Below, in pieces: positions 1-64,000 of a stretch of 64,000 nt of DNA. Origin of the DNA: Gordonia asplenii (GTDB lineage Bacteria; Actinomycetota; Actinomycetes; Mycobacteriales; Mycobacteriaceae); assembly GCF_012933505.1 (NCBI RefSeq), contig NZ_JABBNB010000010.1:1-64000 (forward strand). Direction: 5' to 3'. The notes under the pieces were generated by a model that made no database searches, was not told where the DNA came from, and was given only the letters and a program-made list of their open reading frames with translations. The position numbers and the translations under genes are program-made. Within the stretch, counting starts at the first letter, position 1. Each line of letters opens with the position of its first letter.

Positions 1-1
1 C

Positions 2-217
2 GCCGATAACGCCGAGACGACCGTCAGCGAATTCTTCGCCGCCACCAGGTTCGATATCGTCGAAATCGGATCCGGACTACGAACCTCCCACGAATACACC
101 ACCATCTTCGAACGAGTCGTCAACACCATCACAGCCAGGCAACCAGGAGTGCGATTCTGCTTCAACGACTCCCCCGAAACGACGCTGGAAGCGGTGAGAC
201 GGTGCTCGCGAGGCTGA
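2..217 (+). CDS. C-terminal fragment of an unknown protein (left edge)
   Basis: An open frame enters from the left edge and stops at TGA 215-217, giving 71 codons with the strong third-position G/C bias typical of real genes here. The sequence has no motif I recognise; it ends in a basic tail. The start lies outside the window, so neither length nor domain content can be judged. It points towards the decayed prophage genes on the other strand and could be a host gene next to the phage insertion or a phage gene itself. Confidence 0.45.
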   Translation, partial: ADNAETTVSEFFAATRFDIVEIGSGLRTSHEYTTIFERVVNTITARQPGVRFCFNDSPETTLEAVRRCSRG

Positions 218-309
218 CCCGAACACCGACAGAAGCGCTGGTCTAACAATCGCGATCTCAATGGGCCCAAATACGAATTGATCCCAAATACGAATAGATT
301 CAGCTTGAA

Positions 310-821
310 TCACGCCTGCGTTGTGCCCGAAGTGTTTGAAGCACCGAACCTCTCACCCAGCGTCCAGGATAGTGACTCGTTGCCATGCTTCGAGAGCTCG
401 TACTGCGGCACCGATACTTCGTCATCACCGAGGCGCCGTACCGCATCCGCCACCGCGTCCGCCCGCTGTTTGAGCTCACGCTCGACGACAGCGCGCGGAT
501 GATGCGTCGCGAGGCGGCCAATCAGCGCGACCTGATCGGCGGCCTCGTTGAGTGGATGTCCAACGTGCCCTTTCACATGGAAGAACTCCACGGTGCAACC
601 TAACCCATCCCACGCGTCCTCGAACCGGTCAAGGGCGGCTTCGCCAATCCCGCGGTATCCCTCCACTGGCACTCGGTCGTGGATAATCGCCCGCGCGACC
701 TGCACGGCATCAACCGAGTCCGACAGCACACAGAGCTCATGGATTATGTGCGGACCAAACTTTTCGACTCGTCGAGCGCGGTCGTGCACCGCTGCCCGCT
801 ACCGTCGATGCCGACGCGCAT
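310..821 (-). pseudogene. RNase H-like protein, N-terminally broken
   Basis: The frame 789-310 (GTG start, 159 aa) carries the second half of an RNase HI-type fold: a VLSDSVDAV strand with the middle catalytic Asp, and later HVKGHVGHPLNEAAD, which matches the C-terminal His/Asp part of the active site. The first catalytic strand is missing from this frame, which is closed upstream by TAG at 799-801. In the neighbouring frame an ATG at 821 reads MRVGIDGSG, just what the missing strand should look like, but this frame stops after 25 codons. I infer a deletion plus frameshift in a phage or host RNase H homologue. It is the last gene of the minus-strand prophage remnant and probably inactive. Confidence 0.5.
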
Positions 822-829
822 AGAGCGCG

Positions 830-1317
830 TCACGGAGTGGCGCGGGAAACCTCAGGGTTTCTCAACTCCCAAGGCCGCTCCCGGTCCGCCGCCCGAGTCC
901 CGAGAGGCCAATCGAAGGACTCACCTGGACCGGGAGCGGTCGCCACGCTAACAGTTGCGCAGCAGCCGACACACCGCTCCCGACGTCGGTCGGCAACGGC
1001 ATCCGCAGCACCCGGGCACCCTCCACCGCCTCGCCATGCTCGTCGAGCCAGACGGAGTTGATAAAGCTCGGGACCCACGCCTGCGAGTCGTCGAACCACT
1101 GGAACCCCAGAAGCCGCTGAGCACCCATCGCGAACCGGGCTGCGTCTCGGTCGTCGAGCTGTGCGAGCGTCGCCGTAATCTCGTTCTCGCTGAACGGGGT
1201 TGCGCGGGCAACGCACTTGGCGCACCCGCACTCGTTGGGCGCGACAGGCTGGGCCATCTCGCGCGCCAGCATCTCGCGGCCAAGCGCCACGAGCCGACGT
1301 TCTGATCGACGCCTCAC
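830..1317 (-). CDS. Small phage-type protein, unknown function
   Basis: ATG at 1317 overlaps the terminase stop by 4 bp, so the two were translationally coupled. The main frame runs to 862 (151 aa). It has a CGCAKC cysteine cluster near residue 30 and a conserved-looking middle (residues 50-110, rich in W and F). After about residue 120 the coding character shifts to another frame that reads on to 830, ending ...NPEVSRATP, so the last 30 residues may be frameshifted near 945. I do not recognise the family. Position directly after the terminase suggests a head or packaging accessory gene of the former prophage. Confidence 0.45.
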
Positions 1318-2857
1318 GCGGTCCTCCCCCGGTCGACACGCTGACGCAAGTACGCACCCATCGACGTCACCGGCGCCGGGTCTCCCAGCCGTCCCCGGGG
1401 AACCGAGAACTCGACGGGACGACCAGCTGTGTGTACGAGGACGTCATGAGCGACGACGAGCGCGGCGAGCTGGTCGGGCTGATGCTGGCCCGCCTGCCAC
1501 AACACCGCGACATCTTCCAGGCCCAGGCCGTGCAAATGGCCGGCGATCCGGCACGTGCCCGTCTCGATCGCCTGCAGCAGTGCACTCGACCGCGCGATGG
1601 CATCCCCACCACCACGACCCGACCCACGAGGGGGCCACGACGTCACCCGGGGACGGTGTGCTGTGTGAGGGTGTGCGCGCTGGTGACGGTCGAGCGCGTC
1701 GGAGACGACCCGCGTATAGGTCTCCCGGGCTGCGAAGCCCTCCACCGCGATCTCAGACGCGCCGACCTCGTGCGCGAGTTGGGTTGCTGCCCTCGCCCAC
1801 TCGTCGCTCGTCATCGGTGCCGAACGGTCAGCGATCACGACGACGACTCCCTCGGTCGTGATCGACGCCGCGATGAGTCCGCAGCTGTCACCCCGACCGC
1901 TATCAGACGGGTCGACACCGATCACCGTCATCACCGGCGACTCGGGAGCGTGGGCGAGTCGCCAGCGGTCGAACCATGCTCGCTGCACCAACCCGCCCTC
2001 GGGAGGTGCGGGGACGCCCTGGAACAGCGCGTGCCACGTCCGTTCACCCACACTGGCGCGCAGGTCGTCGAAGTGCGCCCGTGTCCGTCCGCGAGCACTC
2101 GTCATCGCCACCCCGGGCGCACGGCTCAGCGCGTCGGACACGCCAGCAGCCGCTATCGCCGGGATATTGATATGGGTCCAGCGGTCGGGCTCCTCAGCGA
2201 GGAGCGTGCCCGCCAAGTCCTCGGGGTGCCAGCGGGTCTGGATCAGCACCACACTCGCATCCGGTGACAGACGAGTCATCAGGGTGGAACGGAACTCGTG
2301 AATCACCCGGTGTCGGTGCGCCGCGCTGTCGGCCTCCTGCGCGTTCTTCACCGGGTCATCGACGATCAGCAGGTCGGCACCAAAACCGGTGATGCCCGAC
2401 AGGATGCCAGCCGCCAGCAGCCCACCCCGCGCACCCTCCACCCGCCAGCGACCCACCGCCGTCTTGTCAGAGGCCAGCGTGAACCCGAGCAGCTGCGCGA
2501 ACTCCGACACCAGCGCCCGCGCCTCGTGGCTGTGCTCCCGAGCGAGGTCGTCGCCATAGGACGCGAGGATCACCCGGGCGTCGGGGTCGTCGGCGAGCGC
2601 GCACAACGGCCCGACCTGAGACACCAGCGTCGATTTCCCCTCACGCGGGGGCATCGTGATGATGTAGCGGCCCCCGGGCTGTGTAATCGCTTCTCGCAGA
2701 ACGTCAGAGATGAGCGCGAAGCGGGCGTCACCCGATAGCCGGGGACGATGCGCTGCGCCAAACCCGCAGGCGTCGGCGGACGATAACCCTCTCGGCTGCC
2801 GTGAAGTGCTCGCACACCCACCAGCGCCGCCACGCGCTCGGCGACCGCCGTGCTCAT
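1314..2857 (-). pseudogene. Phage terminase large subunit, frameshifted
   Basis: This is the DNA-packaging motor of a tailed phage. The N-terminal frame starts at ATG 2857 (MSTAVAERVAALVGVR) and reaches VPGYRVTP. The coding continues in the next frame from about 2725 with RFALISDVLREA, the usual continuation in this family. It then shows a Walker A-like MPPREGKST, a Walker B LLIVDDP, and the RNase H-like nuclease Asp in VIGVDPSDSGRGDS. A one-base deletion near 2725-2730 explains the break. The start overlaps the stop of the upstream gene (ATGA). No portal, capsid or tail genes follow, so this is a remnant; a sequencing error remains possible for the frameshift itself. Confidence 0.8.
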
Positions 2858-3118
2858 ACGAGCACCAACGGGTTGCTGCCCGCAGCTGCGTGCGCCGCGC
2901 GGCTGAACGAATCAGCAGACGTGATGTAGTTGCGGCCCCGAACCTTGACCGTCTCGACCTCGCCACGCTCGACGAGCGCGACAAGCGCACTCAGACGCGG
3001 CCAAAAGCCACCGGGCAGTGTGTCGCGGACCCGCGACCACGGCACCAGCTTCCTTCCCAGGCGGTGTGTGCGCGAGCGCCGCCAAGATCGCGGCCTCGTT
3101 CTCGTCGTAGTCGGACAT
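2854..3118 (-). pseudogene. Small phage DNA-binding-like protein, frameshifted
   Basis: ATG at 3118 begins MSDYDENEAAILAALAHT. The plausible continuation (RKLVPWSRVRDTLPGGFWPR, then LVERGEVETVKVRGRNYIT) lies in another frame from about 3065 to the stop at 2854, which overlaps the terminase start as ATGA. Together they would give about 87 residues resembling the small winged-helix proteins often placed just before terminase genes. The shift needs one extra or two missing bases in the stretch around 3060-3070. Function is inferred from position and fold character only. Confidence 0.45.
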
Positions 3119-3269
3119 AGCGTCGTCTCCTCGATCTCATGCGTCGTCAGTGGACACGCAACGGGTCGAGGCACCTCCCGCTGACGTCGAGCACCACGGT
3201 AAAGGTCGAGGGTGCACAGCACCGGCGCAGCGACGCAGCAGCGCCGTAGTTCTGCAGGGAGAGAACCGA

Positions 3270-4067
3270 TTACGCGTCCCGCTCCTCGTAGTCGTCGGCA
3301 TAGTCGTATCGCGGGCGACGGTGGAACACGGCGCGCAGCTCCTCGTCGTCCATGACGTAGAACTCGTTGGCGACGCGCCACGCGATACCACGGTTGATCC
3401 GAAGGAAGGCAGCCTTCATCCCACATGGGTCATCGACCTTGCAGACGCCGCACTTCTTGCGGTGGTCCTCGTTCATATGGTCCTTGGTGAGCATCACCAG
3501 CACTTCCAGCCATCGGTCGCGCGACGCGTAAATCTGCCTCAGACGACGTTCCGGGTCGGGCGTCGACGTCAGCTCACTGTCGGACCCACCACCCGATCCC
3601 CACACCGCGATCTCATCGAGCAGCTCGTTACCGAGGCGCGTCATCTCCCGCTTGGTCAAGCACGGAACGGGCTGATTGCACTCGCGACACCGGCCACTGC
3701 CGTCGTCGTCGAGATGGTCCTTGGTCAGCTCGACGAGCGCACGTCTCGTCTTGGCCAGCTTCGATAGCGCCTCCTCGATCTGGGCCTCGAAGTCGACGGG
3801 AGGCTTAGGTGGAGTCGCGGGTTTGATGGGGCGAACGGGAATCGTCGCCATCTGTCGGGCGTGCGCTCGACGCTGCTCGGCTTCCCGCCGATCAGCGCTG
3901 ACGTAGCGCAGCAGCGCTCTCAGGTCCTTGACCGACAACATAGAGGTGTAGGCCTTCGGTTTGACGTTGGCCTTCGTGCGAATTTCCAGGAACCGGCGTC
4001 GCTTGACCCCGTAGTAGTTCTGGAAATCGCGCACTGACATAGGTGCGAGCGCTTCATCGTCAGGCAA
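3270..4067 (-). CDS. Phage-island protein with duplicated zinc-finger-like module
   Basis: 265 aa, intact. The N-terminal 70 residues look like a DNA-binding region (MSVRDFQNYYGVKRRRFLEI, then SMLSVKDLRALLRYVS). The rest contains the same module twice. Each copy starts LTKDHLDDD or LTKDHMNED, followed by C-x2-C-x5/6-C (CRECNQPVPC and CGVCKVDDPC), so each could bind a metal with one His and three Cys. Between the copies is a proline/glycine-rich linker. I do not recognise the family. It sits between the terminase block and the HEPN genes, on the same strand, and so probably belongs to the prophage or its cargo. ATG 4067 is the longest start; an ATG nine codons downstream would also serve. Confidence 0.55.
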   Translation of the reverse strand: MPDDEALAPMSVRDFQNYYGVKRRRFLEIRTKANVKPKAYTSMLSVKDLRALLRYVSADRREAEQRRAHARQMATIPVRPIKPATPPKPPVDFEAQIEEALSKLAKTRRALVELTKDHLDDDGSGRCRECNQPVPCLTKREMTRLGNELLDEIAVWGSGGGSDSELTSTPDPERRLRQIYASRDRWLEVLVMLTKDHMNEDHRKKCGVCKVDDPCGMKAAFLRINRGIAWRVANEFYVMDDEELRAVFHRRPRYDYADDYEERDA

Positions 4068-4327
4068 TGGGGTAACCCTCCTGGTGCGTCGCCGCGACCA
4101 GACCCGATCGACTCCGAATATGGGCGTCCCCGAGATGCGGGGAACGTGGACCCTCTAGGCTGTAGCGGTATCGCCAAATACGCGTCGAGCCCTGTCGGAG
4201 TCCGCTCTGGCAGGGCCTCGGCGTCTCTGGCGACGGACTCTGATGAATCCGCCGTTCACCATGGTAAGTGGAAGCCCCGACACCATCGAGCACGCTTGTG
4301 GATAACTGAGTGTTTCACGTGCGACTG

Positions 4328-5026
4328 TTACACCTCGTCCGCGAGCGCATTCAGGACGCGCTGGCAATAGTCGAGCCCCGTGTGGCACATGGTCACGTAG
4401 GTATTCATGGCTCGCTCGTGACGAGTCCGCTTACCCCGCCCTTTGACTGCTGATGGAGTCATATCCATTTCGTGCGCGATCTCATTTCGCGCCTTGAACA
4501 GCGGGTTTAGGCCTTTCGCATCCTTGAATAGCTCCCGCTGTTCGGCGAGGCCAAGCGCTGCAAGCGTAGCCGTGACCTGGGATTGTGATTGCAGACTCGA
4601 CCCGGTGAGACTATCGACGTACGCAGCCCGCAACGTCTGCTCTGGTTCAGTGGTGACGAGAAGTTTCGCGACCTGCCTGGCGTTGAGAGTGCCCTGATTT
4701 TGCAGGTACGCCGCCGCGAAGTCGATGTACTTTTCCCGTGCGCCGTCCGATTTCTCAACTTGGATCGGGATGCAAGATCGAACGGCCTGCTTGAGGACAG
4801 AGTCGACACCCGCACCCGCGAACACCACAGCCGCACGGAACAGATCATGCTCGGCATGGGTCAGACGGCCACGGCCAGCTGGTCGCGTTGCACGTAACGC
4901 TGGATAGGTCACCTCGATAAGGCTCTGAACCGAGTCGTATGCACTCGCCAGGTACCGCTGCGCCGCCCAAACTGACGACTCGGCTTCCACCCGCGACGCC
5001 TCCAGCGGCGGGAACGGACTAGGCAA
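4328..5026 (-). CDS. HEPN-motif protein
   Basis: 232 aa, mostly alpha-helical by composition. The key feature is LFKARNEIAHEMD near residue 185, which contains the R-x4-H (RNEIAH) signature of HEPN nucleases. These are RNA-cutting domains common in toxin-antitoxin and abortive-infection systems. The N-terminal part (residues 1-100) has ERAL-type helices but no second domain I can name. The next gene upstream on the same strand also has an R-x4-H motif. The pair lies on the border between prophage remnant and core chromosome, where defence cargo is often found. An antiviral role is an inference; catalysis would depend on Arg and His of the motif. Confidence 0.55.
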   Translation of the reverse strand: MPSPFPPLEASRVEAESSVWAAQRYLASAYDSVQSLIEVTYPALRATRPAGRGRLTHAEHDLFRAAVVFAGAGVDSVLKQAVRSCIPIQVEKSDGAREKYIDFAAAYLQNQGTLNARQVAKLLVTTEPEQTLRAAYVDSLTGSSLQSQSQVTATLAALGLAEQRELFKDAKGLNPLFKARNEIAHEMDMTPSAVKGRGKRTRHERAMNTYVTMCHTGLDYCQRVLNALADEV

Positions 5027-5115
5027 TGTGCTACTCCTCGATCTGTCTCGAAAATGAGATTAGTCCTGCGCCTGCGAGGTGGTGAGCGTTTACGGGCCCG
5101 GTCCCGCGAACAGCA

Positions 5116-5886
5116 TCAAGCTGTCGCCTCGTTCGTAACTACATCTGCCCGATCGACCCACCGCGCAAAGAGGCTCCACGCGGCCAGCGTTTCCAGCGCC
5201 TCTTGTTCGGTCAAGTCTTCGGCTCCAATATGATTCAGCGGGTTCCGAACCCCCGCGAAGAGACCTCGCCCCAGCGACAGCGCACCCAGGTGCCGGTCCT
5301 TGAATAGAGCGGGGTTGGTCTCGTCGCACAAACGCAAGCGCACTTTCCCCTCATCAGGAGGAGATATGCCAAACGCGGCCTCGACCAAGTTCGACTCGCC
5401 AAGGTCGGGGCGCTTGGCCTTGGCCTTCAACTGGGAGTTGACGTTGATTGCTGCAGCCCAAACAGCGGCGTCATAGTTGTCCGCATTCCAATGAGGCCTC
5501 GCCGCCTCCCAGACCCACGGGTGAAGTGCGTCGGCCGCCAGAGCCGGTCCAGAATGTGACAACCCCAAACGCTCGCGAACCTCGATGCCCTCTTCCAGTT
5601 CGAAGATCAACTCACGGACGGTGGTGGCATTCATGTTTCGGAAGTAGCGGTCATTCCAGTCCGCCCATACAGCCTCGGCTACGCGGAGAACACGGTTCGT
5701 GATCTTTGCTCGCTCCGCGGTCGAGCCCTTCAGTCGCTGCTTTGCTCCGCGCGGCTCGCGCTCAGCTTCCGGGATTGCGACGCGCTCATGCAGCCGAAGC
5801 CACTCGTTGCACTGCTCGACCGCCCATTCCGAGTCGAGGCCCTGAGGCGCTCCGGTGTTGCGTGCCGCAGCATCGTCACCGCTCAC
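5116..5886 (-). CDS. TIGR02391 (Ymh) family protein, HEPN-like
   Basis: 256 aa. The C-terminal half (from LHPWVWEAARPHW, about residue 125) matches the TIGR02391/Ymh family: DNYDAAVWAAAINVN, a central hydrophobic helix and GLFAGVRNPLNHIGAED near residue 215. The last of these contains an R-x4-H motif (RNPLNH), typical of HEPN folds. The N-terminal 110 residues are a less conserved helical region. Family members are found in phages, plasmids and defence islands; their biochemical activity is not established as far as I know. It is co-directional with the neighbouring HEPN-motif gene, with an 89-bp gap. Confidence 0.7.
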   Translation of the reverse strand: MSGDDAAARNTGAPQGLDSEWAVEQCNEWLRLHERVAIPEAEREPRGAKQRLKGSTAERAKITNRVLRVAEAVWADWNDRYFRNMNATTVRELIFELEEGIEVRERLGLSHSGPALAADALHPWVWEAARPHWNADNYDAAVWAAAINVNSQLKAKAKRPDLGESNLVEAAFGISPPDEGKVRLRLCDETNPALFKDRHLGALSLGRGLFAGVRNPLNHIGAEDLTEQEALETLAAWSLFARWVDRADVVTNEATA

Positions 5887-5898
5887 GGCTGCGACCTC

Positions 5899-6999
5899 CT
5901 ATTTCTTAGCGCTCCCGGACGTTGATCCAAACCGGAACTCCACCACATCCCCATCGGCCATCACATAATCCTTGCCTTCCATCCGGACCTTGCCGGCCGC
6001 CTTCGCCGCCGCCATCGACCCGTTGGAATCGAGATCGTCGAACGACACAATCTCGGCCTTGATGAAGCCCTTTTCGAAGTCCGTGTGGATCACGCCGGCG
6101 GCCTTGGGCGCGGCGTCGCCCTGGTGAATCGTCCACGCGCGCGCCTCTTTCGGCCCGGCGGTCAGGTAGGTCTGCAGGCCCAACGTGTGGAAGCCGGCGC
6201 GCGCGAGCGAGCGCAGGCCGGGCTCGTCCTGCCCGATCGAGTCGAGCAGTTCCTGCGCATCTTCCTCGTCGAGTTCGAGTAGTTCGCTCTCGACCTTGGC
6301 GTCGAGGAACACGGCGTCGGCGGGTGCGACCGTAGCGCGCAGTTCGGCCTTGCGCGCGTCGTCGGTGAGCACGCCCTCGTCGGCGTTGAACACGTAGAGG
6401 AACGGCTTGGCAGTCATCAGATGCAGATCGCGAACGGCACTCAGATCGAACGAATCCTTTTGAGAGAAGAGCGTTTTGCCCTCATTGAGGATTTCAGACG
6501 CCTTCTGTGCGGCAGCCAGCGACGCCGCCAGTTCTTTGTTCTTGCGCGCTTCCTTCTCCAACCGCGGAATCGCCTTCTCCAGCGTCTGCATGTCGGCGAG
6601 AATCAGCTCGGTCTCGATCACCTCGATGTCGGCGAGCGGGTCGACGCGGCCGTCGACGTGCACGACGTCACCGTCGTCGAAGACTCGCACCACCTGACAG
6701 ATGGCGTCGGCTTCCCGGATGTTGGCGAGGAACTTGTTGCCCATCCCCTCCCCCTCGGAGGCGCCCTTGACGATGCCGGCGATGTCGACGAACGACACGG
6801 TCGCGGGCAGGATGCGCTCGGAACTGAAGATCTCGGCGAGCCGCTGCAGGCGCGGGTCGGGCAGCTCCACCACGCCGACGTTGGGTTCGATGGTGGCGAA
6901 CGGATAGTTCGCCGCCAAGACGTCGTTGCGGGTCAACGCATTGAACAGGGTGGACTTGCCGACGTTGGGCAGCCCGACGATTCCGAGGGTAAGACTCAC
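5899..6999 (-). CDS. ychF: Ribosome-associated GTPase/ATPase YchF
   Basis: 366 aa, the normal length for this universally conserved OBG-family P-loop protein, which prefers ATP over GTP and binds ribosomes. Visible motifs: G1 GLPNVGKST at residues 9-17, the switch region with [12 protein letters not shown]3-like DIAG, the NADE motif in place of NKxD (VFNADEG), and a C-terminal TGS domain with [16 protein letters not shown]. Homologues usually end ...VVEFRFNV; this one ends [15 protein letters not shown], so the last residues differ exactly where the foreign DNA begins. Start ATG 6999 gives the canonical MSLTLGIVG. Confidence 0.95.
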
Positions 7000-7057
7000 G
7001 GGGAGTCAGTCTATCGTGGCAGTTCGACGTGGCCGCGCCGCTACCACCCCGTGAAAA

Positions 7058-7120
7058 CCACCTCGTCCGCTCGCATAGACCTCGCCTATCCAGCGAGGTG
7101 TGTGCCAGTGAACGAGGTGG
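7058..7120. repeat. Nested palindromic element, copy A
   Basis: Two pairs of heptamers are arranged with exact mirror symmetry about 7089: ACCTCGT (7060-7066) with ACGAGGT (7112-7118), and ACCTCGC (7079-7085) with GCGAGGT (7093-7099). It overlaps the stop codon of the DUF559 gene. A second element with the same spacing lies at 8100-8158, upstream of that gene. The two copies are identical at 41 of 59 positions without gaps. It could form a cruciform or an RNA hairpin. Confidence 0.7.
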
Positions 7121-8039
7121 ACGGTGCATTCATCATGGCGAGCAGCCGCTGCGCGAACGCTTCCCGATCGTTCAGTGTCGCCCAACCCCAACGCACCACA
7201 CGAAGCCCCAGTTCGTGCAGCCGGTCGGTTCGCTCCTTCTCGCGCCTCAGCACGGACGGATCTTGGTACTTGACGGTGCCGTCGGCCTCACCCACCAGTC
7301 GAAACTCCGGCCAGTAGAAGTCGACGCGCGCGACACACGTCCCCGCTGCGGTCAAGAACTCGTGCTGGAGCGTCGGCGTCGGAAGCTGGAGCTCGCGCAT
7401 TTCGATCCGACTGCGGGATTCCAGTACCGATTCGGCCCGCCCGTCCATCAGGCCGACGAACTCACGCGCTCGGCCGGCCCCGGTCATTCCCTTGGCGAGG
7501 TCGAGCTCACGGTGGAGGTCGTCGACGGTGCATAGTCTCGTGAACAGCGCTGCGTCACCGACTGCGACGGCCGGGGTCTTCGCGTAGCGCCGCGCGATGT
7601 CGACGACGGTGCGCGCGGGGGCGGTCACCGGCAGCGCGACGCCGCCGACAGTGACCGTGTCTCTGAGGCGACGATCGGTGACGAGGCGCACCACTCGACT
7701 CTGCCTCGTCCCGGGAGGTCGAGTGAAGTCTGAAGCGACGACGCGCTGAGTCGGCAAGCCCCAGAGTGGCAACCCCAACACCGCTGCGGCCGACACGTCG
7801 GCGAGCGCGCGGTCGACCGGGCGCAACGGCGGCGGGGCGAGCTTGCGGGCCCACAACTTCACCCGCTCGACGTACAGCGCTTCACGCGACGGCAGCGTCG
7901 CATGCGGCGGTGCATACAGCCCCGGACCGATGCGATCGATGTCGCCACGACCGAGCGCACGCCAGATGGCGCTGTCGTCGTAGCCACGGTCGAGCAGTTC
8001 GCGGCGCGTGCAGTTCTCGTCAATTTCGAGTTGGGTCAC
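7086..8039 (-). CDS. DUF559/AbiEi-like endonuclease-domain protein
   Basis: 317 aa. Residues 1-60 look like the winged-helix of AbiEi-type antitoxins (TRRELLDRGYDDSAIWRALGRGD, then GLYAPP). The middle is the variable AbiEi-like region. The last 110 residues form a DUF559 (Vsr-like, PD-(D/E)XK) nuclease domain: ESRSRIEMRELQLP, VARVDFYWPEFRLVGEADG and TVKYQ, which supply the Asp-Glu-Lys type catalytic set, and a final helix RLHELGLRVVRWGW. Such proteins are abundant and multi-copy in mycobacteria and relatives; their role is unknown. Related palindromes flank the gene on both sides, so it may travel as a unit. Confidence 0.75.
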   Translation of the reverse strand: MTQLEIDENCTRRELLDRGYDDSAIWRALGRGDIDRIGPGLYAPPHATLPSREALYVERVKLWARKLAPPPLRPVDRALADVSAAAVLGLPLWGLPTQRVVASDFTRPPGTRQSRVVRLVTDRRLRDTVTVGGVALPVTAPARTVVDIARRYAKTPAVAVGDAALFTRLCTVDDLHRELDLAKGMTGAGRAREFVGLMDGRAESVLESRSRIEMRELQLPTPTLQHEFLTAAGTCVARVDFYWPEFRLVGEADGTVKYQDPSVLRREKERTDRLHELGLRVVRWGWATLNDREAFAQRLLAMMNAPSTSFTGTHLAG

Positions 8040-8099
8040 GCTCTATTCGACGCACCGCACACCCCAATCGGTTCCGCTCCACGGCGACTACCCGGATCC

Positions 8100-8158
8100 A
8101 CCCCGTCTACTGTCATCCACCTGGCCCGGCCGATGAGGTGGGCGCGAGTGAATGAGGT
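8100..8158. repeat. Nested palindromic element, copy B
   Basis: Same layout as copy A: ACCCCGT (8100-8106), ACCTGGC (8119-8125), ATGAGGT (8133-8139) and ATGAGGT (8152-8158), placed at the same distances from a centre at 8129. The symmetry is weaker than in copy A but the right half, GAGGTGNGNGCNAGTGAA, is nearly the same. It lies 61 bp upstream of the DUF559 start codon and just downstream of the MTHFR-like gene's end. Confidence 0.6.
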
Positions 8159-8171
8159 ATTTCTTCGTCGC

Positions 8172-9122
8172 TCAGCGCAGTCGACGCGTTCGCAGATGAC
8201 TCGCCAACCGCACCGACGCCTCGATCTCCGCTTTGCGGATCGACACGCTCTCCACATTGAAGCCGTGCGGAATCCCCAACTGCTCGCAGTACGACGTCAA
8301 CTCGCGCGCGGCGAGAATGCACTGGTCATACGACTTGGCCAGCGGGTCGGGTGAGTGCTCGAGGTCGTTGCGGACCCATCGGGGAACCTCGACACCGAGC
8401 CACTCGAGAAATTCCACGGTCTTCATCGACCCGACCACCGACAACGTGAAGATCACTGGCACCGGCTCCAGCCCGGCTTCCTCACAGGCGTAGAAGTAGT
8501 CCGACACCATGCTCTTGGCAGCCGAGGTGTCGTAGACCACCTGAGTCACGAAGAACGACGTCCCCGCCTGCTGCTTGCGCACCAGGCGCGAATGCTCCAC
8601 GCCCCCGGTCGAATGCCGCTCCGGGATGGCGACACCGCCGAGCCGCATCTGCGGCGCGACCTCGTGCCACAACTTCTGCGCGGTCGGCAGATCGGTTCGC
8701 CGCACCTTTTCGCCGGTCGACGCCCCGACGAAGGTCGTCAGCACCTTGTCCGGATCCTGCGCTGCCAGCCAGTCCGACAACTGACCCTCTTCGTATTTTC
8801 CGACGCAGCGGTATACGACGACGGGCTTGTCCCAGCCGGTCAGATGCTGCTGATAGAACTCCGCAGGATCCTTGGTCGGCAGGTACGGAAACGGGCGCTC
8901 GCTGGGATTTCGATCGCTCTCGTCGTCGATGTCGTAGAGGATCAGGCCGTCGACGTCGATCGCATGGAGTCGTTCGACGGTGACGTCGGCGATGCGCTGC
9001 GCGTCCTCCGGTGTCGTCGAACGACGCGGCGGAGTGATGCTGAACAGCAACAATCCATCTTCACGACCTGCAATCCGGTCTGCCAGTCCCACATCCACTC
9101 CCTCGCTTGCGGCTTGGACCAT
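8172..9122 (-). CDS. Methylenetetrahydrofolate reductase-like protein
   Basis: ATG 9122 gives 316 aa (MVQAASEGVDVGLADRI); the frame is open to 9188 but those 22 residues are low-complexity basic. The protein has the (beta/alpha)8 pattern of the MetF family: FSITPPRRSTTPEDA at the first strand, DIDDES, a central STGEK/GGVAIPERH segment and FFVTQVVYDT. It is the short, divergent mycobacterial type of MTHFR, which reduces methylene-THF to methyl-THF for methionine synthesis and lacks the usual NADH-binding features. FAD-site residues cannot be assigned by eye. It is co-directional with the DUF559 gene but separated by palindrome B. Confidence 0.7.
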   Translation of the reverse strand: MVQAASEGVDVGLADRIAGREDGLLLFSITPPRRSTTPEDAQRIADVTVERLHAIDVDGLILYDIDDESDRNPSERPFPYLPTKDPAEFYQQHLTGWDKPVVVYRCVGKYEEGQLSDWLAAQDPDKVLTTFVGASTGEKVRRTDLPTAQKLWHEVAPQMRLGGVAIPERHSTGGVEHSRLVRKQQAGTSFFVTQVVYDTSAAKSMVSDYFYACEEAGLEPVPVIFTLSVVGSMKTVEFLEWLGVEVPRWVRNDLEHSPDPLAKSYDQCILAARELTSYCEQLGIPHGFNVESVSIRKAEIEASVRLASHLRTRRLR

Positions 9123-9579
9123 CGTACAAAAACGCCGTCGCGCACCCGATGACGGCCGTCGACGCCCGCGAATCAGCCCGGTGTGCATGTTCGACGCCGG
9201 GCCGTCCGCACGGTGCCGACCAGCACCGGTTCGAACTGCGTTGACCGCGCACCGCCGCGCTGGTGGAACACACCCTGCGGTACTGGTTTCCCGCCACGGC
9301 GACTACATCCGCCGCAACGGATCACCGCCGCGAGAAGTCGACCACCGCAGTCGCAGACGACTACCGCAGCAGCGCCACCGCGGGCTTCACGACTGCACCG
9401 GCCCACTCGACGGCGAACGGCCATCCGCGCCCCCTACGGACCCGCCGGCCTCGCGCCCAACAAATCACCCCATTCAGCCAACGAGATTTACAAATCTTTG
9501 TGTTTGTATAGACACACGACGAATCATCATCTAATGTCTAGTGACACAAGCCACAACCAGCTCACTCCAGGAGGTTCCG
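9123..9579. other. Intergenic region upstream of the alkane operon
   Basis: Divergent promoter region between the MTHFR-like gene and alkB. The first 350 bp are GC-rich and show no coding pattern I trust. The last 90 bp turn distinctly AT-rich (from about 9480) and contain two small inverted repeats and the alkB ribosome-binding site (AGGAGGT at 9569-9575). Confidence 0.6.
9500..9546 (+). promoter_or_regulatory. Probable AlkU operator/promoter of the alkane operon
   Basis: Two inverted repeats stand out in the AT-rich leader: GTGTTTGTATAGACAC (9500-9515, GTGT...ACAC arms with an imperfect core) and TGTCTAGTGACA (9535-9546, perfect 4-bp arms). Either would suit a TetR dimer, and the operon ends with a TetR gene. 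The binding assignment is an inference. Confidence 0.45.
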
Positions 9580-10812
9580 ATGAGCACCCCACCACTCGAA
9601 GCCCACTCGGCCTTACCGGCCACGGAATGGCGCGACAAGAAGCGCCACCTGTGGCTCCTCGGCCTGATCCCGCCGACCGCGATCTTCATGGCCACCGGAT
9701 TCGTCGCCGCGATGAACGCCATCGGCCACGGCCTGCAGCACGTGTCCCCCGTGTGGTGGTGGATCGGCCCCATCCTGCTGTTCGTCCTGCTCCCGGCCCT
9801 GGACATCTTCTTCGGCCCCGACGGTGACAACCCGCCCGAAGAGCTGATGGAACAGCTGGAGAACGACAAGTACTACCGCTACTGCACCTATGCCTTCATC
9901 CCGTTCCAGATGGCCAGCCTCGTCTACGCCTGCTACCTGTGGACAGCGGACAATCTGTCCTGGATGGGCGTCGACGGCGGACTGAGCGTCGTCTCCAAGA
10001 TCGGCTTGGCCCTGTCCATCGCCGTGATGGGCGGCATCGGGATCAACACCGCTCACGAGCTCGGCCACAAGAAGGACGAGCTGGAGCGCTGGCTCTCGAA
10101 GGTCACCCTGGCACAGACCCTGTACGGCCACTTCTACATCGAGCACAACCGCGGTCACCACGTTCGAGTCGCCACCCCCGAAGATCCCGCGACGTCACGT
10201 TTCGGTGAGACCTTCTGGCGCTTCCTGCCGCGCAGCGTGTGGGGCAGCCTCACCTCGTCGATCGAACTGGAGAAAAAGCGTCTCGACCGTGCCGGCAAGT
10301 CGTTCTGGCATCCGAGCAACGACGTCCTCAACGCGTGGGCCATGTCGATCGTCCTGTGGGGCGCGCTGACGGCCATTTTCGGCTGGGAGATCCTGCCCTA
10401 CATGGTGATTCAGGCTTTGTACGGATTCTCGCTGTTGGAGACCGTCAACTACCTCGAGCACTACGGATTGCTGCGCCAGACCACCGCGAGTGGCCGCTAC
10501 GAGCGCTGCAGCCCGCAGCACAGCTGGAACTCCGACCACATCTGCACCAACATCTTCCTCTACCACCTGCAGCGCCACAGCGACCACCACGCCAACCCGA
10601 CGCGCCGCTACCAGACCCTGCGCAGCTTCGACGGCGCGCCCAACCTGCCCTCCGGCTACGCCAGCATGATCACGATCGCCTACTTCCCGCCGATCTGGCG
10701 CAAGGTGATGGACCACCGCGTCCTCGACCACTACGACGGCGACATCACCAAGGTCAACATCCAACCCCGCAAGCGCGCGAAAGTCCTCGCCCGCTACGGC
10801 GCGACCGCGTAG
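9580..10812 (+). CDS. alkB: Alkane 1-monooxygenase AlkB
   Basis: 410 aa integral-membrane diiron enzyme that hydroxylates medium- and long-chain n-alkanes at the terminal carbon, using electrons from rubredoxin. All diagnostic histidine motifs are present: HELGHKK, EHNRGHH, LQRHSDHHA, and the HYG motif NYLEHYGL. About six membrane helices precede or separate them. ATG 9580 is preceded by AGGAGGT at ideal spacing; the frame is open to 9541 but lacks a better start. It heads an operon with two rubredoxins, a reductase and a regulator, the order known from Gordonia and Rhodococcus. Confidence 0.97.
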   Translation: MSTPPLEAHSALPATEWRDKKRHLWLLGLIPPTAIFMATGFVAAMNAIGHGLQHVSPVWWWIGPILLFVLLPALDIFFGPDGDNPPEELMEQLENDKYYRYCTYAFIPFQMASLVYACYLWTADNLSWMGVDGGLSVVSKIGLALSIAVMGGIGINTAHELGHKKDELERWLSKVTLAQTLYGHFYIEHNRGHHVRVATPEDPATSRFGETFWRFLPRSVWGSLTSSIELEKKRLDRAGKSFWHPSNDVLNAWAMSIVLWGALTAIFGWEILPYMVIQALYGFSLLETVNYLEHYGLLRQTTASGRYERCSPQHSWNSDHICTNIFLYHLQRHSDHHANPTRRYQTLRSFDGAPNLPSGYASMITIAYFPPIWRKVMDHRVLDHYDGDITKVNIQPRKRAKVLARYGATA

Positions 10813-10820
10813 GAAATCCG

Positions 10821-10988
10821 ATGGCAACCTACCGATGCCCCGTATGTGACTACGTCTACGACGAAGCCAAAGGCGCACCGCGCGAAGGCTTCCCGGCCGG
10901 CACCGCCTGGACGGACATCCCCGACGACTGGACCTGCCCCGACTGCGGTGTCCGCGAGAAGATCGATTTCGAAGGAGTTTCAGCATGA
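10821..10988 (+). CDS. rubA3: Rubredoxin 1 (AlkG1 type)
   Basis: 55 aa iron-sulfur electron carrier with the two CxxC pairs that hold one iron: [10 protein letters not shown] and CPDCGVREK. Between them is [15 protein letters not shown]. The start is 8 bp after the alkB stop. It resembles the AlkG1-type rubredoxin, which in other hosts cannot pass electrons to AlkB, while the second copy can; this assignment rests on gene order rather than a residue I can single out. The stop overlaps the start of the next gene. Confidence 0.93.
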
Positions 10989-11164
10989 ATTACAAGAAGT
11001 TCATCTGCGCACAGTGTGGATTCGAGTACGACGAGGAGCTCGGCTGGCCGGAGGACGGCATCGAGCCCGGCACCCGCTGGGACGACATCCCCGACGACTG
11101 GAGCTGCCCCGACTGCGGTGCCTCGAAAGCCGATTTCGACATGGTCGAGGTCGCCCGGTCATGA
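10985..11164 (+). CDS. rubA4: Rubredoxin 2 (AlkG2 type, AlkB electron donor)
   Basis: 59 aa. [11 protein letters not shown] and [11 protein letters not shown] supply the four iron-binding cysteines; [18 protein letters not shown] lies between them. ATG 10985 overlaps the preceding stop (ATGA), and its own stop overlaps the reductase start in the same way, so all three are translationally coupled. AlkG2-type rubredoxins deliver electrons from rubredoxin reductase to AlkB. Confidence 0.94.
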
Positions 11165-12411
11165 GCTCTCCCGACGCCCCGCACGTCGTCGTGGTGGGGA
11201 CCGGCATCGCCGGCATCACCACCGCGGAGACGTTGCGGGCCAGCGGATTCGACGGTCGGATCACCGTCGTCGGCGACGAGCCCGACCTTCCCTACCGGCG
11301 TACCGCACTCTCCAAGGACATCGTCTCCGCAGACCTCTCGACCGCGAAGGTCACGCTGCGCAAGCCCGGGTTCTGGGCGGAGCGTGGCATCGAATTCCGC
11401 ACCGGCACAACGGCAGTCGGCATCGACACCGCGGCCCGGACGGTCAGCTTCGACGACAGGACCGAAATCGCCTACACCGCACTGGTGCTCGCGACCGGCG
11501 GCACACCCCGTCGGTTCAGTTGGATGACACGCGACGTCGCGGTCCTGCGCAATCGCGCCGACGCGCTCGCGGTGCAGGCTCAATTGACAACGGGCACACC
11601 GCTGATCGTGATCGGCGGCGGCCTGATCGGGATGGAACTCGCGGCGTCGGCAACCGGCGCCGGTGTCCCGGTGACCGTCCTCGAAGCCGCCGACCGCCCC
11701 ATGGGACGGGTGCTCCCGCCCGACGTCTCCGACGTCATCGCGGCCGCACACCGGGCGCACGGTGTGGACGTGATCACCGACGTCTCGATCACCGCAGCCG
11801 CTGCCGACCACGTCGAAGGCGACGGATTCGACACCCCCGCAACGGGTTTCGTCGTCGCAGCACTCGGCATGGTGCCGAACACCGGGTTGGCCGCCAAGGC
11901 CGGCCTGCGCATCGGAACGAGCGGCATCGTCGTCGACGCGCATCTGCGCACCAGCGCACCCGGCGTGTATGCAGCGGGCGACGTCGCCGAGTACCCGCAT
12001 CCGCTCACCGGAACGCATCACCGATCCGAACACTGGCTCACCGCGGGTGATCAGGGCAAGGTAGCGGCGTCGACGATCCTCGCCGACCTCGGCTACGACG
12101 CCGAGCCGTCCACCACCCCGGTCCCGCTGGCGTGGACCGTGCAGTACGGCACCAACATTCAGATCGCCGGCTGGCCCGCCGAGGGCGACCGCATCGAGGT
12201 CGACGGCTCGCTGTCCGATCTCGACGCCACCATCCGCGTATTCGACGGCGAATTGCTCGTCGGCGCCGTCGCGGTAGGCCGACCCGCTCACGGACGAAAG
12301 ACACGAGAGGAGATCACCGCATGTTTGACTCAGTCCCAGTCTCCCGTCGAAACCTCGTCGACCCCGTCGCCAGACTCGCGCCCGTCGTCGGCGATAAGCT
12401 TGGCCGGGTGA
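11161..12411 (+). CDS. rubB: Rubredoxin reductase
   Basis: 416 aa FAD-dependent NAD(P)H oxidoreductase feeding the two rubredoxins. Features: N-terminal FAD dinucleotide fold [15 protein letters not shown] (residues 9-23), ATGG, a second Rossmann motif [14 protein letters not shown] near residue 155 for NADH, and the FAD-closing [12 protein letters not shown] near 265. The C-terminal 25 residues ([16 protein letters not shown]...) are unlike a reductase and coincide with the overlap with the regulator gene, whose start lies 91 bp inside this frame. Confidence 0.93.
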
Positions 12412-13028
12412 CGTCCCGACCCACCTACGCCCAGGCGAGCAAGGCACTGCTGCGCAACTCGCTGCTCGACGCCCTGCGTGATCTGCTCGTCGACCGCGAC
12501 TGGTCGGCGATCACGATGACACACGTCGCCAAGGCGGCCGGGGTCAGCAGGCAGACCGTCTACAACGAGTTCGGTTCGCGCTACGGGTTGGCGCAGGCCT
12601 ATGCGCTGCGCATCGCGGGCACCTTCGCCACGCATGTTAGCGTTGCGATCGAGGAGAACGTCGACGACATCCACGGAGCCCTGTACGCGGGCTTCAGCGA
12701 CTTCTTCGCCCGCAGCGGAGAGGACCCGATCATCCGGTCGTTGCTCGCCGGCGACGCCAACATCGACCTGCTCAAACTGATCACCACGGACGCGGCGCCG
12801 CTGATCACCACCGCGAGCAACACGCTCACGACGTCGTTCACCACGTCGTGGCTGCAATTGGCCGAGGTCGACGCCGTGCGGATCGCCCGGGCGGTCACCC
12901 GCATGGCGATGAGCTACGTCGCCATGCCCCCGGAGGGCGACCGCGACGTCGCGAGTGACCTCGCCGAGGTGATGGGACCGGCCATCGCGGCTGTGTACCA
13001 CGGCAATTCGGTCGCGTCGGGGCACTGA
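12321..13028 (+). CDS. alkU: TetR-family regulator AlkU
   Basis: 235 aa from ATG 12321 (preceded by AGAGGAG at about 12305). A GTG at 12408 is a shorter alternative that begins nearer the conserved domain. The helix-turn-helix is clear: WSAITMTHVAKAAGVSRQTVYNEFGSRYGLAQAYA (HTH around residues 65-95). The C-terminal half is the helical ligand-binding domain. It is the last gene of the alkane operon and the likely repressor of the inverted repeats upstream of alkB. The long overlap with the reductase gene is unusual. Confidence 0.88.
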   Translation: MFDSVPVSRRNLVDPVARLAPVVGDKLGRVTSRPTYAQASKALLRNSLLDALRDLLVDRDWSAITMTHVAKAAGVSRQTVYNEFGSRYGLAQAYALRIAGTFATHVSVAIEENVDDIHGALYAGFSDFFARSGEDPIIRSLLAGDANIDLLKLITTDAAPLITTASNTLTTSFTTSWLQLAEVDAVRIARAVTRMAMSYVAMPPEGDRDVASDLAEVMGPAIAAVYHGNSVASGH

Positions 13029-13035
13029 GCGCGCG

Positions 13036-14214
13036 CTACGGCGTAGCCGGATCCGCCCCGTCGACCTGCGCGTCGATGCTCGGCGGGTCGGCGCCGACGT
13101 CGTCGATCACCTCGGGCACGTTCTCACCCGCGGCCTCGGCGATCTGCTCGTTGACATAGCGGAACACCACCGCGAGGGCCGATGTGGCGGGCACCGCGAG
13201 GAATGCGCCGGTGATGCCGAACAGCGTGCCGCCCAGGGTGACCGCGAGCAACACGATGACGGCGTGCAGATCCATCGACTTCGACTGCAGCCACGGCTGC
13301 AGAACATTGCCCTCCAACTGCTGTACCAGCAGGATGATGCCCAGCACGATCAATGCCTGAGTCAGGCCGTTGGAGACGAGGGCGATCAGCACGGCGAGTG
13401 CTCCCGCAACGAAGGCACCGATGATCGGCACGAATCCGCCGAGGAACGTGATCACCACCAGCACCGATGCCAGCGGAACCTGCAGGATGAACAATCCCGC
13501 GCCGATCAGCGCGGCGTCGACGAAACTCACGATCGCCTGGGTCCGGATGAAACCGCCGAGGCTCGCCCACACTCGCGTCAGCACCGCGGCGGTGTGCGTG
13601 CCCGACGGATGCCCGAGCGTCCGATTGAGCCACGGCACGAATTTCGGGCCGTCTTTGAGGAAGAAGAACACCAGGACCACCGCGGTGAACATCGTGATCA
13701 ACACCGACGTCGCCGCACCTACCCCGCTGAACACGCCCGACGCGATGGACGCGGCACTCGACTGCAGCTTCTGAGTGACGGTATGGACGATGTTGTTGAT
13801 CTGGTCGTCGCGCAGATTGATCGGCGGTCCCTGAATCCACGACTGCAGCTTCTCGACACCCTGCGTGCCCTTGTTGGCCAGTTCGGGAGCCTGCTGGACG
13901 ATGGACGGCACGATCCAGGTCAGAATGCCGGCCAACACACCCACGCCGACGAGCATCATCACCGCCGACGCCGCGGCCGGTGGTATTCCCTTCGCCCTCA
14001 TCCAGCGGACCGGCGGCCACATCACGGTGCACAGGATGATGGCGAACAGCACCGGGAGCAGCACCACCCAGAACTTCGCCAACACCCAGAACAGCACCCA
14101 CATGGCCAGTGCGATCAGGACGAATTGCAGGCCGACGATCGACGTCGCGCGCATGCCGGACATGAAGACCTGTCCGCGGGTGGGGTACGCAGGCTTGTCT
14201 GCGGGTTCGCTCAC
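13036..14214 (-). CDS. AI-2E family transporter (DUF20 permease)
   Basis: 392 aa membrane protein with about eight hydrophobic helices in the AI-2E/UPF0118 arrangement: two N-terminal pairs, a soluble stretch (residues 120-190, VTQKLQSSAASIASG), then the conserved C-terminal block with FFFLKDGP, LGGFVPIIGAFVAG and LLVQQLEGNVLQPWLQSKSM. Substrates of actinobacterial members are unknown; the family name comes from one E. coli member and other relatives are Na+/H+ antiporters. The acidic C-terminal tail is cytoplasmic. The gene is convergent with alkU, 7 bp away. Confidence 0.88.
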   Translation of the reverse strand: MSEPADKPAYPTRGQVFMSGMRATSIVGLQFVLIALAMWVLFWVLAKFWVVLLPVLFAIILCTVMWPPVRWMRAKGIPPAAASAVMMLVGVGVLAGILTWIVPSIVQQAPELANKGTQGVEKLQSWIQGPPINLRDDQINNIVHTVTQKLQSSAASIASGVFSGVGAATSVLITMFTAVVLVFFFLKDGPKFVPWLNRTLGHPSGTHTAAVLTRVWASLGGFIRTQAIVSFVDAALIGAGLFILQVPLASVLVVITFLGGFVPIIGAFVAGALAVLIALVSNGLTQALIVLGIILLVQQLEGNVLQPWLQSKSMDLHAVIVLLAVTLGGTLFGITGAFLAVPATSALAVVFRYVNEQIAEAAGENVPEVIDDVGADPPSIDAQVDGADPATP

Positions 14215-14265
14215 CGGTAAATCCTCACATACCGAACACGGGATGTGCAGGAAGCGTGGACGGTG

Positions 14266-14622
14266 TCAGCGTCGACGCATGAACAGCCGAGCCAGCTTGC
14301 GCCCCAGGGCGTCGATCGCGGCGAACTCGGCCAGGACCGGGTCACACTGGGCGGCCCCGAACTCCCCGATCGGTTCAGCCTTGCGCGGCGTCGACGTAGC
14401 CGGGTGCGGCTCGATCGCAGCGGGCGGCAGATATACCGGCACGAATCCCACCGCCGACAGAACGGCCACCGACCGATCCACAGCCTGTGGCGTCGAGGTG
14501 CGTTCGGCATCCAACGCGGCGGCGATCGTGTCCGGGCCGTAGAGCCCCATCATGATCTCGAGTCCCCACGGAGGAAGGTCCGACAATCGTTCGCTGTGAT
14601 TGCGGTCACTGCTCCAACTCAT
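14266..14622 (-). CDS. Conserved hypothetical protein
   Basis: ATG 14622 gives 118 aa (MSWSSDRNHSERLSDLPPWG); the frame is open further upstream but loses coding character. It has LEIMMGLYGPDTIAAALDAE, a hydrophobic VLSAVGFVPVYLPPAA segment, and a basic C-terminus LGRKLARLFMRRR. I recognise no domain. It lies between the AI-2E transporter and the divergent Ada-AlkA gene, 115 bp upstream of the latter. Confidence 0.5.
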   Translation of the reverse strand: MSWSSDRNHSERLSDLPPWGLEIMMGLYGPDTIAAALDAERTSTPQAVDRSVAVLSAVGFVPVYLPPAAIEPHPATSTPRKAEPIGEFGAAQCDPVLAEFAAIDALGRKLARLFMRRR

Positions 14623-14737
14623 GTGACAAGGATTACACATGTTCGACGCCGAGACGTAACGTCCCCGTACCGACAACGCCGACGGCGATGGCCGATTTCC
14701 GCTAGCTGTGGCCTCGGCGCGCTGGCACAGTGGTGTC

Positions 14738-16297
14738 ATGGTCACCGCGATCACCGCCCCCAGCCTCGATTTCGACCGATGCTACGGCGCACTCAAAGCC
14801 CGCGACGCGCGCTTCGACGGGCAGTTCTTCGTCACCGTCGCGTCAACCGGAATCTATTGTCGCCCTTCATGTCCCGCGCAGACACCGCTCGCCCGCAATG
14901 TCGGTTTCGTGTTGACAGCGGCCGCCGCGCAACGCGGCGGTTTCCGCGCCTGCCGACGCTGCGCGCCCGACGCCGTACCAGGCTCACCGCGTTGGAACAC
15001 CTCCGCCGACCTCGCGTCGCGAGCCATGAAGCTGATCGCCGACGGTGTGGTCGAGCGAGCCGGCGTCGACGGTCTCGCCAGTCGGCTCGGATATTCGACG
15101 CGACAGCTCAGCCGGGTCCTGACCGCCGAACTCGGCGCCGGACCGCTCGCCTTGGCCCGCGCGCATCGGGCGACCAACGCACGGGTATTGATCCAATGCA
15201 CGACGATGCCGATGACCGACGTCGCCTTCGCCGCCGGTTTCGCCAGTATCCGTCAGTTCAACGACACGATCCGCGAGGTGTTCGCGCTGTCCCCCACTCA
15301 GTTGCGGGAATTGCGCGCGTCACGGGCACACGGGGCGTCGACCAGCGCGAACGGCAGCTCGATCACGGTGAAACTGCCGTATCGACGACCGTTCGACGCC
15401 GCGTGGCTGCGCTGGTTCCTGTCCGCGCACACGATCCCCGGCGTGGCGGAGATGATCGACGACGAGTTCGTCCGGTCGTTGGAGCTACCGCATGGCCCCG
15501 CACTGATCGCCATCGGGATCGTCGACGATGATCCGGCCGTGAAGACCGGCAGCGTCGTCTTGCGATTGCGTCACCTCGACATGCGCGATCTCGGAGTCGC
15601 TGTGCAGCGGGTGCGCAGATTCCTCGATCTCGACGCCGACGCCCAGGCCGCCGACGAGTGGCTGTCGTCGGATCCGGCGTTGACACCGTTGGTCGCCGCC
15701 GCGGCGGGAATACGCGTTCCGGGTTCGTTGGATCCGGTCGAGACGCTGTTTACAACGATGATCGGCCAGCAGATCAGCGTGTCCGCCGCGCGGACGCATC
15801 TGGGGAATCTGGCCACCGAGCTGGGTGCGCGGGCGCCGTGGGATGACGCCGACGGCCCGACGCTGCTGTTTCCGTCCGCCGCAGCGATCGCGGAGTGCGG
15901 TGGGAGTGTGCTCAGGGGCCCGCGGCGGCGGATCGACGCCGTCGTCGGGGCCGCGGAGAAAATTTCTTCCGGTTCGATGGAACTGCACACGGGTCTGCGT
16001 GCGTCAGATATGCGTGGACTGTTGCGCAGCCTGCCCGGGGTGGGCGACTGGACCGCGAATTATGTGTCGATGCGGGTGGCGTCGGATCCGGATGTGCTGT
16101 TGGGCACCGATCTCGTCGTCGTTCGTGCGGCACAACAACTGAACATCGATTTGTCACAGAACATCAAGTGGGCCCCATGGCGCTCGTACGCGTCCATGCA
16201 TCTGTGGCGCGCCGCGATTCTGGGCGTGCCCGAGGAATCCTCGATTATCCGATCGGCAGACGCTGCCGACATCCGAAAGGGAACACTTCATGTCTGA
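14738..16297 (+). CDS. alkA: Fused Ada (methyl-sensing regulator)-AlkA (3-methyladenine glycosylase)
   Basis: 519 aa from ATG 14738. Residues 1-80 are the Ada zinc domain with GIYCRPSCPAQTP and FRACRRCAPD, giving four Zn-binding cysteines, the first also accepting methyl groups from DNA phosphotriesters. Residues 95-190 hold an AraC-type HTH (VDGLASRLGYSTRQLSRVL). The rest is an AlkA glycosylase: MIGQQISVSAART, the helix-hairpin-helix LPGVGDWTANYV, and a following Asp in LLGTDLVVVRAA as the catalytic residue. The same fusion occurs as Rv1317c in M. tuberculosis. It overlaps ogt by 8 bp, as in an adaptive-response operon. Confidence 0.92.
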   Translation: MVTAITAPSLDFDRCYGALKARDARFDGQFFVTVASTGIYCRPSCPAQTPLARNVGFVLTAAAAQRGGFRACRRCAPDAVPGSPRWNTSADLASRAMKLIADGVVERAGVDGLASRLGYSTRQLSRVLTAELGAGPLALARAHRATNARVLIQCTTMPMTDVAFAAGFASIRQFNDTIREVFALSPTQLRELRASRAHGASTSANGSSITVKLPYRRPFDAAWLRWFLSAHTIPGVAEMIDDEFVRSLELPHGPALIAIGIVDDDPAVKTGSVVLRLRHLDMRDLGVAVQRVRRFLDLDADAQAADEWLSSDPALTPLVAAAAGIRVPGSLDPVETLFTTMIGQQISVSAARTHLGNLATELGARAPWDDADGPTLLFPSAAAIAECGGSVLRGPRRRIDAVVGAAEKISSGSMELHTGLRASDMRGLLRSLPGVGDWTANYVSMRVASDPDVLLGTDLVVVRAAQQLNIDLSQNIKWAPWRSYASMHLWRAAILGVPEESSIIRSADAADIRKGTLHV

Positions 16298-16790
16298 CAA
16301 CGCTCGCTGGGCCACCGTCTCGACGCCCGACGGCCCGTTCACGATCATCGCCGACGACACCGAGCGCGTCCTCGCCTCCGGCTGGGTCGACGACGCCGAT
16401 TACCTTGCGGCCCTTATCCATTCGCGTATTCAACCGGAGACGGTTCGACAGTCGCCGTTGCCCTCGCTGACCGACGCCGTCGAGGCGTACTACGCGGGCG
16501 AGCACGATCTGCCGATGGGAGTGCCGGTGCGCCAACATTCCGGCGAATTCCTGATGCACGCCTGGGAGGTGCTACGCACGGTCGGGGCCGGGGACGTGGT
16601 GACCTACAGCGATTTCGCGCAGTTGGCGGGCAACGCGCCCGCGATCCGGGCGGCTGCGTCGGCGTGCGCCCGCAACGCTGCGGCGCTGTTCGTGCCATGC
16701 CACCGGGTGGTCGGAAAGACGGGAAAGCTGACCGGCTTCCGCTACGGCGTCGACATCAAACAGTCCCTGCTAGAACGTGAGGCGAGCTGA
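16290..16790 (+). CDS. ogt: O6-methylguanine-DNA methyltransferase
   Basis: 166 aa suicide repair protein that takes methyl groups from O6-methylguanine. The active-site cysteine lies in LFVPCHRVVG (around residue 135), preceded by the winged-helix VVTYSDFAQLAG with the Arg-finger region NAPAIRAAASAC. Start ATG 16290 lies inside the alkA stop region, so both proteins are co-translated. Together with Ada-AlkA this is the alkylation-response pair known from mycobacteria. Confidence 0.95.
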   Translation: MSDNARWATVSTPDGPFTIIADDTERVLASGWVDDADYLAALIHSRIQPETVRQSPLPSLTDAVEAYYAGEHDLPMGVPVRQHSGEFLMHAWEVLRTVGAGDVVTYSDFAQLAGNAPAIRAAASACARNAAALFVPCHRVVGKTGKLTGFRYGVDIKQSLLEREAS

Positions 16791-16801
16791 GGAGGAGCGA
16801 C

Positions 16802-17039
16802 CGCGTTGAGCCGGGCCCGACGAGCCGCCTCCTCCGCTGGTTGAGCCGGGCCCGAGACGCGCCTCCTCCGCCGGTTGAGCCGGGCCCGACGAGCGCAGCG
16901 AGACGCGCCCGTGTCGAAACCACGGTGAGACGAATTACCAACTGTCACTGGGTGTTTGGTGCGCTGATCTCGTCGGCTTACGTGGTTTCGACACGGGCCT
17001 TCGCTAACGCTCCGGCCCGGCTCAACCAGCGGGGTGGGC
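16802..17039. repeat. Extragenic GGTTGAGCC/GTTTCGACAC palindromic element, locus 1
   Basis: Three units of (G)GTTGAGCCGGGCCCG follow one another, then a large inverted repeat: left arm 16873-16924, right arm 16981-17027 (starting CGTGGTTTCGACACGGGCC and ending GGCTCAACC), with a 56-bp loop. The loop contains GGTGAGACGAATTACCAACT at 16924-16943, also found, reversed, in the locus at 19.5 kb. It fills most of the gap between ogt and rmuC; 17040-17184 holds nothing else I can name beyond the rmuC leader. Confidence 0.8.
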
Positions 17040-17184
17040 CGCTAGCAGCGCAACCCGCTACCTGGCCGCGCGGCCAGGGCGAAGCGCCCGTGCTCTGCAG
17101 GGAGGAGGCGCCGAGCACGGTTAAGCGAAGCCCGACAAGGCCGCAAATCCAATACTGTCGTACCCCTCTGGCATCCTCCCCCTC

Positions 17185-18345
17185 ATGTCCCCCACCATCG
17201 TCATCACGCTCGCTGTCGGCCTGATCCTCGGTTTCGCGCTCGGTTGGCTTGCGCAGGTTGCGCGCACCGGTGCGCGGGTAGCGCAAGCGCGGGCCGATGC
17301 GGAGGCGTATCAGCGATCGGAGGCGTTGGCCGCGCGGTCGTTGAGTGCGGCGAGTGAGGATGCGGCGCGACGGCAATCGGCGGCGATCGGGGCGGAGGTT
17401 CATCACATCGTGGGGCCGCTGCGGGACACGTTGGGCCGACTGTCGGAGGAGTTGCGCCGGACCGAGACCGATCGAGTGAGCGCCTACGCCGGTCTGACGG
17501 AGCAGGTTCACGGGATGCGTCATTTATCGGCACAGTTGAATACGCAGACGCGAGCGCTGGCGAATGCACTGCACACGCCGCACATCCGCGGTCGGTGGGG
17601 CGAGTTCCAGTTGGAACGGGTGGTCGAGTTGGCGGGTATGACGCGTCATTGCGATTTCGATACGCAGGTCGGCGGGTCGTCGGCCGACGGTTCGGGGGTT
17701 CGGCCGGACATGGTGGTGCATCTCGCGGGCGGGCGGGACATCGTGGTGGACGCGAAGGTGCCGTTGCATGCGTATCTGGAGGCCGTGAACTCCGACGATC
17801 CGTCGCATGTGGAACAGGCTCGAGTCGCTCATGCTCGAGCGCTGCGGGCGCACGTGAGTGCATTGTCGTCGAAGGCGTATTGGACCGCGTTCGCGAACAC
17901 GCCGGAGATGGTGGTGCTGTTCATTCCAAGTGATCCGATTCTGGAGTCGGCGGCTCGGGTGGACACCGATCTGATCGAGTACGCGTTCGGCAAGAAGGTG
18001 GTGTTGGCAACGCCGACGACGCTGGTGGCGTTGCTGCGGACGGTTGCGTTGGGCTGGCGGCAGTATGCGCTGACCGAGGACGCGAAGGTGATCCACGATC
18101 TGGGTTACGAACTGTATCGACGGTTGACGACGGTGCTTGGGCATGTGGACAAGATGGGCATGTCGCTGCGCAGAACAGTCGAGGCGTACAACTCGACGGT
18201 CGGGGCGATCGACGCGCGGTTGGGGGTGACCGCGCGCAAGTTGGCCGACCTGGACGCGTTCACCGATCAGACGGCTCCGCTGCCCGACCCCGGGTTGATC
18301 GATGACGTGGTGCGTCAGGCGGTCGGCGACCGCGGGCGCGTGTGA
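17185..18345 (+). CDS. rmuC: DNA recombination protein RmuC
   Basis: 386 aa. An N-terminal membrane anchor (IVITLAVGLILGFALGWLA) is followed by a coiled-coil stretch with many Ala/Arg/Glu to about residue 130. The RmuC nuclease-like core then shows RGRWGEFQLERVVELAGM, VRPDMVVHLAGGRDIVVDAKVPL and VLFIPSDPILESA. Asp and Lys in the DIVVDAKVPL strand fit a PD-(D/E)XK fold. RmuC limits inversion at short inverted repeats in E. coli. It is followed by a DUF6542 gene, the usual actinobacterial neighbour, and preceded by a palindromic repeat locus. Confidence 0.92.
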   Translation: MSPTIVITLAVGLILGFALGWLAQVARTGARVAQARADAEAYQRSEALAARSLSAASEDAARRQSAAIGAEVHHIVGPLRDTLGRLSEELRRTETDRVSAYAGLTEQVHGMRHLSAQLNTQTRALANALHTPHIRGRWGEFQLERVVELAGMTRHCDFDTQVGGSSADGSGVRPDMVVHLAGGRDIVVDAKVPLHAYLEAVNSDDPSHVEQARVAHARALRAHVSALSSKAYWTAFANTPEMVVLFIPSDPILESAARVDTDLIEYAFGKKVVLATPTTLVALLRTVALGWRQYALTEDAKVIHDLGYELYRRLTTVLGHVDKMGMSLRRTVEAYNSTVGAIDARLGVTARKLADLDAFTDQTAPLPDPGLIDDVVRQAVGDRGRV

Positions 18346-18483
18346 CGCCGCTAAGCAGACGGATCGCCCAAATCGCCCCCTGGTTGTTGACGTATGCCAC
18401 ACCACGCAGGACCGGATACCGATTTTCTCAGGTGTAACCGGTACCGTCGTAATGTGTTATCCGGCCAATTCGCGGCAAGCAGT

Positions 18484-19416
18484 GTGCCCATAGACGAGCA
18501 GTCCGCCCTGCCCAAGTTCCGTGGTCTGCCCTGGTGGGGCGCTGTGGCGTTCGCTGTGGTGCTGACCGCCGTGGGTGCGGGCGTGGATGCAATGCGCGTC
18601 GACGCGCTGGCTACGACGTACCAGGTCCTGTACTTGGTCGGGTGCGTCGGCGCGGCGTTTCTCGTTCGACGCCGGGCCCTGTTCACAACTGCCGTACAGC
18701 CACCGCTGATCGCTCTCGTCGTCAGCGTCGTCACCCTGTACACACTCAATTCTGGTGCCCAGATGTCGGCGAAGACACTGGTCTTCAAACTTGCCCTGCC
18801 GATCGCGAGCAGCTTTCCGTCGATGGCGGTGACGTTCTTGCTGACCTTGGCCGTCGTCGCCGCACGATGGTTCATCTCGCGTCGTCAGTCCGCGGCGAGG
18901 AAGCCCGCGAAGGCAGCGGCCAAGCCGACTCGGTCGCGCTCCAAGCAACCCGAAAAGGTAGAGCACAAATCGGGATCGCGATCGCGCACTGCCCAGTCCA
19001 GGGCCAGTGAGCCGCGCCGAGCCGCGGCGCGGTCGGAGGACGAACGCACCACCGTGCCGAGGCGCCGTCGCGCGGCCGAGGCACCGGGTGCCGTAGCGCC
19101 GGTTCCAGCGGCTTCCGGTCCAGCGGCCCCGGCGACGGGTCGACGCCGCGCCGACCGCGCCGAGGGCACCGGGCAGCCGGTTCGTCCTGCCGAACCGCGC
19201 CAGCGCCCCGCAGAACCACGACAGCCGCGTCCTCGTCCCCGTCCGCAGGGCGGCGAATCGCTCGACGATCAGTCGCGGCCTCAGCGGCCCCGTCAGGCCC
19301 AGCAGGGTCCGGCACCGCGCCGCACGGCCGGCGCCGCGGCGCGTGCCGCCGGACTGGACCTGACCGCCGATCTGGGCGATGACCCGTCGGTGCGTCGCCG
19401 GCCACCTACGCACTGA
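18484..19416 (+). CDS. DUF6542 membrane protein with basic, disordered tail
   Basis: The frame is open from 18394; the GTG at 18484 (VPIDEQSALPKFRGLPWW) fits the family start, giving 310 aa. Four hydrophobic helices occupy residues 15-140 (WGAVAFAVVLTAVGAGVDAM, then VLYLVGCVGAAFLV). After them follows a roughly 170-residue arginine-, proline- and alanine-rich tail that is probably disordered. In related genomes this gene sits near ychF, ispH and the xse genes, as here near rmuC. Its function is unknown. Confidence 0.8.
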   Translation: MPIDEQSALPKFRGLPWWGAVAFAVVLTAVGAGVDAMRVDALATTYQVLYLVGCVGAAFLVRRRALFTTAVQPPLIALVVSVVTLYTLNSGAQMSAKTLVFKLALPIASSFPSMAVTFLLTLAVVAARWFISRRQSAARKPAKAAAKPTRSRSKQPEKVEHKSGSRSRTAQSRASEPRRAAARSEDERTTVPRRRRAAEAPGAVAPVPAASGPAAPATGRRRADRAEGTGQPVRPAEPRQRPAEPRQPRPRPRPQGGESLDDQSRPQRPRQAQQGPAPRRTAGAAARAAGLDLTADLGDDPSVRRRPPTH

Positions 19417-19460
19417 ACGAGGAACGAGTCTCGACGTAGTCGCACGACGACCCCACTCCG

Positions 19461-19657
19461 CCGGTTGAGCCGACCCCACTCCGCTGGTTGAGCCGGGCCG
19501 GAGCGTTAGCGAAGGCCATCCACTCCGCTGGTTGAGCCAGGCCGGAGCGTTAGCGAAGGCCCGTGTCGAAACCACGTACGCCGCATCGATAGTTGGCAAT
19601 TCGTCTCGCCGTGGTTTCGACACGCTCGTCGCTATCGCTCCTTACGGCTCAACCAGC
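19461..19657. repeat. Extragenic GGTTGAGCC/GTTTCGACAC palindromic element, locus 2
   Basis: Tandem CTGGTTGAGCC units (from 19462) lead into an inverted repeat: left arm 19530-19576 (GGTTGAGCCAGGCCGGAGCG to GTGTCGAAACCACG) and right arm 19610-19654 (CGTGGTTTCGACACGC to GGCTCAACC). The loop has AGTTGGCAATTCGTCTCGCC at 19591-19610, which is the reverse complement of the locus-1 loop motif at 18 of 20 positions. The whole element is therefore inverted relative to locus 1. Confidence 0.8.
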
Positions 19658-19679
19658 AGAATTGCCAGCAGAGTGCCGC

Positions 19680-20222
19680 CTACCCGGCCCGCTCGGCGAG
19701 CCACTGTCCCAGTTGACGGGCGGCGGCGTCTACCAGCGACGGCCAGTCCATCGCTTGTTCGTCGGCCGAGTCGCTGACGACTTTCACCAGCGTGAGGTCG
19801 ACACCGAAGGCGGCGCAGACGTGCGCCAGCGCGGCGCCCTCCATGTCGACCAGGTCGGCCCGCTGTGCCAGTTCGTCGCGCACAGCGGGGTCGGCGATGA
19901 AGGTGTCGCCGGTGGCCAGGACGGTGCCGTCGCCGTCGAACGTGTAAGTGTCGACGATGTCGTAGCCCATCGAACGCAGGGCGACACTGGAGATGTCGTG
20001 TTCGATGACGGTCGAGGGAATGAACAGGCCGGCATGCCGAACGTGCAGCGCACCGGCGGTACCGATGTTGACCACGCCGGTCACTGCGGGTGCCGCCCCG
20101 TTCTCGGCTGCACTGAGTTCACGACTGAGAACGGTCGCGGCCCGGACCTTGCCGATTCCGGTGATCAACAGTCGTGTCCCAGCCGGGACGTGGGCCGCTT
20201 CAGCACGCGTCGCCGAGACCAC
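19680..20222 (-). CDS. Nucleoside phosphorylase/MTA-SAH nucleosidase-like protein
   Basis: 180 aa from GTG 20222. The family pattern continues upstream in frame to about 20258 (VLVELFDAGTLVV), where only CTG codons could start, so the true start is uncertain. Motifs: RLLITGIGKVRAA, VVNIGTAGAL, VEHD-type strand (TVIEHDISS), the substrate-binding LVDMEGAALAHVC, and VKVVSDSADE with the catalytic Asp. This matches the PNP/UDP fold of nucleosidases that split methylthioadenosine or other nucleosides; the substrate cannot be told from sequence. It is short for the family. It directly follows the SDR gene on the same strand. Confidence 0.75.
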   Translation of the reverse strand: MVSATRAEAAHVPAGTRLLITGIGKVRAATVLSRELSAAENGAAPAVTGVVNIGTAGALHVRHAGLFIPSTVIEHDISSVALRSMGYDIVDTYTFDGDGTVLATGDTFIADPAVRDELAQRADLVDMEGAALAHVCAAFGVDLTLVKVVSDSADEQAMDWPSLVDAAARQLGQWLAERAG

Positions 20223-20244
20223 CAGGGTCCCGGCGTCGAACAGT

Positions 20245-21186
20245 TCAACCAGGACCGTTGGTCACGTCTCCGGCCGACGTCGCGGCTCGACCGGCGGCGT
20301 CGACCGCGGGCGCGATCTGGGCGAGCTTGTTGAATCGATCGTTGGCGATGCGCATCGCGATCTCGTACGGCAGCGCGAACTTGCGAGCCCACCAGTAGCC
20401 GAACCGGATGTCGAACGACGTGTACACCAGATAGCGGTTCTTGCGAACGCCCTTGACGATTGCGCGCGCCGCGGTCTCCGGCGATACCGCGACTTTGTGA
20501 AACCCGTCGATCGCCTTGCGCACCGTGGGATTCTCGCGGTCGACGCCGACGATCTGCACGGTGTCGACCAGCGGTGTGGCGACGCCGCCGGGGCAGACCA
20601 GCGACACCCCGATATTGTGCCGGCGCAGATCGTAGCGCAGCACCTCCGAGACTCCGCGGATACCGAACTTGCTGGCGCTGTACGCCGCATGCCACGGCAG
20701 GGCCAGCAGCCCCGCGGCCGACGACACGTTGACCAGGTGACCGCCCTGCCCGCGGTGAACCATCTGCGGCACAAACGATTCGATGATGTGGATGGGGCCC
20801 ATGAGGTTGACCTCGACCAGTGACCGCCAATGCTTGTGTTCGAGATTCTCGACGGTTCCCCACGCCGAAATGCCCGCGACGTTCATGACGACGTCCATCA
20901 CGCCGACCTCCGCGTCGACCTGCTTGGCGAAGGCCCGCACCCAGTCGTAGTCGGAGACGTCGCCCGCCTGGTGGTAGACCACCGACCCACCGTCGGCGTT
21001 GATTCCGGCGACCACCTCGTCGAGCGGTGCCAGATGTAGATCGGTGAGGACCAATTGCGCGCCCTGACGCGCCGCGAGTTCGGCGGTCGCACGCCCGATA
21101 CCGCTGGCCGCGCCGGTGATCAGCACCTTGCGCCCCCGCAGCGACGGTACCGGCGTCTTCATGACGATCAGCTCTGTGAGACTCAT
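20245..21186 (-). CDS. Short-chain dehydrogenase/reductase
   Basis: 313 aa classical SDR. Cofactor site VLITGAASGIGRATAE near residue 20, NVAGISAWG, catalytic Ser in LVNVSSAAGLLALP, and the YSASKFG Tyr-Lys pair near residue 170, followed by VCPGGVATPL. The C-terminal 60 residues (FDIRFGYWWARKFALPYEIAM) are longer than in minimal SDRs and may contact membranes or lipids. Substrate unknown. The frame ends just inside the start region of the nucleosidase. Confidence 0.88.
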   Translation of the reverse strand: MSLTELIVMKTPVPSLRGRKVLITGAASGIGRATAELAARQGAQLVLTDLHLAPLDEVVAGINADGGSVVYHQAGDVSDYDWVRAFAKQVDAEVGVMDVVMNVAGISAWGTVENLEHKHWRSLVEVNLMGPIHIIESFVPQMVHRGQGGHLVNVSSAAGLLALPWHAAYSASKFGIRGVSEVLRYDLRRHNIGVSLVCPGGVATPLVDTVQIVGVDRENPTVRKAIDGFHKVAVSPETAARAIVKGVRKNRYLVYTSFDIRFGYWWARKFALPYEIAMRIANDRFNKLAQIAPAVDAAGRAATSAGDVTNGPG

Positions 21187-21202
21187 GTCTCGACTCTACG
21201 GG

Positions 21203-22273
21203 TCAGCCGACGGGCAGCTTGCCGCCGAACAGCGAATAGATCACCGAGAGCATGGCCTTGAGGACCTGCGACCCGACATCCTGGCCGGGCCCCAGGATGA
21301 GCGCGAGCAGTGCGCTCGGATTACGGGTCTCGACCGCCTTCGTCACGAACGGGATCACGCCCGACAGTCCCTCGACGTCGACGTCGGTGTTGGGCGTCGT
21401 CGGCGAGTCGGACGGGTTGGCACTGAGCGACCCGGTGGACAGCAGCGGGGACCCGCTGACACCGGCACCGGCCGCGTACGCGAGGATGCCGTCGGTGATC
21501 GCAGTCGCGTATTTGAGCTGTCCGACCTTGCCCGACAACGCCGCCGCTTCAGTTGGATTGGACAGGTTGCCCATCTCGATGAACACCGCGGGCACCGTGG
21601 TGAGGTTGACCGCGGCGATGTCTGAGCGGGTCTGGATGCCGTCGACGACGCCCGCGTAGTTGGCCGGTGCGAAACCCGCCTTCTTGAACGAGTCACGCAT
21701 CATCGACGACGCCTTGCGGCCGCCGCCCGACTGCGCGAGCTGCGCGGCTGAACTGGGCAGCGGCAGCGTCGGGACGATCATGTGAAAGCCCCTGTTGGTC
21801 GCATCGCTGCCGGCGCTCGTCGAATCGGCATGCAGGCTCACGGCGACCGCGGCGCCGGAACGGCTGGCCGCCGCCGCACGCTCGTCGACGCATCCGCCCC
21901 AGCCGGTGTCGTCCGCGCGGCTCAGCACCACCCGGGCGCCCTGGCTCTCCAGACCGGCCTTCACCAACTGCGCGACATCCCAGTTGATCCGATGCTCCGT
22001 CACGCCGTTGACGCCTGTCGCGCCAGTCGTCTGGCAGTCCTTGGTGCCACCGCGGCCGTCGGGAACCTGTTTGCTGAGACTGTGACCCGCGGCGCCGCCT
22101 TGATGGCCGGGGTCGAGGAAGATCGTCTTGCCCATGAGCGTCGAGCCGGCGACCGGAACAGGTGCGATCGGCGCCGACGGCCTGGCCTGCGCGACCGGAA
22201 CCGTCGTTGTGGACACGACGACGGCCGCGGCCGCTACCGCCGCCCCGACGACAGTCTTCTTCAGTGCAAACAC
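21203..22273 (-). CDS. N-acetylmuramoyl-L-alanine amidase (Rv3717-like)
   Basis: 356 aa secreted zinc amidase that cuts the bond between muramic acid and L-alanine in peptidoglycan. GTG 22273 is preceded by GGAGGG; the signal peptide is residues 1-30 (VVGAAVAAAAVVVSTTTVP, cut near AQA). The Amidase_3 core has IFLDPGHQGG (first Zn His), the Glu in VNGVTEHRINWD, SLHADSTSAG (second His) and a catalytic Glu in VPAVFIEMGNLSN. A C-terminal extension of about 90 residues with no domain follows. Homologous to mycobacterial Ami1. Confidence 0.9.
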   Translation of the reverse strand: MFALKKTVVGAAVAAAAVVVSTTTVPVAQARPSAPIAPVPVAGSTLMGKTIFLDPGHQGGAAGHSLSKQVPDGRGGTKDCQTTGATGVNGVTEHRINWDVAQLVKAGLESQGARVVLSRADDTGWGGCVDERAAAASRSGAAVAVSLHADSTSAGSDATNRGFHMIVPTLPLPSSAAQLAQSGGGRKASSMMRDSFKKAGFAPANYAGVVDGIQTRSDIAAVNLTTVPAVFIEMGNLSNPTEAAALSGKVGQLKYATAITDGILAYAAGAGVSGSPLLSTGSLSANPSDSPTTPNTDVDVEGLSGVIPFVTKAVETRNPSALLALILGPGQDVGSQVLKAMLSVIYSLFGGKLPVG

Positions 22274-22414
22274 AGATCGCCCTCCATAGACCAACGCCAG
22301 TCACAACAATCCCACTGGCCACTTTGATAACAGTGAATCAGGGCTTGAGAGTTTTGACGAATCTGCGACCTGGCCCGATGCCTTTCGTTAGACAGCTGTG
22401 ACCTCACCGAGTCC

Positions 22415-23539
22415 TTAGAGTGAAGGACTCCCTTGCGTCTGAGGCGAATACCTCGTGATGCTCAGAATCCCGAATTCGTCGTCGACGTGGGTCCCGACGG
22501 CGGCACGAAGACCGTCGACGACCTCCTGCTCGACGAGCCCCGCCCCGATCACCACGATCGACGTCGACGGCGGCTCGCCGGCCCATGCCGCCGCATCCAC
22601 CCGGATTCGTCCCCCGACGGCGTGGAAGATGTACTTCTCCCGGTGATCGAGGAGGCCGAAATGCGCCCATCCCTTGATTCGATAGGTGCCGTTCGGCGGA
22701 CGCTCCAGGAATGCCGCCAGCCGGCGCGGGTTCATCGGCGCGGATGATTCGAAGGACACCGACTGATACTCGTCGTGCAGATGCCGATGCCGATGCCCCG
22801 AGCAGTCCCCGAGCTCGGACCCCGCGCGCTCCTCTGCGCGCAACAGGTCGTCGAGCGACAGCTGCCGGGGGCCGTCGACGTCGGCGCGCCCTTGCACCGG
22901 ATCGAACAGCAACGCCGGATCCACCACCGACTCGACGGTGAGCACCACCGGCGCGGTCGGATTGAGTTCGGCGACCGCACCGAGCACCGCCGCCCGATCC
23001 GCGACGGCGGAATCGGTTGCGGCGCTGGATGATTCCGCGCCGTCGAGCAGATCCGCCTTGTTGACGATCACCAGATCGGCGATCCGCACGTGCCCGTCGA
23101 GTTCGGAGTGGCGCGCTCTGGTCGCCAGGAATTCCGCGCCGTCGACCAGATAGACCAAACCGCCGTAAACCGCGCGAGCATCGGTCAGCGCCGCGACCAT
23201 CCGGATCAAGGTCCGCGGTTCAGCGAGCCCCGACGCCTCGATCACAATGGCGTCGATTCCCGCACGCGGCGCGAGAAGCCGGCCCACGACCGCGGCAAAA
23301 CCTTCCGGTGAATCGTCGTCGACGGTGCAACACATACATCCATTACCCAGCCCGACTACTCCGTCGACCTGTCCGGCCACCAATAGAGCGTCGACGTTGA
23401 TCGCGCCGAAGTCGTTGATGATCAATCCGATTCGAGTGGCGCCGCTGTGCCGGAGAAGATGATTGAGCAAGGTACTCTTGCCCGAACCGAGGAATCCCGC
23501 AACGAGGATGATCGGAACTTGCCGGGGTCGACCGGTCAT
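22415..23539 (-). CDS. CobW/COG0523 family metallochaperone GTPase
   Basis: 374 aa from ATG 23539 ([18 protein letters not shown]); upstream codons in frame overlap the preceding gene and are not coding-like. P-loop GFLGSGKST, the metal-binding CxCC motif [16 protein letters not shown] and NKADLL define the G3E/CobW family, which delivers metals to target proteins at the cost of GTP. A histidine-rich [11 protein letters not shown] insert near residue 270 and the CobW C-terminal domain follow. The target metal (Zn or other) is unknown and I find no convincing Zur box. It overlaps trhO by 4 bp. Confidence 0.88.
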
Positions 23540-24405
23540 CGCGTCACCGCGAGTTGGGCGTGCGTCAGGCATTCCGGGCACACGACCACCAATTCGCGAC
23601 CGTTCGGATCGGGGTAGTTCGCGATATTCTTGGTGGGCACGCCACATTGCGAACAGACACCGAGCACCTTTGCGTGGTCGGAGAAATCGACACTCATCCG
23701 ATCGTCGAATACATAAAGCGAACCCTCCCACAGCCCGTCGTCGCCGAATTGCTCGCCGTACCGGACAATTCCGCCCTCGAGCTGGTAGACGTCGCTGAAT
23801 CCGCGGTCGCGCAATAGTGCGCTGAGCACCTCACAGCGAACCCCACCGGTGCAGTAGGTCACCACGGGTCGATCTTTGAGGTGGTCGAACTCGCCGGCGT
23901 CGATCAGCGGGATAAAGTCTCGGGTGGTCGCGACATCGGCCACCACGGCCCCGGCGAATCGACCGATTTGAGCCTCGAGGCGATTGCGGCCGTCGAAGAA
24001 TACGACGTCGTCGCCGCGCTCGGCGACCAGCTGATTGACGCCGTCGGGCGAGAGACGGGTACCGCCGCCCACCACACCGTCGGTGTCGACGCGCAGTCGC
24101 TCCGGCGCACCGAAACTGACGATTTCGGGCCGAACCTTCACGCTGAGTCGGGGAAAGTCGTGGCCCGTTCCCATCGACCACTTCACATCCGCATCAGCGA
24201 AGGGTGCATACGATCGAGTAATTCTCACGTACCGTTTGACGTGCGGGAGATCACCACCCACCGTCGCGTTGATACCGTCGGCTGAGACAATGATCCGACC
24301 GCGCAGTTCCAGCGACTCGCAAACCGCCGTCTGCCACAGCCGAATGGCCTCCGGGTCGGCAAGCGGAGCAAACACATAGAACAAGACGATCTTGGGAGTC
24401 GACAC
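23536..24405 (-). CDS. trhO: tRNA uridine-34 hydroxylase TrhO (rhodanese family)
   Basis: 289 aa from GTG 24405 ([15 protein letters not shown]); a further 10 codons upstream are open. The N-terminal acylphosphatase-like domain has [16 protein letters not shown]. The central rhodanese domain contains the catalytic Cys in [18 protein letters not shown]. The C-terminus carries [10 protein letters not shown] and VVCPEC cysteine pairs. TrhO makes 5-hydroxyuridine at tRNA position 34. The gene is translationally coupled to the downstream CobW gene and divergent from the lipoprotein gene. Confidence 0.9.
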
Positions 24406-24408
24406 AAG

Positions 24409-25218
24409 ATGCCAGGGTACGGATTTCTGCGGCACGGCAACACTCGGCCCGACGCACCGCGGGTGCTGGTCCGCGCGATTGCGGCGGTCGCCGCCGCGAC
24501 GTCGCTGTTCGCGGCGAGCGGATGCGGACTGACCGGCGGCTCCGGCCCAGGTCAGATAATCGTGCCGCCCACCGACACGCTGTCCACGGAAACCGAAGCA
24601 CCCACCACCACGTCGGCCGCGGCCGACGAGCCGCCGTCGTCGCGCGACTCCGATCTACCCAAATGGACCATCGGGCGGACGGTCAGCGCCGCACCACGCG
24701 TCGACAACAGCAACTATCACAAGGGCTCGGTGACTTCGGACTCGCCGCGCGAGGACACCACCGGCTTCAATTTCACGACGCCGAGCCGTTCGGTCAACTG
24801 CTCTACCGGAACCAATGGCCGCGACACTCTCGCCTGCCAAGCCACCGGATTGGAAGGCGCCCAGAATCCGCCCGCCAATACACCGTCGACCTGTCAGTGG
24901 GCACCGGACATCATTATCCTCAATAGCTCTGGGCCCACTCACGGTGCGTGCGCGAATCTATATCCGGTGATGCACCGCGGAACCATCGTCGATTTCGGCC
25001 AGAGTATCGCGGTAAGTCGATTCACCTGCTTGAGTCACATCAGCGGTCTCTACTGCCTGCAAGTGTCCACCGGGAAGGGGTTCTCGGTGACTTCGGGCGG
25101 GTATCGCGAAATCAACGCCGCCGACGCCGCGCCGTCCGCGCTACTCGGAATCACCGCGCCCACGCCGACCACCTCCGATCAACAGTCCCCGGCAACGAGT
25201 TCCCCACCAACTTCCTGA
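24409..25218 (+). CDS. Putative lipoprotein, DUF6636-like
   Basis: 269 aa from ATG 24409; a GTG at 24463 ([21 protein letters not shown]) gives a more typical lipoprotein signal with the lipobox AASGC. After a Thr/Ser/Pro-rich linker, residues 120-245 hold a compact secreted domain with paired cysteines ([50 protein letters not shown]). This fits the small secreted DUF6636-like pattern, FxTPSgnixC. A proline/threonine tail follows. It is probably anchored on the outer face of the membrane; function unknown. Confidence 0.65.
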
Positions 25219-25369
25219 GAGTCGACACAGTGTTCGCACAGCTATGTGCATTGTTTCCTCTTTTCGGTTATTCTCATGAGGAAGTAATACGCGGCGGGTC
25301 CTCGCCACTACATCTTGATCGCGGAAATGTCCGTCGCATATCGGTGTCTACCCAGAAGGAGCGCAGTCA

Positions 25370-25702
25370 ATGGCAAAACGTGAGGTCGTTGAGGTTATCG
25401 ATGACATCGACGGCAAGGTTCTCGAAGAGTACGAGACCGTTCGCTTCTCGGTAGACGGTCGCACTTACGAATTCGACACCTCCGCTAAGCACGCCGACGA
25501 GTTCCGCTCCTCGCTGCAGAAGTACCTCGACGTATCGCGTCCCGTCGCTCGCACACCGCGACGCGGCGTCGTCGTCGGAGCCAATCGCAGCAAGGCTCAG
25601 ACGCAGGCAATCCGCGAATGGGCCAATGAGAACGGCCATACGGTCAGCGATCGGGGCCGCATCCCGCTGCATATCGTCGAAGCATACGAAGCAGCTAACT
25701 GA
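25370..25702 (+). CDS. lsr2: Nucleoid-associated silencer Lsr2
   Basis: 110 aa. The N-terminal dimerisation domain ([20 protein letters not shown], then [14 protein letters not shown]) and the C-terminal AT-hook-like DNA-binding domain ([36 protein letters not shown]) are both complete, including the RGR motif. Lsr2 bridges AT-rich DNA and silences horizontally acquired genes, like H-NS. The 150-bp leader is AT-rich relative to its surroundings, so autoregulation is plausible. A strong terminator follows. Confidence 0.95.
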
Positions 25703-25720
25703 ACTCAAGTATGTGACATT

Positions 25721-25750
25721 CGGGCCGTCCGGCAGCAGCCGGACGGCCCG
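25721..25750 (+). terminator. Rho-independent terminator after lsr2
   Basis: A perfect 13-bp stem (CGGGCCGTCCGGC with its complement) closes a 4-nt AGCA loop, 18 bp after the lsr2 stop. It is followed by TATTGTC, a poor U-tract, as usual in high-GC actinobacteria. Confidence 0.85.
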
Positions 25751-25904
25751 TATTGTCGATTGAGACCTGCCGCGACTGTGGTCGCTCTGATTGCTGTCGA
25801 TTGAGCGGAATCCCGTTGATTGGAGGGGCTTTCGAGTCGAAATCCGCGTGCGACGGTTTTCTCGGGTGTTTCACGACTGTTCTCGGCGTTTTGGTTTGCG
25901 TCGG

Positions 25905-26083
25905 GTTACGTGGTTTCGACACGCTCGTCGCTAACGCTCCTCACGGCTCAACCAGCGGAGAGGGCCCGCCATCGGTGAATCCCGGCTCAACCAGCGGGGT
26001 GAAGGGCACCCCCACGCTCCTCACGGCTCAACCACGGGGTGAAGGGCACCCCCACGCTCCGGCCCGGTTCAACCAGCGGTTGT
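25905..26083. repeat. Extragenic GTTTCGACAC/GGCTCAACC element, locus 3 (half-element with tandem units)
   Basis: TACGTGGTTTCGACACGC followed by GCTAACGCTCC and GGCTCAACCAGCGG forms one arm of the family. It is followed by repeated units (GCTCAACCAGCGGGGTGAAGG, then ...CACCCCCACGCTCC) up to 26083. No matching left arm is present, so it cannot form the full hairpin. The DNA between 25751 and 25904 contains no feature I can name. Confidence 0.7.
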
Positions 26084-26094
26084 AATCTTGCGAC

Positions 26095-26499
26095 GTGGGT
26101 GAATTGCGTCCTTTACGACCATCGGTGACGTGGCTGTTGCTGGGCACGGCGATCGCGAGCGAGGTCGCGGCGTCGTTGTCGCTCAAGGGATCAGCGTCGA
26201 CCCCGGCGCTCTATGCGGTGGTCGTCGTCGGCTACGTGAGCAGTTTCGTGCTCCTCGCACAGGTTCTCAAGCGGGGAATGGCACTGGGTGTGGCCTACGG
26301 AGTCTGGGGCGCGGCCGGCGTCGCCGCGACGGCCATCGCGGCGGCATTGATCTTCGACGAGGCACTGACGGCGATGATGGGCGTCGGGCTGGCGCTGATC
26401 GTCGCAGGCGTCATCATGATCCAAAGTGGTTCGCGCACAACCGAACTGCCCGACGCCCACACCCCCGACGTTGCGACCCACCGCGTTTCGGAGCACTGA
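26095..26499 (+). CDS. SMR family efflux subunit 1
   Basis: 134 aa with four transmembrane helices of the small multidrug resistance family. The membrane Glu is in AIASEVAASLSLKGS and the GVAYGVWGAAG motif lies in helix 3. The first 14 residues and the last 25 (hydrophilic, His-rich) extend beyond the core of about 105. It is followed after one base by a second SMR gene, so the functional unit is probably a heterodimer of oppositely oriented subunits, as in EbrAB. Substrates (cationic biocides or guanidinium-like compounds) are not predictable. Confidence 0.88.
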   Translation: MGELRPLRPSVTWLLLGTAIASEVAASLSLKGSASTPALYAVVVVGYVSSFVLLAQVLKRGMALGVAYGVWGAAGVAATAIAAALIFDEALTAMMGVGLALIVAGVIMIQSGSRTTELPDAHTPDVATHRVSEH

Positions 26500-26500
26500 G

Positions 26501-26821
26501 GTGGCATATCTGTTCTTGGCCTGCGCAATTGCGTCGGAGTTGATCGCCACCCTGGCATTGCGCGTCGCGGCGACCGGCCGACCGTCGTTCTATGCGATCG
26601 TGACCCTCGGCTATCTCGGCGGCTTCGCCGGACTGTTGATCGCACTGCGCCAGGGCATTCCGCTCGGCGTCGCCTACGGCGTGTGGACGGCGGCAGGTGT
26701 CGCGCTCACCGCCGTGGCCTCCCGCATCCTGTTCGACGAACCCTTGACGCGACGCATGATCGGCGGCATCGCGCTCATCGCGGCCGGCGTGCTGCTCGTG
26801 GAACTGGGTGCCGCGCACTGA
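26501..26821 (+). CDS. SMR family efflux subunit 2
   Basis: 106 aa from GTG 26501, directly behind subunit 1. Four transmembrane helices with CAIASELIATLALR containing the essential Glu, and IPLGVAYGVWTAAG in helix 3. The length is the family standard. The tight spacing and differing loop charges (more basic here: RQG, RRM) suit a dual-topology pair. Confidence 0.88.
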   Translation: MAYLFLACAIASELIATLALRVAATGRPSFYAIVTLGYLGGFAGLLIALRQGIPLGVAYGVWTAAGVALTAVASRILFDEPLTRRMIGGIALIAAGVLLVELGAAH

Positions 26822-26824
26822 CTT

Positions 26825-27463
26825 TCACAGCGTCGACGCGAGGCGGGCGAGCTCTGCTGACGCCGCCGCCAATGACGCGTCGGCCGCGCCGGAGTGCTCG
26901 GCCAGCGGCGGCATCCGGGTTGCCAGGGTGTAGTCGACGACGACGCTGGTCACCTTCATCCCCATCGACTCGCCCAGGACCTTCTCGATCGGCGGAACGG
27001 TGTAATCGCCCGCTGCGGTGGGATCGGCATTGTCGTAGGCGAGGCCGCGCGGTGACACGACGATCACCGGAATCCCATGAAACACACCGGTCGAGCCATC
27101 CGCGGGCACAGTCGTGCCGAGGACGTGGAGGTGGTCGATCCATGCCTTGAGCGTCGACGGAATCGACCAGTTGTACATCGGCGCCCCGATGACGACGGCG
27201 TGCGCACCAGCTACTTCGTCGATCAGCTCCTGCTGCCGTGCCGCCGCGGCATCGTCGACGACCTCGTGCGCCCGCCGCATCGCGGGGGCGTAGTGGAGCC
27301 CGGCGGTCGTGAGATGCGGCACGGGGTCGGCGGCGAGATCGCGGTAGCGCACCTGCCGACCGTCGGCGGCATCGAGCCACGCCCGACTGAACTCGGCGAC
27401 GAGCGGGCGGGACACGGAGTCCTCTCCCGTGATCGAACAATCTATGGCGAGTAGGTAGGTCAC
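26825..27463 (-). CDS. azoR: FMN-dependent NADH-azoreductase/quinone reductase
   Basis: 212 aa flavodoxin-fold enzyme. FMN-binding signatures: DCSITGEDSVSR at the phosphate loop, IGAPMYNWSIPSTLKAWIDH (the PMYNF-like motif) and VIVVSPRGLAY. It reduces azo dyes and quinones with NADH in characterised relatives; the natural role is probably quinone detoxification. Convergent with the SMR pair, 3 bp away. Confidence 0.88.
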   Translation of the reverse strand: MTYLLAIDCSITGEDSVSRPLVAEFSRAWLDAADGRQVRYRDLAADPVPHLTTAGLHYAPAMRRAHEVVDDAAAARQQELIDEVAGAHAVVIGAPMYNWSIPSTLKAWIDHLHVLGTTVPADGSTGVFHGIPVIVVSPRGLAYDNADPTAAGDYTVPPIEKVLGESMGMKVTSVVVDYTLATRMPPLAEHSGAADASLAAASAELARLASTL

Positions 27464-27612
27464 CCACCCAATGTCTCACACCCCGCGATCGAGACCGAGG
27501 AACGTGACGACATCTTGCGCGTCGTCGAGGAGATCGCGTTCGTCGCGCGGCATCGGACGCTGCCGATGAGGCGGCGACGTGGGCGACGTGGTGAGGTCGG
27601 CGGCCGGCTCGA

Positions 27613-28164
27613 TCAGCGGCGCACCTCGTAGCGGTTCGCGACCACGCCGGAAGCGTATTCGTATCGACTGATCTGCCGTAGATCTATCGTCGAGGGAAGT
27701 CCGGCGAGCAGCGTCGGGCCGTGACCCGCGATCCGCGGATGCACCACGAACTCGTACTCGTCGATGAGATCCCACTGCGCAAGTGCCAGCGGCAACTGCA
27801 CTCCGCCCACGGCCAATGAACCACCCGGCTGCGCCTTCAGCTCCTCGATCGCGGTGCGCAGATCACCGCGGAGGAGTTCGGAGTTGTTCCAGTCGACGTC
27901 GGGCAGAGTGCTCGACACCACGTACTTCTTCGCGGCGTCTATCGTGACGCCGAACGGCTGCATCCAGTCGGGCAGCGGCGACGGCTCATCGGTGACCCGC
28001 CACGCCTCTTCCATCATCTGAAACGTCTTGCGGCCCAAGATGATCGCATCGGCCTCGCGGATGTTCGCCTCGGCGCGCTCGTGCAGTTCGCGGTCGGCGA
28101 TGCCCTCGCGGTGATCGCAACAGCCGTCGAGGGTGATGTTTATCGAATACCGGATGGGGCGCAT
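27613..28164 (-). CDS. Dihydrofolate reductase-like (RibD C-terminal domain) protein
   Basis: 183 aa. RYSINITLDGCCDH at the N-terminus, ADAIILGRKTFQMM, KKYVVSSTL and GGSLAVGGVQLPLAL match the RibD-C/DHFR-like family of small NADPH-dependent reductases. True folate reduction is unlikely; substrates of these stand-alone proteins are generally unknown. The 150 bp between it and the azoreductase start hold no convincing gene. Confidence 0.85.
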   Translation of the reverse strand: MRPIRYSINITLDGCCDHREGIADRELHERAEANIREADAIILGRKTFQMMEEAWRVTDEPSPLPDWMQPFGVTIDAAKKYVVSSTLPDVDWNNSELLRGDLRTAIEELKAQPGGSLAVGGVQLPLALAQWDLIDEYEFVVHPRIAGHGPTLLAGLPSTIDLRQISRYEYASGVVANRYEVRR

Positions 28165-28217
28165 TGTGCCAGCGTAACGCCGGGATCACGGGTTCCGGCC
28201 GGATTCACCGAGCCGTC

Positions 28218-29873
28218 TCACTTCTCCCGCACTCCCCCACCCTCGACGTGCCAGCCCCGGTCGACGCGCACGTTCTCCAGCATCCGACGGTCGTGTGTCA
28301 CCAAAAGCACGGCACCGTCGTAGGATTCGAGCGCCAATTCCAGCTGTTCGATCGCCGGCAGGTCGAGGTGGTTCGTCGGCTCGTCGAGCACCAGCACGTT
28401 GGTGCCACGCGCCTGCAGCAGCGCGAGGGCCGCGCGGGTCCGTTCGCCGGGCGAGAGGTCCGCGGTGGCGCGATCGACGTGGTCGGCGCGCAGCCCGAAC
28501 TTCGCCAGCAGGGTGCGTACGTCGGCCGTGGTGAAGTCGGGGACGAGACTCTCGAATCGTTCGACGAGCGGCTCCAGACCGGCGAATTGTCCTCGCGCCT
28601 GGTCGATTTCACCGATCGCCACGTTGGCACCGAGTTGCGAGCTCCCCTCGTCGGGCTCGATTCTGCCCAGCAGCAACCTCAGCAACGTCGACTTGCCCGC
28701 GCCGTTGGGCCCGGTGATGCCGATCCGCTCCCCCGCATTCACCTGCAGCGACACTGGACCGAGCGTGAAATCTCCTTGCCGCACAACGGCATTGTTCAAC
28801 GTGGCGACCACCGAACTCGACCGCGGCGCCGATCCGATGGTGAATTCGAGGACCCACTCCTTGCGTGGTTCCTCGACTTCCTCCAGTCGCGCGATGCGGC
28901 TCTCCATCTGCCGGACCTTCTGCGCCTGCTTCTCACTCGACTCGGTCGACGCCTTGCGGCGAATCTTGTCGTTGTCGGGCGCCTTGCGCATCGCGTTGCG
29001 GACGCCCTGGCTCGACCATTCCCGCTGAACACGTGCCCGCGCAACGAGATCCGCCTTCTTCGCCGCGAATTCTTCGTAGTCTTCGCGCTTGTGGCGCCGG
29101 GCTACTTCGCGCTCGTCGAGGTAGCTCTCGTACCCGCCGCCGTAGACGGTATTGGTGTGTTGCGCCAGATCCAGCTCCAACACGCGGGTCACGCTGCGCG
29201 CCAAGAACTCTCGATCGTGGCTGACCAGCACCACGCCGCCGCGCATGCCAAGCACGACGTCCTCCAGCCGGGCGAGGCCGTCGAGGTCGAGATCGTTTGT
29301 CGGTTCGTCGAGCAGCACGACGTCGAATCGCGAGCACAGCAGCGCGGCGAGTCCCACCCGCGCCGCTTGCCCACCGGAAAGCCCTGTCATCAGCGATGAT
29401 TCGGCCGCGACGAGCCCGGTGACGAGCCCCAGGTCGGCGAGCACGGCGGGCAGTCGCTCCTCGAGGTCGGCGGCACCGGTCGCCAGCCAATGATCAAGCG
29501 CGGCGGCGTAGACGCCTGCGGCGTCGGCGGGCGCATCCGGATCGGCCAGCGCACCGGCAGCCGCATCCATCGCCGACGCCGCTGCGGCACAACCGGTTCG
29601 GCGCGCGACGTACTGTCCCACGGTCTCTCCGACGATCCGTTCGTGTTCCTGCGGCAGCCAGCCCACGAAGGCGTCCGACGGCGCCCGGCTGACAGTGCCC
29701 TGCAGCGGAGCCAAGTCGCCGGCCAGTACCCGAAGCAGCGTCGTCTTGCCGGCTCCGTTGGCCCCCACGACTCCGACCACGTCGCCGGGGGCGACGGTGA
29801 GGTCGAGGTGGTCGAACAAGACGCGATGCGCGTACCCGCCGGAGAGGTCCTTGGCGACGAGTGTTGCGGTCAT
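28218..29873 (-). CDS. ABC-F family ATPase
   Basis: 551 aa with two nucleotide-binding domains and no membrane segments. NBD1: Walker A GANGAGKTT, signature LSGGQAARVGLA, Walker B VVLLDEPTND. Linker (residues 235-330): highly charged coiled-coil, the P-site tRNA-interaction motif of the family. NBD2: GPNGAGKST, LSPGERTRAALA and VLVLDEPTNH. ABC-F proteins act on ribosomes as translation factors or antibiotic-protection proteins. The modest linker fits either; resistance cannot be claimed. Confidence 0.9.
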   Translation of the reverse strand: MTATLVAKDLSGGYAHRVLFDHLDLTVAPGDVVGVVGANGAGKTTLLRVLAGDLAPLQGTVSRAPSDAFVGWLPQEHERIVGETVGQYVARRTGCAAAASAMDAAAGALADPDAPADAAGVYAAALDHWLATGAADLEERLPAVLADLGLVTGLVAAESSLMTGLSGGQAARVGLAALLCSRFDVVLLDEPTNDLDLDGLARLEDVVLGMRGGVVLVSHDREFLARSVTRVLELDLAQHTNTVYGGGYESYLDEREVARRHKREDYEEFAAKKADLVARARVQREWSSQGVRNAMRKAPDNDKIRRKASTESSEKQAQKVRQMESRIARLEEVEEPRKEWVLEFTIGSAPRSSSVVATLNNAVVRQGDFTLGPVSLQVNAGERIGITGPNGAGKSTLLRLLLGRIEPDEGSSQLGANVAIGEIDQARGQFAGLEPLVERFESLVPDFTTADVRTLLAKFGLRADHVDRATADLSPGERTRAALALLQARGTNVLVLDEPTNHLDLPAIEQLELALESYDGAVLLVTHDRRMLENVRVDRGWHVEGGGVREK

Positions 29874-29894
29874 GGGCCTATCGTCTCACTCCGG

Positions 29895-30845
29895 TCAGGA
29901 GATCATGTCGGCGAAGTCCCGAAACTCGTGGTGCCCCGGCAGTTTGGCGAGACACTCGCCGATAAGCGTCCGTGCCTGATCGTCGTCGCCGTTCCGGTGA
30001 GCCAGGCGCGCGCGCAGGAACTTCCGTTCGGTTGGGTCCAGTACCCGACTGTCCGCGATCCGGTCGAGCCGATCCTGGTAATCGGTGCCCCACAGCCGAT
30101 CCATCAGCAGGACATGCCATTCATCGAGGTCTTCGCGGCGCTGGAGCCCATGACGACCGCCTGACTCGAGCTCATAGAGATACTCATCGGCGAAGGGGCC
30201 CCATTCGCCGATACCGTTCAGCAGTGCCGCGGCAATCCCTGCGAGAGACCGCTCACGTTCGCTGACCTTGCCGAAGCCGCGGCGCGTCCACCCGTAGCGC
30301 GACTCCCAGCGGCCCAACTGGTCGGGAGCGGTGGCACACAGAGCACCGAAGCCACCGAGTGCCAGCGTTGTCGACCACAACGCCTCTACGGCGTCGGACA
30401 CGACGAACCGCGCTGCCTCCAACGGCTCCTCTGACCGAAAGTACTCGTAGTCCTTCGTAGCGCACGCGAGGTCGATCATGAGTTCGGTTGCGATCGCCGC
30501 ATCGGCGTGATTCGGACCGCCCAGCCCGCCGACGGCGGACGAGGCATGCGCACTGAAGGTGAATCGCCAGCGCGTACGTTGCTTCGGCGAGACCCGACGG
30601 TCGCCGCCGAAGTACGCGCCCTCGCGGGCCAGTGCGACGAACTCGCGGATCCCGCCGAGATCGACGCCGGGCTTCTTCGGCTTGACCCGAGTTTCGGCCG
30701 GCGGCGCGATCATGTCCTCGATACGCTCACGCTGCGCGGCCGACCCGCGGTAGTACAGCGTCCACACCATCTTGCGTAACGCCTCGGCGTCGAATCCGTC
30801 GACTTTGGCGAAGAATTCCTGCTTGTCAAGACGCCCGGCGGTCAT
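29895..30845 (-). CDS. Conserved hypothetical protein
   Basis: 316 aa from ATG 30845, which has AAAGGAG upstream; the longer open frame to 31358 overlaps the divergent gene and is not coding. Opens MTAGRLDKQEFFAKVDGFDA, then a helical region RKMVWTLYYRGSAAQRERIE. Rich in Trp and Tyr throughout (FRSEEPLEAARFVVSDAVEA), with a TPR-like C-terminus (LARLAHRNGDDDQARTLIGE). No catalytic motif is visible. Sits 21 bp downstream of the ABC-F gene start and may be co-transcribed with it. Confidence 0.7.
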   Translation of the reverse strand: MTAGRLDKQEFFAKVDGFDAEALRKMVWTLYYRGSAAQRERIEDMIAPPAETRVKPKKPGVDLGGIREFVALAREGAYFGGDRRVSPKQRTRWRFTFSAHASSAVGGLGGPNHADAAIATELMIDLACATKDYEYFRSEEPLEAARFVVSDAVEALWSTTLALGGFGALCATAPDQLGRWESRYGWTRRGFGKVSERERSLAGIAAALLNGIGEWGPFADEYLYELESGGRHGLQRREDLDEWHVLLMDRLWGTDYQDRLDRIADSRVLDPTERKFLRARLAHRNGDDDQARTLIGECLAKLPGHHEFRDFADMIS

Positions 30846-30998
30846 CGTCGCCCACTCCTTTGCGCGCGTACGCCGTCCTCGAGAATCGCGAACACGCGGT
30901 CGATACCGCTCAGAGGTGTAGTCATCAACCCGATTCTCGCACAGCGGGCGAACGCTGTCCGTTCCGCGGCGACGCGCGCGCAGGCATAGGCTCACAGC

Positions 30999-31814
30999 AT
31001 GCCTACCGGAGACTCGGCCGACAAAGCCGCCACACTGCTCGCCCTGCACAACGGGCAAGGCTTCATCATCCCCAATGCCTGGGACGCCGGCTCCGCACGC
31101 ATCCTCGCCCAAGCCGGGTTTCCCGCGATCGCCACCACGAGTGCCGGAATCGCCTGGTCGTTGGGCGTCCCCGACGGTGGTTCCCTCGACGGCGACACCA
31201 TGCTCGGGGAGGCAGCCCGCATCATCGGCGCGGTCGATCTTCCGGTGTCGCTCGACCTGGAATCCGGCTACGGCGACGCACCCGACGACGTCGGGGACAC
31301 CGTCGCCCGCGCCGTCGACATCGGAGCGGTCGGCGCCAACATCGAAGACATCGTCCACGGCACCCTGTTCGACGTCGACACCGCTGTCGCGCGGATCGCC
31401 GCCGCGCGGGCCGCAGCCTCGCGCGGATCCTTCGTCCTCAACGCGCGGACGGACACCTACTTCAGCGGCGGCGTCGACGACCCCTTCACCGAGACCGTCG
31501 ACCGTGCGACCCGCTATCTCGACGCCGGCGCCGATTGTGTCTTCGTGCCCGGCGTCGTCGACGCCGAGTCGATTCGCCGGCTCGCCGCCGCAATCCCCGG
31601 CCCGCTCAACATCGTCGCCGGATTGTCGAACACCATCGACGCGCCGACGCTGTACTCGTTGGGCGTCGTGCGGGTCAGCCTCGGCGGTAGCCTTGCGCGC
31701 GCCTCGTTGACTTTCCTGGACCGTGCCGCACGGGAACTCCGCGAGCGGGGCACCCTCGAATTCCTCGACGGCGCAATCGGTTACGCGGATCTACAGGGCC
31801 GATTCGGCCGCTGA
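30999..31814 (+). CDS. Isocitrate lyase/PEP mutase superfamily protein
   Basis: 271 aa TIM-barrel protein. GQGFIIPNAWDAGSARIL, AIATTSAGIAWSLG, PVSLDLESGYGD, GANIEDIVHG and LNARTDTYF are the hallmark strands; the metal ligands would be Asp/Glu in DLESGYGD and IEDI. The cysteine loop of true lyases (KKCGH) is absent, replaced around SLGVPDGG. Members include methylisocitrate lyases, PEP mutases and oxaloacetate hydrolases; the substrate is undetermined. It is followed after 6 bp by the PHP gene. Confidence 0.88.
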   Translation: MPTGDSADKAATLLALHNGQGFIIPNAWDAGSARILAQAGFPAIATTSAGIAWSLGVPDGGSLDGDTMLGEAARIIGAVDLPVSLDLESGYGDAPDDVGDTVARAVDIGAVGANIEDIVHGTLFDVDTAVARIAAARAAASRGSFVLNARTDTYFSGGVDDPFTETVDRATRYLDAGADCVFVPGVVDAESIRRLAAAIPGPLNIVAGLSNTIDAPTLYSLGVVRVSLGGSLARASLTFLDRAARELRERGTLEFLDGAIGYADLQGRFGR

Positions 31815-31820
31815 ACGCAG

Positions 31821-32851
31821 ATGCACAGCCTCCCGGAACTCGCGGCGCCCGTCGATCCTATCGTTGCGCTGCAACGCATTTCGTGGCTGCTGGAACGCAA
31901 ACGCGATTCCCGGCATCGAATCGAGGCGTTCCGCAACGCGGGGCGCGCCGCGGCGAAGTCGGCCCCCGGCGAACTGGCGCGCCGCGCGGCGTCGAACACC
32001 CTGACCGACCTTCCGTCATCGGCACGAGCACGGCCACCGTCATCACCGAGTCATTGCGGGGCGACATGCCGACCTACCTCGACACGCTGCAAAGCGAGCC
32101 CGAGCCGTTCCCGTTCGACGACGACCTCCTCGGCGCACTGCGCGGCGACTGCCACGCGCACACCGAGTGGAGCGACGGCGGCGCGCCCATCGATGAAATG
32201 GCCAGTGCGGCAATCGCTCTCGGACATGAATGGCTGGCGATCACCGACCACTCACCACGATTGACCGTCGCCAACGGCCTGACGGCGCAGCGCCTGTCCG
32301 ATCAGATCGACCGGATCGCCGACTGGAACTCACGGAATTCGACGCTACGGCTGCTGACCGGCATCGAAGTGGACATCCTCGACGACGGAGCGCTCGATCA
32401 ATCCGACGAACTGCTCCGACGACTCGACATCGTCACGGCGTCGGTGCATTCGAAGCTGCGGATGGACCACGATGCGATGACCACGCGGATGGTCGCCGCG
32501 GTCAGTGATCCGCGGGTCCATGTCCTCGGTCACTGCACCGGCCGGCGCGTCCTCAGCGGGCGTGGGCATCGGCCGCCGTCGACGTTCGACGCCGAAGCGG
32601 TCTTTCGCGCATGTGCCGATAACGGCACCGCCGTCGAAATCAATTCCCGCCCGGAGCGGGTGGATCCGCCCGACGATCTCATCGAGCTCGCCATGGACCT
32701 GGGCTGCCTCTTCGCGATCGACTCCGACGCCCATGCACCGGGTCAGCTGGAGTTCAAGGCCCTCGGCGCACAGCGGGCCGTCGAACACGGCATCGATCCC
32801 GACCGAATCGTGACGACGTGGTCGGCGGAGCGACTGCTGTCGTGGAAGTGA
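31821..32851 (+). pseudogene. PHP-domain phosphoesterase (PolX-like), frameshifted
   Basis: The protein would be a DNA polymerase beta-type helix-hairpin-helix module plus PHP phosphoesterase. The N-terminal frame starts at ATG 31821 (VDPIVALQRISWLLERKRDS, ending TLTDLPS). From about 32016 the next frame continues with the expected IGTSTATVITESLRGD and the whole PHP domain (GDCHAHTEWSDGG, ITDHSP, GIEVDIL, VHSKLRMDH, LGHCTG, SDAHAP). One missing base after CCGT at about 32013-32016 explains it. All metal-binding motifs are intact, so either the deletion is recent or it is a sequence error. Confidence 0.8.
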
Positions 32852-33631
32852 TCACCAGGTCCAGGTGGTGGTAACGACGAGGTCGTCGTCGGGTGACACG
32901 ACTCGCGGGTCGGTGTTGAGCCCGTTGGGCGGCCCCGACTGCGGTTCGACGCAGATCGCGAAGTCGCGCATGTCGTAGGCGACCACCCAGCGCGCATCGC
33001 TGCGGATCCGGATTCGTCGTGCACCGGGCCATTCGCAGGTGACGTCGACGCCGTCGGGCATGCCGAAACAGTCGTCCCAGGGCGACGGTAGCGGGTCGAT
33101 GCGTCGGCCGGTGGGCAGATAGTCGTCGCCGCGCTCCTCCTGCCAGGCGGGGCTGAAGTGAATCCGCAGCGGTTCGCCCGCGTCGTCGAGGGTGCGCCGG
33201 AACCACGGATGCCACCCGACCTGCGCCGGGAACGGCTGATCGGTGGCGCGGACGGTCATCGCCAACGAGAGTCCGGAGTCGGAGACGGTGAAGCTCTGTG
33301 TCACGCTGCCGGGAAGCGGCCATCGCGGCTGCAGATCTTGAGTGAGCGTCAACGAACCGTCGGTGCGTTCGACGATGTCCCACGGGTGATCGCGCACGGT
33401 GCCGTGAATGGCGTGCGGGGCGTCGTTGCGCGGAAACTCGTACCGCTCTCCGGCGAAGTCGAGTACACCGTCGCGCAGTCGACCGCACCACGGCGCCATC
33501 GGGAAGCTGCCGAAACGCTCGCCCTGGTGAAGGTGTTCGACGTCGGCGATGCGCAGCGACGTGATGCGGCCGGTGGACGGTCGGACGGTAACGGCGGTGG
33601 CGCCGGAGGCGATGGTGAGAGTGTCGGTCAT
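32852..33631 (-). CDS. Aldose 1-epimerase family protein
   Basis: 259 aa beta-sandwich sugar mutarotase fold: SFPMAPWCGRLRDG, HAIHGTVRDHPWDIV (first catalytic His), QVGWHPWFRRTL (second His), and a Glu in AICVEPQSGPPNGLN. It interconverts alpha and beta anomers of aldoses; the specific sugar is not predictable. Its stop abuts the PHP gene on the opposite strand. Confidence 0.9.
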   Translation of the reverse strand: MTDTLTIASGATAVTVRPSTGRITSLRIADVEHLHQGERFGSFPMAPWCGRLRDGVLDFAGERYEFPRNDAPHAIHGTVRDHPWDIVERTDGSLTLTQDLQPRWPLPGSVTQSFTVSDSGLSLAMTVRATDQPFPAQVGWHPWFRRTLDDAGEPLRIHFSPAWQEERGDDYLPTGRRIDPLPSPWDDCFGMPDGVDVTCEWPGARRIRIRSDARWVVAYDMRDFAICVEPQSGPPNGLNTDPRVVSPDDDLVVTTTWTW

Positions 33632-33672
33632 CGATTGATTATCGTGGCTTCGACCACGGAATTGGGGGCGAG

Positions 33673-34275
33673 TTGACGCACTGGATGCGATCGTGTGTTT
33701 GCGTGCTCGTCGCCGTGGGGCTGTCGGGGTGTTCGCCCGGGGCCGAGGTGTCGTCGGTGGCGACGTCGTCGTCGCGGTCGTGTGAGCAACCGGTCCAACA
33801 GTCGGGGCGGCTCACCGTCGGCGTTCCCGCCGACACGCGATTGCGCATCCCCCCGACGGTGGCGGTGCCGCCCGGTGATCCCACGACAGCTGTCCCGTCG
33901 GATCCTGTGATGTTGACGAACGTCGAATACCGAGCCGGGCGCGGTGCGCTCATCTATACGTTCGGCGGCAACGGGGTGGTGTCGTGGAGCGCCCGGTACG
34001 TGGCGAGCCCGTCGGGTGTCGCGGCGGAGAAGGTGGCCATCGTCGGCGCATGCCTTCTGCAGGTTGATCTGTCGGACATCGGCGAGTCGACGTCGGCGGC
34101 GAAACTTCAGGCGCCGCAGCGTATTTCACTTCCGGCCGACGCTCTTCTGACAGATCTGGTCTATCTCGACATCGGTTCGGCGACAGTTCAGACGCTTGCC
34201 GCGACGCGCTCGACGTCGGTCACCGTTTCGGTCGAACCGTCGGCGCAGGCGTTAGTCGTGCGAGTGCGGTCGTAG
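33673..34275 (+). CDS. Putative lipoprotein, AMIN-like
   Basis: 200 aa from TTG 33673 (an ATG four codons downstream is an alternative). A short signal peptide with lipobox VGLSGC is followed by a Ser/Thr-rich spacer. Residues 75-200 may form a compact beta domain: VEYRAGRGALIYTF, VVSWSARYV, then QRISLPADALLTDLVYLDIG. This resembles the AMIN-like domain of actinobacterial lipoproteins, which may bind cell-wall polymers. The family assignment is tentative. Confidence 0.6.
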   Translation: MTHWMRSCVCVLVAVGLSGCSPGAEVSSVATSSSRSCEQPVQQSGRLTVGVPADTRLRIPPTVAVPPGDPTTAVPSDPVMLTNVEYRAGRGALIYTFGGNGVVSWSARYVASPSGVAAEKVAIVGACLLQVDLSDIGESTSAAKLQAPQRISLPADALLTDLVYLDIGSATVQTLAATRSTSVTVSVEPSAQALVVRVRS

Positions 34276-34342
34276 TCGGGGCGCTGATCGAAGGCTGTCG
34301 GGAGTTGTGCCGCTGAGCCGACGCTGTCGGCACCGCGACGAT

Positions 34343-34367
34343 GTTTGACCGCCGTCGCCACGGGTAC
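34343..34367 (+). promoter_or_regulatory. SigB/SigF-type promoter for the methyltransferase operon
   Basis: GTTT (34343-34346), 15-bp spacer, GGGTAC (34362-34367). This fits the GTTT-N15-17-GGGTAT consensus of general-stress sigma factors. The first gene of the operon starts 39 bp downstream. Confidence 0.6.
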
Positions 34368-34405
34368 TCGTCATCGACTCGAACGTCCGTACCCATCGGA
34401 GGTGA

Positions 34406-34723
34406 ATGACAATGCGTTTCGCCAAAGCTCTCGGACTATGGGGCTACATCACACTCCTCGCGGCCATAGCACTCGTCGTGTTATGGATCGGTATGGCCGC
34501 CAGCGACCACCCGGATACGATGTGGGCGGGGACCGCCGCGGCCGTCGTACTGATTGTCAGCCTGGTGTCGCTGACCGCCAGTAGGCGGATGCTAGTACAC
34601 CAGGATCCGGATAGCCGCCCGGAGCAAGACCCGCTACAGCCCGCGGTCACCGACGAGGAAGCGGCGGAGTACGAAGCTCATTACCACGGACGACACATCC
34701 GCGACGATGACACTGACCACTGA
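34406..34723 (+). CDS. Small two-helix membrane protein
   Basis: 105 aa from ATG 34406 (the sixth base on is a second ATG). Two transmembrane helices (YITLLAAIALVVLWIGMAAS and WAGTAAAVVLIVSLVSLTAS) are followed by a hydrophilic, acidic tail ending HGRHIRDDDTDH. It resembles small unnamed membrane proteins of stress islands. First gene after a stress-type promoter; the next gene starts 17 bp inside it, so it is co-translated with the methyltransferase. Confidence 0.7.
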   Translation: MTMRFAKALGLWGYITLLAAIALVVLWIGMAASDHPDTMWAGTAAAVVLIVSLVSLTASRRMLVHQDPDSRPEQDPLQPAVTDEEAAEYEAHYHGRHIRDDDTDH

Positions 34724-35393
34724 ATCATCCTGGGCGTCAACTGATTCGGTCTACCGCCCACAGGACGACAGTTACCTGCTGATCGACGCGCTGCGCACGC
34801 GCTCGGTTATCGGCCGCGACGTGGCTGACCTGTGTACCGGCTCCGGAGTGATCGCTGTGCATGCGGCACAGCTCGGCGCACGGAAGGTGACCGCAGTCGA
34901 CTCGTCGGCAGCCGCGGTCAGGAGTGTGTGTGACCTGATCCGTCGACATGGCCTGCAGGGTCGCATCGACGTCGTGCACGACGACGTTGCGACGTTCGGA
35001 CGCTGCGAGTCGTTCGATCTGATCACCTGCAACCCGCCCTACGTGCCGACACCCGGGACCGCCGATGCGGCGCTGCATCCTCCCGGGCCGAACCACTGCT
35101 GGGATGCCGGCCCGTGCGGGCGCGACGTACTCGACATCGTGTGCTTGACGACGCCGGCCTTGCTGCGTCCTGGTGGGAGCGTGCTGATCGTGCAATCGGA
35201 GTTCGCGGACATCCCCGCGACGCTCGACGCACTGTCGGGCGCGGGGCTGCGCTCCCGCGTCGTCGCCGAGGCCGAGATCCCGTTCGGCCCAGTGCTTTCA
35301 GCGCGAGCCGCTTGGCTGGAAGAAACCGGACTGCTCGACGTCGGGCGTCGGCGTGAGGTGATCGCGGTGGTCTGCGCGGAGCGCGAGCGATGA
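34707..35393 (+). CDS. HemK2/MTQ2-type methyltransferase
   Basis: 228 aa class I SAM-dependent methyltransferase. VYRPQDDSYLLIDAL opens it as in the HemK2/MTQ2 group; SAM-binding VADLCTGSGVIAVHAA; and the catalytic NPPY motif in LITCNPPYVPTPG, typical of enzymes that methylate planar nitrogen such as a glutamine amide. Housekeeping PrmC has an extra N-terminal domain that is absent here. Eukaryotic relatives modify release factors; the bacterial substrate is unknown. It overlaps the membrane-protein gene and is coupled by a 4-bp overlap to the CDGSH gene. Confidence 0.85.
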   Translation: MTLTTESSWASTDSVYRPQDDSYLLIDALRTRSVIGRDVADLCTGSGVIAVHAAQLGARKVTAVDSSAAAVRSVCDLIRRHGLQGRIDVVHDDVATFGRCESFDLITCNPPYVPTPGTADAALHPPGPNHCWDAGPCGRDVLDIVCLTTPALLRPGGSVLIVQSEFADIPATLDALSGAGLRSRVVAEAEIPFGPVLSARAAWLEETGLLDVGRRREVIAVVCAERER

Positions 35394-35578
35394 GCGAGCC
35401 GGTAGCCGTTCGAATGGTACGCGGCGGTCCCGTACTCGTGCGTGGCCCGGTGACCATCGAGTTGGCGGACGGGTCGACGGTGACGTCAGAGAGATTCCAG
35501 GTCGCCCTATGCGCATGCGGCCGCAGCGGGATATATCCGCTGTGCGACACGAGTCATCGGTGCAGGAAACGCCGTTAG
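35390..35578 (+). CDS. CDGSH-type iron-sulfur protein
   Basis: 62 aa. The 2Fe-2S motif is complete: C-x-C-x2 at CACGRSG, then YPLCDTSH, i.e. three cysteines and one histidine as in mitoNEET-like CDGSH domains. The first 40 residues (VRMVRGGPVLVRGPVTIELA) are a beta-rich segment typical of bacterial members. It is probably a small cytosolic electron-transfer or cluster-donor protein. ATG overlaps the methyltransferase stop; the stop overlaps that of the convergent diiron-oxidase gene. Confidence 0.92.
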   Translation: MSEPVAVRMVRGGPVLVRGPVTIELADGSTVTSERFQVALCACGRSGIYPLCDTSHRCRKRR

Positions 35579-36570
35579 TGATGGTCTAGCGTGATTGCGC
35601 GTCGTCCGTGCACCCACGCTCCACGCACATGGTCGGCCAACATGTCTTCAGCGAACTCGAAGCAGCCGATACCGAAGGAGACGTCCGATTCCAGGTCGGG
35701 TTCGTCCTTGAGCAGCGCACCGACGACGTCGTTGCGCATGACATGCTCGTGAACAGCATCGGCCTCCACGTGCTCGCGGTAGAACAGTCGGCAGGCTTGC
35801 GGTGCGTCGAGACGCTCCAAACCACTGAGCAGCCGCTGGGCCCCGGGCGGGGATGTGATCTCGGTGGCTGCCAGATGACCCACGACCGCTCCACGCAGAC
35901 GACGGTGAAGCCCCAGATACGAGATGACGTTCGACACCAGCAACGCGGGGACCGGTGCGACGTCGAGATAGCCGAGATAGTCCGAGCGTAAACGCGCCGC
36001 GGTCAGGAGATCGGCGAAGAGCTTCTGATGCATGTGCTCGGCGATCCCAGCGCCGTACTCATCAAACTCCACCGCGATCAGTGCCGCCTTGGGAGCACCG
36101 CTGAGGCGGGGAATCACCCACGCGTGCGGGTCGGCCTCCTTGAGCTGGTAGATCGAGCGCAGAGCGAAGTACTCGCGGTACTGCTGCCAGGTTCCCTCGG
36201 TCTCCAGATGTCGCGTGCTACTCGGTTCGTCGGCGATGGCATCGGAATAGGTGAGGTCGGTCAACGCGTCCATCGCACCGCGCGGATATTGCGGCACGTC
36301 AGCCCGTAGAGCTCGCTCGAATGCCTGCTCGAGCCCCCTCCGGAAGCCGAGGATCTGCGGGCGCCACTCCCAGTCGGGATCGACGCCGGCGAATCCGCGG
36401 TAGAAGAGTTCATAACAGATCAGGAGCGTGAGTTGGAGATCGTCGCCGTACGGATCGTCGGACGGCATGAGCGTCGGAAGGCGCAATGGCCGTTCGGGCG
36501 TCGTCGCCAGGCGTTCGACGACGTATTCGGACAGCCTTCCGCGCGGTCGCGGTAATCGTGGTGCCTTCAT
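35575..36570 (-). CDS. Haem-oxygenase-like diiron (HDO) redox enzyme family protein
   Basis: 331 aa. The helical core carries the metal-ligand pattern of iron-containing redox enzymes: EFDEYGAGIAEHMHQKLFADL near residue 165 (Glu and His) and FYREHVEADAVHEHVMRND near residue 270 (His-x3-Asp-x3-His). Such HDOs activate oxygen with a labile diiron centre; known members desaturate or cleave small molecules or modify peptides. Substrate unknown. ATG 36570 has AGGAA upstream. Convergent and overlapping by 4 bp with the CDGSH gene, and downstream of the PRC-barrel gene, whose promoter it probably shares. Confidence 0.82.
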   Translation of the reverse strand: MKAPRLPRPRGRLSEYVVERLATTPERPLRLPTLMPSDDPYGDDLQLTLLICYELFYRGFAGVDPDWEWRPQILGFRRGLEQAFERALRADVPQYPRGAMDALTDLTYSDAIADEPSSTRHLETEGTWQQYREYFALRSIYQLKEADPHAWVIPRLSGAPKAALIAVEFDEYGAGIAEHMHQKLFADLLTAARLRSDYLGYLDVAPVPALLVSNVISYLGLHRRLRGAVVGHLAATEITSPPGAQRLLSGLERLDAPQACRLFYREHVEADAVHEHVMRNDVVGALLKDEPDLESDVSFGIGCFEFAEDMLADHVRGAWVHGRRAITLDHH

Positions 36571-36606
36571 GTACGTTCCTTTCCTGCGGCGCCATCGAGT
36601 GCGGCG

Positions 36607-36837
36607 TCATGACGGCGGAATCCGTTGCGCAAGTTCAGAATCCCGCGTCTGGATCGAAGTCGACGACGTCGGTCCACTCGACCGGTGTCGAACCGCGCCG
36701 ACGCGTTCCCCGTCGATCTCCACCTCATCGACAACGCCGACGGCTTGGCCGTCCACATCGACGATCTGCCGGTCGAACAGGTGCGCGCGCAGGTCGACCC
36801 GACGGGTGCGGGCACGACTGTCTCCGAGAGAACTCAT
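36607..36837 (-). CDS. Small PRC-barrel-like protein
   Basis: 76 aa. Residues 12-50 (VDLRAHLFDRQIVDVDGQAV, then GVVDEVEIDGERV) match the first strands of a PRC-barrel, a domain of photosystem and RNA-maturation proteins also found in stress-induced actinobacterial proteins. After GERVGAVRH the sequence loses family character, so the gene may be truncated or frameshifted. ATG 36837 lies only about 10 bp from the -10 of a stress-type promoter, implying a nearly leaderless mRNA. The HDO gene follows 36 bp downstream. Confidence 0.55.
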   Translation of the reverse strand: MSSLGDSRARTRRVDLRAHLFDRQIVDVDGQAVGVVDEVEIDGERVGAVRHRSSGPTSSTSIQTRDSELAQRIPPS

Positions 36838-36846
36838 ACGTGCCGA

Positions 36847-36872
36847 CTACCCGCCGTGAACGCCGTCGAAAC
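36847..36872 (-). promoter_or_regulatory. SigB/SigF-type promoter for PRC/HDO genes
   Basis: Read on the minus strand: GTTT (36872-36869), 16-bp spacer, GGGTAG (36852-36847). It stands back to back with the hemerythrin promoter, only 11 bp away. Confidence 0.6.
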
Positions 36873-36883
36873 CCCAACGGCAT

Positions 36884-36909
36884 GTTTGGTGCGCGCAATG
36901 CCGAGGTAC
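36884..36909 (+). promoter_or_regulatory. SigB/SigF-type promoter for hemerythrin gene
   Basis: GTTT (36884-36887), 16-bp spacer, AGGTAC (36904-36909). A ribosome-binding site GAAAGGA (about 36924) and ATG 36937 follow at normal distances. Confidence 0.55.
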
Positions 36910-36936
36910 CCGTTGTGCATCCCGAAAGGACAGACC

Positions 36937-37521
36937 ATGGACCCACTCGCCGTGCTCGCGGAGGAGCACAAAACCATCTCATCGCTTGTGTCGACGATCG
37001 AAACGCTGCCCGACGATCTGTTCGGAGGCGAGACCCGGTCCGATGTCGCGACAGCCCTGGTCATGGTGACCTCTGCTCACGAAGCTGTGGAGGAACAATG
37101 GTTCTGGCCGGTTGTTCGGCAGCTCGTCGAGCATGGCAAGTCTCTCGCCGGCCACGCTGTCGACCAAGAGACCGAACTCAAGACACTTCTGGGGCTCGTG
37201 GCGGACACCGTGCCGGGTACGTCGAGTTTCGCCGATGCCATGGCGCGCTTCGCCGACGCGGTCGTCGAACACATGTCGTACGAGGAGAGCGTCGTATGGC
37301 CTGCGGTGCGAGCATCGATGTCCGCGCCTGACCTCGATGCACTCTTCGATGCGATGAGGGTCGCCGCGCACATGGCTCCGACGCGGCCCCACGCCTGGTT
37401 GCCGCCCGGCGGATTTGCACAGAATTCTATCGGTCTAGCTGTGGCTTTGACTGACAAGCTGCGCGATCGTGTCACCGGCCGCGGGCAGATCATGGCCGAT
37501 CACGTCGCCCTCACCCGATAG
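36937..37521 (+). CDS. Hemerythrin HHE-domain protein
   Basis: 194 aa. The four-helix hemerythrin-like fold is visible through its diiron ligands: [31 protein letters not shown], and [16 protein letters not shown] (E/H pairs), followed by [10 protein letters not shown]. Related mycobacterial proteins affect peroxide sensitivity and sigma-factor output. ATG 36937 is backed by GAAAGGA; the longer upstream frame overlaps the promoter. It stands alone between the PRC gene and a broken dehydrogenase. Confidence 0.88.
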
Positions 37522-37598
37522 CCCGATCCCGATGCCTTGGCGAACAGACGCACGCAGCTCGTGACCGACGGGGTGTCGAGAGCTCAGCGATCGGCGTC

Positions 37599-38879
37599 GT
37601 GATCATCGCTCGTGACCGAGCGGCCGAACTCGCGAAACCTGCATGCGCTGGCGCACAGTCCGTTCCAGGATTTCCGGGGCGACGGTCTGTTACTGCGATT
37701 CACTGTCGATGCGGCACCTTCCGTCGCCGCGACGTACGCGTCGACGACGTTCCCGAGCCGAAGATCGAGCAACCATCCGACGCGATTGTGCGCGTCACCT
37801 CGACCAACATCTGCGGCTCCGACCTTCACCTGTACGTGGTGCTGACTCCGTTCATGTCGCCCGGTGATGTACTGGGGCACGAGGCGATCGGCTTCGTCGA
37901 AGAGGTCGGATCGCATGCGGGCGATCTCAGTGTCGGCGACCGAGTGGTTGTGCCGTTTCAATCTCCTGCGGGCATTGCTTCATGTGCGATCAACACCTGT
38001 ACACCCAGTGCGAGACCACTCAGGTGCGCGCTCAGGGGACTGGCGCCGCACTCTTCGGCTATTCAAGCCTGTACGGTTCGATCCCCGGCGGCCAAGCTGA
38101 GTACCTTCGCGTGCCGCAGGCTCAGTTCACTCATATCAAGGTTCCCGACGGCCCGCCCGACAGCCGATTCATCTACCTGTCCGATGCGCTGCCGACCGCG
38201 TGGCAGGCCGTCGAGTACGCACAGGTACCGCCCGGTGGCAGCGTCACCGTGCTGGGGCTCGGGCCGATCGGCGACATGGCGACGAGAATCGCTGCGCACC
38301 ATGGCCTTCGGGTCATCGGCGTCGACCGGGTACCCGAGCGCCTCGAACGAGTAGCAGACCACGGTATCGAGGTCATCGATCAATCCGCGGTCAGCGACGT
38401 CGCCGGGGAGATCCGGGACCGCACCTACGGGCGCGGCACGGACGCGGTGATCGACGCCGTGGGGATGGAGGCACACGGCTCCCCTGTCGCCGGCGGGATG
38501 CAACGTGCGACGGGACTTCTCCCCGACGCTCTCGCCGAACGGTTGACCCGGCTGGCCGGTGTCGATCGGCTGGCGGCGCTCCGGCTGGCCATCGACATCG
38601 TCCGCCGGGGCGGAACGGTCTCTCTTTCGGGTGTCTACGGCGGTGCGGCGGATCCACCGCCGATGATGACGCTGTTCGACAAGCAGATTCAGCTGCGGAT
38701 GGGTCAGGCCAACGTGAAACGATGGGTACCGCAGATCCGGCCACTACTCACCGATGCCGACCCGCTAGGCGTGGATTCGTTTGCCTCGCATGAGCTTTCG
38801 CTCGACATAGCGCCGCAGGCTTACGATCGTTTCCAACGCAAGGTCGACGGCGTGGTCAAGGTGATGCTGAAAACCCTGA
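37599..38879 (+). pseudogene. Zinc-dependent alcohol dehydrogenase, multiply frameshifted
   Basis: The protein is a class III-like Zn-ADH of about 390 aa: [19 protein letters not shown] (catalytic Zn Cys), [12 protein letters not shown], structural Zn cysteines in [33 protein letters not shown] (NAD fold) and LSGVYGGAADPPPMMTLFDK. The CGHC segment is reached only by losing one base near 37963, in CCGTTTCAATCTCC. The expected C-terminal end VMLKP-stop needs removal of one A from AAAA at 38870-38873. The N-terminus has extra residues (CGTFRRR) and no good start. Three separate faults suggest real decay or poor local sequence. Confidence 0.75.
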
Positions 38880-38929
38880 CTCAGCCGGCCTGTTCCTCCG
38901 ACCGCGCATACATCGAATTCGGCCCGCGA

Positions 38930-38955
38930 GTTTGGGCCGCGTCGTCACCGGGTAT
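38930..38955 (+). promoter_or_regulatory. Consensus SigB/SigF-type promoter for a small ORF
   Basis: GTTT (38930-38933), 16-bp spacer, GGGTAT (38950-38955). This is the best match in the window. An AAAGGA ribosome-binding site (about 38982) and ATG 38994 follow. Confidence 0.65.
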
Positions 38956-38993
38956 TCAGCGCGGACTAACCATCCACGAGCAAAGGACTCGCC

Positions 38994-39173
38994 ATGATCA
39001 TCGAACAGGGAGGAACCCTCCTACTCAGCGACCACGATGGATCCGATATCGCGTACGTTGTGCGGGCAATCCGGCACTTCCCCATCGATTTCGTCGAACT
39101 GGAACCATGCGATGGCGGACCGACGCAGACGATGTCGATGTCGGCGATCGAGCAGGCGGCGCGACCGGGCTGA
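38994..39173 (+). CDS. Small stress-regulated protein, unknown
   Basis: 59 aa, MIIEQGGTLLLSDHDGSDIA..., acidic and without transmembrane or cysteine features. The case for a real gene is its AAAGGA ribosome-binding site at good spacing, strong third-base GC, and a perfect stress-type promoter 38 bp upstream. I know no family. It lies after the broken dehydrogenase and is transcribed independently of it. Confidence 0.55.
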   Translation: MIIEQGGTLLLSDHDGSDIAYVVRAIRHFPIDFVELEPCDGGPTQTMSMSAIEQAARPG

Positions 39174-39360
39174 GCCCGGCACGGACGGACTTCGACGTCC
39201 AACTCTCCTCTCGCCGTTGATGACTTGTCCGGATACGGGACTTCCTTGTAAACGCCCGGCTCCGGTCAGGATAAGCAGGGGGATAACCGCGTTGAGCCGT
39301 GCCGTGCCCAGGTCTTTGACCGTCCAGCCGTCCTCGACTGCGCCTGATGATTCGTACGGG

Positions 39361-39519
39361 TCATCGCGGCGCCGAACACTCGTCGGCTATCTTTCGCAGT
39401 CGATCCAGCGTCGGCTGAGGATCCTGCCCGAGGTAGGCCGTGACCGCATTGCCCACCATGTCGTCGCGTAGCACCATCAGTTGGGCGCGAGCGAGCCGAC
39501 CCTTGTCAAACGCGCGCAG
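39361..39519 (-). pseudogene. Possible C-terminal coding fragment
   Basis: An open frame of 52 codons without a normal start (TGA upstream at 39520-39522) reads FDKGRLARAQLMVLRDDMVG and ends RLRKIADECSAPR. The amino-acid pattern is protein-like and lies directly behind the small protein gene at 39477-39710, with which it overlaps in another frame. It may be the real C-terminus of that protein after a frameshift near 39515, or the remnant of a separate gene. Confidence 0.3.
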
Positions 39520-39710
39520 TCACCCTTTCGGCTATCTGATTGCGCTCGCCGGAAGAGTTCGACGACTTCGCCGTCCCCGTCCCGCTGAGCATCGGCGATG
39601 AACGTTTCCATCCGCAGGGCGTTGGTCAAACACTCCTCGGTGTAGCGAATGAGGTTGTATGTCTTGTCGCGCGTGCCGGTCAGGTCGCCGGTCTCGGCAG
39701 TGGTCATCAT
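39477..39710 (-). CDS. Small conserved stress-island protein
   Basis: 77 aa from ATG 39710 (a second ATG follows at once; GGAGAA upstream). TRDKTYNLIRYTEECLTNAL, RMETFIADAQRDGDGEVVEL and FRRAQSDSRKG form a short helical unit that I have seen in actinobacterial proteins of unknown role, usually ending soon after the SRKG. The final 14 residues here look frame-shifted. A near-consensus stress promoter lies 74 bp upstream. Confidence 0.55.
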   Translation of the reverse strand: MMTTAETGDLTGTRDKTYNLIRYTEECLTNALRMETFIADAQRDGDGEVVELFRRAQSDSRKGDCARLTRVGSLAPN

Positions 39711-39783
39711 TTCTCCTTCTCGTCGGCGCCGGAGGGTGTCTTCGACGCTGTGACTGTTGGGCGGCGCAGCCGCCACAGGAGGA

Positions 39784-39809
39784 ATTGCCACGGTCGGGCC
39801 ACGCCAAAC
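39784..39809 (-). promoter_or_regulatory. Possible SigB/SigF-type promoter
   Basis: Minus strand: GTTT (39809-39806), 16-bp spacer, GGCAAT (39789-39784). One or two mismatches from GGGTAT/GGGAAT, so weaker than the others. It faces the small protein gene at 39710. Confidence 0.4.
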
Positions 39810-39833
39810 ATGCGACGCGACCCGACCTCGCAA

Positions 39834-40265
39834 CTAGGCTGGCGCGGTGCCCCCGACGGCATCGAAAGCCATTGGCAGCCAGTCGAATACCGGCACCAAG
39901 CGAGTGATACCGGTTCGTCGTAGCGGACGAGCGACGGCTCGTCCGCCGGCTACCGCTATCGCTCCCCCGGAGTTGGAAACGGTTCGTGCCGCCGCGTGTA
40001 AAGCAGCGATACCGTCGACGCCCAAGAAGTCGACATCGGACATGTCCAGGACGAGTCGCCCGGTGCCCGCAGCGCAGGCAGCCGCAAGATGCCCGGTGAA
40101 ATCGTCGATGCTGGCGGCATCGACCGATCCGGTAATGGTCGCCTGCGTGACCCCTTCGACATCAGCGACCACCGCCTCGCACTCGCCGTCACGGACCTCT
40201 GTGATGGGTACGGCGCGTTCAGGAATACGGTTTTGTACGGGTTCTGCGGAGAGAAAGTTTGACAC
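39834..40265 (-). CDS. STAS-domain protein (anti-sigma factor antagonist type)
   Basis: 143 aa from GTG 40265. The STAS core is residues 30-130: ATITGSVDAASIDDFTGHLA, then GRLVLDMSDVDFLGVDGIAAL, where the Ser/Asp phosphorylation position of SpoIIAA/RsbV proteins would lie. Here DFLGVDG has Val-Asp rather than Ser, so classical serine phosphorylation is doubtful. Probably a partner of an HATPase anti-sigma factor. Upstream lies a 548-bp gap. Confidence 0.75.
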   Translation of the reverse strand: MSNFLSAEPVQNRIPERAVPITEVRDGECEAVVADVEGVTQATITGSVDAASIDDFTGHLAAACAAGTGRLVLDMSDVDFLGVDGIAALHAAARTVSNSGGAIAVAGGRAVARPLRRTGITRLVPVFDWLPMAFDAVGGTAPA

Positions 40266-40424
40266 GGTAAATCTCCCGTTGGGCAGCGGCCGAGCCGCCA
40301 GGACGGCTGTTGTGTCAACCGGTGTCTCAAGGCTAGCAATCGGTTGGATCGTTCGCTAGGCAAACGATGTTTCGTCACGACCCCCGATCGGTACTTCGCG
40401 AAGACATACCGATGAGGGAGTCGC

Positions 40425-40607
40425 GTGAGTGAAATTGACCGAGACGATGCCATCGCGTCCCTGGGGCTAGTGTCGCGTCTGGTTTTCCGGATCGATGCGA
40501 TGGCAGTGTTGGGGCGCGTGAACGCGCTACCGCAGGGCGAACGCGGCGATGGCGCGGTCCAGACGCGCGTCGACACGCTGGTAGCCAAGGGTAGAACGAT
40601 TCGTTGA
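40425..40607 (+). CDS. Possible small ORF, unknown
   Basis: 60 aa from GTG 40425 (VSEIDRDDAIASLGLVSRLV...). Support: AGGGAG ribosome-binding site, a weak stress-type promoter 31 bp upstream and even codon bias. Against: no family resemblance and a basic tail. It may be a fragment of a larger decayed regulator. Confidence 0.3.
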   Translation: MSEIDRDDAIASLGLVSRLVFRIDAMAVLGRVNALPQGERGDGAVQTRVDTLVAKGRTIR

Positions 40608-40725
40608 TACCACTGGTGCGCAAGAGACGCGAATCCCTCGCCAATTGCGCCCCGACAAGAGCGGCAACGGCGCCTGCGACCGTATAGTCGCGACAATCCG
40701 CTAGCAGGCGCCAAATCATCGAAGT

Positions 40726-40751
40726 GTTTTGCGACGCCGCGTCGGGGGTAC
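40726..40751 (+). promoter_or_regulatory. SigB/SigF-type promoter for the SDR gene
   Basis: GTTT (40726-40729), 16-bp spacer, GGGTAC (40746-40751). The SDR start codon follows 62 bp downstream. Confidence 0.6.
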
Positions 40752-40812
40752 GCGAGAGAACAATGCGCAATCAAACGGGCGCATCGACACCGACCCGGAA
40801 GCGAGCAACGGC

Positions 40813-41667
40813 ATGATCCAACCGCAACAAGGAATCACCCCCTTCCCCGGTAACACCGAGGAGATGCCCGAACAGCCACGCGATGAGATGCGCGACTACG
40901 TCGGGCGCGACCTTCTGCCGAGCAAACGAGCCCTCGTCACCGGCGGTGACTCCGGCATCGGCCGTGCTGTCGCAATCGCGTTCGCGAAAGAGGGCGCCGA
41001 CGTCGCCATCGCGTATCTCGACGAACGCGAAGACGACGACGCCCACCGGACCCGGGCGCTCGTCGAAGAGTGCGGTCGGCGGTGCTTTCTGTACCGGACC
41101 GACCTGGCCGAGGCCACGAACTGCACCGCGACGGTCAACCAGGCGATCCACGATCTCGGCGGCCTCGATGTGCTGGTCAATAACGTGGCCTTCCAGTCGC
41201 CGGTCGAACAGTTCGACGACATCACCCCTGAGCAGTGGTCGCACACCTTCGCGGTGAACATCGACAGCTACTTCCACGTGACCGCTGCGGCAGTGCCACA
41301 TATGGAACGGGGATCGTCGATCATCAACACGGGATCGATCAACGGGTTGCGGGGCAATGCCAAGCTCATCGACTACTCAGCAACGAAAGGCGCTGTCACG
41401 GCACTCACGTATTCACTGGCTCAAGCGTTCGTCGACGCCGGCATTCGCGTGAACTGCGTTGCGCCAGGACCAGTTTGGACGCCGCTCATCCCGTCGACGA
41501 TGCCTTCCGCGTCGGTTGACGGATTCGGCGAGCAGGCACCCTTCGGGCGCAGCGCCCAGCCCGACGAGATCGCACCGTCGTATGTGTTCTTCGCGTCGGA
41601 AATGCTGTCGTCCTATTACTCGGGCCAGGTGCTCGCGCCGGTCGGCGGAGAGATCGTGCCGGGCTGA
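40813..41667 (+). CDS. SDR oxidoreductase, YdaD/general-stress-protein-39 type
   Basis: 284 aa. The N-terminal extension (QGITPFPGNTEEMPEQPRDE) is characteristic of the stress-induced SDRs such as B. subtilis YdaD. Cofactor motif ALVTGGDSGIGRAVAIAF, NNVAFQ, SIINTGSINGLRG, active-site YSATKGA and CVAPGPVWTPLIP follow. It is probably NADPH-linked; substrate unknown. Preceded by a good stress-type promoter and followed by the ThDP oxidase gene, a pairing that also exists among B. subtilis SigB targets (YdaD, YdaP). Confidence 0.88.
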   Translation: MIQPQQGITPFPGNTEEMPEQPRDEMRDYVGRDLLPSKRALVTGGDSGIGRAVAIAFAKEGADVAIAYLDEREDDDAHRTRALVEECGRRCFLYRTDLAEATNCTATVNQAIHDLGGLDVLVNNVAFQSPVEQFDDITPEQWSHTFAVNIDSYFHVTAAAVPHMERGSSIINTGSINGLRGNAKLIDYSATKGAVTALTYSLAQAFVDAGIRVNCVAPGPVWTPLIPSTMPSASVDGFGEQAPFGRSAQPDEIAPSYVFFASEMLSSYYSGQVLAPVGGEIVPG

Positions 41668-41815
41668 CGGGGGTCGGATCGCGGTGGTTGATGCACCGCT
41701 GTGCCGTCGAGCGAGGAACGAGCCCGAGAGGTATGTCCCAGGCTCGAATCATCCTCGCCGCCGCCCTTTGCGTGTTCGTCCCGGCGGTGCCGCCGGGAAG
41801 CAGCTGAGAACGAAC

Positions 41816-41841
41816 GTTTGAACCGCGGTTGCCGTGGGCAT
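41816..41841 (+). promoter_or_regulatory. SigB/SigF-type promoter for the ThDP oxidase gene
   Basis: GTTT (41816-41819), 16-bp spacer, GGGCAT (41836-41841), 78 bp before ATG 41920. Confidence 0.5.
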
Positions 41842-41919
41842 CCGAAACGAGTTGACCGACGCCGCGTCACCAGCGACCGTCATCCAGCGATGAGGGCTTC
41901 AAGCCCATTGGGAGGTTCG

Positions 41920-43716
41920 ATGAGCAAGAGCACCGTCGGCGACTATGTACTGCAGCGTCTGCGTGAATGGAATGTGGAGGTGACATTCGGCTATCCGGGT
42001 GACGGGATCAACGGCTTGCTGACCGCGTGGGGCCGAGCCGACGATACGCCGAGGTTCGTCCAGGCCCGCCACGAGGAAATGGCCGCCTTCGAGGCGGTCG
42101 GCTACGCCAAGTTCACCGGACGGCTCGGCGTCTGTGTAGCCACGTCCGGCCCTGGCGCCATCCACCTTCTCAACGGCCTCTATGACGCCAAACTCGATCA
42201 TGTGTCGGTGCTGGCGATCGTCGGCCAGACCGACCGAAGCGCCATGGGCGGGTCGTACCAGCAAGAGGTCGACCTGCTGAGTCTCTACAAAGATGTCGCC
42301 AGCGAGTACGTGCAGATGGTCACCGTCCCCGAACAGCTGCCCAATGTGCTCGACCGCGCAATACGCACGGCGCTGTCTCAGCGGACGCCGACGGCGGTGA
42401 TCATCCCCAACGACGTCCAAGACCTCGATTACTCCGCACCGACGCACGAGTTCAAGATGGTCCCCTCTTCGATCGCAGCCACCCGCGCCCCGGCCGTCGT
42501 ACCGCCCGACGCCGAGATCCGCCGGGCCGCTGACCTTCTCAACAACAGCGAACGGGTGGCGATACTGATCGGTTCGGGCGCTCGCGACGCAGCCGCCGAC
42601 GTCACCGCAGTTGCCGACGTCCTCGGCGCCGGAGTTGCGAAAGCGCTGCTGGGCAAAGACGTGCTCTCCGACGAACTGCCATGGGTAACCGGCGCCATCG
42701 GCCTCCTCGGAACCCGCCCGACCTACGACATGATGCAGGGCTGCGACGCGTTGCTGACCATCGGCTCCAGCTTCCCGTACAGCCAGTTTCTTCCCGACTA
42801 CGACCAGGCGCGCGCCGTCGAGGTCGACCTCGATCCACGTTTCATCGGCATGCGTTATCCCTACGAGGTTACCCTCGCCGGCGACGCCACATCCACGTTG
42901 CGTGCGCTGCTGCCACTCCTGCACCGCAAGGACGACCGAAGCTGGCGCGAAGACATCGAGTCCGGCGTCGCCCGCTGGTGGCAGACAGTGCATGCGCAAG
43001 CGCAACTCGACATACCCCCGGTGAACCCGATGCGGTTGTTCGAAGAGATCTCCGATCGATTGCCGCGCGACGCAATCGTCACCGCCGATTCCGGCTCCTC
43101 GGCGAACTGGTATGCGCGCAATATCAGGTTTCGCGACGACATGCGCGGCTCATTGTCGGGAACGCTGGCCACGATGGGTCCGGCCGTGCCGTACGCGATC
43201 GGCGCGAAGTTCGGTCACCCCGATCGGCCCGCCGTCGCATTCGCCGGCGATGGCGCGATGCAGATGAACGGCCTCGCCGAACTGATCACGATCCGACGCT
43301 ATTGGCAGGAATGGGCTGATCCGCGGTTGGTGATCGTCGTGCTCGACAACCAGGATCTCAATCAGGTCACCTGGGAGATCAGAGCAATGGGTGGCTCGCC
43401 GAAATTCGCTGCCTCACAAACACTTCCAGCGGTCGACTACGCAGGATTCGCGCAAAGTCTCGGACTCGGCGCAGCTACTGTCGACCGCACCGACGACCTC
43501 GCCCAAGCCTGTCGACGCGCATTGGCCGCCGATCGGCCGTTCGTCCTCGACGTGCACACCAGTCCGCACCTGCCACCGATCCCCCCGCACGCGACAATGG
43601 ACCAGGCAACCAACATGATCGCCGCTGTCCTCAAGGGTGACAGCGACTCGTGGGCGTTCATCAAAGCCGGCATCAAAGCGAAAGCACGGGAAGCGATGCC
43701 GCACATGGGAAACTGA
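41920..43716 (+). CDS. ThDP-dependent pyruvate oxidase-like enzyme (YdaP type)
   Basis: 598 aa from ATG 41920 with GGAGGT at ideal distance. Three-domain layout of the acetolactate synthase/pyruvate oxidase family: N-terminal PYR domain with the catalytic Glu (FVQARHEEMAAFEAVGYAKF), central FAD/NAD-like domain (residues 190-340), and C-terminal PP domain with FAGDGAMQMNGLAEL and VLDNQDLNQVTWE (GDG...N ThDP motif). Most likely converts pyruvate to acetate or acetyl phosphate with quinone or oxygen; the acceptor is not predictable. The stress-type promoter and SDR neighbour suggest a stationary-phase role. Confidence 0.88.
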   Translation: MSKSTVGDYVLQRLREWNVEVTFGYPGDGINGLLTAWGRADDTPRFVQARHEEMAAFEAVGYAKFTGRLGVCVATSGPGAIHLLNGLYDAKLDHVSVLAIVGQTDRSAMGGSYQQEVDLLSLYKDVASEYVQMVTVPEQLPNVLDRAIRTALSQRTPTAVIIPNDVQDLDYSAPTHEFKMVPSSIAATRAPAVVPPDAEIRRAADLLNNSERVAILIGSGARDAAADVTAVADVLGAGVAKALLGKDVLSDELPWVTGAIGLLGTRPTYDMMQGCDALLTIGSSFPYSQFLPDYDQARAVEVDLDPRFIGMRYPYEVTLAGDATSTLRALLPLLHRKDDRSWREDIESGVARWWQTVHAQAQLDIPPVNPMRLFEEISDRLPRDAIVTADSGSSANWYARNIRFRDDMRGSLSGTLATMGPAVPYAIGAKFGHPDRPAVAFAGDGAMQMNGLAELITIRRYWQEWADPRLVIVVLDNQDLNQVTWEIRAMGGSPKFAASQTLPAVDYAGFAQSLGLGAATVDRTDDLAQACRRALAADRPFVLDVHTSPHLPPIPPHATMDQATNMIAAVLKGDSDSWAFIKAGIKAKAREAMPHMGN

Positions 43717-43760
43717 CCGAGCGTGGTCCAATTGAATAGAGCACGAGATGGGGCGCGATC

Positions 43761-45343
43761 ATGATCCTCCGTCAGCTCCCGTTCAGCGTCGCCGCGATCT
43801 GCGGAACGCTTCTCTTCGTGGTCGCTGCACACCGGGGGTGGCCGTGGCTGATCGGCGGTGTCCTGCTATGGGTCATCGCATTCATCGGAGCTTACGATCT
43901 CTTACAAAGACGCCACTCGATACTGCGAAACTATCCGCTGATCGGACATCTGCGGTATCTGATGGAATCGATCCGCCCGGAAATTCAGCAATACTTCATC
44001 GAGCGCGACGTCGACGGCAGGCCTTTCGACCGCGATCAGCGATCGCTCATCTACGAACGCGCTAAAGGCATCTCGGGCGAGTTGTCCTTCGGTACCGAAC
44101 GTGATCTCGCCCAGAACGGCTACGAATATCTCGTCCACTCCATCGTCCCAGTCGAGCCCGCGGCCCAGCCACCGCGAGTCCGCATCGGCGGCGACGATTG
44201 CCGAATACACCATGACATGGCGCTACTCAACGTCTCATCGATGAGTTTCGGAGCGCTGTCGGCGAACGCGATCCGCGCTCTCAACATCGGTGCACGCAAC
44301 GGTGCCTTCAGTCACGACACTGGTGAAGGCGGTCTCACTCCGTACCACCTGCAAGGCGGGAGCCTGGTATGGGAACTCGGATCTGGCTACTTCGGCACCC
44401 GCACCGCCGAGGGACGATTCGACCCGAGCCAATTCGCCGACAAAGCTGATAATGAGAATGTCTCGTGCATATCCGTCAAATTGTCCCAAGGCGCCAAGCC
44501 GGGAGTGGGTGTGTCTTGCCCGCGCCGAAAGTCAGCGCCGAGATCGCGCGGATCCGCGGCATCCCGCAAGGCAAGAAATGCGTGAGTCCCGCAGCACACC
44601 CGGAATTCGCCACCCCGACCGAACTTCTCGACTTCGTCGCCCGACTACGTGAACTCGCCCGCGGCAAACCCGTGGGGCTCAAACTCTGCGTCGGCTCACG
44701 CGTCGAAGTGCTGGCCCTGTGCAAAGCGATCAACTTAACCTGCATATCCCCCGACTTCATCATCGTCGACGGCGCCGAAGGTGGCACCGCGGCCGCCCCA
44801 CCAGAATATGAGGACAATGTGGGGCTGCCGCTCACCGACGGTCTCATGATCGTCCACAACGCGCTCGTCGGCGCCGGCATTCGCGAGCGTGTCAGAGTCG
44901 GCGCCAGTGGCAAGATCGCAAGCGGTTCCGACATCGTCAAACGGCTGATCCAAGGCGCGGACTTCACCAACTCCGCGCGTGCCATGATGATGGCACTCGG
45001 GTGCATCCAAGCCCAGCGCTGCCATACCAACCTGTGCCCGGTGGGAGTCGCCACCCAAGACACACGACGAGCACGCGCACTCGACGTCGACGACAAAGCC
45101 GAACGCGTGCGCCGCTACCAGGCCGCAACCGTGAACGAAGCGATGCGACTCATGGCGTCGATGGGAGTCAGCCACCCCGACGAGCTGACGCCAGCCATGC
45201 TGCGCAAACGAGTCAGCCGGACATCCCAAGCGTCCTACGCCGAAATCTACGAATGGTTAAGCCCCGGCCAACTCATCGACGCCCCTCCCGCGAGCTGGGC
45301 GACCGACTGGGCCAACGCCGACCCGGAACACTTCCGGACCTGA
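43761..45343 (+). pseudogene. FMN-binding glutamate synthase-like protein, frameshifted
   Basis: The first frame (43761-44585) has two N-terminal hydrophobic helices, then SSMSFGALSANAIRALNIGA and GEGGLTPYHLQGG, reaching SVKLSQGAKPG. From about 44510 the next frame continues with LPAPKVSAEIARIRGIPQGK, VDGAEGGTAAAPPEY and the 3Fe-4S cysteines in RCHTNLCPVGVATQ, to 45343. A single missing base in GGGAGTGGGTG restores a 527-residue protein of the stand-alone GltS-like (YerD type) family. The true reaction is unknown. It follows the ThDP oxidase by 44 bp, so both were probably co-expressed. Confidence 0.8.
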
Positions 45344-45434
45344 AACAACTCGAACAAGGAGCGGACGAATTGCGACATGTGGTTTCCGACCACCACATGT
45401 TCGGTCTCCAGCTCGCGATGTCCGCCGCCGAACG

Positions 45435-45465
45435 TGCGGGCCCCGCCGGTTCGGCGGGGCCCGCA
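45435..45465. terminator. Bidirectional terminator between convergent genes
   Basis: A perfect 13-bp stem (TGCGGGCCCCGCC and complement) with a 5-nt GGTTC loop, placed between the glutamate synthase-like gene and the convergent csbD-like gene. Confidence 0.8.
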
Positions 45466-45476
45466 ATCCGGCAGAT

Positions 45477-45713
45477 CTACTGCTGATGGGCCTGTTGCCG
45501 CTTCTCGGCAGCTTCGGCATGGGCGCGCTCGGCGTCGGCCTTGACCTCATCCTTGCCCGCTTCCTTGGCGGCCTGCCCCTTCTCCTGTTGGGCACGACCT
45601 TCCTTGGCGAGATCAGACCGTCCGGTCACGTCTCCGACGGTTTCTTTGACCTTGCCTTTCACGTTCTCGACCGTTCCCTTGATCGTCTCGCCGGGTCCGT
45701 TGTTGTCAGCCAT
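45477..45713 (-). CDS. CsbD-family stress protein
   Basis: 78 aa from ATG 45713, with AAAGGAG upstream. NNGPGETIKGTVENVKGKVK, then ETVGDVTGRSDLAKEGRAQQ is the CsbD signature; a repetitive Lys/Glu/Ala tail follows. Highly charged and probably disordered; csbD of B. subtilis is a SigB target. A candidate stress-type promoter lies 66 bp upstream of the start. Confidence 0.92.
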   Translation of the reverse strand: MADNNGPGETIKGTVENVKGKVKETVGDVTGRSDLAKEGRAQQEKGQAAKEAGKDEVKADAERAHAEAAEKRQQAHQQ

Positions 45714-46241
45714 GAGCGTCCGCTCCTTTCGAGTTCGGGGTGTGTGTTCGACGGGCACCATTGCCCGTCTCGGTTGGGGTAACCGATCGGCGCGGGCCTC
45801 AAACATCCGCACGACGGCGGCACGTCCTCCTGCGGTTGTGGTCCCGCTTCCCCGGTAGCCGCGACAGCGATATCAGCGTCGAAAAGATCGGCGGTGCCGC
45901 GCCATCCGACCGGCAGTCCGACCCGACACCACGGGCCCCTTCGGAACGTCAAGTTGCGACACGACGAGCACCGCAGGCGATGCCGATGATCCGCGATGCT
46001 CGACAGCGCGGGTGCCCCGGTAGCACTACTCACCCCGTCCCGGGCCGGCTGAGGGATGATCCCGATCCGCGGATCGAGCCTCATCACGCATGACGCCGCA
46101 CCGACGTCGGCTCCGGTCGGCACGGCCGCCGAACACCACACATGCATCGGCGTAGTCGCGGGATGGTCGCGCGGGCCAGGGCGGCGGCGCTCAAGCCCGA
46201 TGCGCCGTCGGTGATGAGTACAGTGCCGAGGTCGTCGGTGG
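45714..46241. other. Intergenic region with promoter and possible SDR scrap
   Basis: Contains the csbD-like promoter (45779-45804). Near 46170-46235 on the minus strand a short stretch reads TVLITDGASGLSAAALARAT, which resembles the nucleotide-binding start of an SDR/epimerase and soon decays. Nothing else recognisable. Confidence 0.4.
45779..45804 (-). promoter_or_regulatory. SigB/SigF-type promoter for csbD-like gene
   Basis: Minus strand: GTTT (45804-45801), 16-bp spacer, GGTTAC (45784-45779). Confidence 0.5.
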
Positions 46242-46871
46242 TCAGGAGCTCTCCTGTTCTGTTCGGGCCGACGGACGCTGAATCGACGGCGAGATGGAGG
46301 TTCTGGGCGATCCGGGGCGATCGTGGGCGCCGGAATGGTTGCGACCGAAGATGCGGCGCGTCCCGTCGCCACCTGCGGGTTTTGCGGCCTTGATCAGATT
46401 CGTGCTGGAATAGCCCGCAATGGTGGACAGAATCATCACCCTGCCGCCGCAGGCTCGGACCGTCGGGGTCTCCGGCATGCCCGCCTCCGCGTAATCCGAG
46501 CCTTTCACCCAGATGTCGGGCCGCAGCCGCTCGATGGCCTTCGTGGGTGTGTCCTCGTCGAAGATGACGACGTCATCGACGCAATCCAGCGCCTTGAGCA
46601 ACTGTGCCCGGTCGGCCGCGGGCATCACCGGACGTTCAGCACCTTTCGCCCGCGCGACGGATGCGTCGGAGTTCAGGCAAACCACCAATGAGTCCCCCAG
46701 TGCACGAGCGCGTTGCAATAGCGACAGATGGCCGGGATGCAACAGGTCGAAACAGCCCCCGGTAGCGACGAGAGTGCCGCGTCGCACGACGTTATCCGGT
46801 TGCGAGGCACTGGTCGCGATTGGGAATGCTTGGGCACCAAGGGAATCCGCGACCGCGACGGTTCGCGCCAA
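46242..46871 (-). CDS. Heptose-phosphate adenylyltransferase domain (HldE C-terminal type)
   Basis: 209 aa. The nucleotidyltransferase signature is GGCFDLLHPGHLSLLQRARA (HxGH), with NSDASVARAKG and the KMSKS-like region replaced by STTNLIKA near residue 155. In HldE this domain activates heptose 1-phosphate to ADP- or NDP-heptose. Its start overlaps the 3' end of the kinase gene in another frame; coding character passes smoothly from one to the other at about 46870. It may be the second half of one bifunctional HldE split by a one-base shift. Confidence 0.75.
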   Translation of the reverse strand: MARTVAVADSLGAQAFPIATSASQPDNVVRRGTLVATGGCFDLLHPGHLSLLQRARALGDSLVVCLNSDASVARAKGAERPVMPAADRAQLLKALDCVDDVVIFDEDTPTKAIERLRPDIWVKGSDYAEAGMPETPTVRACGGRVMILSTIAGYSSTNLIKAAKPAGGDGTRRIFGRNHSGAHDRPGSPRTSISPSIQRPSARTEQESS

Positions 46872-47745
46872 CGACGCGCAGTCCCTCGGAGATCATCGCC
46901 GTCGCACGCTCGACGGCGACCGCGACGGCCTCGGACAGCGGCGTCCCTCGCGCGAGTTCTACGGTGACTGCAGCGGCAAATGCATCACCTGCACCGCAGG
47001 TGTCCACGTCGTCGGCCTCGACCAACTGATTGTCGGCGATCGGCACCCGCTGCGGTGCGCGCCCGTCGGTGAACAGTGTTGCGCCGTTCTCGCCTCCGGT
47101 GACCACGACCGCTCGTACCCCGAACTCGCGGGGCGAAGCGCCTTCGGCGAGCCGTCGGTCGATGTTCTGTTGTTGTGCTTCAACGAGATTGGGCGTCATC
47201 AGCATGATTCCGTCGACGGGGTCGGCGCCCCGCGGGTGCGGATCCCACACGACCGGGACACCTGCCGCGGCGCTGCGCGCCAACGCACTGCGCAGTGTCA
47301 CGCAGCGAGCGAGTCCACGGCCGTAGTCCGATACCAGGATCGCATCGGCGCCGTCGAAGTGGTGCGCGCCGATGCCGATGTCCCCGTGCGGGGCAATTCC
47401 GTCGCCGCAGTCGACCCTGGCGAGCGTTCGCCCGCCGGACCTGATGCGCGTCCTCTCTGGAGTAGAACCGCACAGCGGTACCGCGACGACGTCGATCCCC
47501 TGGTCGCGGAGCGACGCGGCGAGCCGCTCGCCCGGCGGATCGTCGGCCAGGGCCGTGATGAGGCTGACGTCGGCTCCGTACTGCGTCGCGATCATCGCCG
47601 CGAGGCCGGCGCCTGCCGGCCCTTCACACACTTCGGTCGTGTCGATCACCGGCCCGACCGAGTCCGGGCATCGGCGATCGGACTCGCCGACGATGTCACG
47701 GTCGAGCATGACGTCGCCGATCACGTACACGCGGGCAGACATCAT
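46792..47745 (-). CDS. PfkB-type heptose-phosphate kinase (HldE N-terminal type)
   Basis: About 317 aa from ATG 47745. VYVIGDVMLDRDIVGESDR opens it, as in RfaE/HldE kinases; CEGPAGAGLAAMIAT replaces the usual GGAANV; and the PfkB signature VDTCGAGDAFAAAV with the catalytic Asp is intact. It phosphorylates heptose 7-phosphate in homologues. After about 46870 the frame continues without family likeness (RGRGFPWCPSIPNRD), while the adenylyltransferase reads on in another frame. The start overlaps the gmhA fragment stop. Confidence 0.78.
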   Translation of the reverse strand: MMSARVYVIGDVMLDRDIVGESDRRCPDSVGPVIDTTEVCEGPAGAGLAAMIATQYGADVSLITALADDPPGERLAASLRDQGIDVVAVPLCGSTPERTRIRSGGRTLARVDCGDGIAPHGDIGIGAHHFDGADAILVSDYGRGLARCVTLRSALARSAAAGVPVVWDPHPRGADPVDGIMLMTPNLVEAQQQNIDRRLAEGASPREFGVRAVVVTGGENGATLFTDGRAPQRVPIADNQLVEADDVDTCGAGDAFAAAVTVELARGTPLSEAVAVAVERATAMISEGLRVVGANRRGRGFPWCPSIPNRDQCLATG

Positions 47746-47966
47746 TCCACGCCCGATCGATGGTCGAGCGCTGTGCACAAGGCATGTATCAGCGCTCGAT
47801 GGACTTCGTGAACGGTGGGGCCGACTCCTTCGACGGGCACATATCCATCGACGACCCCGGCCAGCGAGTTGGGGGCCGGTCCGGTCAGTGCCCAAGCGCG
47901 GATACCGATCTCCTGTGCGGCCTTGACGGCGCCCGGCAGATTGCGGCTGATGCCTAGAAACTTCAT
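47742..47966 (-). pseudogene. 3' fragment of sedoheptulose-7-phosphate isomerase GmhA
   Basis: 74 aa matching only the C-terminal third of GmhA, a SIS-domain isomerase: GISRNLPGAVKAAQEIGIRA, WALTGPAPNSLAG, then HEVHRALIHALC with the terminal His-containing helix. The N-terminal 110 or so residues, including the substrate-binding Ser cluster, are gone, replaced by MKF directly after the ChaB gene. The break therefore coincides with the end of the ChaB gene, 15 bp upstream. It is translationally coupled to the kinase gene. Confidence 0.7.
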
Positions 47967-47980
47967 CGAGTTCTCACAAT

Positions 47981-48403
47981 TCAGCTACGGCTGCGTGCAG
48001 TGCTGCGGCGGTTGGCGGTCTCGATGGCGGTTACCAGTTCGGACTTGGTCATCCGTGATCGCCCCGGGATATCGAGTCGGCGAGCGATGCCGTAAAGATG
48101 GTCCTTGGTCGCCTCGGCATCGACGCCCTCGGCGCGTTCACCGGTGGCATTCGGGCCTCCGCTGCGCGCACGTTCGTCGGAGGGACCCGCACGCCCCTTG
48201 GGCTCCCAGTGGTCGCCGACCTTTGCGAAGGAATGCTTCAGTGCGCTGTACGCGACACGGTGCGCCCGCTCCTCTTCGTGGTACTCCTCGAGTGCGGCAT
48301 CGTGGGCCTTCGCGAAAGTGCGCTGCGCCTTGGCCGGCGACCGCTCGATCGTCGCCGGCAACTCCGACTGCTTGGCCGCTCCGTTCTGTGTCGTCTTGGG
48401 CAT
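47981..48403 (-). CDS. ChaB-like protein with Rho-N-type tail
   Basis: 140 aa from ATG 48403 with AAGGAG upstream. Residues 10-70 (ELPATIERSPAKAQRTFAKA, ALEEYHEEERAHRVAYSALK) are the ChaB domain; the C-terminus (ATKDHLYGIARRLDIPGRSR, then MTKSELVTAIE) is a Rho N-terminal-like/SAP helix pair for nucleic-acid binding. Such two-part proteins are typical of actinobacterial stress islands. Controlled by a good stress-type promoter; the gmhA-hldE remnants lie downstream in the same transcription unit. Confidence 0.85.
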   Translation of the reverse strand: MPKTTQNGAAKQSELPATIERSPAKAQRTFAKAHDAALEEYHEEERAHRVAYSALKHSFAKVGDHWEPKGRAGPSDERARSGGPNATGERAEGVDAEATKDHLYGIARRLDIPGRSRMTKSELVTAIETANRRSTARSRS

Positions 48404-48452
48404 GACTGCTCCTTCCGCGCGATGACAGGTGATCTGGTCTCGTGTGAGGGGC

Positions 48453-48478
48453 ATTCCCCCGCCGACACCCGCCCAAAC
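48453..48478 (-). promoter_or_regulatory. SigB/SigF-type promoter for ChaB-like gene
   Basis: Minus strand: GTTT (48478-48475), 16-bp spacer, GGGAAT (48458-48453). The ATG lies 50 bp downstream. Confidence 0.6.
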
Positions 48479-48719
48479 ATCGGCGTCGGTGTTGGACGCG
48501 CCGTCAGGCCGCGGTCGTCGCAATTGCCGACAAACGGTGCGCATGACGGAGCCGGCCCTGGACGAGCTGGGCGTGATCGGCCCGCCGAGGTCGTGGAAGT
48601 CGACGTCGCCGGGCTAGGCGAACTCGACTTCGATGTCACCATCGCGCAGCGGCCCGAAGACCTCGATCCGATCACCGAGCTCACCGGTCGTCGTCCCGGA
48701 ATCGATTGTGCGACAATCT

Positions 48720-48833
48720 ATGTCGAAACAACGCGTGCGCGCGAAGCTGGGGTGGCAGCCGCGGGTCGATCCCGACGAAGGACTGCGTCACACCGTCGAG
48801 TGGTTCGCCGTACGCGCGTCGGACGTCGTTTGA
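48720..48833 (+). pseudogene. C-terminal scrap of an NAD-dependent sugar epimerase
   Basis: VRAKLGWQPRVDPDEGLRHT, then VEWFAVRAS, is the typical last helix of GalE-like epimerase/dehydratases. The preceding 120 bp keep a protein-like composition but no epimerase motif. It ends at TGA 48831-48833, where the GTTT of the next promoter overlaps the stop. Probably part of the same decayed sugar-nucleotide cluster. The rest of the gap 48479-48719 holds nothing I can name. Confidence 0.45.
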
Positions 48834-48853
48834 TCCAGCGGATGGGTGGGTAA
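48828..48853 (+). promoter_or_regulatory. SigB/SigF-type promoter for flavodoxin-like gene
   Basis: GTTT (48828-48831), 16-bp spacer, GGGTAA (48848-48853). The ATG is only 10 bp beyond, so the mRNA would be almost leaderless. Confidence 0.55.
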
Positions 48854-48862
48854 CCGATCTTC

Positions 48863-49474
48863 ATGACCAAAGCACTCGCACTGGTATGCACATTGAAGCC
48901 CTCACCCGCGCCGTCGAGCAGCGACGTGCTTGCTCGACAGGTTCTCGGCGCGCTGGACCGATACGGTGTCGCAGGTGACGTCATCCGCGTCGTCGACCAC
49001 GACGTGGCGCCGGGTGTCGAACGCGATATGGGTGGCGCCGACGAGTGGCCACGGATCGCCGACGCCGTCGAAGCGGCCGACATTCTCCTGATCTCCACGC
49101 CGACGTGGCTGGGCCACATGTCGAGTGTGGCTCAACGAGTGCTGGAACGACTCAACGCCGAGTTGTCGCAGACTGACGACGCGAACCGTCCGGCGATGGT
49201 CGGCAAAGTCGGGATGTGCGCGGTCGTGGGAAACGAGGACGGCGCCCACAAGATCATCGCCGACGTTTTCCAAGGACTCAACGACATCGGGTTCACCATC
49301 GGCGCTCAGGGGTCGACCTACTGGAACGACGAAGCGATGGGCGGCCGCGACTACGCCGACCTCGACGGCACACCGACAGCGGTCGCCACGGCCACGGAGT
49401 CCGCCGCTCGCAACGCAGCACACCTGGCCAAGCTGCTCGCCGGGGCAGGCTATCCCGACTACCCGTCGAAATAG
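48863..49474 (+). CDS. Flavodoxin-fold NAD(P)H-dependent oxidoreductase
   Basis: 203 aa. FMN phosphate loop at CTLKPSPAPSSSDVLARQ, ILLISTPTWLGHMSSVAQ (the PTWLG contact strand), and VGNEDGAHKIIADVFQGL match the flavodoxin_2/FMN-reductase group. Predicted cytosolic quinone or nitro reductase; partner unknown. Preceded by a stress-type promoter and without an operon partner. Confidence 0.82.
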   Translation: MTKALALVCTLKPSPAPSSSDVLARQVLGALDRYGVAGDVIRVVDHDVAPGVERDMGGADEWPRIADAVEAADILLISTPTWLGHMSSVAQRVLERLNAELSQTDDANRPAMVGKVGMCAVVGNEDGAHKIIADVFQGLNDIGFTIGAQGSTYWNDEAMGGRDYADLDGTPTAVATATESAARNAAHLAKLLAGAGYPDYPSK

Positions 49475-49563
49475 CCATCAACCGCAACGGAGCTCGACCG
49501 GCATTCACCGCCGCACGTAACAGGAATGGGACTGCGCTGCCGCCGCACCCGTGATCGTACGGC

Positions 49564-51522
49564 TCATCTCGGTAGGTCGGTGTCGGGGCTATCGTCGTGA
49601 TGGGTTGGTAGTCCGACGAGGGTGAGCACGTGGTGGGCAGTGGTTCCAGGCGGAGCAATAAGGGTGGGGATGTTGTTGTGGCGGCGGGAATTACGCATGT
49701 GTCGGATGAGGGCGCTGACAGCGGCTGAGCCGATGTGGGTTGCCGCGGTGAGGTCGATGCGCAGGGCGATCGTGCCGGCGCGGCTGTGTTTCGTCAAGGC
49801 GCCGGATAGTTCGGCCGCAGCTGCGGTATCGATGTCACCGGTGACGACGAGGGTGTGTTCGTCGGTGAAGTCGATACGCGGTTCGCTCACGGTCGGGCTC
49901 TGCTGGTATTCGGTTTGGGGATCGGTGAGGATGTGGGCTGGGCGTGTCAACCGGTAGGACAGTCGAATGGTGGTGCCGTTGCCGTCGTGGTCTATCACAG
50001 TGTCGGGGATCATGGTTTGCGCCATCGCGAGACCACGACCACGGTCCGAGTCGATGGTTTCGGAGTCGCGCCAGCGTCCGGTGTCCGTGACTTCCGCGTG
50101 GAGTCGGCCGCCGGGGTGGAGGCCGGCGGTCACGGTGACATCACCAGGATCGGTTGCGGCGTCGTAGGCGTGCTCCACAGTGTTGGTGACGTACTCGCCG
50201 ATGGCATGCTCGACGAGTAGGCTGCCGCCCGATCGAGCGAGCGGAAGGTCGTGCAGCCACGAGCGGAGTTGTTCTCGCACCGTGCGTTCGGCATGCTCGT
50301 CTGCCGGCACCGTCACAGCCAGTGGCGGTGCAGGCGTGCGGCGTTGCGCGGCGAGTAGGGTGATGTCGTCGCGGAACCCCGTTTGTCGGGTCAGCAATTC
50401 GACTGCGCGCGCGCAAAGTCGCTCGACTGGTGCCGGGTATGCGTCATCGATCGGGTGGCCTTCGCTGTGCAGGATCCTGGCGGTAACGTCGGCGAATTCC
50501 ACGCTGCTCTGCGACGTCGACCGGCCGGGCCGTTCAATGATCCCATCGCTGTATAACACGATCGCCTCACCAGCATCGAGGTGATCGGTTTTGGTCACGA
50601 CGCCGTCGATGGCTCCGCTGAGAGGGCCGCTGCCGGTGGGTTCGAGGTAGCGGGGCGGACCATCGGCACGGATCAACAGCGGAGGCGGGTGACCGATGGT
50701 GCAGTACTCGAAATATCCTGTCGCAGAGTGCAGTTCACCGATGCACATCGTAGCCGATTGTGCCCCTCGAACGTGACTCGAGAAGCGATCGACTGCTTCT
50801 ATCGCGTCGCTGAGTGGTACCCCGGCGGTCAGCTGCATCCGCACGGCGGTACGTAGTTGTGCCATGACGGCGGCGGCGCGTACGCCGTGGCCGACCACGT
50901 CGCCGAGAACGAGGAAGAGGCGGCCATCGCTGGCGGGAATGGCGTCGAACCAGTCACCGCCGGCAGCGGTGTCTTCGGTGGCGACAAGGTATGCGGCTGC
51001 GACGTCGACTGCGGGCATCACCGGGGTGTCGGTGGGAAGTAATGCCTCTTGCATTTCGTTTACGCCGTCGTGAGCCGAGGTGTACCGGGCGGCCAGCTCG
51101 GCAGCTTCGTCTTGGGCCGCCTGCCGTGCTTTGACGTGCTCGCTCACATCCGTCGCGGTCACCTCGACGCCTAGGATCTCCCCACCGTCGCCACGTACGG
51201 CACTGATCGCATAGTCGGTGAACACCTCGTAATAGTCGCCGTCTCCGACGCTGTACCGCACTGGCCACGCGTCGAGCTCGCAGCGTTCACCGGTCGCGTA
51301 CACCTGGTCGAGCAGGTCGATGAGGAAGTCGATCTCGGGTGCGAACGAGGCGATCGGCACCCCGATGCGCCAGCGAGGAAACACCGCGAGACATGCGTCG
51401 TTGGCGATCCACGCCCGATGCTGCGGACCGTAGAGCGCCACCACCGCGACGGGCGCCTGAGTGAACGCTCTGACGATCGAGTCTGTCTCGTCGGTGGGAG
51501 GCGCGGAATCCTCGTCGACCAC
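49564..51522 (-). CDS. PAS-SpoIIE phosphatase-HATPase-STAS regulator (Rv1364c-like)
   Basis: 652 aa multi-domain sigma-factor regulator from GTG 51522 with GGAAGGAGAA upstream. PAS at residues 15-130 (AFTQAPVAVVALYGPQHRA). PP2C/SpoIIE phosphatase at 165-390, with metal Asp in GGDWFDA and LGDVVGHG, and FRDDITLLA. HATPase anti-sigma kinase at 400-525: EHAIGEYVTNTVEHAYD (N box) and DRGRGLAMAQ (G box). STAS at 550-650: IDLTAATHIGSAAVSALIRH, with the phosphorylatable Ser in GSAAV. The same order occurs in M. tuberculosis Rv1364c, which acts on SigF. It lies 61 bp downstream of the GAF-ANTAR gene, probably one operon. Confidence 0.92.
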   Translation of the reverse strand: MVDEDSAPPTDETDSIVRAFTQAPVAVVALYGPQHRAWIANDACLAVFPRWRIGVPIASFAPEIDFLIDLLDQVYATGERCELDAWPVRYSVGDGDYYEVFTDYAISAVRGDGGEILGVEVTATDVSEHVKARQAAQDEAAELAARYTSAHDGVNEMQEALLPTDTPVMPAVDVAAAYLVATEDTAAGGDWFDAIPASDGRLFLVLGDVVGHGVRAAAVMAQLRTAVRMQLTAGVPLSDAIEAVDRFSSHVRGAQSATMCIGELHSATGYFEYCTIGHPPPLLIRADGPPRYLEPTGSGPLSGAIDGVVTKTDHLDAGEAIVLYSDGIIERPGRSTSQSSVEFADVTARILHSEGHPIDDAYPAPVERLCARAVELLTRQTGFRDDITLLAAQRRTPAPPLAVTVPADEHAERTVREQLRSWLHDLPLARSGGSLLVEHAIGEYVTNTVEHAYDAATDPGDVTVTAGLHPGGRLHAEVTDTGRWRDSETIDSDRGRGLAMAQTMIPDTVIDHDGNGTTIRLSYRLTRPAHILTDPQTEYQQSPTVSEPRIDFTDEHTLVVTGDIDTAAAAELSGALTKHSRAGTIALRIDLTAATHIGSAAVSALIRHMRNSRRHNNIPTLIAPPGTTAHHVLTLVGLPTHHDDSPDTDLPR

Positions 51523-51583
51523 AGTTTCTCCTTCCGGGCTGCCCCCATATTCGCTGGCGAGAGAAACCGGAGGGGGCCCGGAC

Positions 51584-52363
51584 TCAGGTTGTAGACGTGT
51601 CTCTTTGAGTTACCCGCGGGTGCTCGATGTTAACCATTTGCGCGGCGACCTCGGCGAGGGCGATATTCGATTCTTGGGAGAGTTGCCTCAGCATGGTGAA
51701 GGCTGCGACGGCGTCGACTCCGAAGCGTTCCATGATCATGCCCTTTGCTTGGCCGATGATGTCGCGGCTGGCCAGGGCGCTGCGAAAGTGTTCACCGCGG
51801 CGAGCGGTGCTCAGCGCGATCGCGGCGTGGGTAGCCAGGACCAGCGCCAGATCCTGGGTATCTTCGTCGAATGCGTGTGGGGCATGGGAATGCAGATTGA
51901 GCGCTCCGAGGTCGAGTTTCTCAATGTAGAGCTGCATCGACAGCGTTGAGCGGATCGGTGTCTGTTTCAGTGTCGCCGCGGTCAACCGAGGCCACCGGTC
52001 CTCAGTCTCCATGTCATCGATCTGCACGGTGCGGTGCTGCCAGATCGCCTCGAAACAGGGCCCGTCGTCGACTTCGTGTTGAAGCTCATCGAAGCGTCGC
52101 GCCACGTGATCGCTGGTAGCGCTGGTCTGCAGCGTGGCTCTACCGCCCGCATGATGCCTGCGCACCAACGTGATGCCGGCATGGTCGACCGGCGACAGCA
52201 CATCGACGGCCGAGCGTGTGATTTCATCGAGCACGCGGTTGGGTGACACATCCCGGTCCACTGCCCCGTGAAGCACGCGGGCGAGTCGCGCGATCTCCCC
52301 ATGCACGTCCACAACACATCTCCCATACGCAGTCGCCGACCGTCCAACACCAGAATTATTCAC
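51584..52363 (-). CDS. GAF-ANTAR RNA-binding antiterminator
   Basis: 259 aa from GTG 52363. GAF domain at residues 45-185 (DHAGITLVRRHHAGG, VDDGPCFEAIWQH, GALNLHSHAPHAF), then an ANTAR domain at 195-250 (ALASRDIIGQAKGMIMERFG, with FTMLRQLSQESN), which binds paired RNA hairpins to prevent termination. A sensing signal for GAF is not predictable. It precedes the PAS-phosphatase gene and follows a STAS gene, all on the minus strand. Confidence 0.9.
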   Translation of the reverse strand: MNNSGVGRSATAYGRCVVDVHGEIARLARVLHGAVDRDVSPNRVLDEITRSAVDVLSPVDHAGITLVRRHHAGGRATLQTSATSDHVARRFDELQHEVDDGPCFEAIWQHRTVQIDDMETEDRWPRLTAATLKQTPIRSTLSMQLYIEKLDLGALNLHSHAPHAFDEDTQDLALVLATHAAIALSTARRGEHFRSALASRDIIGQAKGMIMERFGVDAVAAFTMLRQLSQESNIALAEVAAQMVNIEHPRVTQRDTSTT

Positions 52364-52476
52364 CCTTCGGAGGAGTCAGGTCACTACATCGGTCCGACAG
52401 CGGTTGCCACGTCAGCGCGGCGTTGGTCTCGATGAGGTGGGCAACTATGTCGACTACGCTTTTCGCGGTCTTGCGC

Positions 52477-52896
52477 TTATCCAGTCCCGGTATTGTCGAA
52501 TACCTCGTGTGCCTGCAGAGCGGCAAAGGTGCTAAACGCCCATGACGGTCGACTAGCGAGGACGTTGAGCAGTCGATCAATCGGTGGGCTTGTGATGACG
52601 GCACACTCCACCCCGTGAGAATTCGCGAACTCTGACAGTTCCATCAGTAGTTGCAGCCCACCCGCAGACATGAATGTCACCGCACGTAGGTCGAGCGCAA
52701 TATCTGCCGGATCTAACAGCAGCGACGCACTTTCAGAGCCGATGAGATCGATATTTGACGCATCAATTTCGCCTGTAACGACCATAAGGATCGGCTGATG
52801 TGAACTGAACGGAGGTGGCAGGCAAATATCGATCTGCGCCGGACCACTCGGTAGGCAATGGTCGAAGTCACTGTGCAGCAGCATAATTGAATCCAC
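52477..52896 (-). CDS. STAS-domain protein, possibly frameshifted at its 3' end
   Basis: 139 aa from GTG 52896. STAS fold: ILMVVTGEIDASNIDLIGSE, DIALDLRAVTFMSAGGLQLL (phospho-acceptor Ser in MSAGG) and VECAVITSPPIDRLL. The frame stops at 52477, but the adjacent frame continues coding-like (LDKRKTAKSVVDIVAHLIET, then NAALTWQPL) to TAA 52356-52358, touching the GAF-ANTAR start. One base too many near 52485 would join them. It is a likely anti-anti-sigma factor in the same operon as the GAF-ANTAR and phosphatase genes. Confidence 0.75.
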   Translation of the reverse strand: MDSIMLLHSDFDHCLPSGPAQIDICLPPPFSSHQPILMVVTGEIDASNIDLIGSESASLLLDPADIALDLRAVTFMSAGGLQLLMELSEFANSHGVECAVITSPPIDRLLNVLASRPSWAFSTFAALQAHEVFDNTGTG

Positions 52897-53210
52897 GCGA
52901 TCTTGCGAAGGGGGTCGTTGACGCCCGCGACCCAGGCCTGCGTGCGGGGCATATCCGACCGGAGCGTAGGAGTGAGGCGATCAGTGAGGCTGCCTATTCA
53001 ACCACCCCGATGGTATGCAGATACCGACCTGCACGTCAACGACCTGGCCCGACGGCGAAGGGACGACGCGGCGTACATCGAGCGCGTACACATGAACGCG
53101 GAGTCGTCGAGCACCGTATGAGACTGCACGATATCGGTCTTTGAACGCTGCCCGAAGCGGCCAGTCCGCTAGTGGCGTGGGCTGGCCGTTCCAGACTGTC
53201 AGAGAATTAG
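52897..53210. other. Intergenic region carrying one arm of an inverted repeat
   Basis: No gene-like frame beyond repeat-derived ORFs. The left arm of the inverted repeat (52977-53040) lies here. No stress-type promoter was found facing the STAS gene. Confidence 0.5.
52977..53040 (+). repeat. Inverted repeat, left arm (flanks KGG gene)
   Basis: 64 bp beginning GCGATCAGTGAGGCTGCC. Its reverse complement recurs at 53646-53709 with 58-59 of 64 identical positions. The two arms enclose the KGG stress gene and its promoter, 605 bp apart. Confidence 0.8.
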
Positions 53211-53411
53211 TCAGCCGTTGGAGTGGCTGTTTTCGCCGCCTCGAACCTTTGCTTCATGGGGTTCAGCCTCGGCGCCTTTACGGCCGGCCGCCTGCGGGTC
53301 GGCTCCCCGCTCGGACCCGAACTGACCGGGGCTGCTTTCGCCGCCCTTGCGCGCCTGCTCTTCGGTGTCGTCACGATTGCCGAATTGGCCGGGATTGCTG
53401 GAATCTGCCAT
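53211..53411 (-). CDS. KGG-repeat (Con-10-like) stress-induced peptide
   Basis: 66 aa from ATG 53411 (GGAGCGAAA upstream). Contains two SNPGQFGNR/SSPGQFGSE-type units, each followed by a KGG or RKGA element (EEQARKGGES, QAAGRKGAEAEP), the pattern of general-stress 'KGG domain' proteins. Hydrophilic and Gly-rich, presumably disordered. Under a near-consensus stress-type promoter and bracketed by an inverted repeat. Confidence 0.85.
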   Translation of the reverse strand: MADSSNPGQFGNRDDTEEQARKGGESSPGQFGSERGADPQAAGRKGAEAEPHEAKVRGGENSHSNG

Positions 53412-53469
53412 GATTTTCGCTCCTTTGTTGTCGCAATACTGGGTGCTTGAAAACGAGCACGAGGATCAG

Positions 53470-53495
53470 GTACCCGCCGGTGGATATCGGCAAAC
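53470..53495 (-). promoter_or_regulatory. SigB/SigF-type promoter for the KGG gene
   Basis: Minus strand: GTTT (53495-53492), 16-bp spacer, GGGTAC (53475-53470). The ATG is 59 bp downstream. Confidence 0.6.
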
Positions 53496-53645
53496 ATCGA
53501 ACGTCGACTAACATTTCGGCGCCTGACAAAAGTGCGGTGTGCTAACGCGAAAGCCGGACCCAAGTCGTTGGCTGCGTGGACGTGGGCTCCACTGCGTCGG
53601 ATGAAAACGGGTGGCCACACGTTGCTACCAGCATTCCGCCAGCCC

Positions 53646-53709
53646 ATTGACGTGCAGGTCTGGGTCTGCATACCATCGTGGTGGTTGAACAGGCAGCCTC
53701 ACTGATCGC
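53646..53709 (-). repeat. Inverted repeat, right arm (flanks KGG gene)
   Basis: Reverse-complement copy of 52977-53040 with five or six mismatches, mostly in the GATACCG/GACCCAG part. See the left arm. Confidence 0.8.
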
Positions 53710-54073
53710 CTCGGCCGTCTCCCCTTTTTCGTGCTCGCCGGGAACGCCAGGCATCAACGATCCCTTCGCTGACAGTGCGAGGATCCAATTATGAAGTCAC
53801 ACAAAGATTTTGGCGGCACGACCCACGGCGGCCACGGCGGCTAGCTCCTGGCTGACGCGCCATCGTGCCCGGCCCGCCTGCCTTGCAGACAGTCGGAAAC
53901 AGAATTCCGACTGTGCTCCCGAGCGCTACCTTCAGCGGGATTTGCTCCTGCGATTCCGGGACCGAACTCGGCTGCGGGTTGAGCAACTTTCACACATCAA
54001 ACCCGCTTTTCAGCTATTTCGAAGCATTTGCAAACCATCCCGGCTTCACTTTCTCTGAAATCAAGGAGACCCA

Positions 54074-54331
54074 ATGCTCACCATTGGCACCCACCTCGAC
54101 ACACTCACCGCGGGACGCCGTGTCCGCTATCGGATCGCAGCGATCCGTCGAGCACCGTTCAGCTACGTCGAGCTCGAACCGGTCCTCGGCGGACCGCGGC
54201 GCCAGCTTCCCCTGCACATCGCTGAACGCATACTCCGCGCCACCGACACCAGCACGATGCTCAACGCTGAGAGGGCGTCGACGGGGCCCGTGCCGGCCCC
54301 ACGTGCCGCACGGCGGGCTACGAAGCGATGA
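54074..54331 (+). CDS. Small hypothetical protein
   Basis: 85 aa, ATG 54074 with AAGGAG upstream. Begins MLTIGTHLDTLTAGRRVRYR and is basic with an alanine/arginine-rich C-terminus; a small beta-barrel-like start is possible. Overlaps the next gene by 4 bp (ATGA), so it heads a four-gene run of small proteins (54074-55291). No family recognised. Confidence 0.6.
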   Translation: MLTIGTHLDTLTAGRRVRYRIAAIRRAPFSYVELEPVLGGPRRQLPLHIAERILRATDTSTMLNAERASTGPVPAPRAARRATKR

Positions 54332-54678
54332 TCACCGTCGAGAGTTGGCACACCGCCAGCACCCACCCCGCCCCGGGACAGCCCGCAACCGAGCACACCG
54401 ACGAACAGCCGTGCACGACCGCAGACTGGCAGAGTGACCGCGACGAGATTCTCACGTTCGCACTCGGATGGGCATCATACGGCGGCGGTGACGCCGAAGA
54501 CATCAGGATGCATTTCGGAGTAACAGAACCCACCTTTCTTCTCGGCTTGCGTTACCTTCTATCGAGCCCACCGACTCCGGGCATCGACGAATTGACCTGG
54601 GCCCGACTCCGCTGCTTCTGCGAACGCCGCCTCACCGCCGTGCCCGCACCTACCGCGCAGGGTTGTGCGGCCCGGTGA
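54328..54678 (+). CDS. DUF3263-like small protein 1
   Basis: 116 aa. Residues 35-85 (RDEILTFALGWASYGGGDAE, DIRMHFGVTEPTFLLGLRYL) follow the DUF3263 pattern, a small HTH-like domain: ILxFxxxWWxxGGxxexxIrxxFgls. The following gene encodes a paralogue. Its 3' end overlaps that gene's GTG by 4 bp. The family is actinobacterial and uncharacterised; DNA binding is an inference from the HTH-like helices. Confidence 0.65.
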   Translation: MITVESWHTASTHPAPGQPATEHTDEQPCTTADWQSDRDEILTFALGWASYGGGDAEDIRMHFGVTEPTFLLGLRYLLSSPPTPGIDELTWARLRCFCERRLTAVPAPTAQGCAAR

Positions 54679-54983
54679 GTGCGGTTGCGCGACAACTCAC
54701 CCAGCCCGGTGAACGTCATCGACGCCCAGCGCGATCCGCCACAGAGGAATCGGTACCACTCCCCGAGTTGATCACTTTTGCGCTGCGCTGGTACCGGCTC
54801 GGCGGCGGAGCGGACGAAACCATCCGCGAACAACTGGGGCTCGAGCCGATCCGCTTCTTCTCGATCATGTTGTGGCACTTGGCAACCAATCCGCCGTCGC
54901 CGATCAAGCCGGAAGTCGTCAATGCGATCAGTTCAGTTGCACGCCGACGTATCTGGCTGGCATCGCTCGACATCCGCGATTGA
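54675..54983 (+). CDS. DUF3263-like small protein 2
   Basis: 102 aa from GTG 54675. LPELITFALRWYRLGGGADE, then TIREQLGLEPIRFFSIMLWH, is the same module as in the preceding gene, with about the same spacing, so the two probably arose by tandem duplication. Predicted HTH-like. Coupled to the preceding gene; the last member of the run begins 44 bp downstream. Confidence 0.65.
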   Translation: MSAVARQLTQPGERHRRPARSATEESVPLPELITFALRWYRLGGGADETIREQLGLEPIRFFSIMLWHLATNPPSPIKPEVVNAISSVARRRIWLASLDIRD

Positions 54984-55027
54984 ATCGAACAGCGCACACC
55001 GCACCGCGATCACAAGGAGGCACCATC

Positions 55028-55291
55028 GTGACATCTGAGGTACCTCAGCAAGACTCGTTCGACGTCGGGCAGCTCTGGTACTCGTTCGACGATGATCATT
55101 GGGAATGGTCCGACGAGGTCGCACGCATGCGCCGGTACACCTCGGCTGACGCAGGCGAACCGATCGGCACCACCGGCTACTACATCGTCCTGAGTGACCA
55201 TAAGGTGCTGGCCGAGGCGGCCGACGTCGTGCACGACGAACTCCGCCGTACGGTGCACGAACAAGTGGAGGAAGCCCTCGCGCACCGATAG
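55028..55291 (+). CDS. Small acidic hypothetical protein
   Basis: 87 aa from GTG 55028 with AAGGAGG upstream. Acidic and Trp-rich (LWYSFDDDHWEWSDEVARMR), then GEPIGTTGYYIVLSDHKVLA and a helical tail. No family recognised. Last gene of the four-gene run; a strong terminator lies about 85 bp downstream. Confidence 0.6.
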   Translation: MTSEVPQQDSFDVGQLWYSFDDDHWEWSDEVARMRRYTSADAGEPIGTTGYYIVLSDHKVLAEAADVVHDELRRTVHEQVEEALAHR

Positions 55292-55376
55292 CAGACATCG
55301 CCCCTGACTCGTGAGAGAAGCGTCGGGCGCTCAACCAGCGGATAGGGCCTACCGCCGGTGAGTACCTGCTCAACCA

Positions 55377-55408
55377 GCGAGTGGCCGGGCTTTCGCCCGG
55401 CCACTCGC
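55377..55408. terminator. Bidirectional terminator between convergent genes
   Basis: Perfect 14-bp stem (GCGAGTGGCCGGGC and complement) with a TTTC loop, between the small-protein run and the convergent MFS gene. Just before it, 55328-55380 carries two CTCAACCAGCG units of the extragenic repeat family. Confidence 0.85.
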
Positions 55409-55436
55409 GGATCTTGTGCGCCTGCTCCGTGTGACG

Positions 55437-56888
55437 TCAGTGCTCCTCGGTCTCCCGTGAGTTGGTGAGCGTCAACGCGCCCCAGGTGGCGATCACTCCG
55501 ACGATCACCGCGAAGACCGCGTAGGTGACGCGCTCACCGCGGAAGAACGACTCGACGAGTTCGCTGCTCCACATGCCGCTGGGCAGATTCGTGGTGACCA
55601 ATGCGGCGATGAGAGTGCCGATCAGCGCGATGCCGATGCTGGTGCCGACTTCCTGCGCGGTGTCGTTGAGAGCGGTGCCGATCGACGTCCGATTGCTCGG
55701 CACGGCACGGACCAGGGCGACCGCGCAGATCGTCATGACGGTGCGCAGACCGATGGTCAGCAGGACCATGCAGACGGCGATGACCGGGTAACCATGATCC
55801 ACACCCCACGCCATACCGACGAGCGAGAGAGTGAGAAACCCGGCGCCGATGAGGCAGGCGATGCGATGTCCGAAGCGCTTGGCGAGGAATTCGGAGAACG
55901 GTGTCGCAACGATCATCGTGAGAATGAGCGGCAGGTTGGCCAGCCCGGCCTTCATCGGGCTCCATCCATACGCGTACTGGAAGTGCAGAATCATGCCGAA
56001 CATGACGCCCGCCATCGCGATCGACGTTGCGACCTGCGCGGTTGCGGCACCGCGGACGGTTCCACTGGTGAACAGTCGCAGGTCGAGCATTGGCTCTGCG
56101 GTGCGTCGCTCGTGCCAGATGAATGCGACCAGTGCGACGACGGCGCCGATGCCCGACGCCCAGGTCCACGTCGACATCCAGCCGTGCTCCACACCCGCGG
56201 TCAGGGTGTAGCAGCCAAGGCCGATGGTGAGGATGCTCAGCGCGGCACCCGGAAGGTCGAGACGGTCCGACGTCAGGCCCGCGGGGTCGTCGGCGGAGAC
56301 GCCGAGACGGACACCGAGGAAGGCGATGAGCGCGATCGGGGCGTTGACCAGCAGCAACCACTGCCAGCCGACGTGCGCCAGAGCGGTTCCGCCGAGCACC
56401 GGGCCGAGGATGAATCCGCTCATGCCGACGATGATCATCAGGGTCATCGCACGCATCTGCAGTGCTTCGTCGTCGAAGAGCCGGAAGACCAGCGAGTTGG
56501 TGATCGGGGCCATCGCAGCCGCGGCGATGCCGAGCGCGGCCCGCAGGGCGATCAGTTCGCCGGTCGAGGTGACGGCGAGGACACCCAGGCTGATCAGCCC
56601 GAATGCGGCGAGGCCGACGAGGAGTACCCGGCGTCGACCGAGCCTGTCGGCCATCGACCCCGCGGTGAGCAACAGTCCGCCGAAGGTCAGGGAGTACGCG
56701 CCGGTGACCCACTGCAGAGCGGTGGTGCCGCTGCCGAGGTCGCGGCCGATCGTCGGCAACGCGATGGTGAGCAGGGTGTTGTCGACCATCTCGACGAAGA
56801 AGGCCAGACAGAGGGCGAGCAGGGGAATCCATGCGGCGCGCAGCGATGGGTACGTGCGAGCGGGTGAGGTCTCAAGTGCGGTAGCCAT
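55437..56888 (-). CDS. MFS drug efflux transporter, DHA2 (14-TM) type
   Basis: 483 aa with about 14 hydrophobic helices. Diagnostic motifs: LAFFVEMVDNTLLTIALPTI in helix 1 (D1 motif of QacA/EmrB-like exporters), the motif A loop MADRLGRRRVLLVG, and motif C-like GMSGFILGPVLGG in helix 5. It exports hydrophobic or cationic compounds at the expense of the proton gradient; substrates are not predictable. Divergent from a TetR gene with an operator in between, so it is probably repressed by that regulator. Confidence 0.9.
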   Translation of the reverse strand: MATALETSPARTYPSLRAAWIPLLALCLAFFVEMVDNTLLTIALPTIGRDLGSGTTALQWVTGAYSLTFGGLLLTAGSMADRLGRRRVLLVGLAAFGLISLGVLAVTSTGELIALRAALGIAAAAMAPITNSLVFRLFDDEALQMRAMTLMIIVGMSGFILGPVLGGTALAHVGWQWLLLVNAPIALIAFLGVRLGVSADDPAGLTSDRLDLPGAALSILTIGLGCYTLTAGVEHGWMSTWTWASGIGAVVALVAFIWHERRTAEPMLDLRLFTSGTVRGAATAQVATSIAMAGVMFGMILHFQYAYGWSPMKAGLANLPLILTMIVATPFSEFLAKRFGHRIACLIGAGFLTLSLVGMAWGVDHGYPVIAVCMVLLTIGLRTVMTICAVALVRAVPSNRTSIGTALNDTAQEVGTSIGIALIGTLIAALVTTNLPSGMWSSELVESFFRGERVTYAVFAVIVGVIATWGALTLTNSRETEEH

Positions 56889-56929
56889 TGGGACACCTCC
56901 TTTGCGAATCTGGTCCGGATCGAAATCCG

Positions 56930-56986
56930 GATCGAACGGTGTTCGGTTATCGAACGATGTTCCATACTCTAGAACAGCGTTCGATA
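56930..56986. promoter_or_regulatory. TetR operator between MFS and regulator genes
   Basis: TATCGAACGATGTTC (56948-56962) and GAACAGCGTTCGATA (56972-56986) form an inverted repeat with 14 of 15 matching positions. A third direct copy, ATCGAACGGTGTTC (56931-56944), lies just before. The array covers the likely promoters of both genes. Confidence 0.75.
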
Positions 56987-57008
56987 GGATGCAAGGGAGG
57001 AGGTATTC

Positions 57009-57722
57009 ATGACTAGGCCCACGAGCAAGGAACGCACCAAACCCGCAGGTGGCCGACGTCGAGCATCACATTCGATGGACACCGTGATCGGCGAGGCCGT
57101 CGCGATTCTCGACGAGTCCGGCGAGTCCGCGCTCACCTTCCGGTCCCTCGCCGCGCGGCTGGGCGGCGGCGTCGCGAGCATCTACTGGTACGTCTCAAGC
57201 AAAGACGAGTTGCTCGACCGCGCCACCGACCACGTCCTCGGCGACGTCGTCGAGAAGACGGACACGTTCACCGACACCGACGACCCGATCGCCGACGTCC
57301 GCGCCGTCGCGGTCGCGCTGTTCGACGCCGTCGTCGACCGGCCGTGGCTCGGCGGCTACATGATGCGCGACACCGGTGTACAACCCAACGGTCTGCGCAT
57401 GTACGAGGCCATCGGACGGCAGGTGATGCGGCTCAACCTCAACCCGCGCAAGACTTTTCACGCGGTATCGGCGATTCTGGGCTTTGTCATCGGCACGGCG
57501 ACCGACTTAGGACAACAAGTCCCCGCGGAGGTGCTCGACGGTTCTGTCAGCCGCGAGGGATATCTGGCGCGCTACGCCGCGCAGTGGCGGGCACTCGACG
57601 CGGACGAGCACCCCTACATCCACTACATCGTCGACGAATTCGACGGCCACGACGACGCTGACCAATTCCGCGCCGGGCTGGATCTGTTACTCGCGGGGCT
57701 GCGGTTGCAGGCGGGACGGTAG
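57009..57722 (+). CDS. TetR-family repressor (TetR_C domain)
   Basis: 237 aa. HTH in ESALTFRSLAARLGGGVASI, YWYVSSKDELLDRATDHVLG (the YWYVxSKDELL form typical of TetR/AcrR-like drug regulators with a TetR_C domain). The C-terminal part is helical, with YIHYIVDEFDGHDDADQFRAGLDLLL at the end. Divergent from the MFS gene; predicted ligand is an exported compound. ATG 57009 follows GGAGGAGG. Confidence 0.88.
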   Translation: MTRPTSKERTKPAGGRRRASHSMDTVIGEAVAILDESGESALTFRSLAARLGGGVASIYWYVSSKDELLDRATDHVLGDVVEKTDTFTDTDDPIADVRAVAVALFDAVVDRPWLGGYMMRDTGVQPNGLRMYEAIGRQVMRLNLNPRKTFHAVSAILGFVIGTATDLGQQVPAEVLDGSVSREGYLARYAAQWRALDADEHPYIHYIVDEFDGHDDADQFRAGLDLLLAGLRLQAGR

Positions 57723-57758
57723 GGCCAAGGCGACGACGGGTTCGTTGGCGCGAGCCGC

Positions 57759-58109
57759 TCACAAGGTGTTCGACGGGACCCCGATCGCGTAGCAGTCGGG
57801 GCCGACGCATTGCCACGACTCGAAGTCCTCGATCGGCGGAACGCTGTACACGCACCGATCGTCGGTTCTGAGCAGAAGGCCGTTCCGGTCCGAATACATC
57901 GCCACGTCGATAGTCCGTCCGATCAATTGTCGTAGAGCCTGTTGATCGGGCTCGCCCTGCGTCGGGTCGACAACAGTAATGTCATCCCCGACGCACATCG
58001 ACATGGGCGCTTCGATCACCAGCTCATAGTCGCTGTCGGTATAGATATGGATGGTGTAGTCCGCTCGAATACCAGCGATTCGAGATCCGGCAATCGGCAG
58101 CGGCCTCAT
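57759..58109 (-). CDS. DUF6188-family protein
   Basis: 116 aa. IRADYTIHIYTDSDYELVIE, then LIGRTIDVAMYSDRNGLLLR and a C-terminal ESWQCVGPDCYAIGVP match the small DUF6188 proteins, frequent in actinobacteria and often encoded near toxin or immunity genes. Function unknown. No signal peptide. Located between the TetR gene and a secreted-protein gene. Confidence 0.65.
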   Translation of the reverse strand: MRPLPIAGSRIAGIRADYTIHIYTDSDYELVIEAPMSMCVGDDITVVDPTQGEPDQQALRQLIGRTIDVAMYSDRNGLLLRTDDRCVYSVPPIEDFESWQCVGPDCYAIGVPSNTL

Positions 58110-58173
58110 GTTTCCCTTTCTTCGAAAACCACGTGCTCAATTCCGCAATTATTAGATGCGTCTGCGAGTGCCG

Positions 58174-58581
58174 TCAGCGGGTCAGTCGGAAGCGCAGCAA
58201 CTCGGACTGACCGTTGAGCGAGCGACCCCAATAGCCGCCGTGACCGTCGGACCGCAACTCGTCGCGGACGAATCCGACCGGTGTGCCGCTGTAATCGACG
58301 ACGATGACGCGGGTTCCGTCTTGCACTGAGCGCCCCGGATAGACCCGGCCGGGAAACGCCCAGCCGATTGCCGTGTTGTTGATGACGGTGCCGCGACCGA
58401 AGGACTTGCCATACCACACGGCGTTGCCCGCGGGCATCGTCGTCACGACGCCGCGGTAGTAGCCCGTCGGCATCGGCGGAGCGGCGGACGCACTGGCGAC
58501 ACCGGTCACCAGACCGACCGCGGCAGCGCCGGTGACCAGCAGCGCGGACACACTACGCATGATTGTGCGGTTGACGGACAT
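58174..58581 (-). CDS. Small secreted protein
   Basis: 135 aa. Classical signal peptide (residues 1-34, SVSALLVTGAAAVGLVTGVA, cleavage after ASA). The mature part is a beta-rich domain of about 100 residues (YYRGVVTTMPAGNAVWYGKS, GRVYPGRSVQDGTRVIVVDY, GGYWGRSLNGQSELLRF) without cysteines. I recognise no family. A GGAG ribosome-binding site lies upstream of ATG 58581. Confidence 0.65.
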   Translation of the reverse strand: MSVNRTIMRSVSALLVTGAAAVGLVTGVASASAAPPMPTGYYRGVVTTMPAGNAVWYGKSFGRGTVINNTAIGWAFPGRVYPGRSVQDGTRVIVVDYSGTPVGFVRDELRSDGHGGYWGRSLNGQSELLRFRLTR

Positions 58582-58741
58582 GGCTGCACTCCTTCAGTCG
58601 ATCGATGAGTGATCCCATCACTGGAGATGTCGATTTCGACGGTCGTTTTGGTACATCCTCACGAGTTCGTGACGGCAGCTCGGCGCCCCCCGAATTTCCA
58701 TCGGGATTGACGATGGATTGCCTCCGTCAGACGATGGAGCC

Positions 58742-59188
58742 ATGTCCGACGCCGACGCCTTCTGCGACCTGTTCCCGCAGGCGTACCTCGCTTTTCACCG
58801 ACGTGACGGCCGGCGCAGCGAGTTGACCAACGCGTCTCGCGCAGTACTGACTCACCTGATCAGTTCGGGTCCGATCACCGTCGGCGACGCCGCGCGTCAT
58901 CTCGACCGCGCGCAGTCCGTCGTCAGCGACATCGTCACGCAATTGGAAGGGCACGGGTTGGTCGAGCGGGAGGCCGACCCCGCGGATCGGCGTCGAACAC
59001 TCGTCTGGCTCACCGACGCTGGATTGGCCCGATTGCGCAACGACTCCGACGTCCTCGACCGAGCGCTGGTCGCCGCGGCCATGGAGCGACTCGACGACGT
59101 CACCCGCCGCGGGCTGCTCGACGGACTGACCGCACTGATCACCTCCACCCAAGGATCACTTCCAACCCAAGGAAAGGAACACCCATGA
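58742..59188 (+). CDS. MarR-family regulator
   Basis: 148 aa from ATG 58742. Winged helix: VLTHLISSGPITVGDAARHL, DRAQSVVSDIVTQLEGHGLV, then EREADPADRRRTLVWLTDAG, the DxRxxxLxLT wing of MarR proteins. The stop overlaps the start of the small zinc-ribbon gene, which is thus its translational partner and possibly its effector or target. Confidence 0.88.
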   Translation: MSDADAFCDLFPQAYLAFHRRDGRRSELTNASRAVLTHLISSGPITVGDAARHLDRAQSVVSDIVTQLEGHGLVEREADPADRRRTLVWLTDAGLARLRNDSDVLDRALVAAAMERLDDVTRRGLLDGLTALITSTQGSLPTQGKEHP

Positions 59189-59409
59189 ATAACTGCGAGA
59201 GTTGCAGCATGCCGATCGAATCGGGGCGCTACTGCGAGCACTGCACCGACGCCGATGGAAATCTGCAAGATTTCGACACCCGGTTCGCCGCGATGGTCGG
59301 CTGGCAGCAGCGTCGACACCCGAATGAGTCGCAGTCGGTGATCGAAGAGCAGACCCGGGCGTACATGGCGACGATGCCGGCGTGGCGCGGGCATCCGCGA
59401 TTGGGGTGA
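59185..59409 (+). CDS. Small zinc-ribbon protein
   Basis: 74 aa. NCESCSMPIESGRYCEHCTD provides two CxxC-type pairs for one zinc. The rest (DFDTRFAAMVGWQQRRHPNE, then YMATMPAWRGHPRLG) is a short helical tail seen in the family of zinc-ribbon proteins annotated in actinobacterial genomes next to MarR genes. No enzymatic motif. Confidence 0.75.
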   Translation: MNNCESCSMPIESGRYCEHCTDADGNLQDFDTRFAAMVGWQQRRHPNESQSVIEEQTRAYMATMPAWRGHPRLG

Positions 59410-59461
59410 GGGGCGGCGCCCTGATCTCAGCTATCCCGGTCCACTGGAATAAGTTGACTGA

Positions 59462-60019
59462 ATGCCATTCACCGGCGAGGAACGCTTCACGGTAATCGAC
59501 AGTCCGCTTCGCGAATTCTGGGCATACGCGCTGTCGAATCTGCAAGAGAATGCGGCGCGTGGACTGCTCGCCGAATACCTGGTCGCGAAGGCCGTCCAGG
59601 CAACCGGCCTGCGCGTCGAATGGGATGCCTACGACGTCGAGGCGCCCGATGGCACCACCATCGAGGTCAAGGCGAGCGGGCACTCTCAGACGTGGGCCCG
59701 CGTTGGACCGCCCGTCATTTCCTTCGCCGGATTACCGGGGAAGGCGGGAAAGAAATCGTGGCACGCGCAGTCGAACACGTGGACCGACGTACACATCGCC
59801 GACGTGTATGTGTTCGCCGTTCATACGACGCCGGAGGGCGAGCCGTACAACGGTCTCGATGTCGCCGCGTGGGACTTCTACGTTCTACCGGGATCGACGG
59901 TCGTGGCGACCGGTCAGCAGTCGATGCGGCTGTCGACGGTGGAACGACTTGGGGCGGTTCGTGTTTCGTGGAGCGGGTTGCGCGACGCGATTGAGGTTGC
60001 GGGTTGGCGGTGGCGCTGA
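59462..60019 (+). CDS. PD-(D/E)XK nuclease-like protein
   Basis: 185 aa. ARGLLAEYLVAKAVQATGLR supplies the helix with the first Glu, and WDAYDVEAPDGTTIEVKASG gives the Asp-x(n)-Glu-x-Lys catalytic strand pair of the PD-(D/E)XK fold. Between 85 and 130 it has SWHAQSNTWTDVHIADVYVF, a conserved-looking core. It could be a restriction-type endonuclease or a housekeeping nuclease. It lies right beside the Wadjet genes but on the opposite strand. Confidence 0.6.
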   Translation: MPFTGEERFTVIDSPLREFWAYALSNLQENAARGLLAEYLVAKAVQATGLRVEWDAYDVEAPDGTTIEVKASGHSQTWARVGPPVISFAGLPGKAGKKSWHAQSNTWTDVHIADVYVFAVHTTPEGEPYNGLDVAAWDFYVLPGSTVVATGQQSMRLSTVERLGAVRVSWSGLRDAIEVAGWRWR

Positions 60020-60075
60020 CCGTCGGGAACGTGTCGAATGGTCCGACGTGGGGTGCGCAGCGTCGTCGTGTTGTG

Positions 60076-61377
60076 TCACGCACCTAGAACATCGGCGGCG
60101 AGGAGTGCCGCGACAGCTTCCTCTTCCACTGCGAGTCCGTGTTCGGCCATCGCTGTGGCGAGGTCGGGGTCCCAGACTGCACCCGCCGGCTCCCCGAACA
60201 GTCGCAGTGACGGGGCGTCGCCGCTGACGGCCGCGCGGTAGTCCTCCGCGCCGTACCGCCACGGCGTCCAGGGAACCTTCGACCTCACGAACGCGGCGAT
60301 GCGCAATCCGGCCCAGTCGAAGTCGCCGTGGTACCGGCATTGCGCACCTTCGCGAGTCAGAATCGTCAGCACTTCGATGACCGCTGCGCTCGGCTGGCCC
60401 GACGTGCACACCAGCACCGGGCGGCAATCCGAGGCGTCCGCGCCGCGCCACCCCTCCGATACCAGCTCGACGACGCTGGGGTTCTCACACACGTGAACCA
60501 CACCGCGCGACCCGAGGGGTGCAACGCCGCCGGAGCGGACCTGGTCGAGTGTGAGGACGAGCGGCATTCGCGCTGATCCCATCGCGTCGAGGACCGTTGC
60601 CGTCGCGGTGCCGAACCCGCCGACGCTGCGGCCCGTAACACCGAGGCACAGGACCGTCGACGCCAGACCCGACAGCATGACGCCTGCACTGGCCCAGGTC
60701 TGACGTACGCCCACGTCGTCGGCTGCCCGGAAGGCGCAGGCCACGACGGCAATCGCGAGCCGCCCCACCGGCCGCGTCGAGTCGAGGCCGTGCGCATCGC
60801 CGAACACACGCCGAGCAAGCACACTGAGCAGGACTCCCTCGGCGGGCAGCTCGTCGAACAACGCGGCAATCGACTCGGTCAGCTGCGCGCCGACCGCGGG
60901 CGTCGACTCGACTGCGCGACGACGCGCCTCGGACTGCGCGGCCCGCTTCAAATTGCCTGCCGCACACCATGATTCCCACCATTGTGCGATATGCGGGAAC
61001 CGGTCGACGACTGGCGCAAGTGCTTGTGTCGCCGCGGCCCACCTCGCATCGTCGAGCTTTCGTTGTGTGCGGCGATCGACCACTGGTCCACTCACAGTGG
61101 TCACCAGATCGGCAAGTCCCGCGGGCCAGGGTCCGCGACGCAGAACCGCCTCCACGTCTTGCAGGCGCACGGCCAACGAATCCCCGGCGCGGCGTGGTCG
61201 ACCGATCAGGTCTGCCATCGCGGTCCGCTGCTCGGCGGTGGGGTCGGCGAGACGTACCAGGCCCGACAACGGTTCGTCCGGTGCGGTCAGAATGCGCTTG
61301 CGCACCCGGTCGACGAACCACGCCATCTCCGGTCTGTCGAAGAGCCCGACTATTCCCGACGTCTCGTTCCGCTGCAT
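60076..61377 (-). CDS. jetD: Wadjet nuclease subunit JetD-like (TIGR02679, DUF2399)
   Basis: 433 aa from ATG 61377; the longer frame upstream overlaps the JetC gene and is not coding. The N-terminal region is DUF3323-like (DRPEMAWFVDRVRKRILTAP). The C-terminal DUF2399 domain has VCTSGQPSAAVIEVLTIL and the Toprim-like acidic motif YHGDFDWAGLRIA near residue 350, the topoisomerase VI-like metal site with which JetD cleaves plasmid DNA. It follows the SMC gene by 8 bp, as in type III Wadjet operons. Confidence 0.82.
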   Translation of the reverse strand: MQRNETSGIVGLFDRPEMAWFVDRVRKRILTAPDEPLSGLVRLADPTAEQRTAMADLIGRPRRAGDSLAVRLQDVEAVLRRGPWPAGLADLVTTVSGPVVDRRTQRKLDDARWAAATQALAPVVDRFPHIAQWWESWCAAGNLKRAAQSEARRRAVESTPAVGAQLTESIAALFDELPAEGVLLSVLARRVFGDAHGLDSTRPVGRLAIAVVACAFRAADDVGVRQTWASAGVMLSGLASTVLCLGVTGRSVGGFGTATATVLDAMGSARMPLVLTLDQVRSGGVAPLGSRGVVHVCENPSVVELVSEGWRGADASDCRPVLVCTSGQPSAAVIEVLTILTREGAQCRYHGDFDWAGLRIAAFVRSKVPWTPWRYGAEDYRAAVSGDAPSLRLFGEPAGAVWDPDLATAMAEHGLAVEEEAVAALLAADVLGA

Positions 61378-61385
61378 GGTCGTTC

Positions 61386-64000
61386 CTAGTCGAACAGGGT
61401 CGACTCGTCGGGCGAAGCGGCTTGCGCTCGGCGACCGGCCCGCGCGGCGTCGTCGACCTCGGCGATTCGACGACGCTGGGAACCGTCCCAGCGCCAGCGT
61501 GTCACGCCGACCGCGTCGATGCCTTCCACGCGCGACAACTGTGCGATCGACAGTCCGGGCACCTGCGGATAGCACCCCCATTCGCGTTCGCTGGTCATGA
61601 CGACGTCGAGGTCGAAGGTCGCGAGCAGACCGAGTGACTTCGCCCTCGAATCGTCGTCCACACCCGCGAAAGCTTCATCGAGGAGGATCAGTCGAGGCGC
61701 GGTCTGGCCCGCCGAGTTGTAATGCGCCGACGCCGCCGCGAACAGCGGAATCGACACGACGAGAGCACGCTCACCGCCCGACGCAGGTCCCGACGCCGAC
61801 TTCCAGTTCCCGTTCTGGTTGCGCTCGATCGCGAACCTGTGCCATTGCCGGTAGTCGAGGGCCCGCGCGAGGTGTTCCTGCCATCCGCCGGTCGGGTCTG
61901 CCTCACGCACCTCCGCGATCTGCGCCTGCAGAAAGTCGCCTACCGCCGATCTGTCATCGGCCGTCCACATCGCATCCGATCGATCCAGGATCTTGCGCGC
62001 TTCGATCAGCCCGGGTGGCCCGTCTCCGCGTTCGCGCCACAGCACTCGAAGCTGCATCCCGGTGGATGTCTTGCGTTGTGCGAGTTCACGATTCATCGTA
62101 TCGATCTGTTCTTGAGCGGTACGCAACAGCTCGTGCAGATGAGCGGCGGCCTCGTTGACGAGACTGTTCTCGAGGATCTCTCGTTCCCGGGCGCTGAGCA
62201 GTCGCTCGCGATCTGCGACGTCGCTGGACAACCGCACCGCGAGGAGATCGACGTCGATGTCTTCTTGCAGGTACCGCACCCGGGCGACATTCACCTCACC
62301 GCGCTGTTCCATCGACGCGATATGACCGTGCCTGCTCATCTGGGTGGTCAGCTCGGTCCATGCCGTAGACACTCGCTGCTGTGCTTTGGCCCAGCCGTCA
62401 TCCCCGTCGTCGAAACGGCTGAGCTCGGCGTCGACCCGACGGGCGAGACCGACCGCGGCGCTGACGGTTCCGCCACCGATGTCGGAATCTACGTCGAGAT
62501 CGGGCAGCGCCACGCGCAGCAAGCCGGTCTCGATGAAATGGTGAAGAGCCTCGATCGCCGCGGCACGCACCTGCGCGGCTTGCTCACGTCGCTCCGTCAG
62601 ATCGATGACTCGTTGCTCCGACGTCCCCAACGACGTTGCGGCGGCCATTTGTTCTCGCATCAATTCTGCAAGGTCGTCAGCCACCTCCCTCAGTTGCTCC
62701 GCGAGAGTCTTGAGCCGTTCCTGCAGCTCTGCGACCGACGCACCGACCGTTGCGAATAGTTCGTCGTATTTGGCACGGAGCGAAACCGCGAGCCCGTTCG
62801 CCACCCGGTATTCGAAGTCGTGGCGTTCACGGATCTCGGCCGCGTCCACCGCCCGCTCGGCAGCATGAACCAGATCGTCGTGGGCCGCGGCCTCCAGCGT
62901 CGCGGCCGACCGTACCTTCACCAGGTGGATGTCGTAGGCGTTGATCGCGGCCTCGAGGGCATCGATCTCACTCGCTGTCGTCGGGACGGAGAGTTCGTCT
63001 GCCTGCTCCCGCAAGAGAGTCAGCGACTCCTCCGCGAGTGCGGACGCGCTGACCCACTGTTCGCGGACCTCGGTCAGACGTGTCCGCGCCACCTCGACTT
63101 CCCGCGTGGCTGCGGCGACCCTGCCGTGCGCCGCTCGCACGTCGTGTTCGATCGCCGTCGGGTACCGGTCGCGCTCGCCGGCGATGTCGGTGATCGTTCG
63201 ACGTGCCTGCGCGACCCGAGCACGCGCCGCCTCCGATTCGAGGTCTACGTCCCGCACCTGCCGTTGAAGTTCCGCTACCTGGGAGCGGCGTCGTTCTTCG
63301 CGCGCTCCCGCTCCCACGAATTCGGCCGTCGGCTTACTCCACTGTCCACGGGCAGGCCCCGCGCCCCAGCGCCCCGTGTCGTCGATCCAGATCGCCGCGC
63401 CGGCGTCGACGCCGCGTCCGATCCGGTCGAGAACTGCCGACACCGCGTCTTCGGTGACGTCGTCGTCGGGGCCGGCGGCCGCCGCGAGCAACGTGCGGGC
63501 CGACGGCGACGCCACCGGACCAGCCGGACCGAGGACCACATCACCACTGGTCTCAACGGTTCCGTCGGGAAAGATCCACGCGTCGAGCAGTCCCGCAGAC
63601 GTCAACGCCGCTTCTGTTCGCGCTCGCGCATCGTCGTCCAAGTCGGTGGCGAAGTCGACGACGCGCCATAGTGGTGCACCGGGCCGATCGACTCGTGCGG
63701 CCGGGTCCCGACCGGGCGTCGCCGCGGGCTCCACGTCGTGACCGGCTTCGAGGTGCTCGATCTGCTTCACGAGCTCGGCGTGTAGCGCCGTCAGCCGCGC
63801 GATGTCGGCATCGGCCTCGGAGAGGTCGCGGGTGGCTCGCTCGGTGGCGGTGCTCGCCGCCCGATCCAACTCGGTTCGGGCGGGCGACTCGCCGTCGAGG
63901 CTCTCCGCCCACGCCCGCCCATGTTCGACGAACTCGTCGACGTCGGAGTCGATGTTTATCAGTTTCAGTTCTGCGACGACGGCCCGCAGGGCATCCCGGT
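61386..64000 (-). CDS. jetC: Wadjet SMC ATPase JetC-like (TIGR02680), 5' end outside the window
   Basis: The frame is open to the right edge; 871 C-terminal codons are visible out of roughly 1350 usual for TIGR02680. Long alternating charged helices from 62000 to 64000 form the SMC coiled coil, interrupted by a compact insert near 63300-63700 (DDTGRWGAGPARGQWSKPTA). The C-terminal ATPase lobe has the ABC signature ASGGERALVVSIPLFAAAS and Walker B LILLDEAFAGVDDDS. The Walker A lobe must lie further right. Loop-extruding JetC with kleisin-like JetA and JetB senses circular DNA; those two genes should lie beyond 64000. Confidence 0.85.
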   Translation of the reverse strand, partial: RDALRAVVAELKLINIDSDVDEFVEHGRAWAESLDGESPARTELDRAASTATERATRDLSEADADIARLTALHAELVKQIEHLEAGHDVEPAATPGRDPAARVDRPGAPLWRVVDFATDLDDDARARTEAALTSAGLLDAWIFPDGTVETSGDVVLGPAGPVASPSARTLLAAAAGPDDDVTEDAVSAVLDRIGRGVDAGAAIWIDDTGRWGAGPARGQWSKPTAEFVGAGAREERRRSQVAELQRQVRDVDLESEAARARVAQARRTITDIAGERDRYPTAIEHDVRAAHGRVAAATREVEVARTRLTEVREQWVSASALAEESLTLLREQADELSVPTTASEIDALEAAINAYDIHLVKVRSAATLEAAAHDDLVHAAERAVDAAEIRERHDFEYRVANGLAVSLRAKYDELFATVGASVAELQERLKTLAEQLREVADDLAELMREQMAAATSLGTSEQRVIDLTERREQAAQVRAAAIEALHHFIETGLLRVALPDLDVDSDIGGGTVSAAVGLARRVDAELSRFDDGDDGWAKAQQRVSTAWTELTTQMSRHGHIASMEQRGEVNVARVRYLQEDIDVDLLAVRLSSDVADRERLLSAREREILENSLVNEAAAHLHELLRTAQEQIDTMNRELAQRKTSTGMQLRVLWRERGDGPPGLIEARKILDRSDAMWTADDRSAVGDFLQAQIAEVREADPTGGWQEHLARALDYRQWHRFAIERNQNGNWKSASGPASGGERALVVSIPLFAAASAHYNSAGQTAPRLILLDEAFAGVDDDSRAKSLGLLATFDLDVVMTSEREWGCYPQVPGLSIAQLSRVEGIDAVGVTRWRWDGSQRRRIAEVDDAARAGRRAQAASPDESTLFD

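Follow-up and report, generated by a model that had tools for sequence, protein, structure and literature searches.

The conserved deep core of the locus described here is a pair of genes encoding a haem-oxygenase-like diiron oxidase (HDO) and a CDGSH-type 2Fe-2S protein, to which a HemK2-type methyltransferase (MTase) is a lineage-specific addition. We propose, with a probability of roughly 40%, that these genes form a stress-induced oxidation module in which the HDO acts as an oxygenase fed by the CDGSH protein, and its product is tailored by the MTase or by other enzymes.

Organization of the locus

The locus lies at positions 34343-36872 of the window, the whole 64,000-nucleotide stretch of Gordonia asplenii DNA that was analysed, and consists of the following features.

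34343-34366, + strand: SigF/SigB-type promoter motif of the rightward arm, GTTT-N15-GGGTA
34406-34723, + strand: small membrane protein ORF, no family above cut-off
34707-35393, + strand: HemK2/MTQ2-type SAM methyltransferase (MTase) with an NPPY motif
35390-35578, + strand: CDGSH-type 2Fe-2S protein, CDTSH variant
35575-36570, - strand: haem-oxygenase-like diiron oxidase (HDO)
36607-36837, - strand: small PRC-barrel-like protein, first gene of the HDO arm, Pfam match below cut-off
36848-36872, - strand: SigF/SigB-type promoter motif of the leftward arm, GTTT-N16-GGGTA

The ORF coordinates bear out the arrangement described in an earlier, sequence-only reading, with the membrane protein, MTase and CDGSH genes on one strand facing the HDO gene, and likewise the 4 bp that it reported to be shared by the stops of the HDO and CDGSH ORFs on opposite strands. 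The MTase ORF overlaps the membrane-protein ORF by 17 nt and the CDGSH start overlaps the MTase stop by 4 nt (ATGA), while 36 nt separate the PRC-like ORF from the HDO start. The membrane-protein ORF has two hydrophobic stretches, judged by eye; its homologues are found only at L032 and L034, giving three loci, including the window, among 71 HDO loci, and among the loci examined it is confined to its own genus. The PRC-like ORF scores 16.8 bits against Pfam PRC (cut-off 21.2), and a profile built from it identifies clear homologues in seven other loci, all mycobacterial.

Two small ORFs, at 38994 and 36607, had been suggested as possible substrates of a modification pathway, and neither survives in that role: the 59-aa ORF at 38994 is matched in just one of 60 other genomes, so that no conserved precursor peptide is seen there, and 36607 is the PRC-like protein. 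It is thus very improbable that the locus makes a RiPP from a small precursor peptide with its gene close by, even though the MTase model is also similar to AerE, a RiPP N-methyltransferase, and the 59-aa ORF has a promoter motif of its own at 38930. Among the protein clusters present in at least 4 of 41 loci, built from ORFs of at least 40 aa with a coding-bias filter able to lose short genes, only CDGSH is typically shorter than 100 aa.

A conserved pair and a lineage-specific methyltransferase

Among the 70 CDGSH loci of the 121 genomes surveyed in the order, 61 have an HDO gene at most 3 kb away, and 58 of the 63 genomes with a CDGSH gene show this linkage. The pair remains together though gene order and strand vary: 50 of the 61 linked pairs are convergent, nine are on the same strand and two are divergent. 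Viewed from the oxidase, a CDGSH gene is found within 3 kb of 61 of the 64 best HDO matches (at least 137 bits). The linkage typing used 101 of 117 HDO matches, 16 weak ones (below 50 bits) being omitted, together with only the best 23 TIGR00537 matches, and the HDO of one genome (G045) is split in two pieces. Outside the family, a phylum sample gives 25 HDO loci (11 matches of 31 bits or less omitted, two G520 fragments counted as one locus), of which 15 have CDGSH within 3 kb; the remaining 10 show that adjacency is not universal. Of 70 HDO loci retrieved, 64 have a CDGSH gene, compared with none of 40 control stretches; the controls come from 20 genomes and the HDO loci from more. The control stretches and the proportions in the order, the latter obtained by the co-occurrence search that the sequence-only reading had suggested, place the synteny beyond chance.

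The three families whose co-occurrence that reading proposed to check are not conserved as a trio: HDO and CDGSH stay together, and the MTase joins them in one HDO clade, always with a CDTSH variant. It stands beside CDGSH in 28 of 34 clade B loci and in 0 of 32 loci of clade A (L072 was left out of the clade and neighbour counts because it is the same stretch as L042). Six of the 34 clade B loci have no MTase beside CDGSH; two of these (L053, L041) have an MTase elsewhere in the genome, and a third (L071) sits on a 3.5-kb contig. The type of CDGSH protein follows the HDO clade, with the CDG type at all 27 typed clade A loci and CDTSH at all 33 of clade B; one genome (G081) holds an HDO/CDGSH pair of each type.

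Genes for sigma factors, STAS proteins, CsbD and anti-sigma-type kinases are also found around HDO loci, and their presence in the same islands is what would be expected if these were simply independent members of a stress regulon, co-located through a common sigma factor. We regard this as unlikely, since the other stress genes vary whereas in 61 of 70 cases CDGSH stays no further than 3 kb from HDO despite inversion and reordering, and since the HDO and CDGSH subtypes co-segregate. Other neighbours, each absent from the 40 controls, are a YbdK carboxylate-amine ligase (10 of 70 HDO loci), a GT2 glycosyltransferase (9 of 70), Mn-catalase (8 of 70, p=0.023) and hemerythrin (5 of 70, p=0.099), and a Kitasatospora plasmid carries YbdK, dimethylargininase and HDO in consecutive order. 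The 17 HDO loci that come from the control genomes themselves show no enrichment for ANTAR (1), CsbD (0) or GT2 (0).

Promoter motifs and probable SigF control

The motif GTTT-N14-17-GGGTA occurs at six sites in the window, against a mean of 0.25 in 100 shuffles, none of which has six, and two of the six sites form the ends of the locus, in keeping with the stress-type promoter previously assigned to each arm. Among related loci, 17 of 38 HDO genes and 9 of 23 MTase genes have the strict motif no more than 200 nt away, compared with 2.0% of 200-nt stretches of the same loci (L071 was omitted, having too little upstream sequence); the MTase figure is likely a lower bound, as MTase starts were probably placed too early in several loci (e.g. 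L034, L045, L047, L050, L052, L054) and the motifs of the window itself precede other genes. All six of the loci L073-L078 have the motif on both arms.

SigF control of such a locus has very probably been published already for M. smegmatis, without identification of the proteins. The genes MSMEG_1771, 1772 and 1773, annotated in that order as a putative methylase, a hypothetical and a (conserved) hypothetical protein, have listed fold-changes between -4.1 and -6.4 when sigF is mutated, and SigF motifs are placed 29 nt before MSMEG_1771, 696 nt before 1772 and 11 nt before 1773. At L042, which is from M. fortunisiensis, as its identity with L072 indicates, the motifs lie 32 nt before the MTase and 13 nt before the HDO. 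To judge by gene order and motif placement, MSMEG_1771-1773 are very probably the counterparts of the locus. A promoter string of 32 bases taken from PMC5445863 has no match in 396 genomes of the genus, and a contig search with the M. fortunisiensis MTase returned nine loci, none from M. smegmatis. The sequence-only description of a possible undescribed pathway thus needs to be divided, as the regulation of the probable counterparts is published and their proteins are not identified there.

The proteins, their proposed reaction and known systems

The CDGSH protein matches PF09360 with 63 bits (cut-off 29.5), and with C41, C43, C52 and H56 invariant in 39 of 39 sequences it has the full ligand set of three Cys and one His. 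The HDO matches PF14518 with 167 bits (cut-off 28.9) and was modelled with a pLDDT of 93.5 as a haem-oxygenase-like helical fold, whose best matches among solved structures are HrmI, SznF and RohS, followed by FlcD and CADD. Loss of its metal ligands had been named earlier as grounds for doubt; all six positions, E145, E171, H181, H267, D271 and H274, are kept in 39 of 39 sequences, which by alignment gives the enzyme the three His and three carboxylate positions of a diiron site. They correspond to SznF E189, E215, H225, H311, D315 and H318, which we take to be its metal ligands. Position 178 aligns with SznF D222; the window has E there, and 26 of 39 sequences have E or D. It could conceivably supply the additional carboxylate of a 3H/4C site like that of SznF, a ligand named as glutamate in a 2026 review of HDOs.

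Assignment of the MTase to TIGR00537 (HemK2/MTQ2) is narrowly above the cut-off (87.9 bits against 87), a level reached in 16 of the 121 genomes of the order, and its own genome has three more, weaker matches. NPPY and an N-terminal VYxPxxD are kept in 20 of 22 MTase sequences, the exceptions (L063, L064) being a different methyltransferase with DPPY.

From these parts we infer a modification pathway. In stationary phase or under oxidative stress, SigF would switch on the two arms, the CDGSH protein would serve as a dedicated electron donor reducing the diiron centre of the HDO, and the reduced HDO would activate O2 and oxidise a small substrate, probably amino-acid-derived and containing nitrogen, as proposed because its nearest solved relatives, HrmI, SznF and RohS, are N-oxygenases. 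In the lineage of the window the MTase may then N-methylate an amide or amine, either in the substrate or in the product. Among the other lineages, some may rely on a glycosyltransferase and some on YbdK for tailoring or supply, and the end product is presumably a protective or signalling metabolite. Several observations weigh against this proposal: an identity of 18-22% to the N-oxygenases is too low for the reaction to be fixed; the MTase also occurs with no HDO or CDGSH gene within about 6 kb, on a Rhodococcus plasmid and in Rhodococcoides kyotonense (L080); YbdK and GT2 are found in a minority of loci, GT2 being absent from HDO loci of the control genomes; and, as noted above, some clade B loci lack the MTase beside CDGSH and some HDO loci outside the family lack a nearby CDGSH gene. 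The wider generalization, a stress system widespread in actinobacteria with CDGSH as the dedicated redox partner of the HDO, where an N-oxidised protective metabolite is capped with methyl in mycobacteria and their kin or glycosylated in some others, is tentative and on balance doubtful.

The main rival is direct protection against oxidative stress, in which a CDGSH-reduced HDO removes peroxide or O2 or safely holds iron and the MTase is separate. It finds its precedent in Acinetobacter baumannii DtpC, an HDO that limits H2O2, requires E143, H153 and H232 for desiccation survival and is encoded by a gene co-transcribed with katE (PMC13232832), and it accords with the Mn-catalase, hemerythrin, sigma, STAS and CsbD neighbours. 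The H2O2 sensitivity of a M. smegmatis SigF mutant points the same way, but the abstract of that study ties it to carotenoid loss (PMC4694148). Such protection leaves unexplained the close MTase and GT2/YbdK companions and the split of CDGSH types along with the MTase, and we consider it rather unlikely.

Modification of proteins, in which a translation or stress protein would be methylated at Gln (or Lys) by the MTase and a protein residue hydroxylated by the HDO, has a parallel in eukaryotic eRF1, which is both methylated and hydroxylated. The MTase retains the HEMK2 loop (NPPYV..P; W-x-G/A-G-x-x-G-R), and six genomes of one family (G028, G038, G047, G056, G063, G091) have baeRF_family2, a release-factor-like gene, at most 3 kb from the HDO. 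The inspected loci of this kind (L059, L060, L062), however, come from the HDO lineage that lacks the MTase, no match to baeRF_family2 exists in the genome of the window or in G088, a genome with the complete trio, and the HDO substrates mentioned in the consulted passages of the 2026 review are small molecules or a residue of the enzyme itself; we judge protein modification improbable. A release-factor-like substrate was rejected as a general answer because, of five genomes without a match to PF18844, the baeRF_family2 model (that of the window, G081, G060, G067 and G088), four have MTase, CDGSH and HDO together. In G067 the HDO is on another contig.

Returning to the oxidation module, the conserved CDGSH neighbour is a testable candidate electron donor for HDOs. 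The consulted passages of the 2026 review name no biological electron donor for them, and its text does not contain the terms ferredoxin, reductant, electron donor, ascorbate or CDGSH; it has three matches to 'reductase', of which the one inspected is ribonucleotide reductase. The literature searched, which covers few subscription journals, yielded no CDGSH protein as a dedicated HDO redox partner, and by title or opening of the abstract nothing on the pair, the CDGSH matches being ferroptosis reviews and the like. If the proposal is correct, it would account for three SigF-regulon genes that still bear the annotations 'methylase, putative' and 'conserved hypothetical'.

Each component has known relatives. 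The CDGSH protein has the C-x-C-x2-S-x3-P-x-C-D-x-x-H motif of mitoNEET-type proteins, although 23 of 39 sequences, those of the MTase-linked type, have T in place of the glycine of CDGSH. The MTase shares VY-x-P-x-x-D and NPPY with HEMK2/MTQ2 (N6AMT1), and human HEMK2 structures are its best PDB match by sequence and by fold; unlike these it is bacterial, and its class is predicted from sequence and fold. DtpC resembles the HDO in its tie to oxidative stress and in the E-x9-H spacing of E143/H153, the same as that of E171/H181 here, a likeness of ligand spacing rather than of aligned sequence, and the text of the DtpC paper contains neither CDGSH nor methyltransferase (PMC13232832). With HrmI, RohS and the central domain of SznF, the HDO shares its fold (TM-score 0.63-0.72 by query length) and a sequence profile match (E 1e-15 to 1e-17), SznF also sharing the six aligned ligand positions, and it differs from this group in having no cupin domain. 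HrmI, SznF and RohS are located in natural-product clusters, whereas the HDO here probably belongs to a stress regulon and has a CDGSH neighbour; enzymes known mainly from such clusters would, if our reading is right, become part of how mycobacteria and soil actinomycetes respond to stress.

Gene group and its three proteins

The sequence-only reading had set a rightward arm of membrane protein, HemK2-type methyltransferase (MTase) and CDGSH 2Fe-2S protein against a haem-oxygenase-like diiron oxidase (HDO) behind a PRC-like gene, and ORF calls and family searches recovered every listed part in its place.

Features of the gene group and of the stress-type island adjoining it
34406-34723, +, membrane protein (label assigned by eye)
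34707-35393, +, MTase
35390-35578, +, CDGSH protein
35575-36570, -, HDO
36607-36837, -, PRC-like ORF
36937-41667, island holding a hemerythrin (family search), and an alcohol dehydrogenase and SDR (by eye and profile matches)
37599-38354 and 37982-39220, N-terminal and C-terminal parts of the zinc alcohol dehydrogenase (by eye)
38994-39173, 59-aa ORF
39834-40265, -, STAS-type ORF (by eye and profile matches)
38930 and 40726, further SigF motifs

The three rightward genes overlap by 17 nt and then 4 nt, the stops of the CDGSH and HDO genes overlap by 4 bp, and a GTTT-N15/16-GGGTA motif lies at both outer ends of the group; the window holds 6 such promoter motifs against 0.25 expected. The PRC-like ORF has a Pfam match below the cut-off and clear homologues in 7 mycobacterial loci.

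The HDO matches PF14518 with 167 bits. Across 39 aligned homologues its residues E145, E171, H181, H267, D271 and H274 are invariant, and they correspond to E189, E215, H225, H311, D315 and H318 of SznF, which serve as ligands in that enzyme; the best structural matches of its AlphaFold model (pLDDT 93.5) are HrmI, SznF and RohS. C41, C43, C52 and H56 of the CDGSH protein are kept in 39/39, with the motif being CDTSH in 23 and CDG in 16. The MTase scores narrowly above the HemK2 cut-off, and human HEMK2/N6AMT1 is its first match by both profile and model.

In the island, the zinc alcohol dehydrogenase (37599-39220) follows the hemerythrin gene and lies in two reading frames, as if frameshifted. 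The 59-aa ORF has a SigF-type motif of its own and a weak paralogue at 54107-54232 (36% identity), and a search of 60 other genomes found a match in only one.

HDO-CDGSH pairing and the two HDO clades

Among 121 genomes of the order, our own included, CDGSH is present in 63 and PF14518 in 80, and an HDO lies within 3 kb at 61 of 70 CDGSH loci, although the synteny counts in this paragraph are not independent events because the genomes are related. Fifty of the 61 pairs are convergent, 9 are on the same strand and 2 are divergent; the other 9 CDGSH loci comprise 8 with no HDO on the contig and one with an HDO far off. Conversely, 61 of the best 64 HDO rows have a CDGSH within 3 kb, as does only 1 of the 37 weaker rows entered; the coordinates of that row make it the second fragment of a strong HDO that had been split. 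For 21 of the best 23 HemK2-model loci, a CDGSH gene is no more than 400 nt away. A phylum sample of 149 genomes yielded 25 HDO loci outside the family, 15 of them with CDGSH within 3 kb. As controls, 40 stretches were drawn from 20 of these genomes, and none contained CDGSH, MTase or HDO.

A tree of 66 HDOs resolves two clades of 32 and 34 rows, each with 100/100 support. Typed CDGSH neighbours are of the CDG type in 27/27 of the first clade (5 rows lack a typed neighbour) and CDTSH in 33/33 of the second (1 row lacks one), and the HemK2-type MTase lies within 400 nt of CDGSH in 28/34 of the second clade and 0/32 of the first, where one locus (L091) has it 2.3 kb away. One genome (G081) carries two HDO-CDGSH pairs, one per type. 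In our own genus, an MTase of at least 45% identity occurs in 25 of 36 other genomes. Two first-clade loci (L063:7930-8819 and L064:4588-6600) have a different methyltransferase near the pair, with a DPPY motif and 23-24% identity, perhaps an independent recruitment.

Neighbours and plasmid loci

By raw single-test p values, and with profiles built from the same HDO loci and so biased towards cases, several families are commoner near 70 HDO loci than in the 40 control stretches: STAS (18 vs 1), sigma (13 vs 0), ANTAR (17 vs 0), CsbD (12 vs 0), anti-sigma-type kinase (12 vs 1), YbdK (10 vs 0), Mn-catalase (8 vs 0) and GT2 (9 vs 0). SDR is not commoner (10/70 vs 9/40), and no significant excess was found for hemerythrin (5/70 vs 0/40, p=0.099), alcohol dehydrogenase and Rieske-type oxidoreductase (each 9/70 vs 1/40, p=0.064), ATP-grasp (4/70 vs 0/40, p=0.16) or TPP enzyme (3/70 vs 0/40, p=0.25). 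When the comparison is confined to the 17 HDO loci in genomes that supplied controls, an uncorrected p<0.05 was reached by STAS (6), sigma (3), YbdK (6), Mn-catalase (3), hemerythrin (3), ATP-grasp (3) and Rieske-type oxidoreductase (4), and not by ANTAR (1), CsbD (0), GT2 (0), alcohol dehydrogenase (0), SDR (3), TPP enzyme (2, p=0.085) or kinase (3, p=0.075).

The GT2-like glycosyltransferase lies within 6 kb of HDO in 9/71 loci, all of the first clade and without HemK2 MTase (L065, L067, L081, L087, L088, L093, L095, L097, L098), mostly between HDO and CDGSH or directly adjoining them. Its C-terminal part is hydrophobic by eye. Of four copies scanned, one scores above a Pfam cut-off, and none of three scores above an NCBIfam cut-off. 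Six of 13 good order-level matches (at least 220 bits) adjoin an HDO; our own genome has none. A release-factor-like gene (cluster c35; baeRF_family2 by Pfam in L060, by clustering in L059 and L062) adjoins HDO in L062; in both L059 and L060 a single TPP enzyme gene separates the two.

YbdK, a carboxylate-amine ligase, lies within 6 kb of HDO in 10/71 loci; on a Kitasatospora plasmid (L102:3893-7951) YbdK, dimethylargininase and HDO stand in order, faced by CDGSH and HemK2 MTase. On a Streptomyces plasmid the genes for MTase, CDGSH and HDO are consecutive, and a SigB/SigF sigma gene lies within 4 kb on each side. The MTase matched 29 plasmid records, 16 of them from Rhodococcus. A Rhodococcus plasmid (L103:6016-7113) encodes a HemK2/MTQ2 methyltransferase that carries a long extension, and HDO and CDGSH are absent within 6 kb of it. 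On a Gordonia polyisoprenivorans plasmid (L106:5597-6637) the HDO gene matches as two pieces, annotated as a hypothetical and an iron-containing redox enzyme, with CDGSH and MTase undetected within 6 kb.

Probable SigF control and proposed function

A strict SigF motif lies within 200 nt of 17/38 HDO genes and 9/23 MTase genes, against 2.0% of 200-nt stretches of these loci, and both arms carry a SigF motif in 6/6 named mycobacterial loci (L073-L078). Table 1 of PMC4694148 lists sigF-mutant fold-changes (exponential/stationary) for MSMEG_1771 (-6.17/-5.69, motif at 29 nt), MSMEG_1772 (-5.91/-6.43, 696 nt) and MSMEG_1773 (-5.98/-4.09, 11 nt), very probably the M. smegmatis counterparts of MTase, CDGSH and HDO; microarray values and promoter strings for them also appear in PMC5445863. 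The 667-nt step from MSMEG_1771 to MSMEG_1772 fits the length of one MTase gene, and in M. fortunisiensis 674 nt separate the MTase and CDGSH starts. The SigF regulon holding these genes is very probably already published and the three protein families are already known; in the literature searched on these families we found no description of the phylum-wide HDO-CDGSH pairing, the two clades or their partners.

In the mechanism we propose, HDO would be an oxygenase that activates O2, CDGSH would supply its electrons and MTase would act in tailoring; we infer the latter two steps from linkage and the co-segregation of types only. Our guess for the HDO reaction is N-oxygenation, prompted by the nearest structures and, weakly, by the YbdK and dimethylargininase neighbours. 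DtpC, the Acinetobacter baumannii HDO for desiccation tolerance, offers one comparison (PMC13232832), and the three structures closest to the HDO model, HrmI, RohS and SznF, whose substrate is given as N-methylarginine in PMC13108848, are all N-oxygenases.
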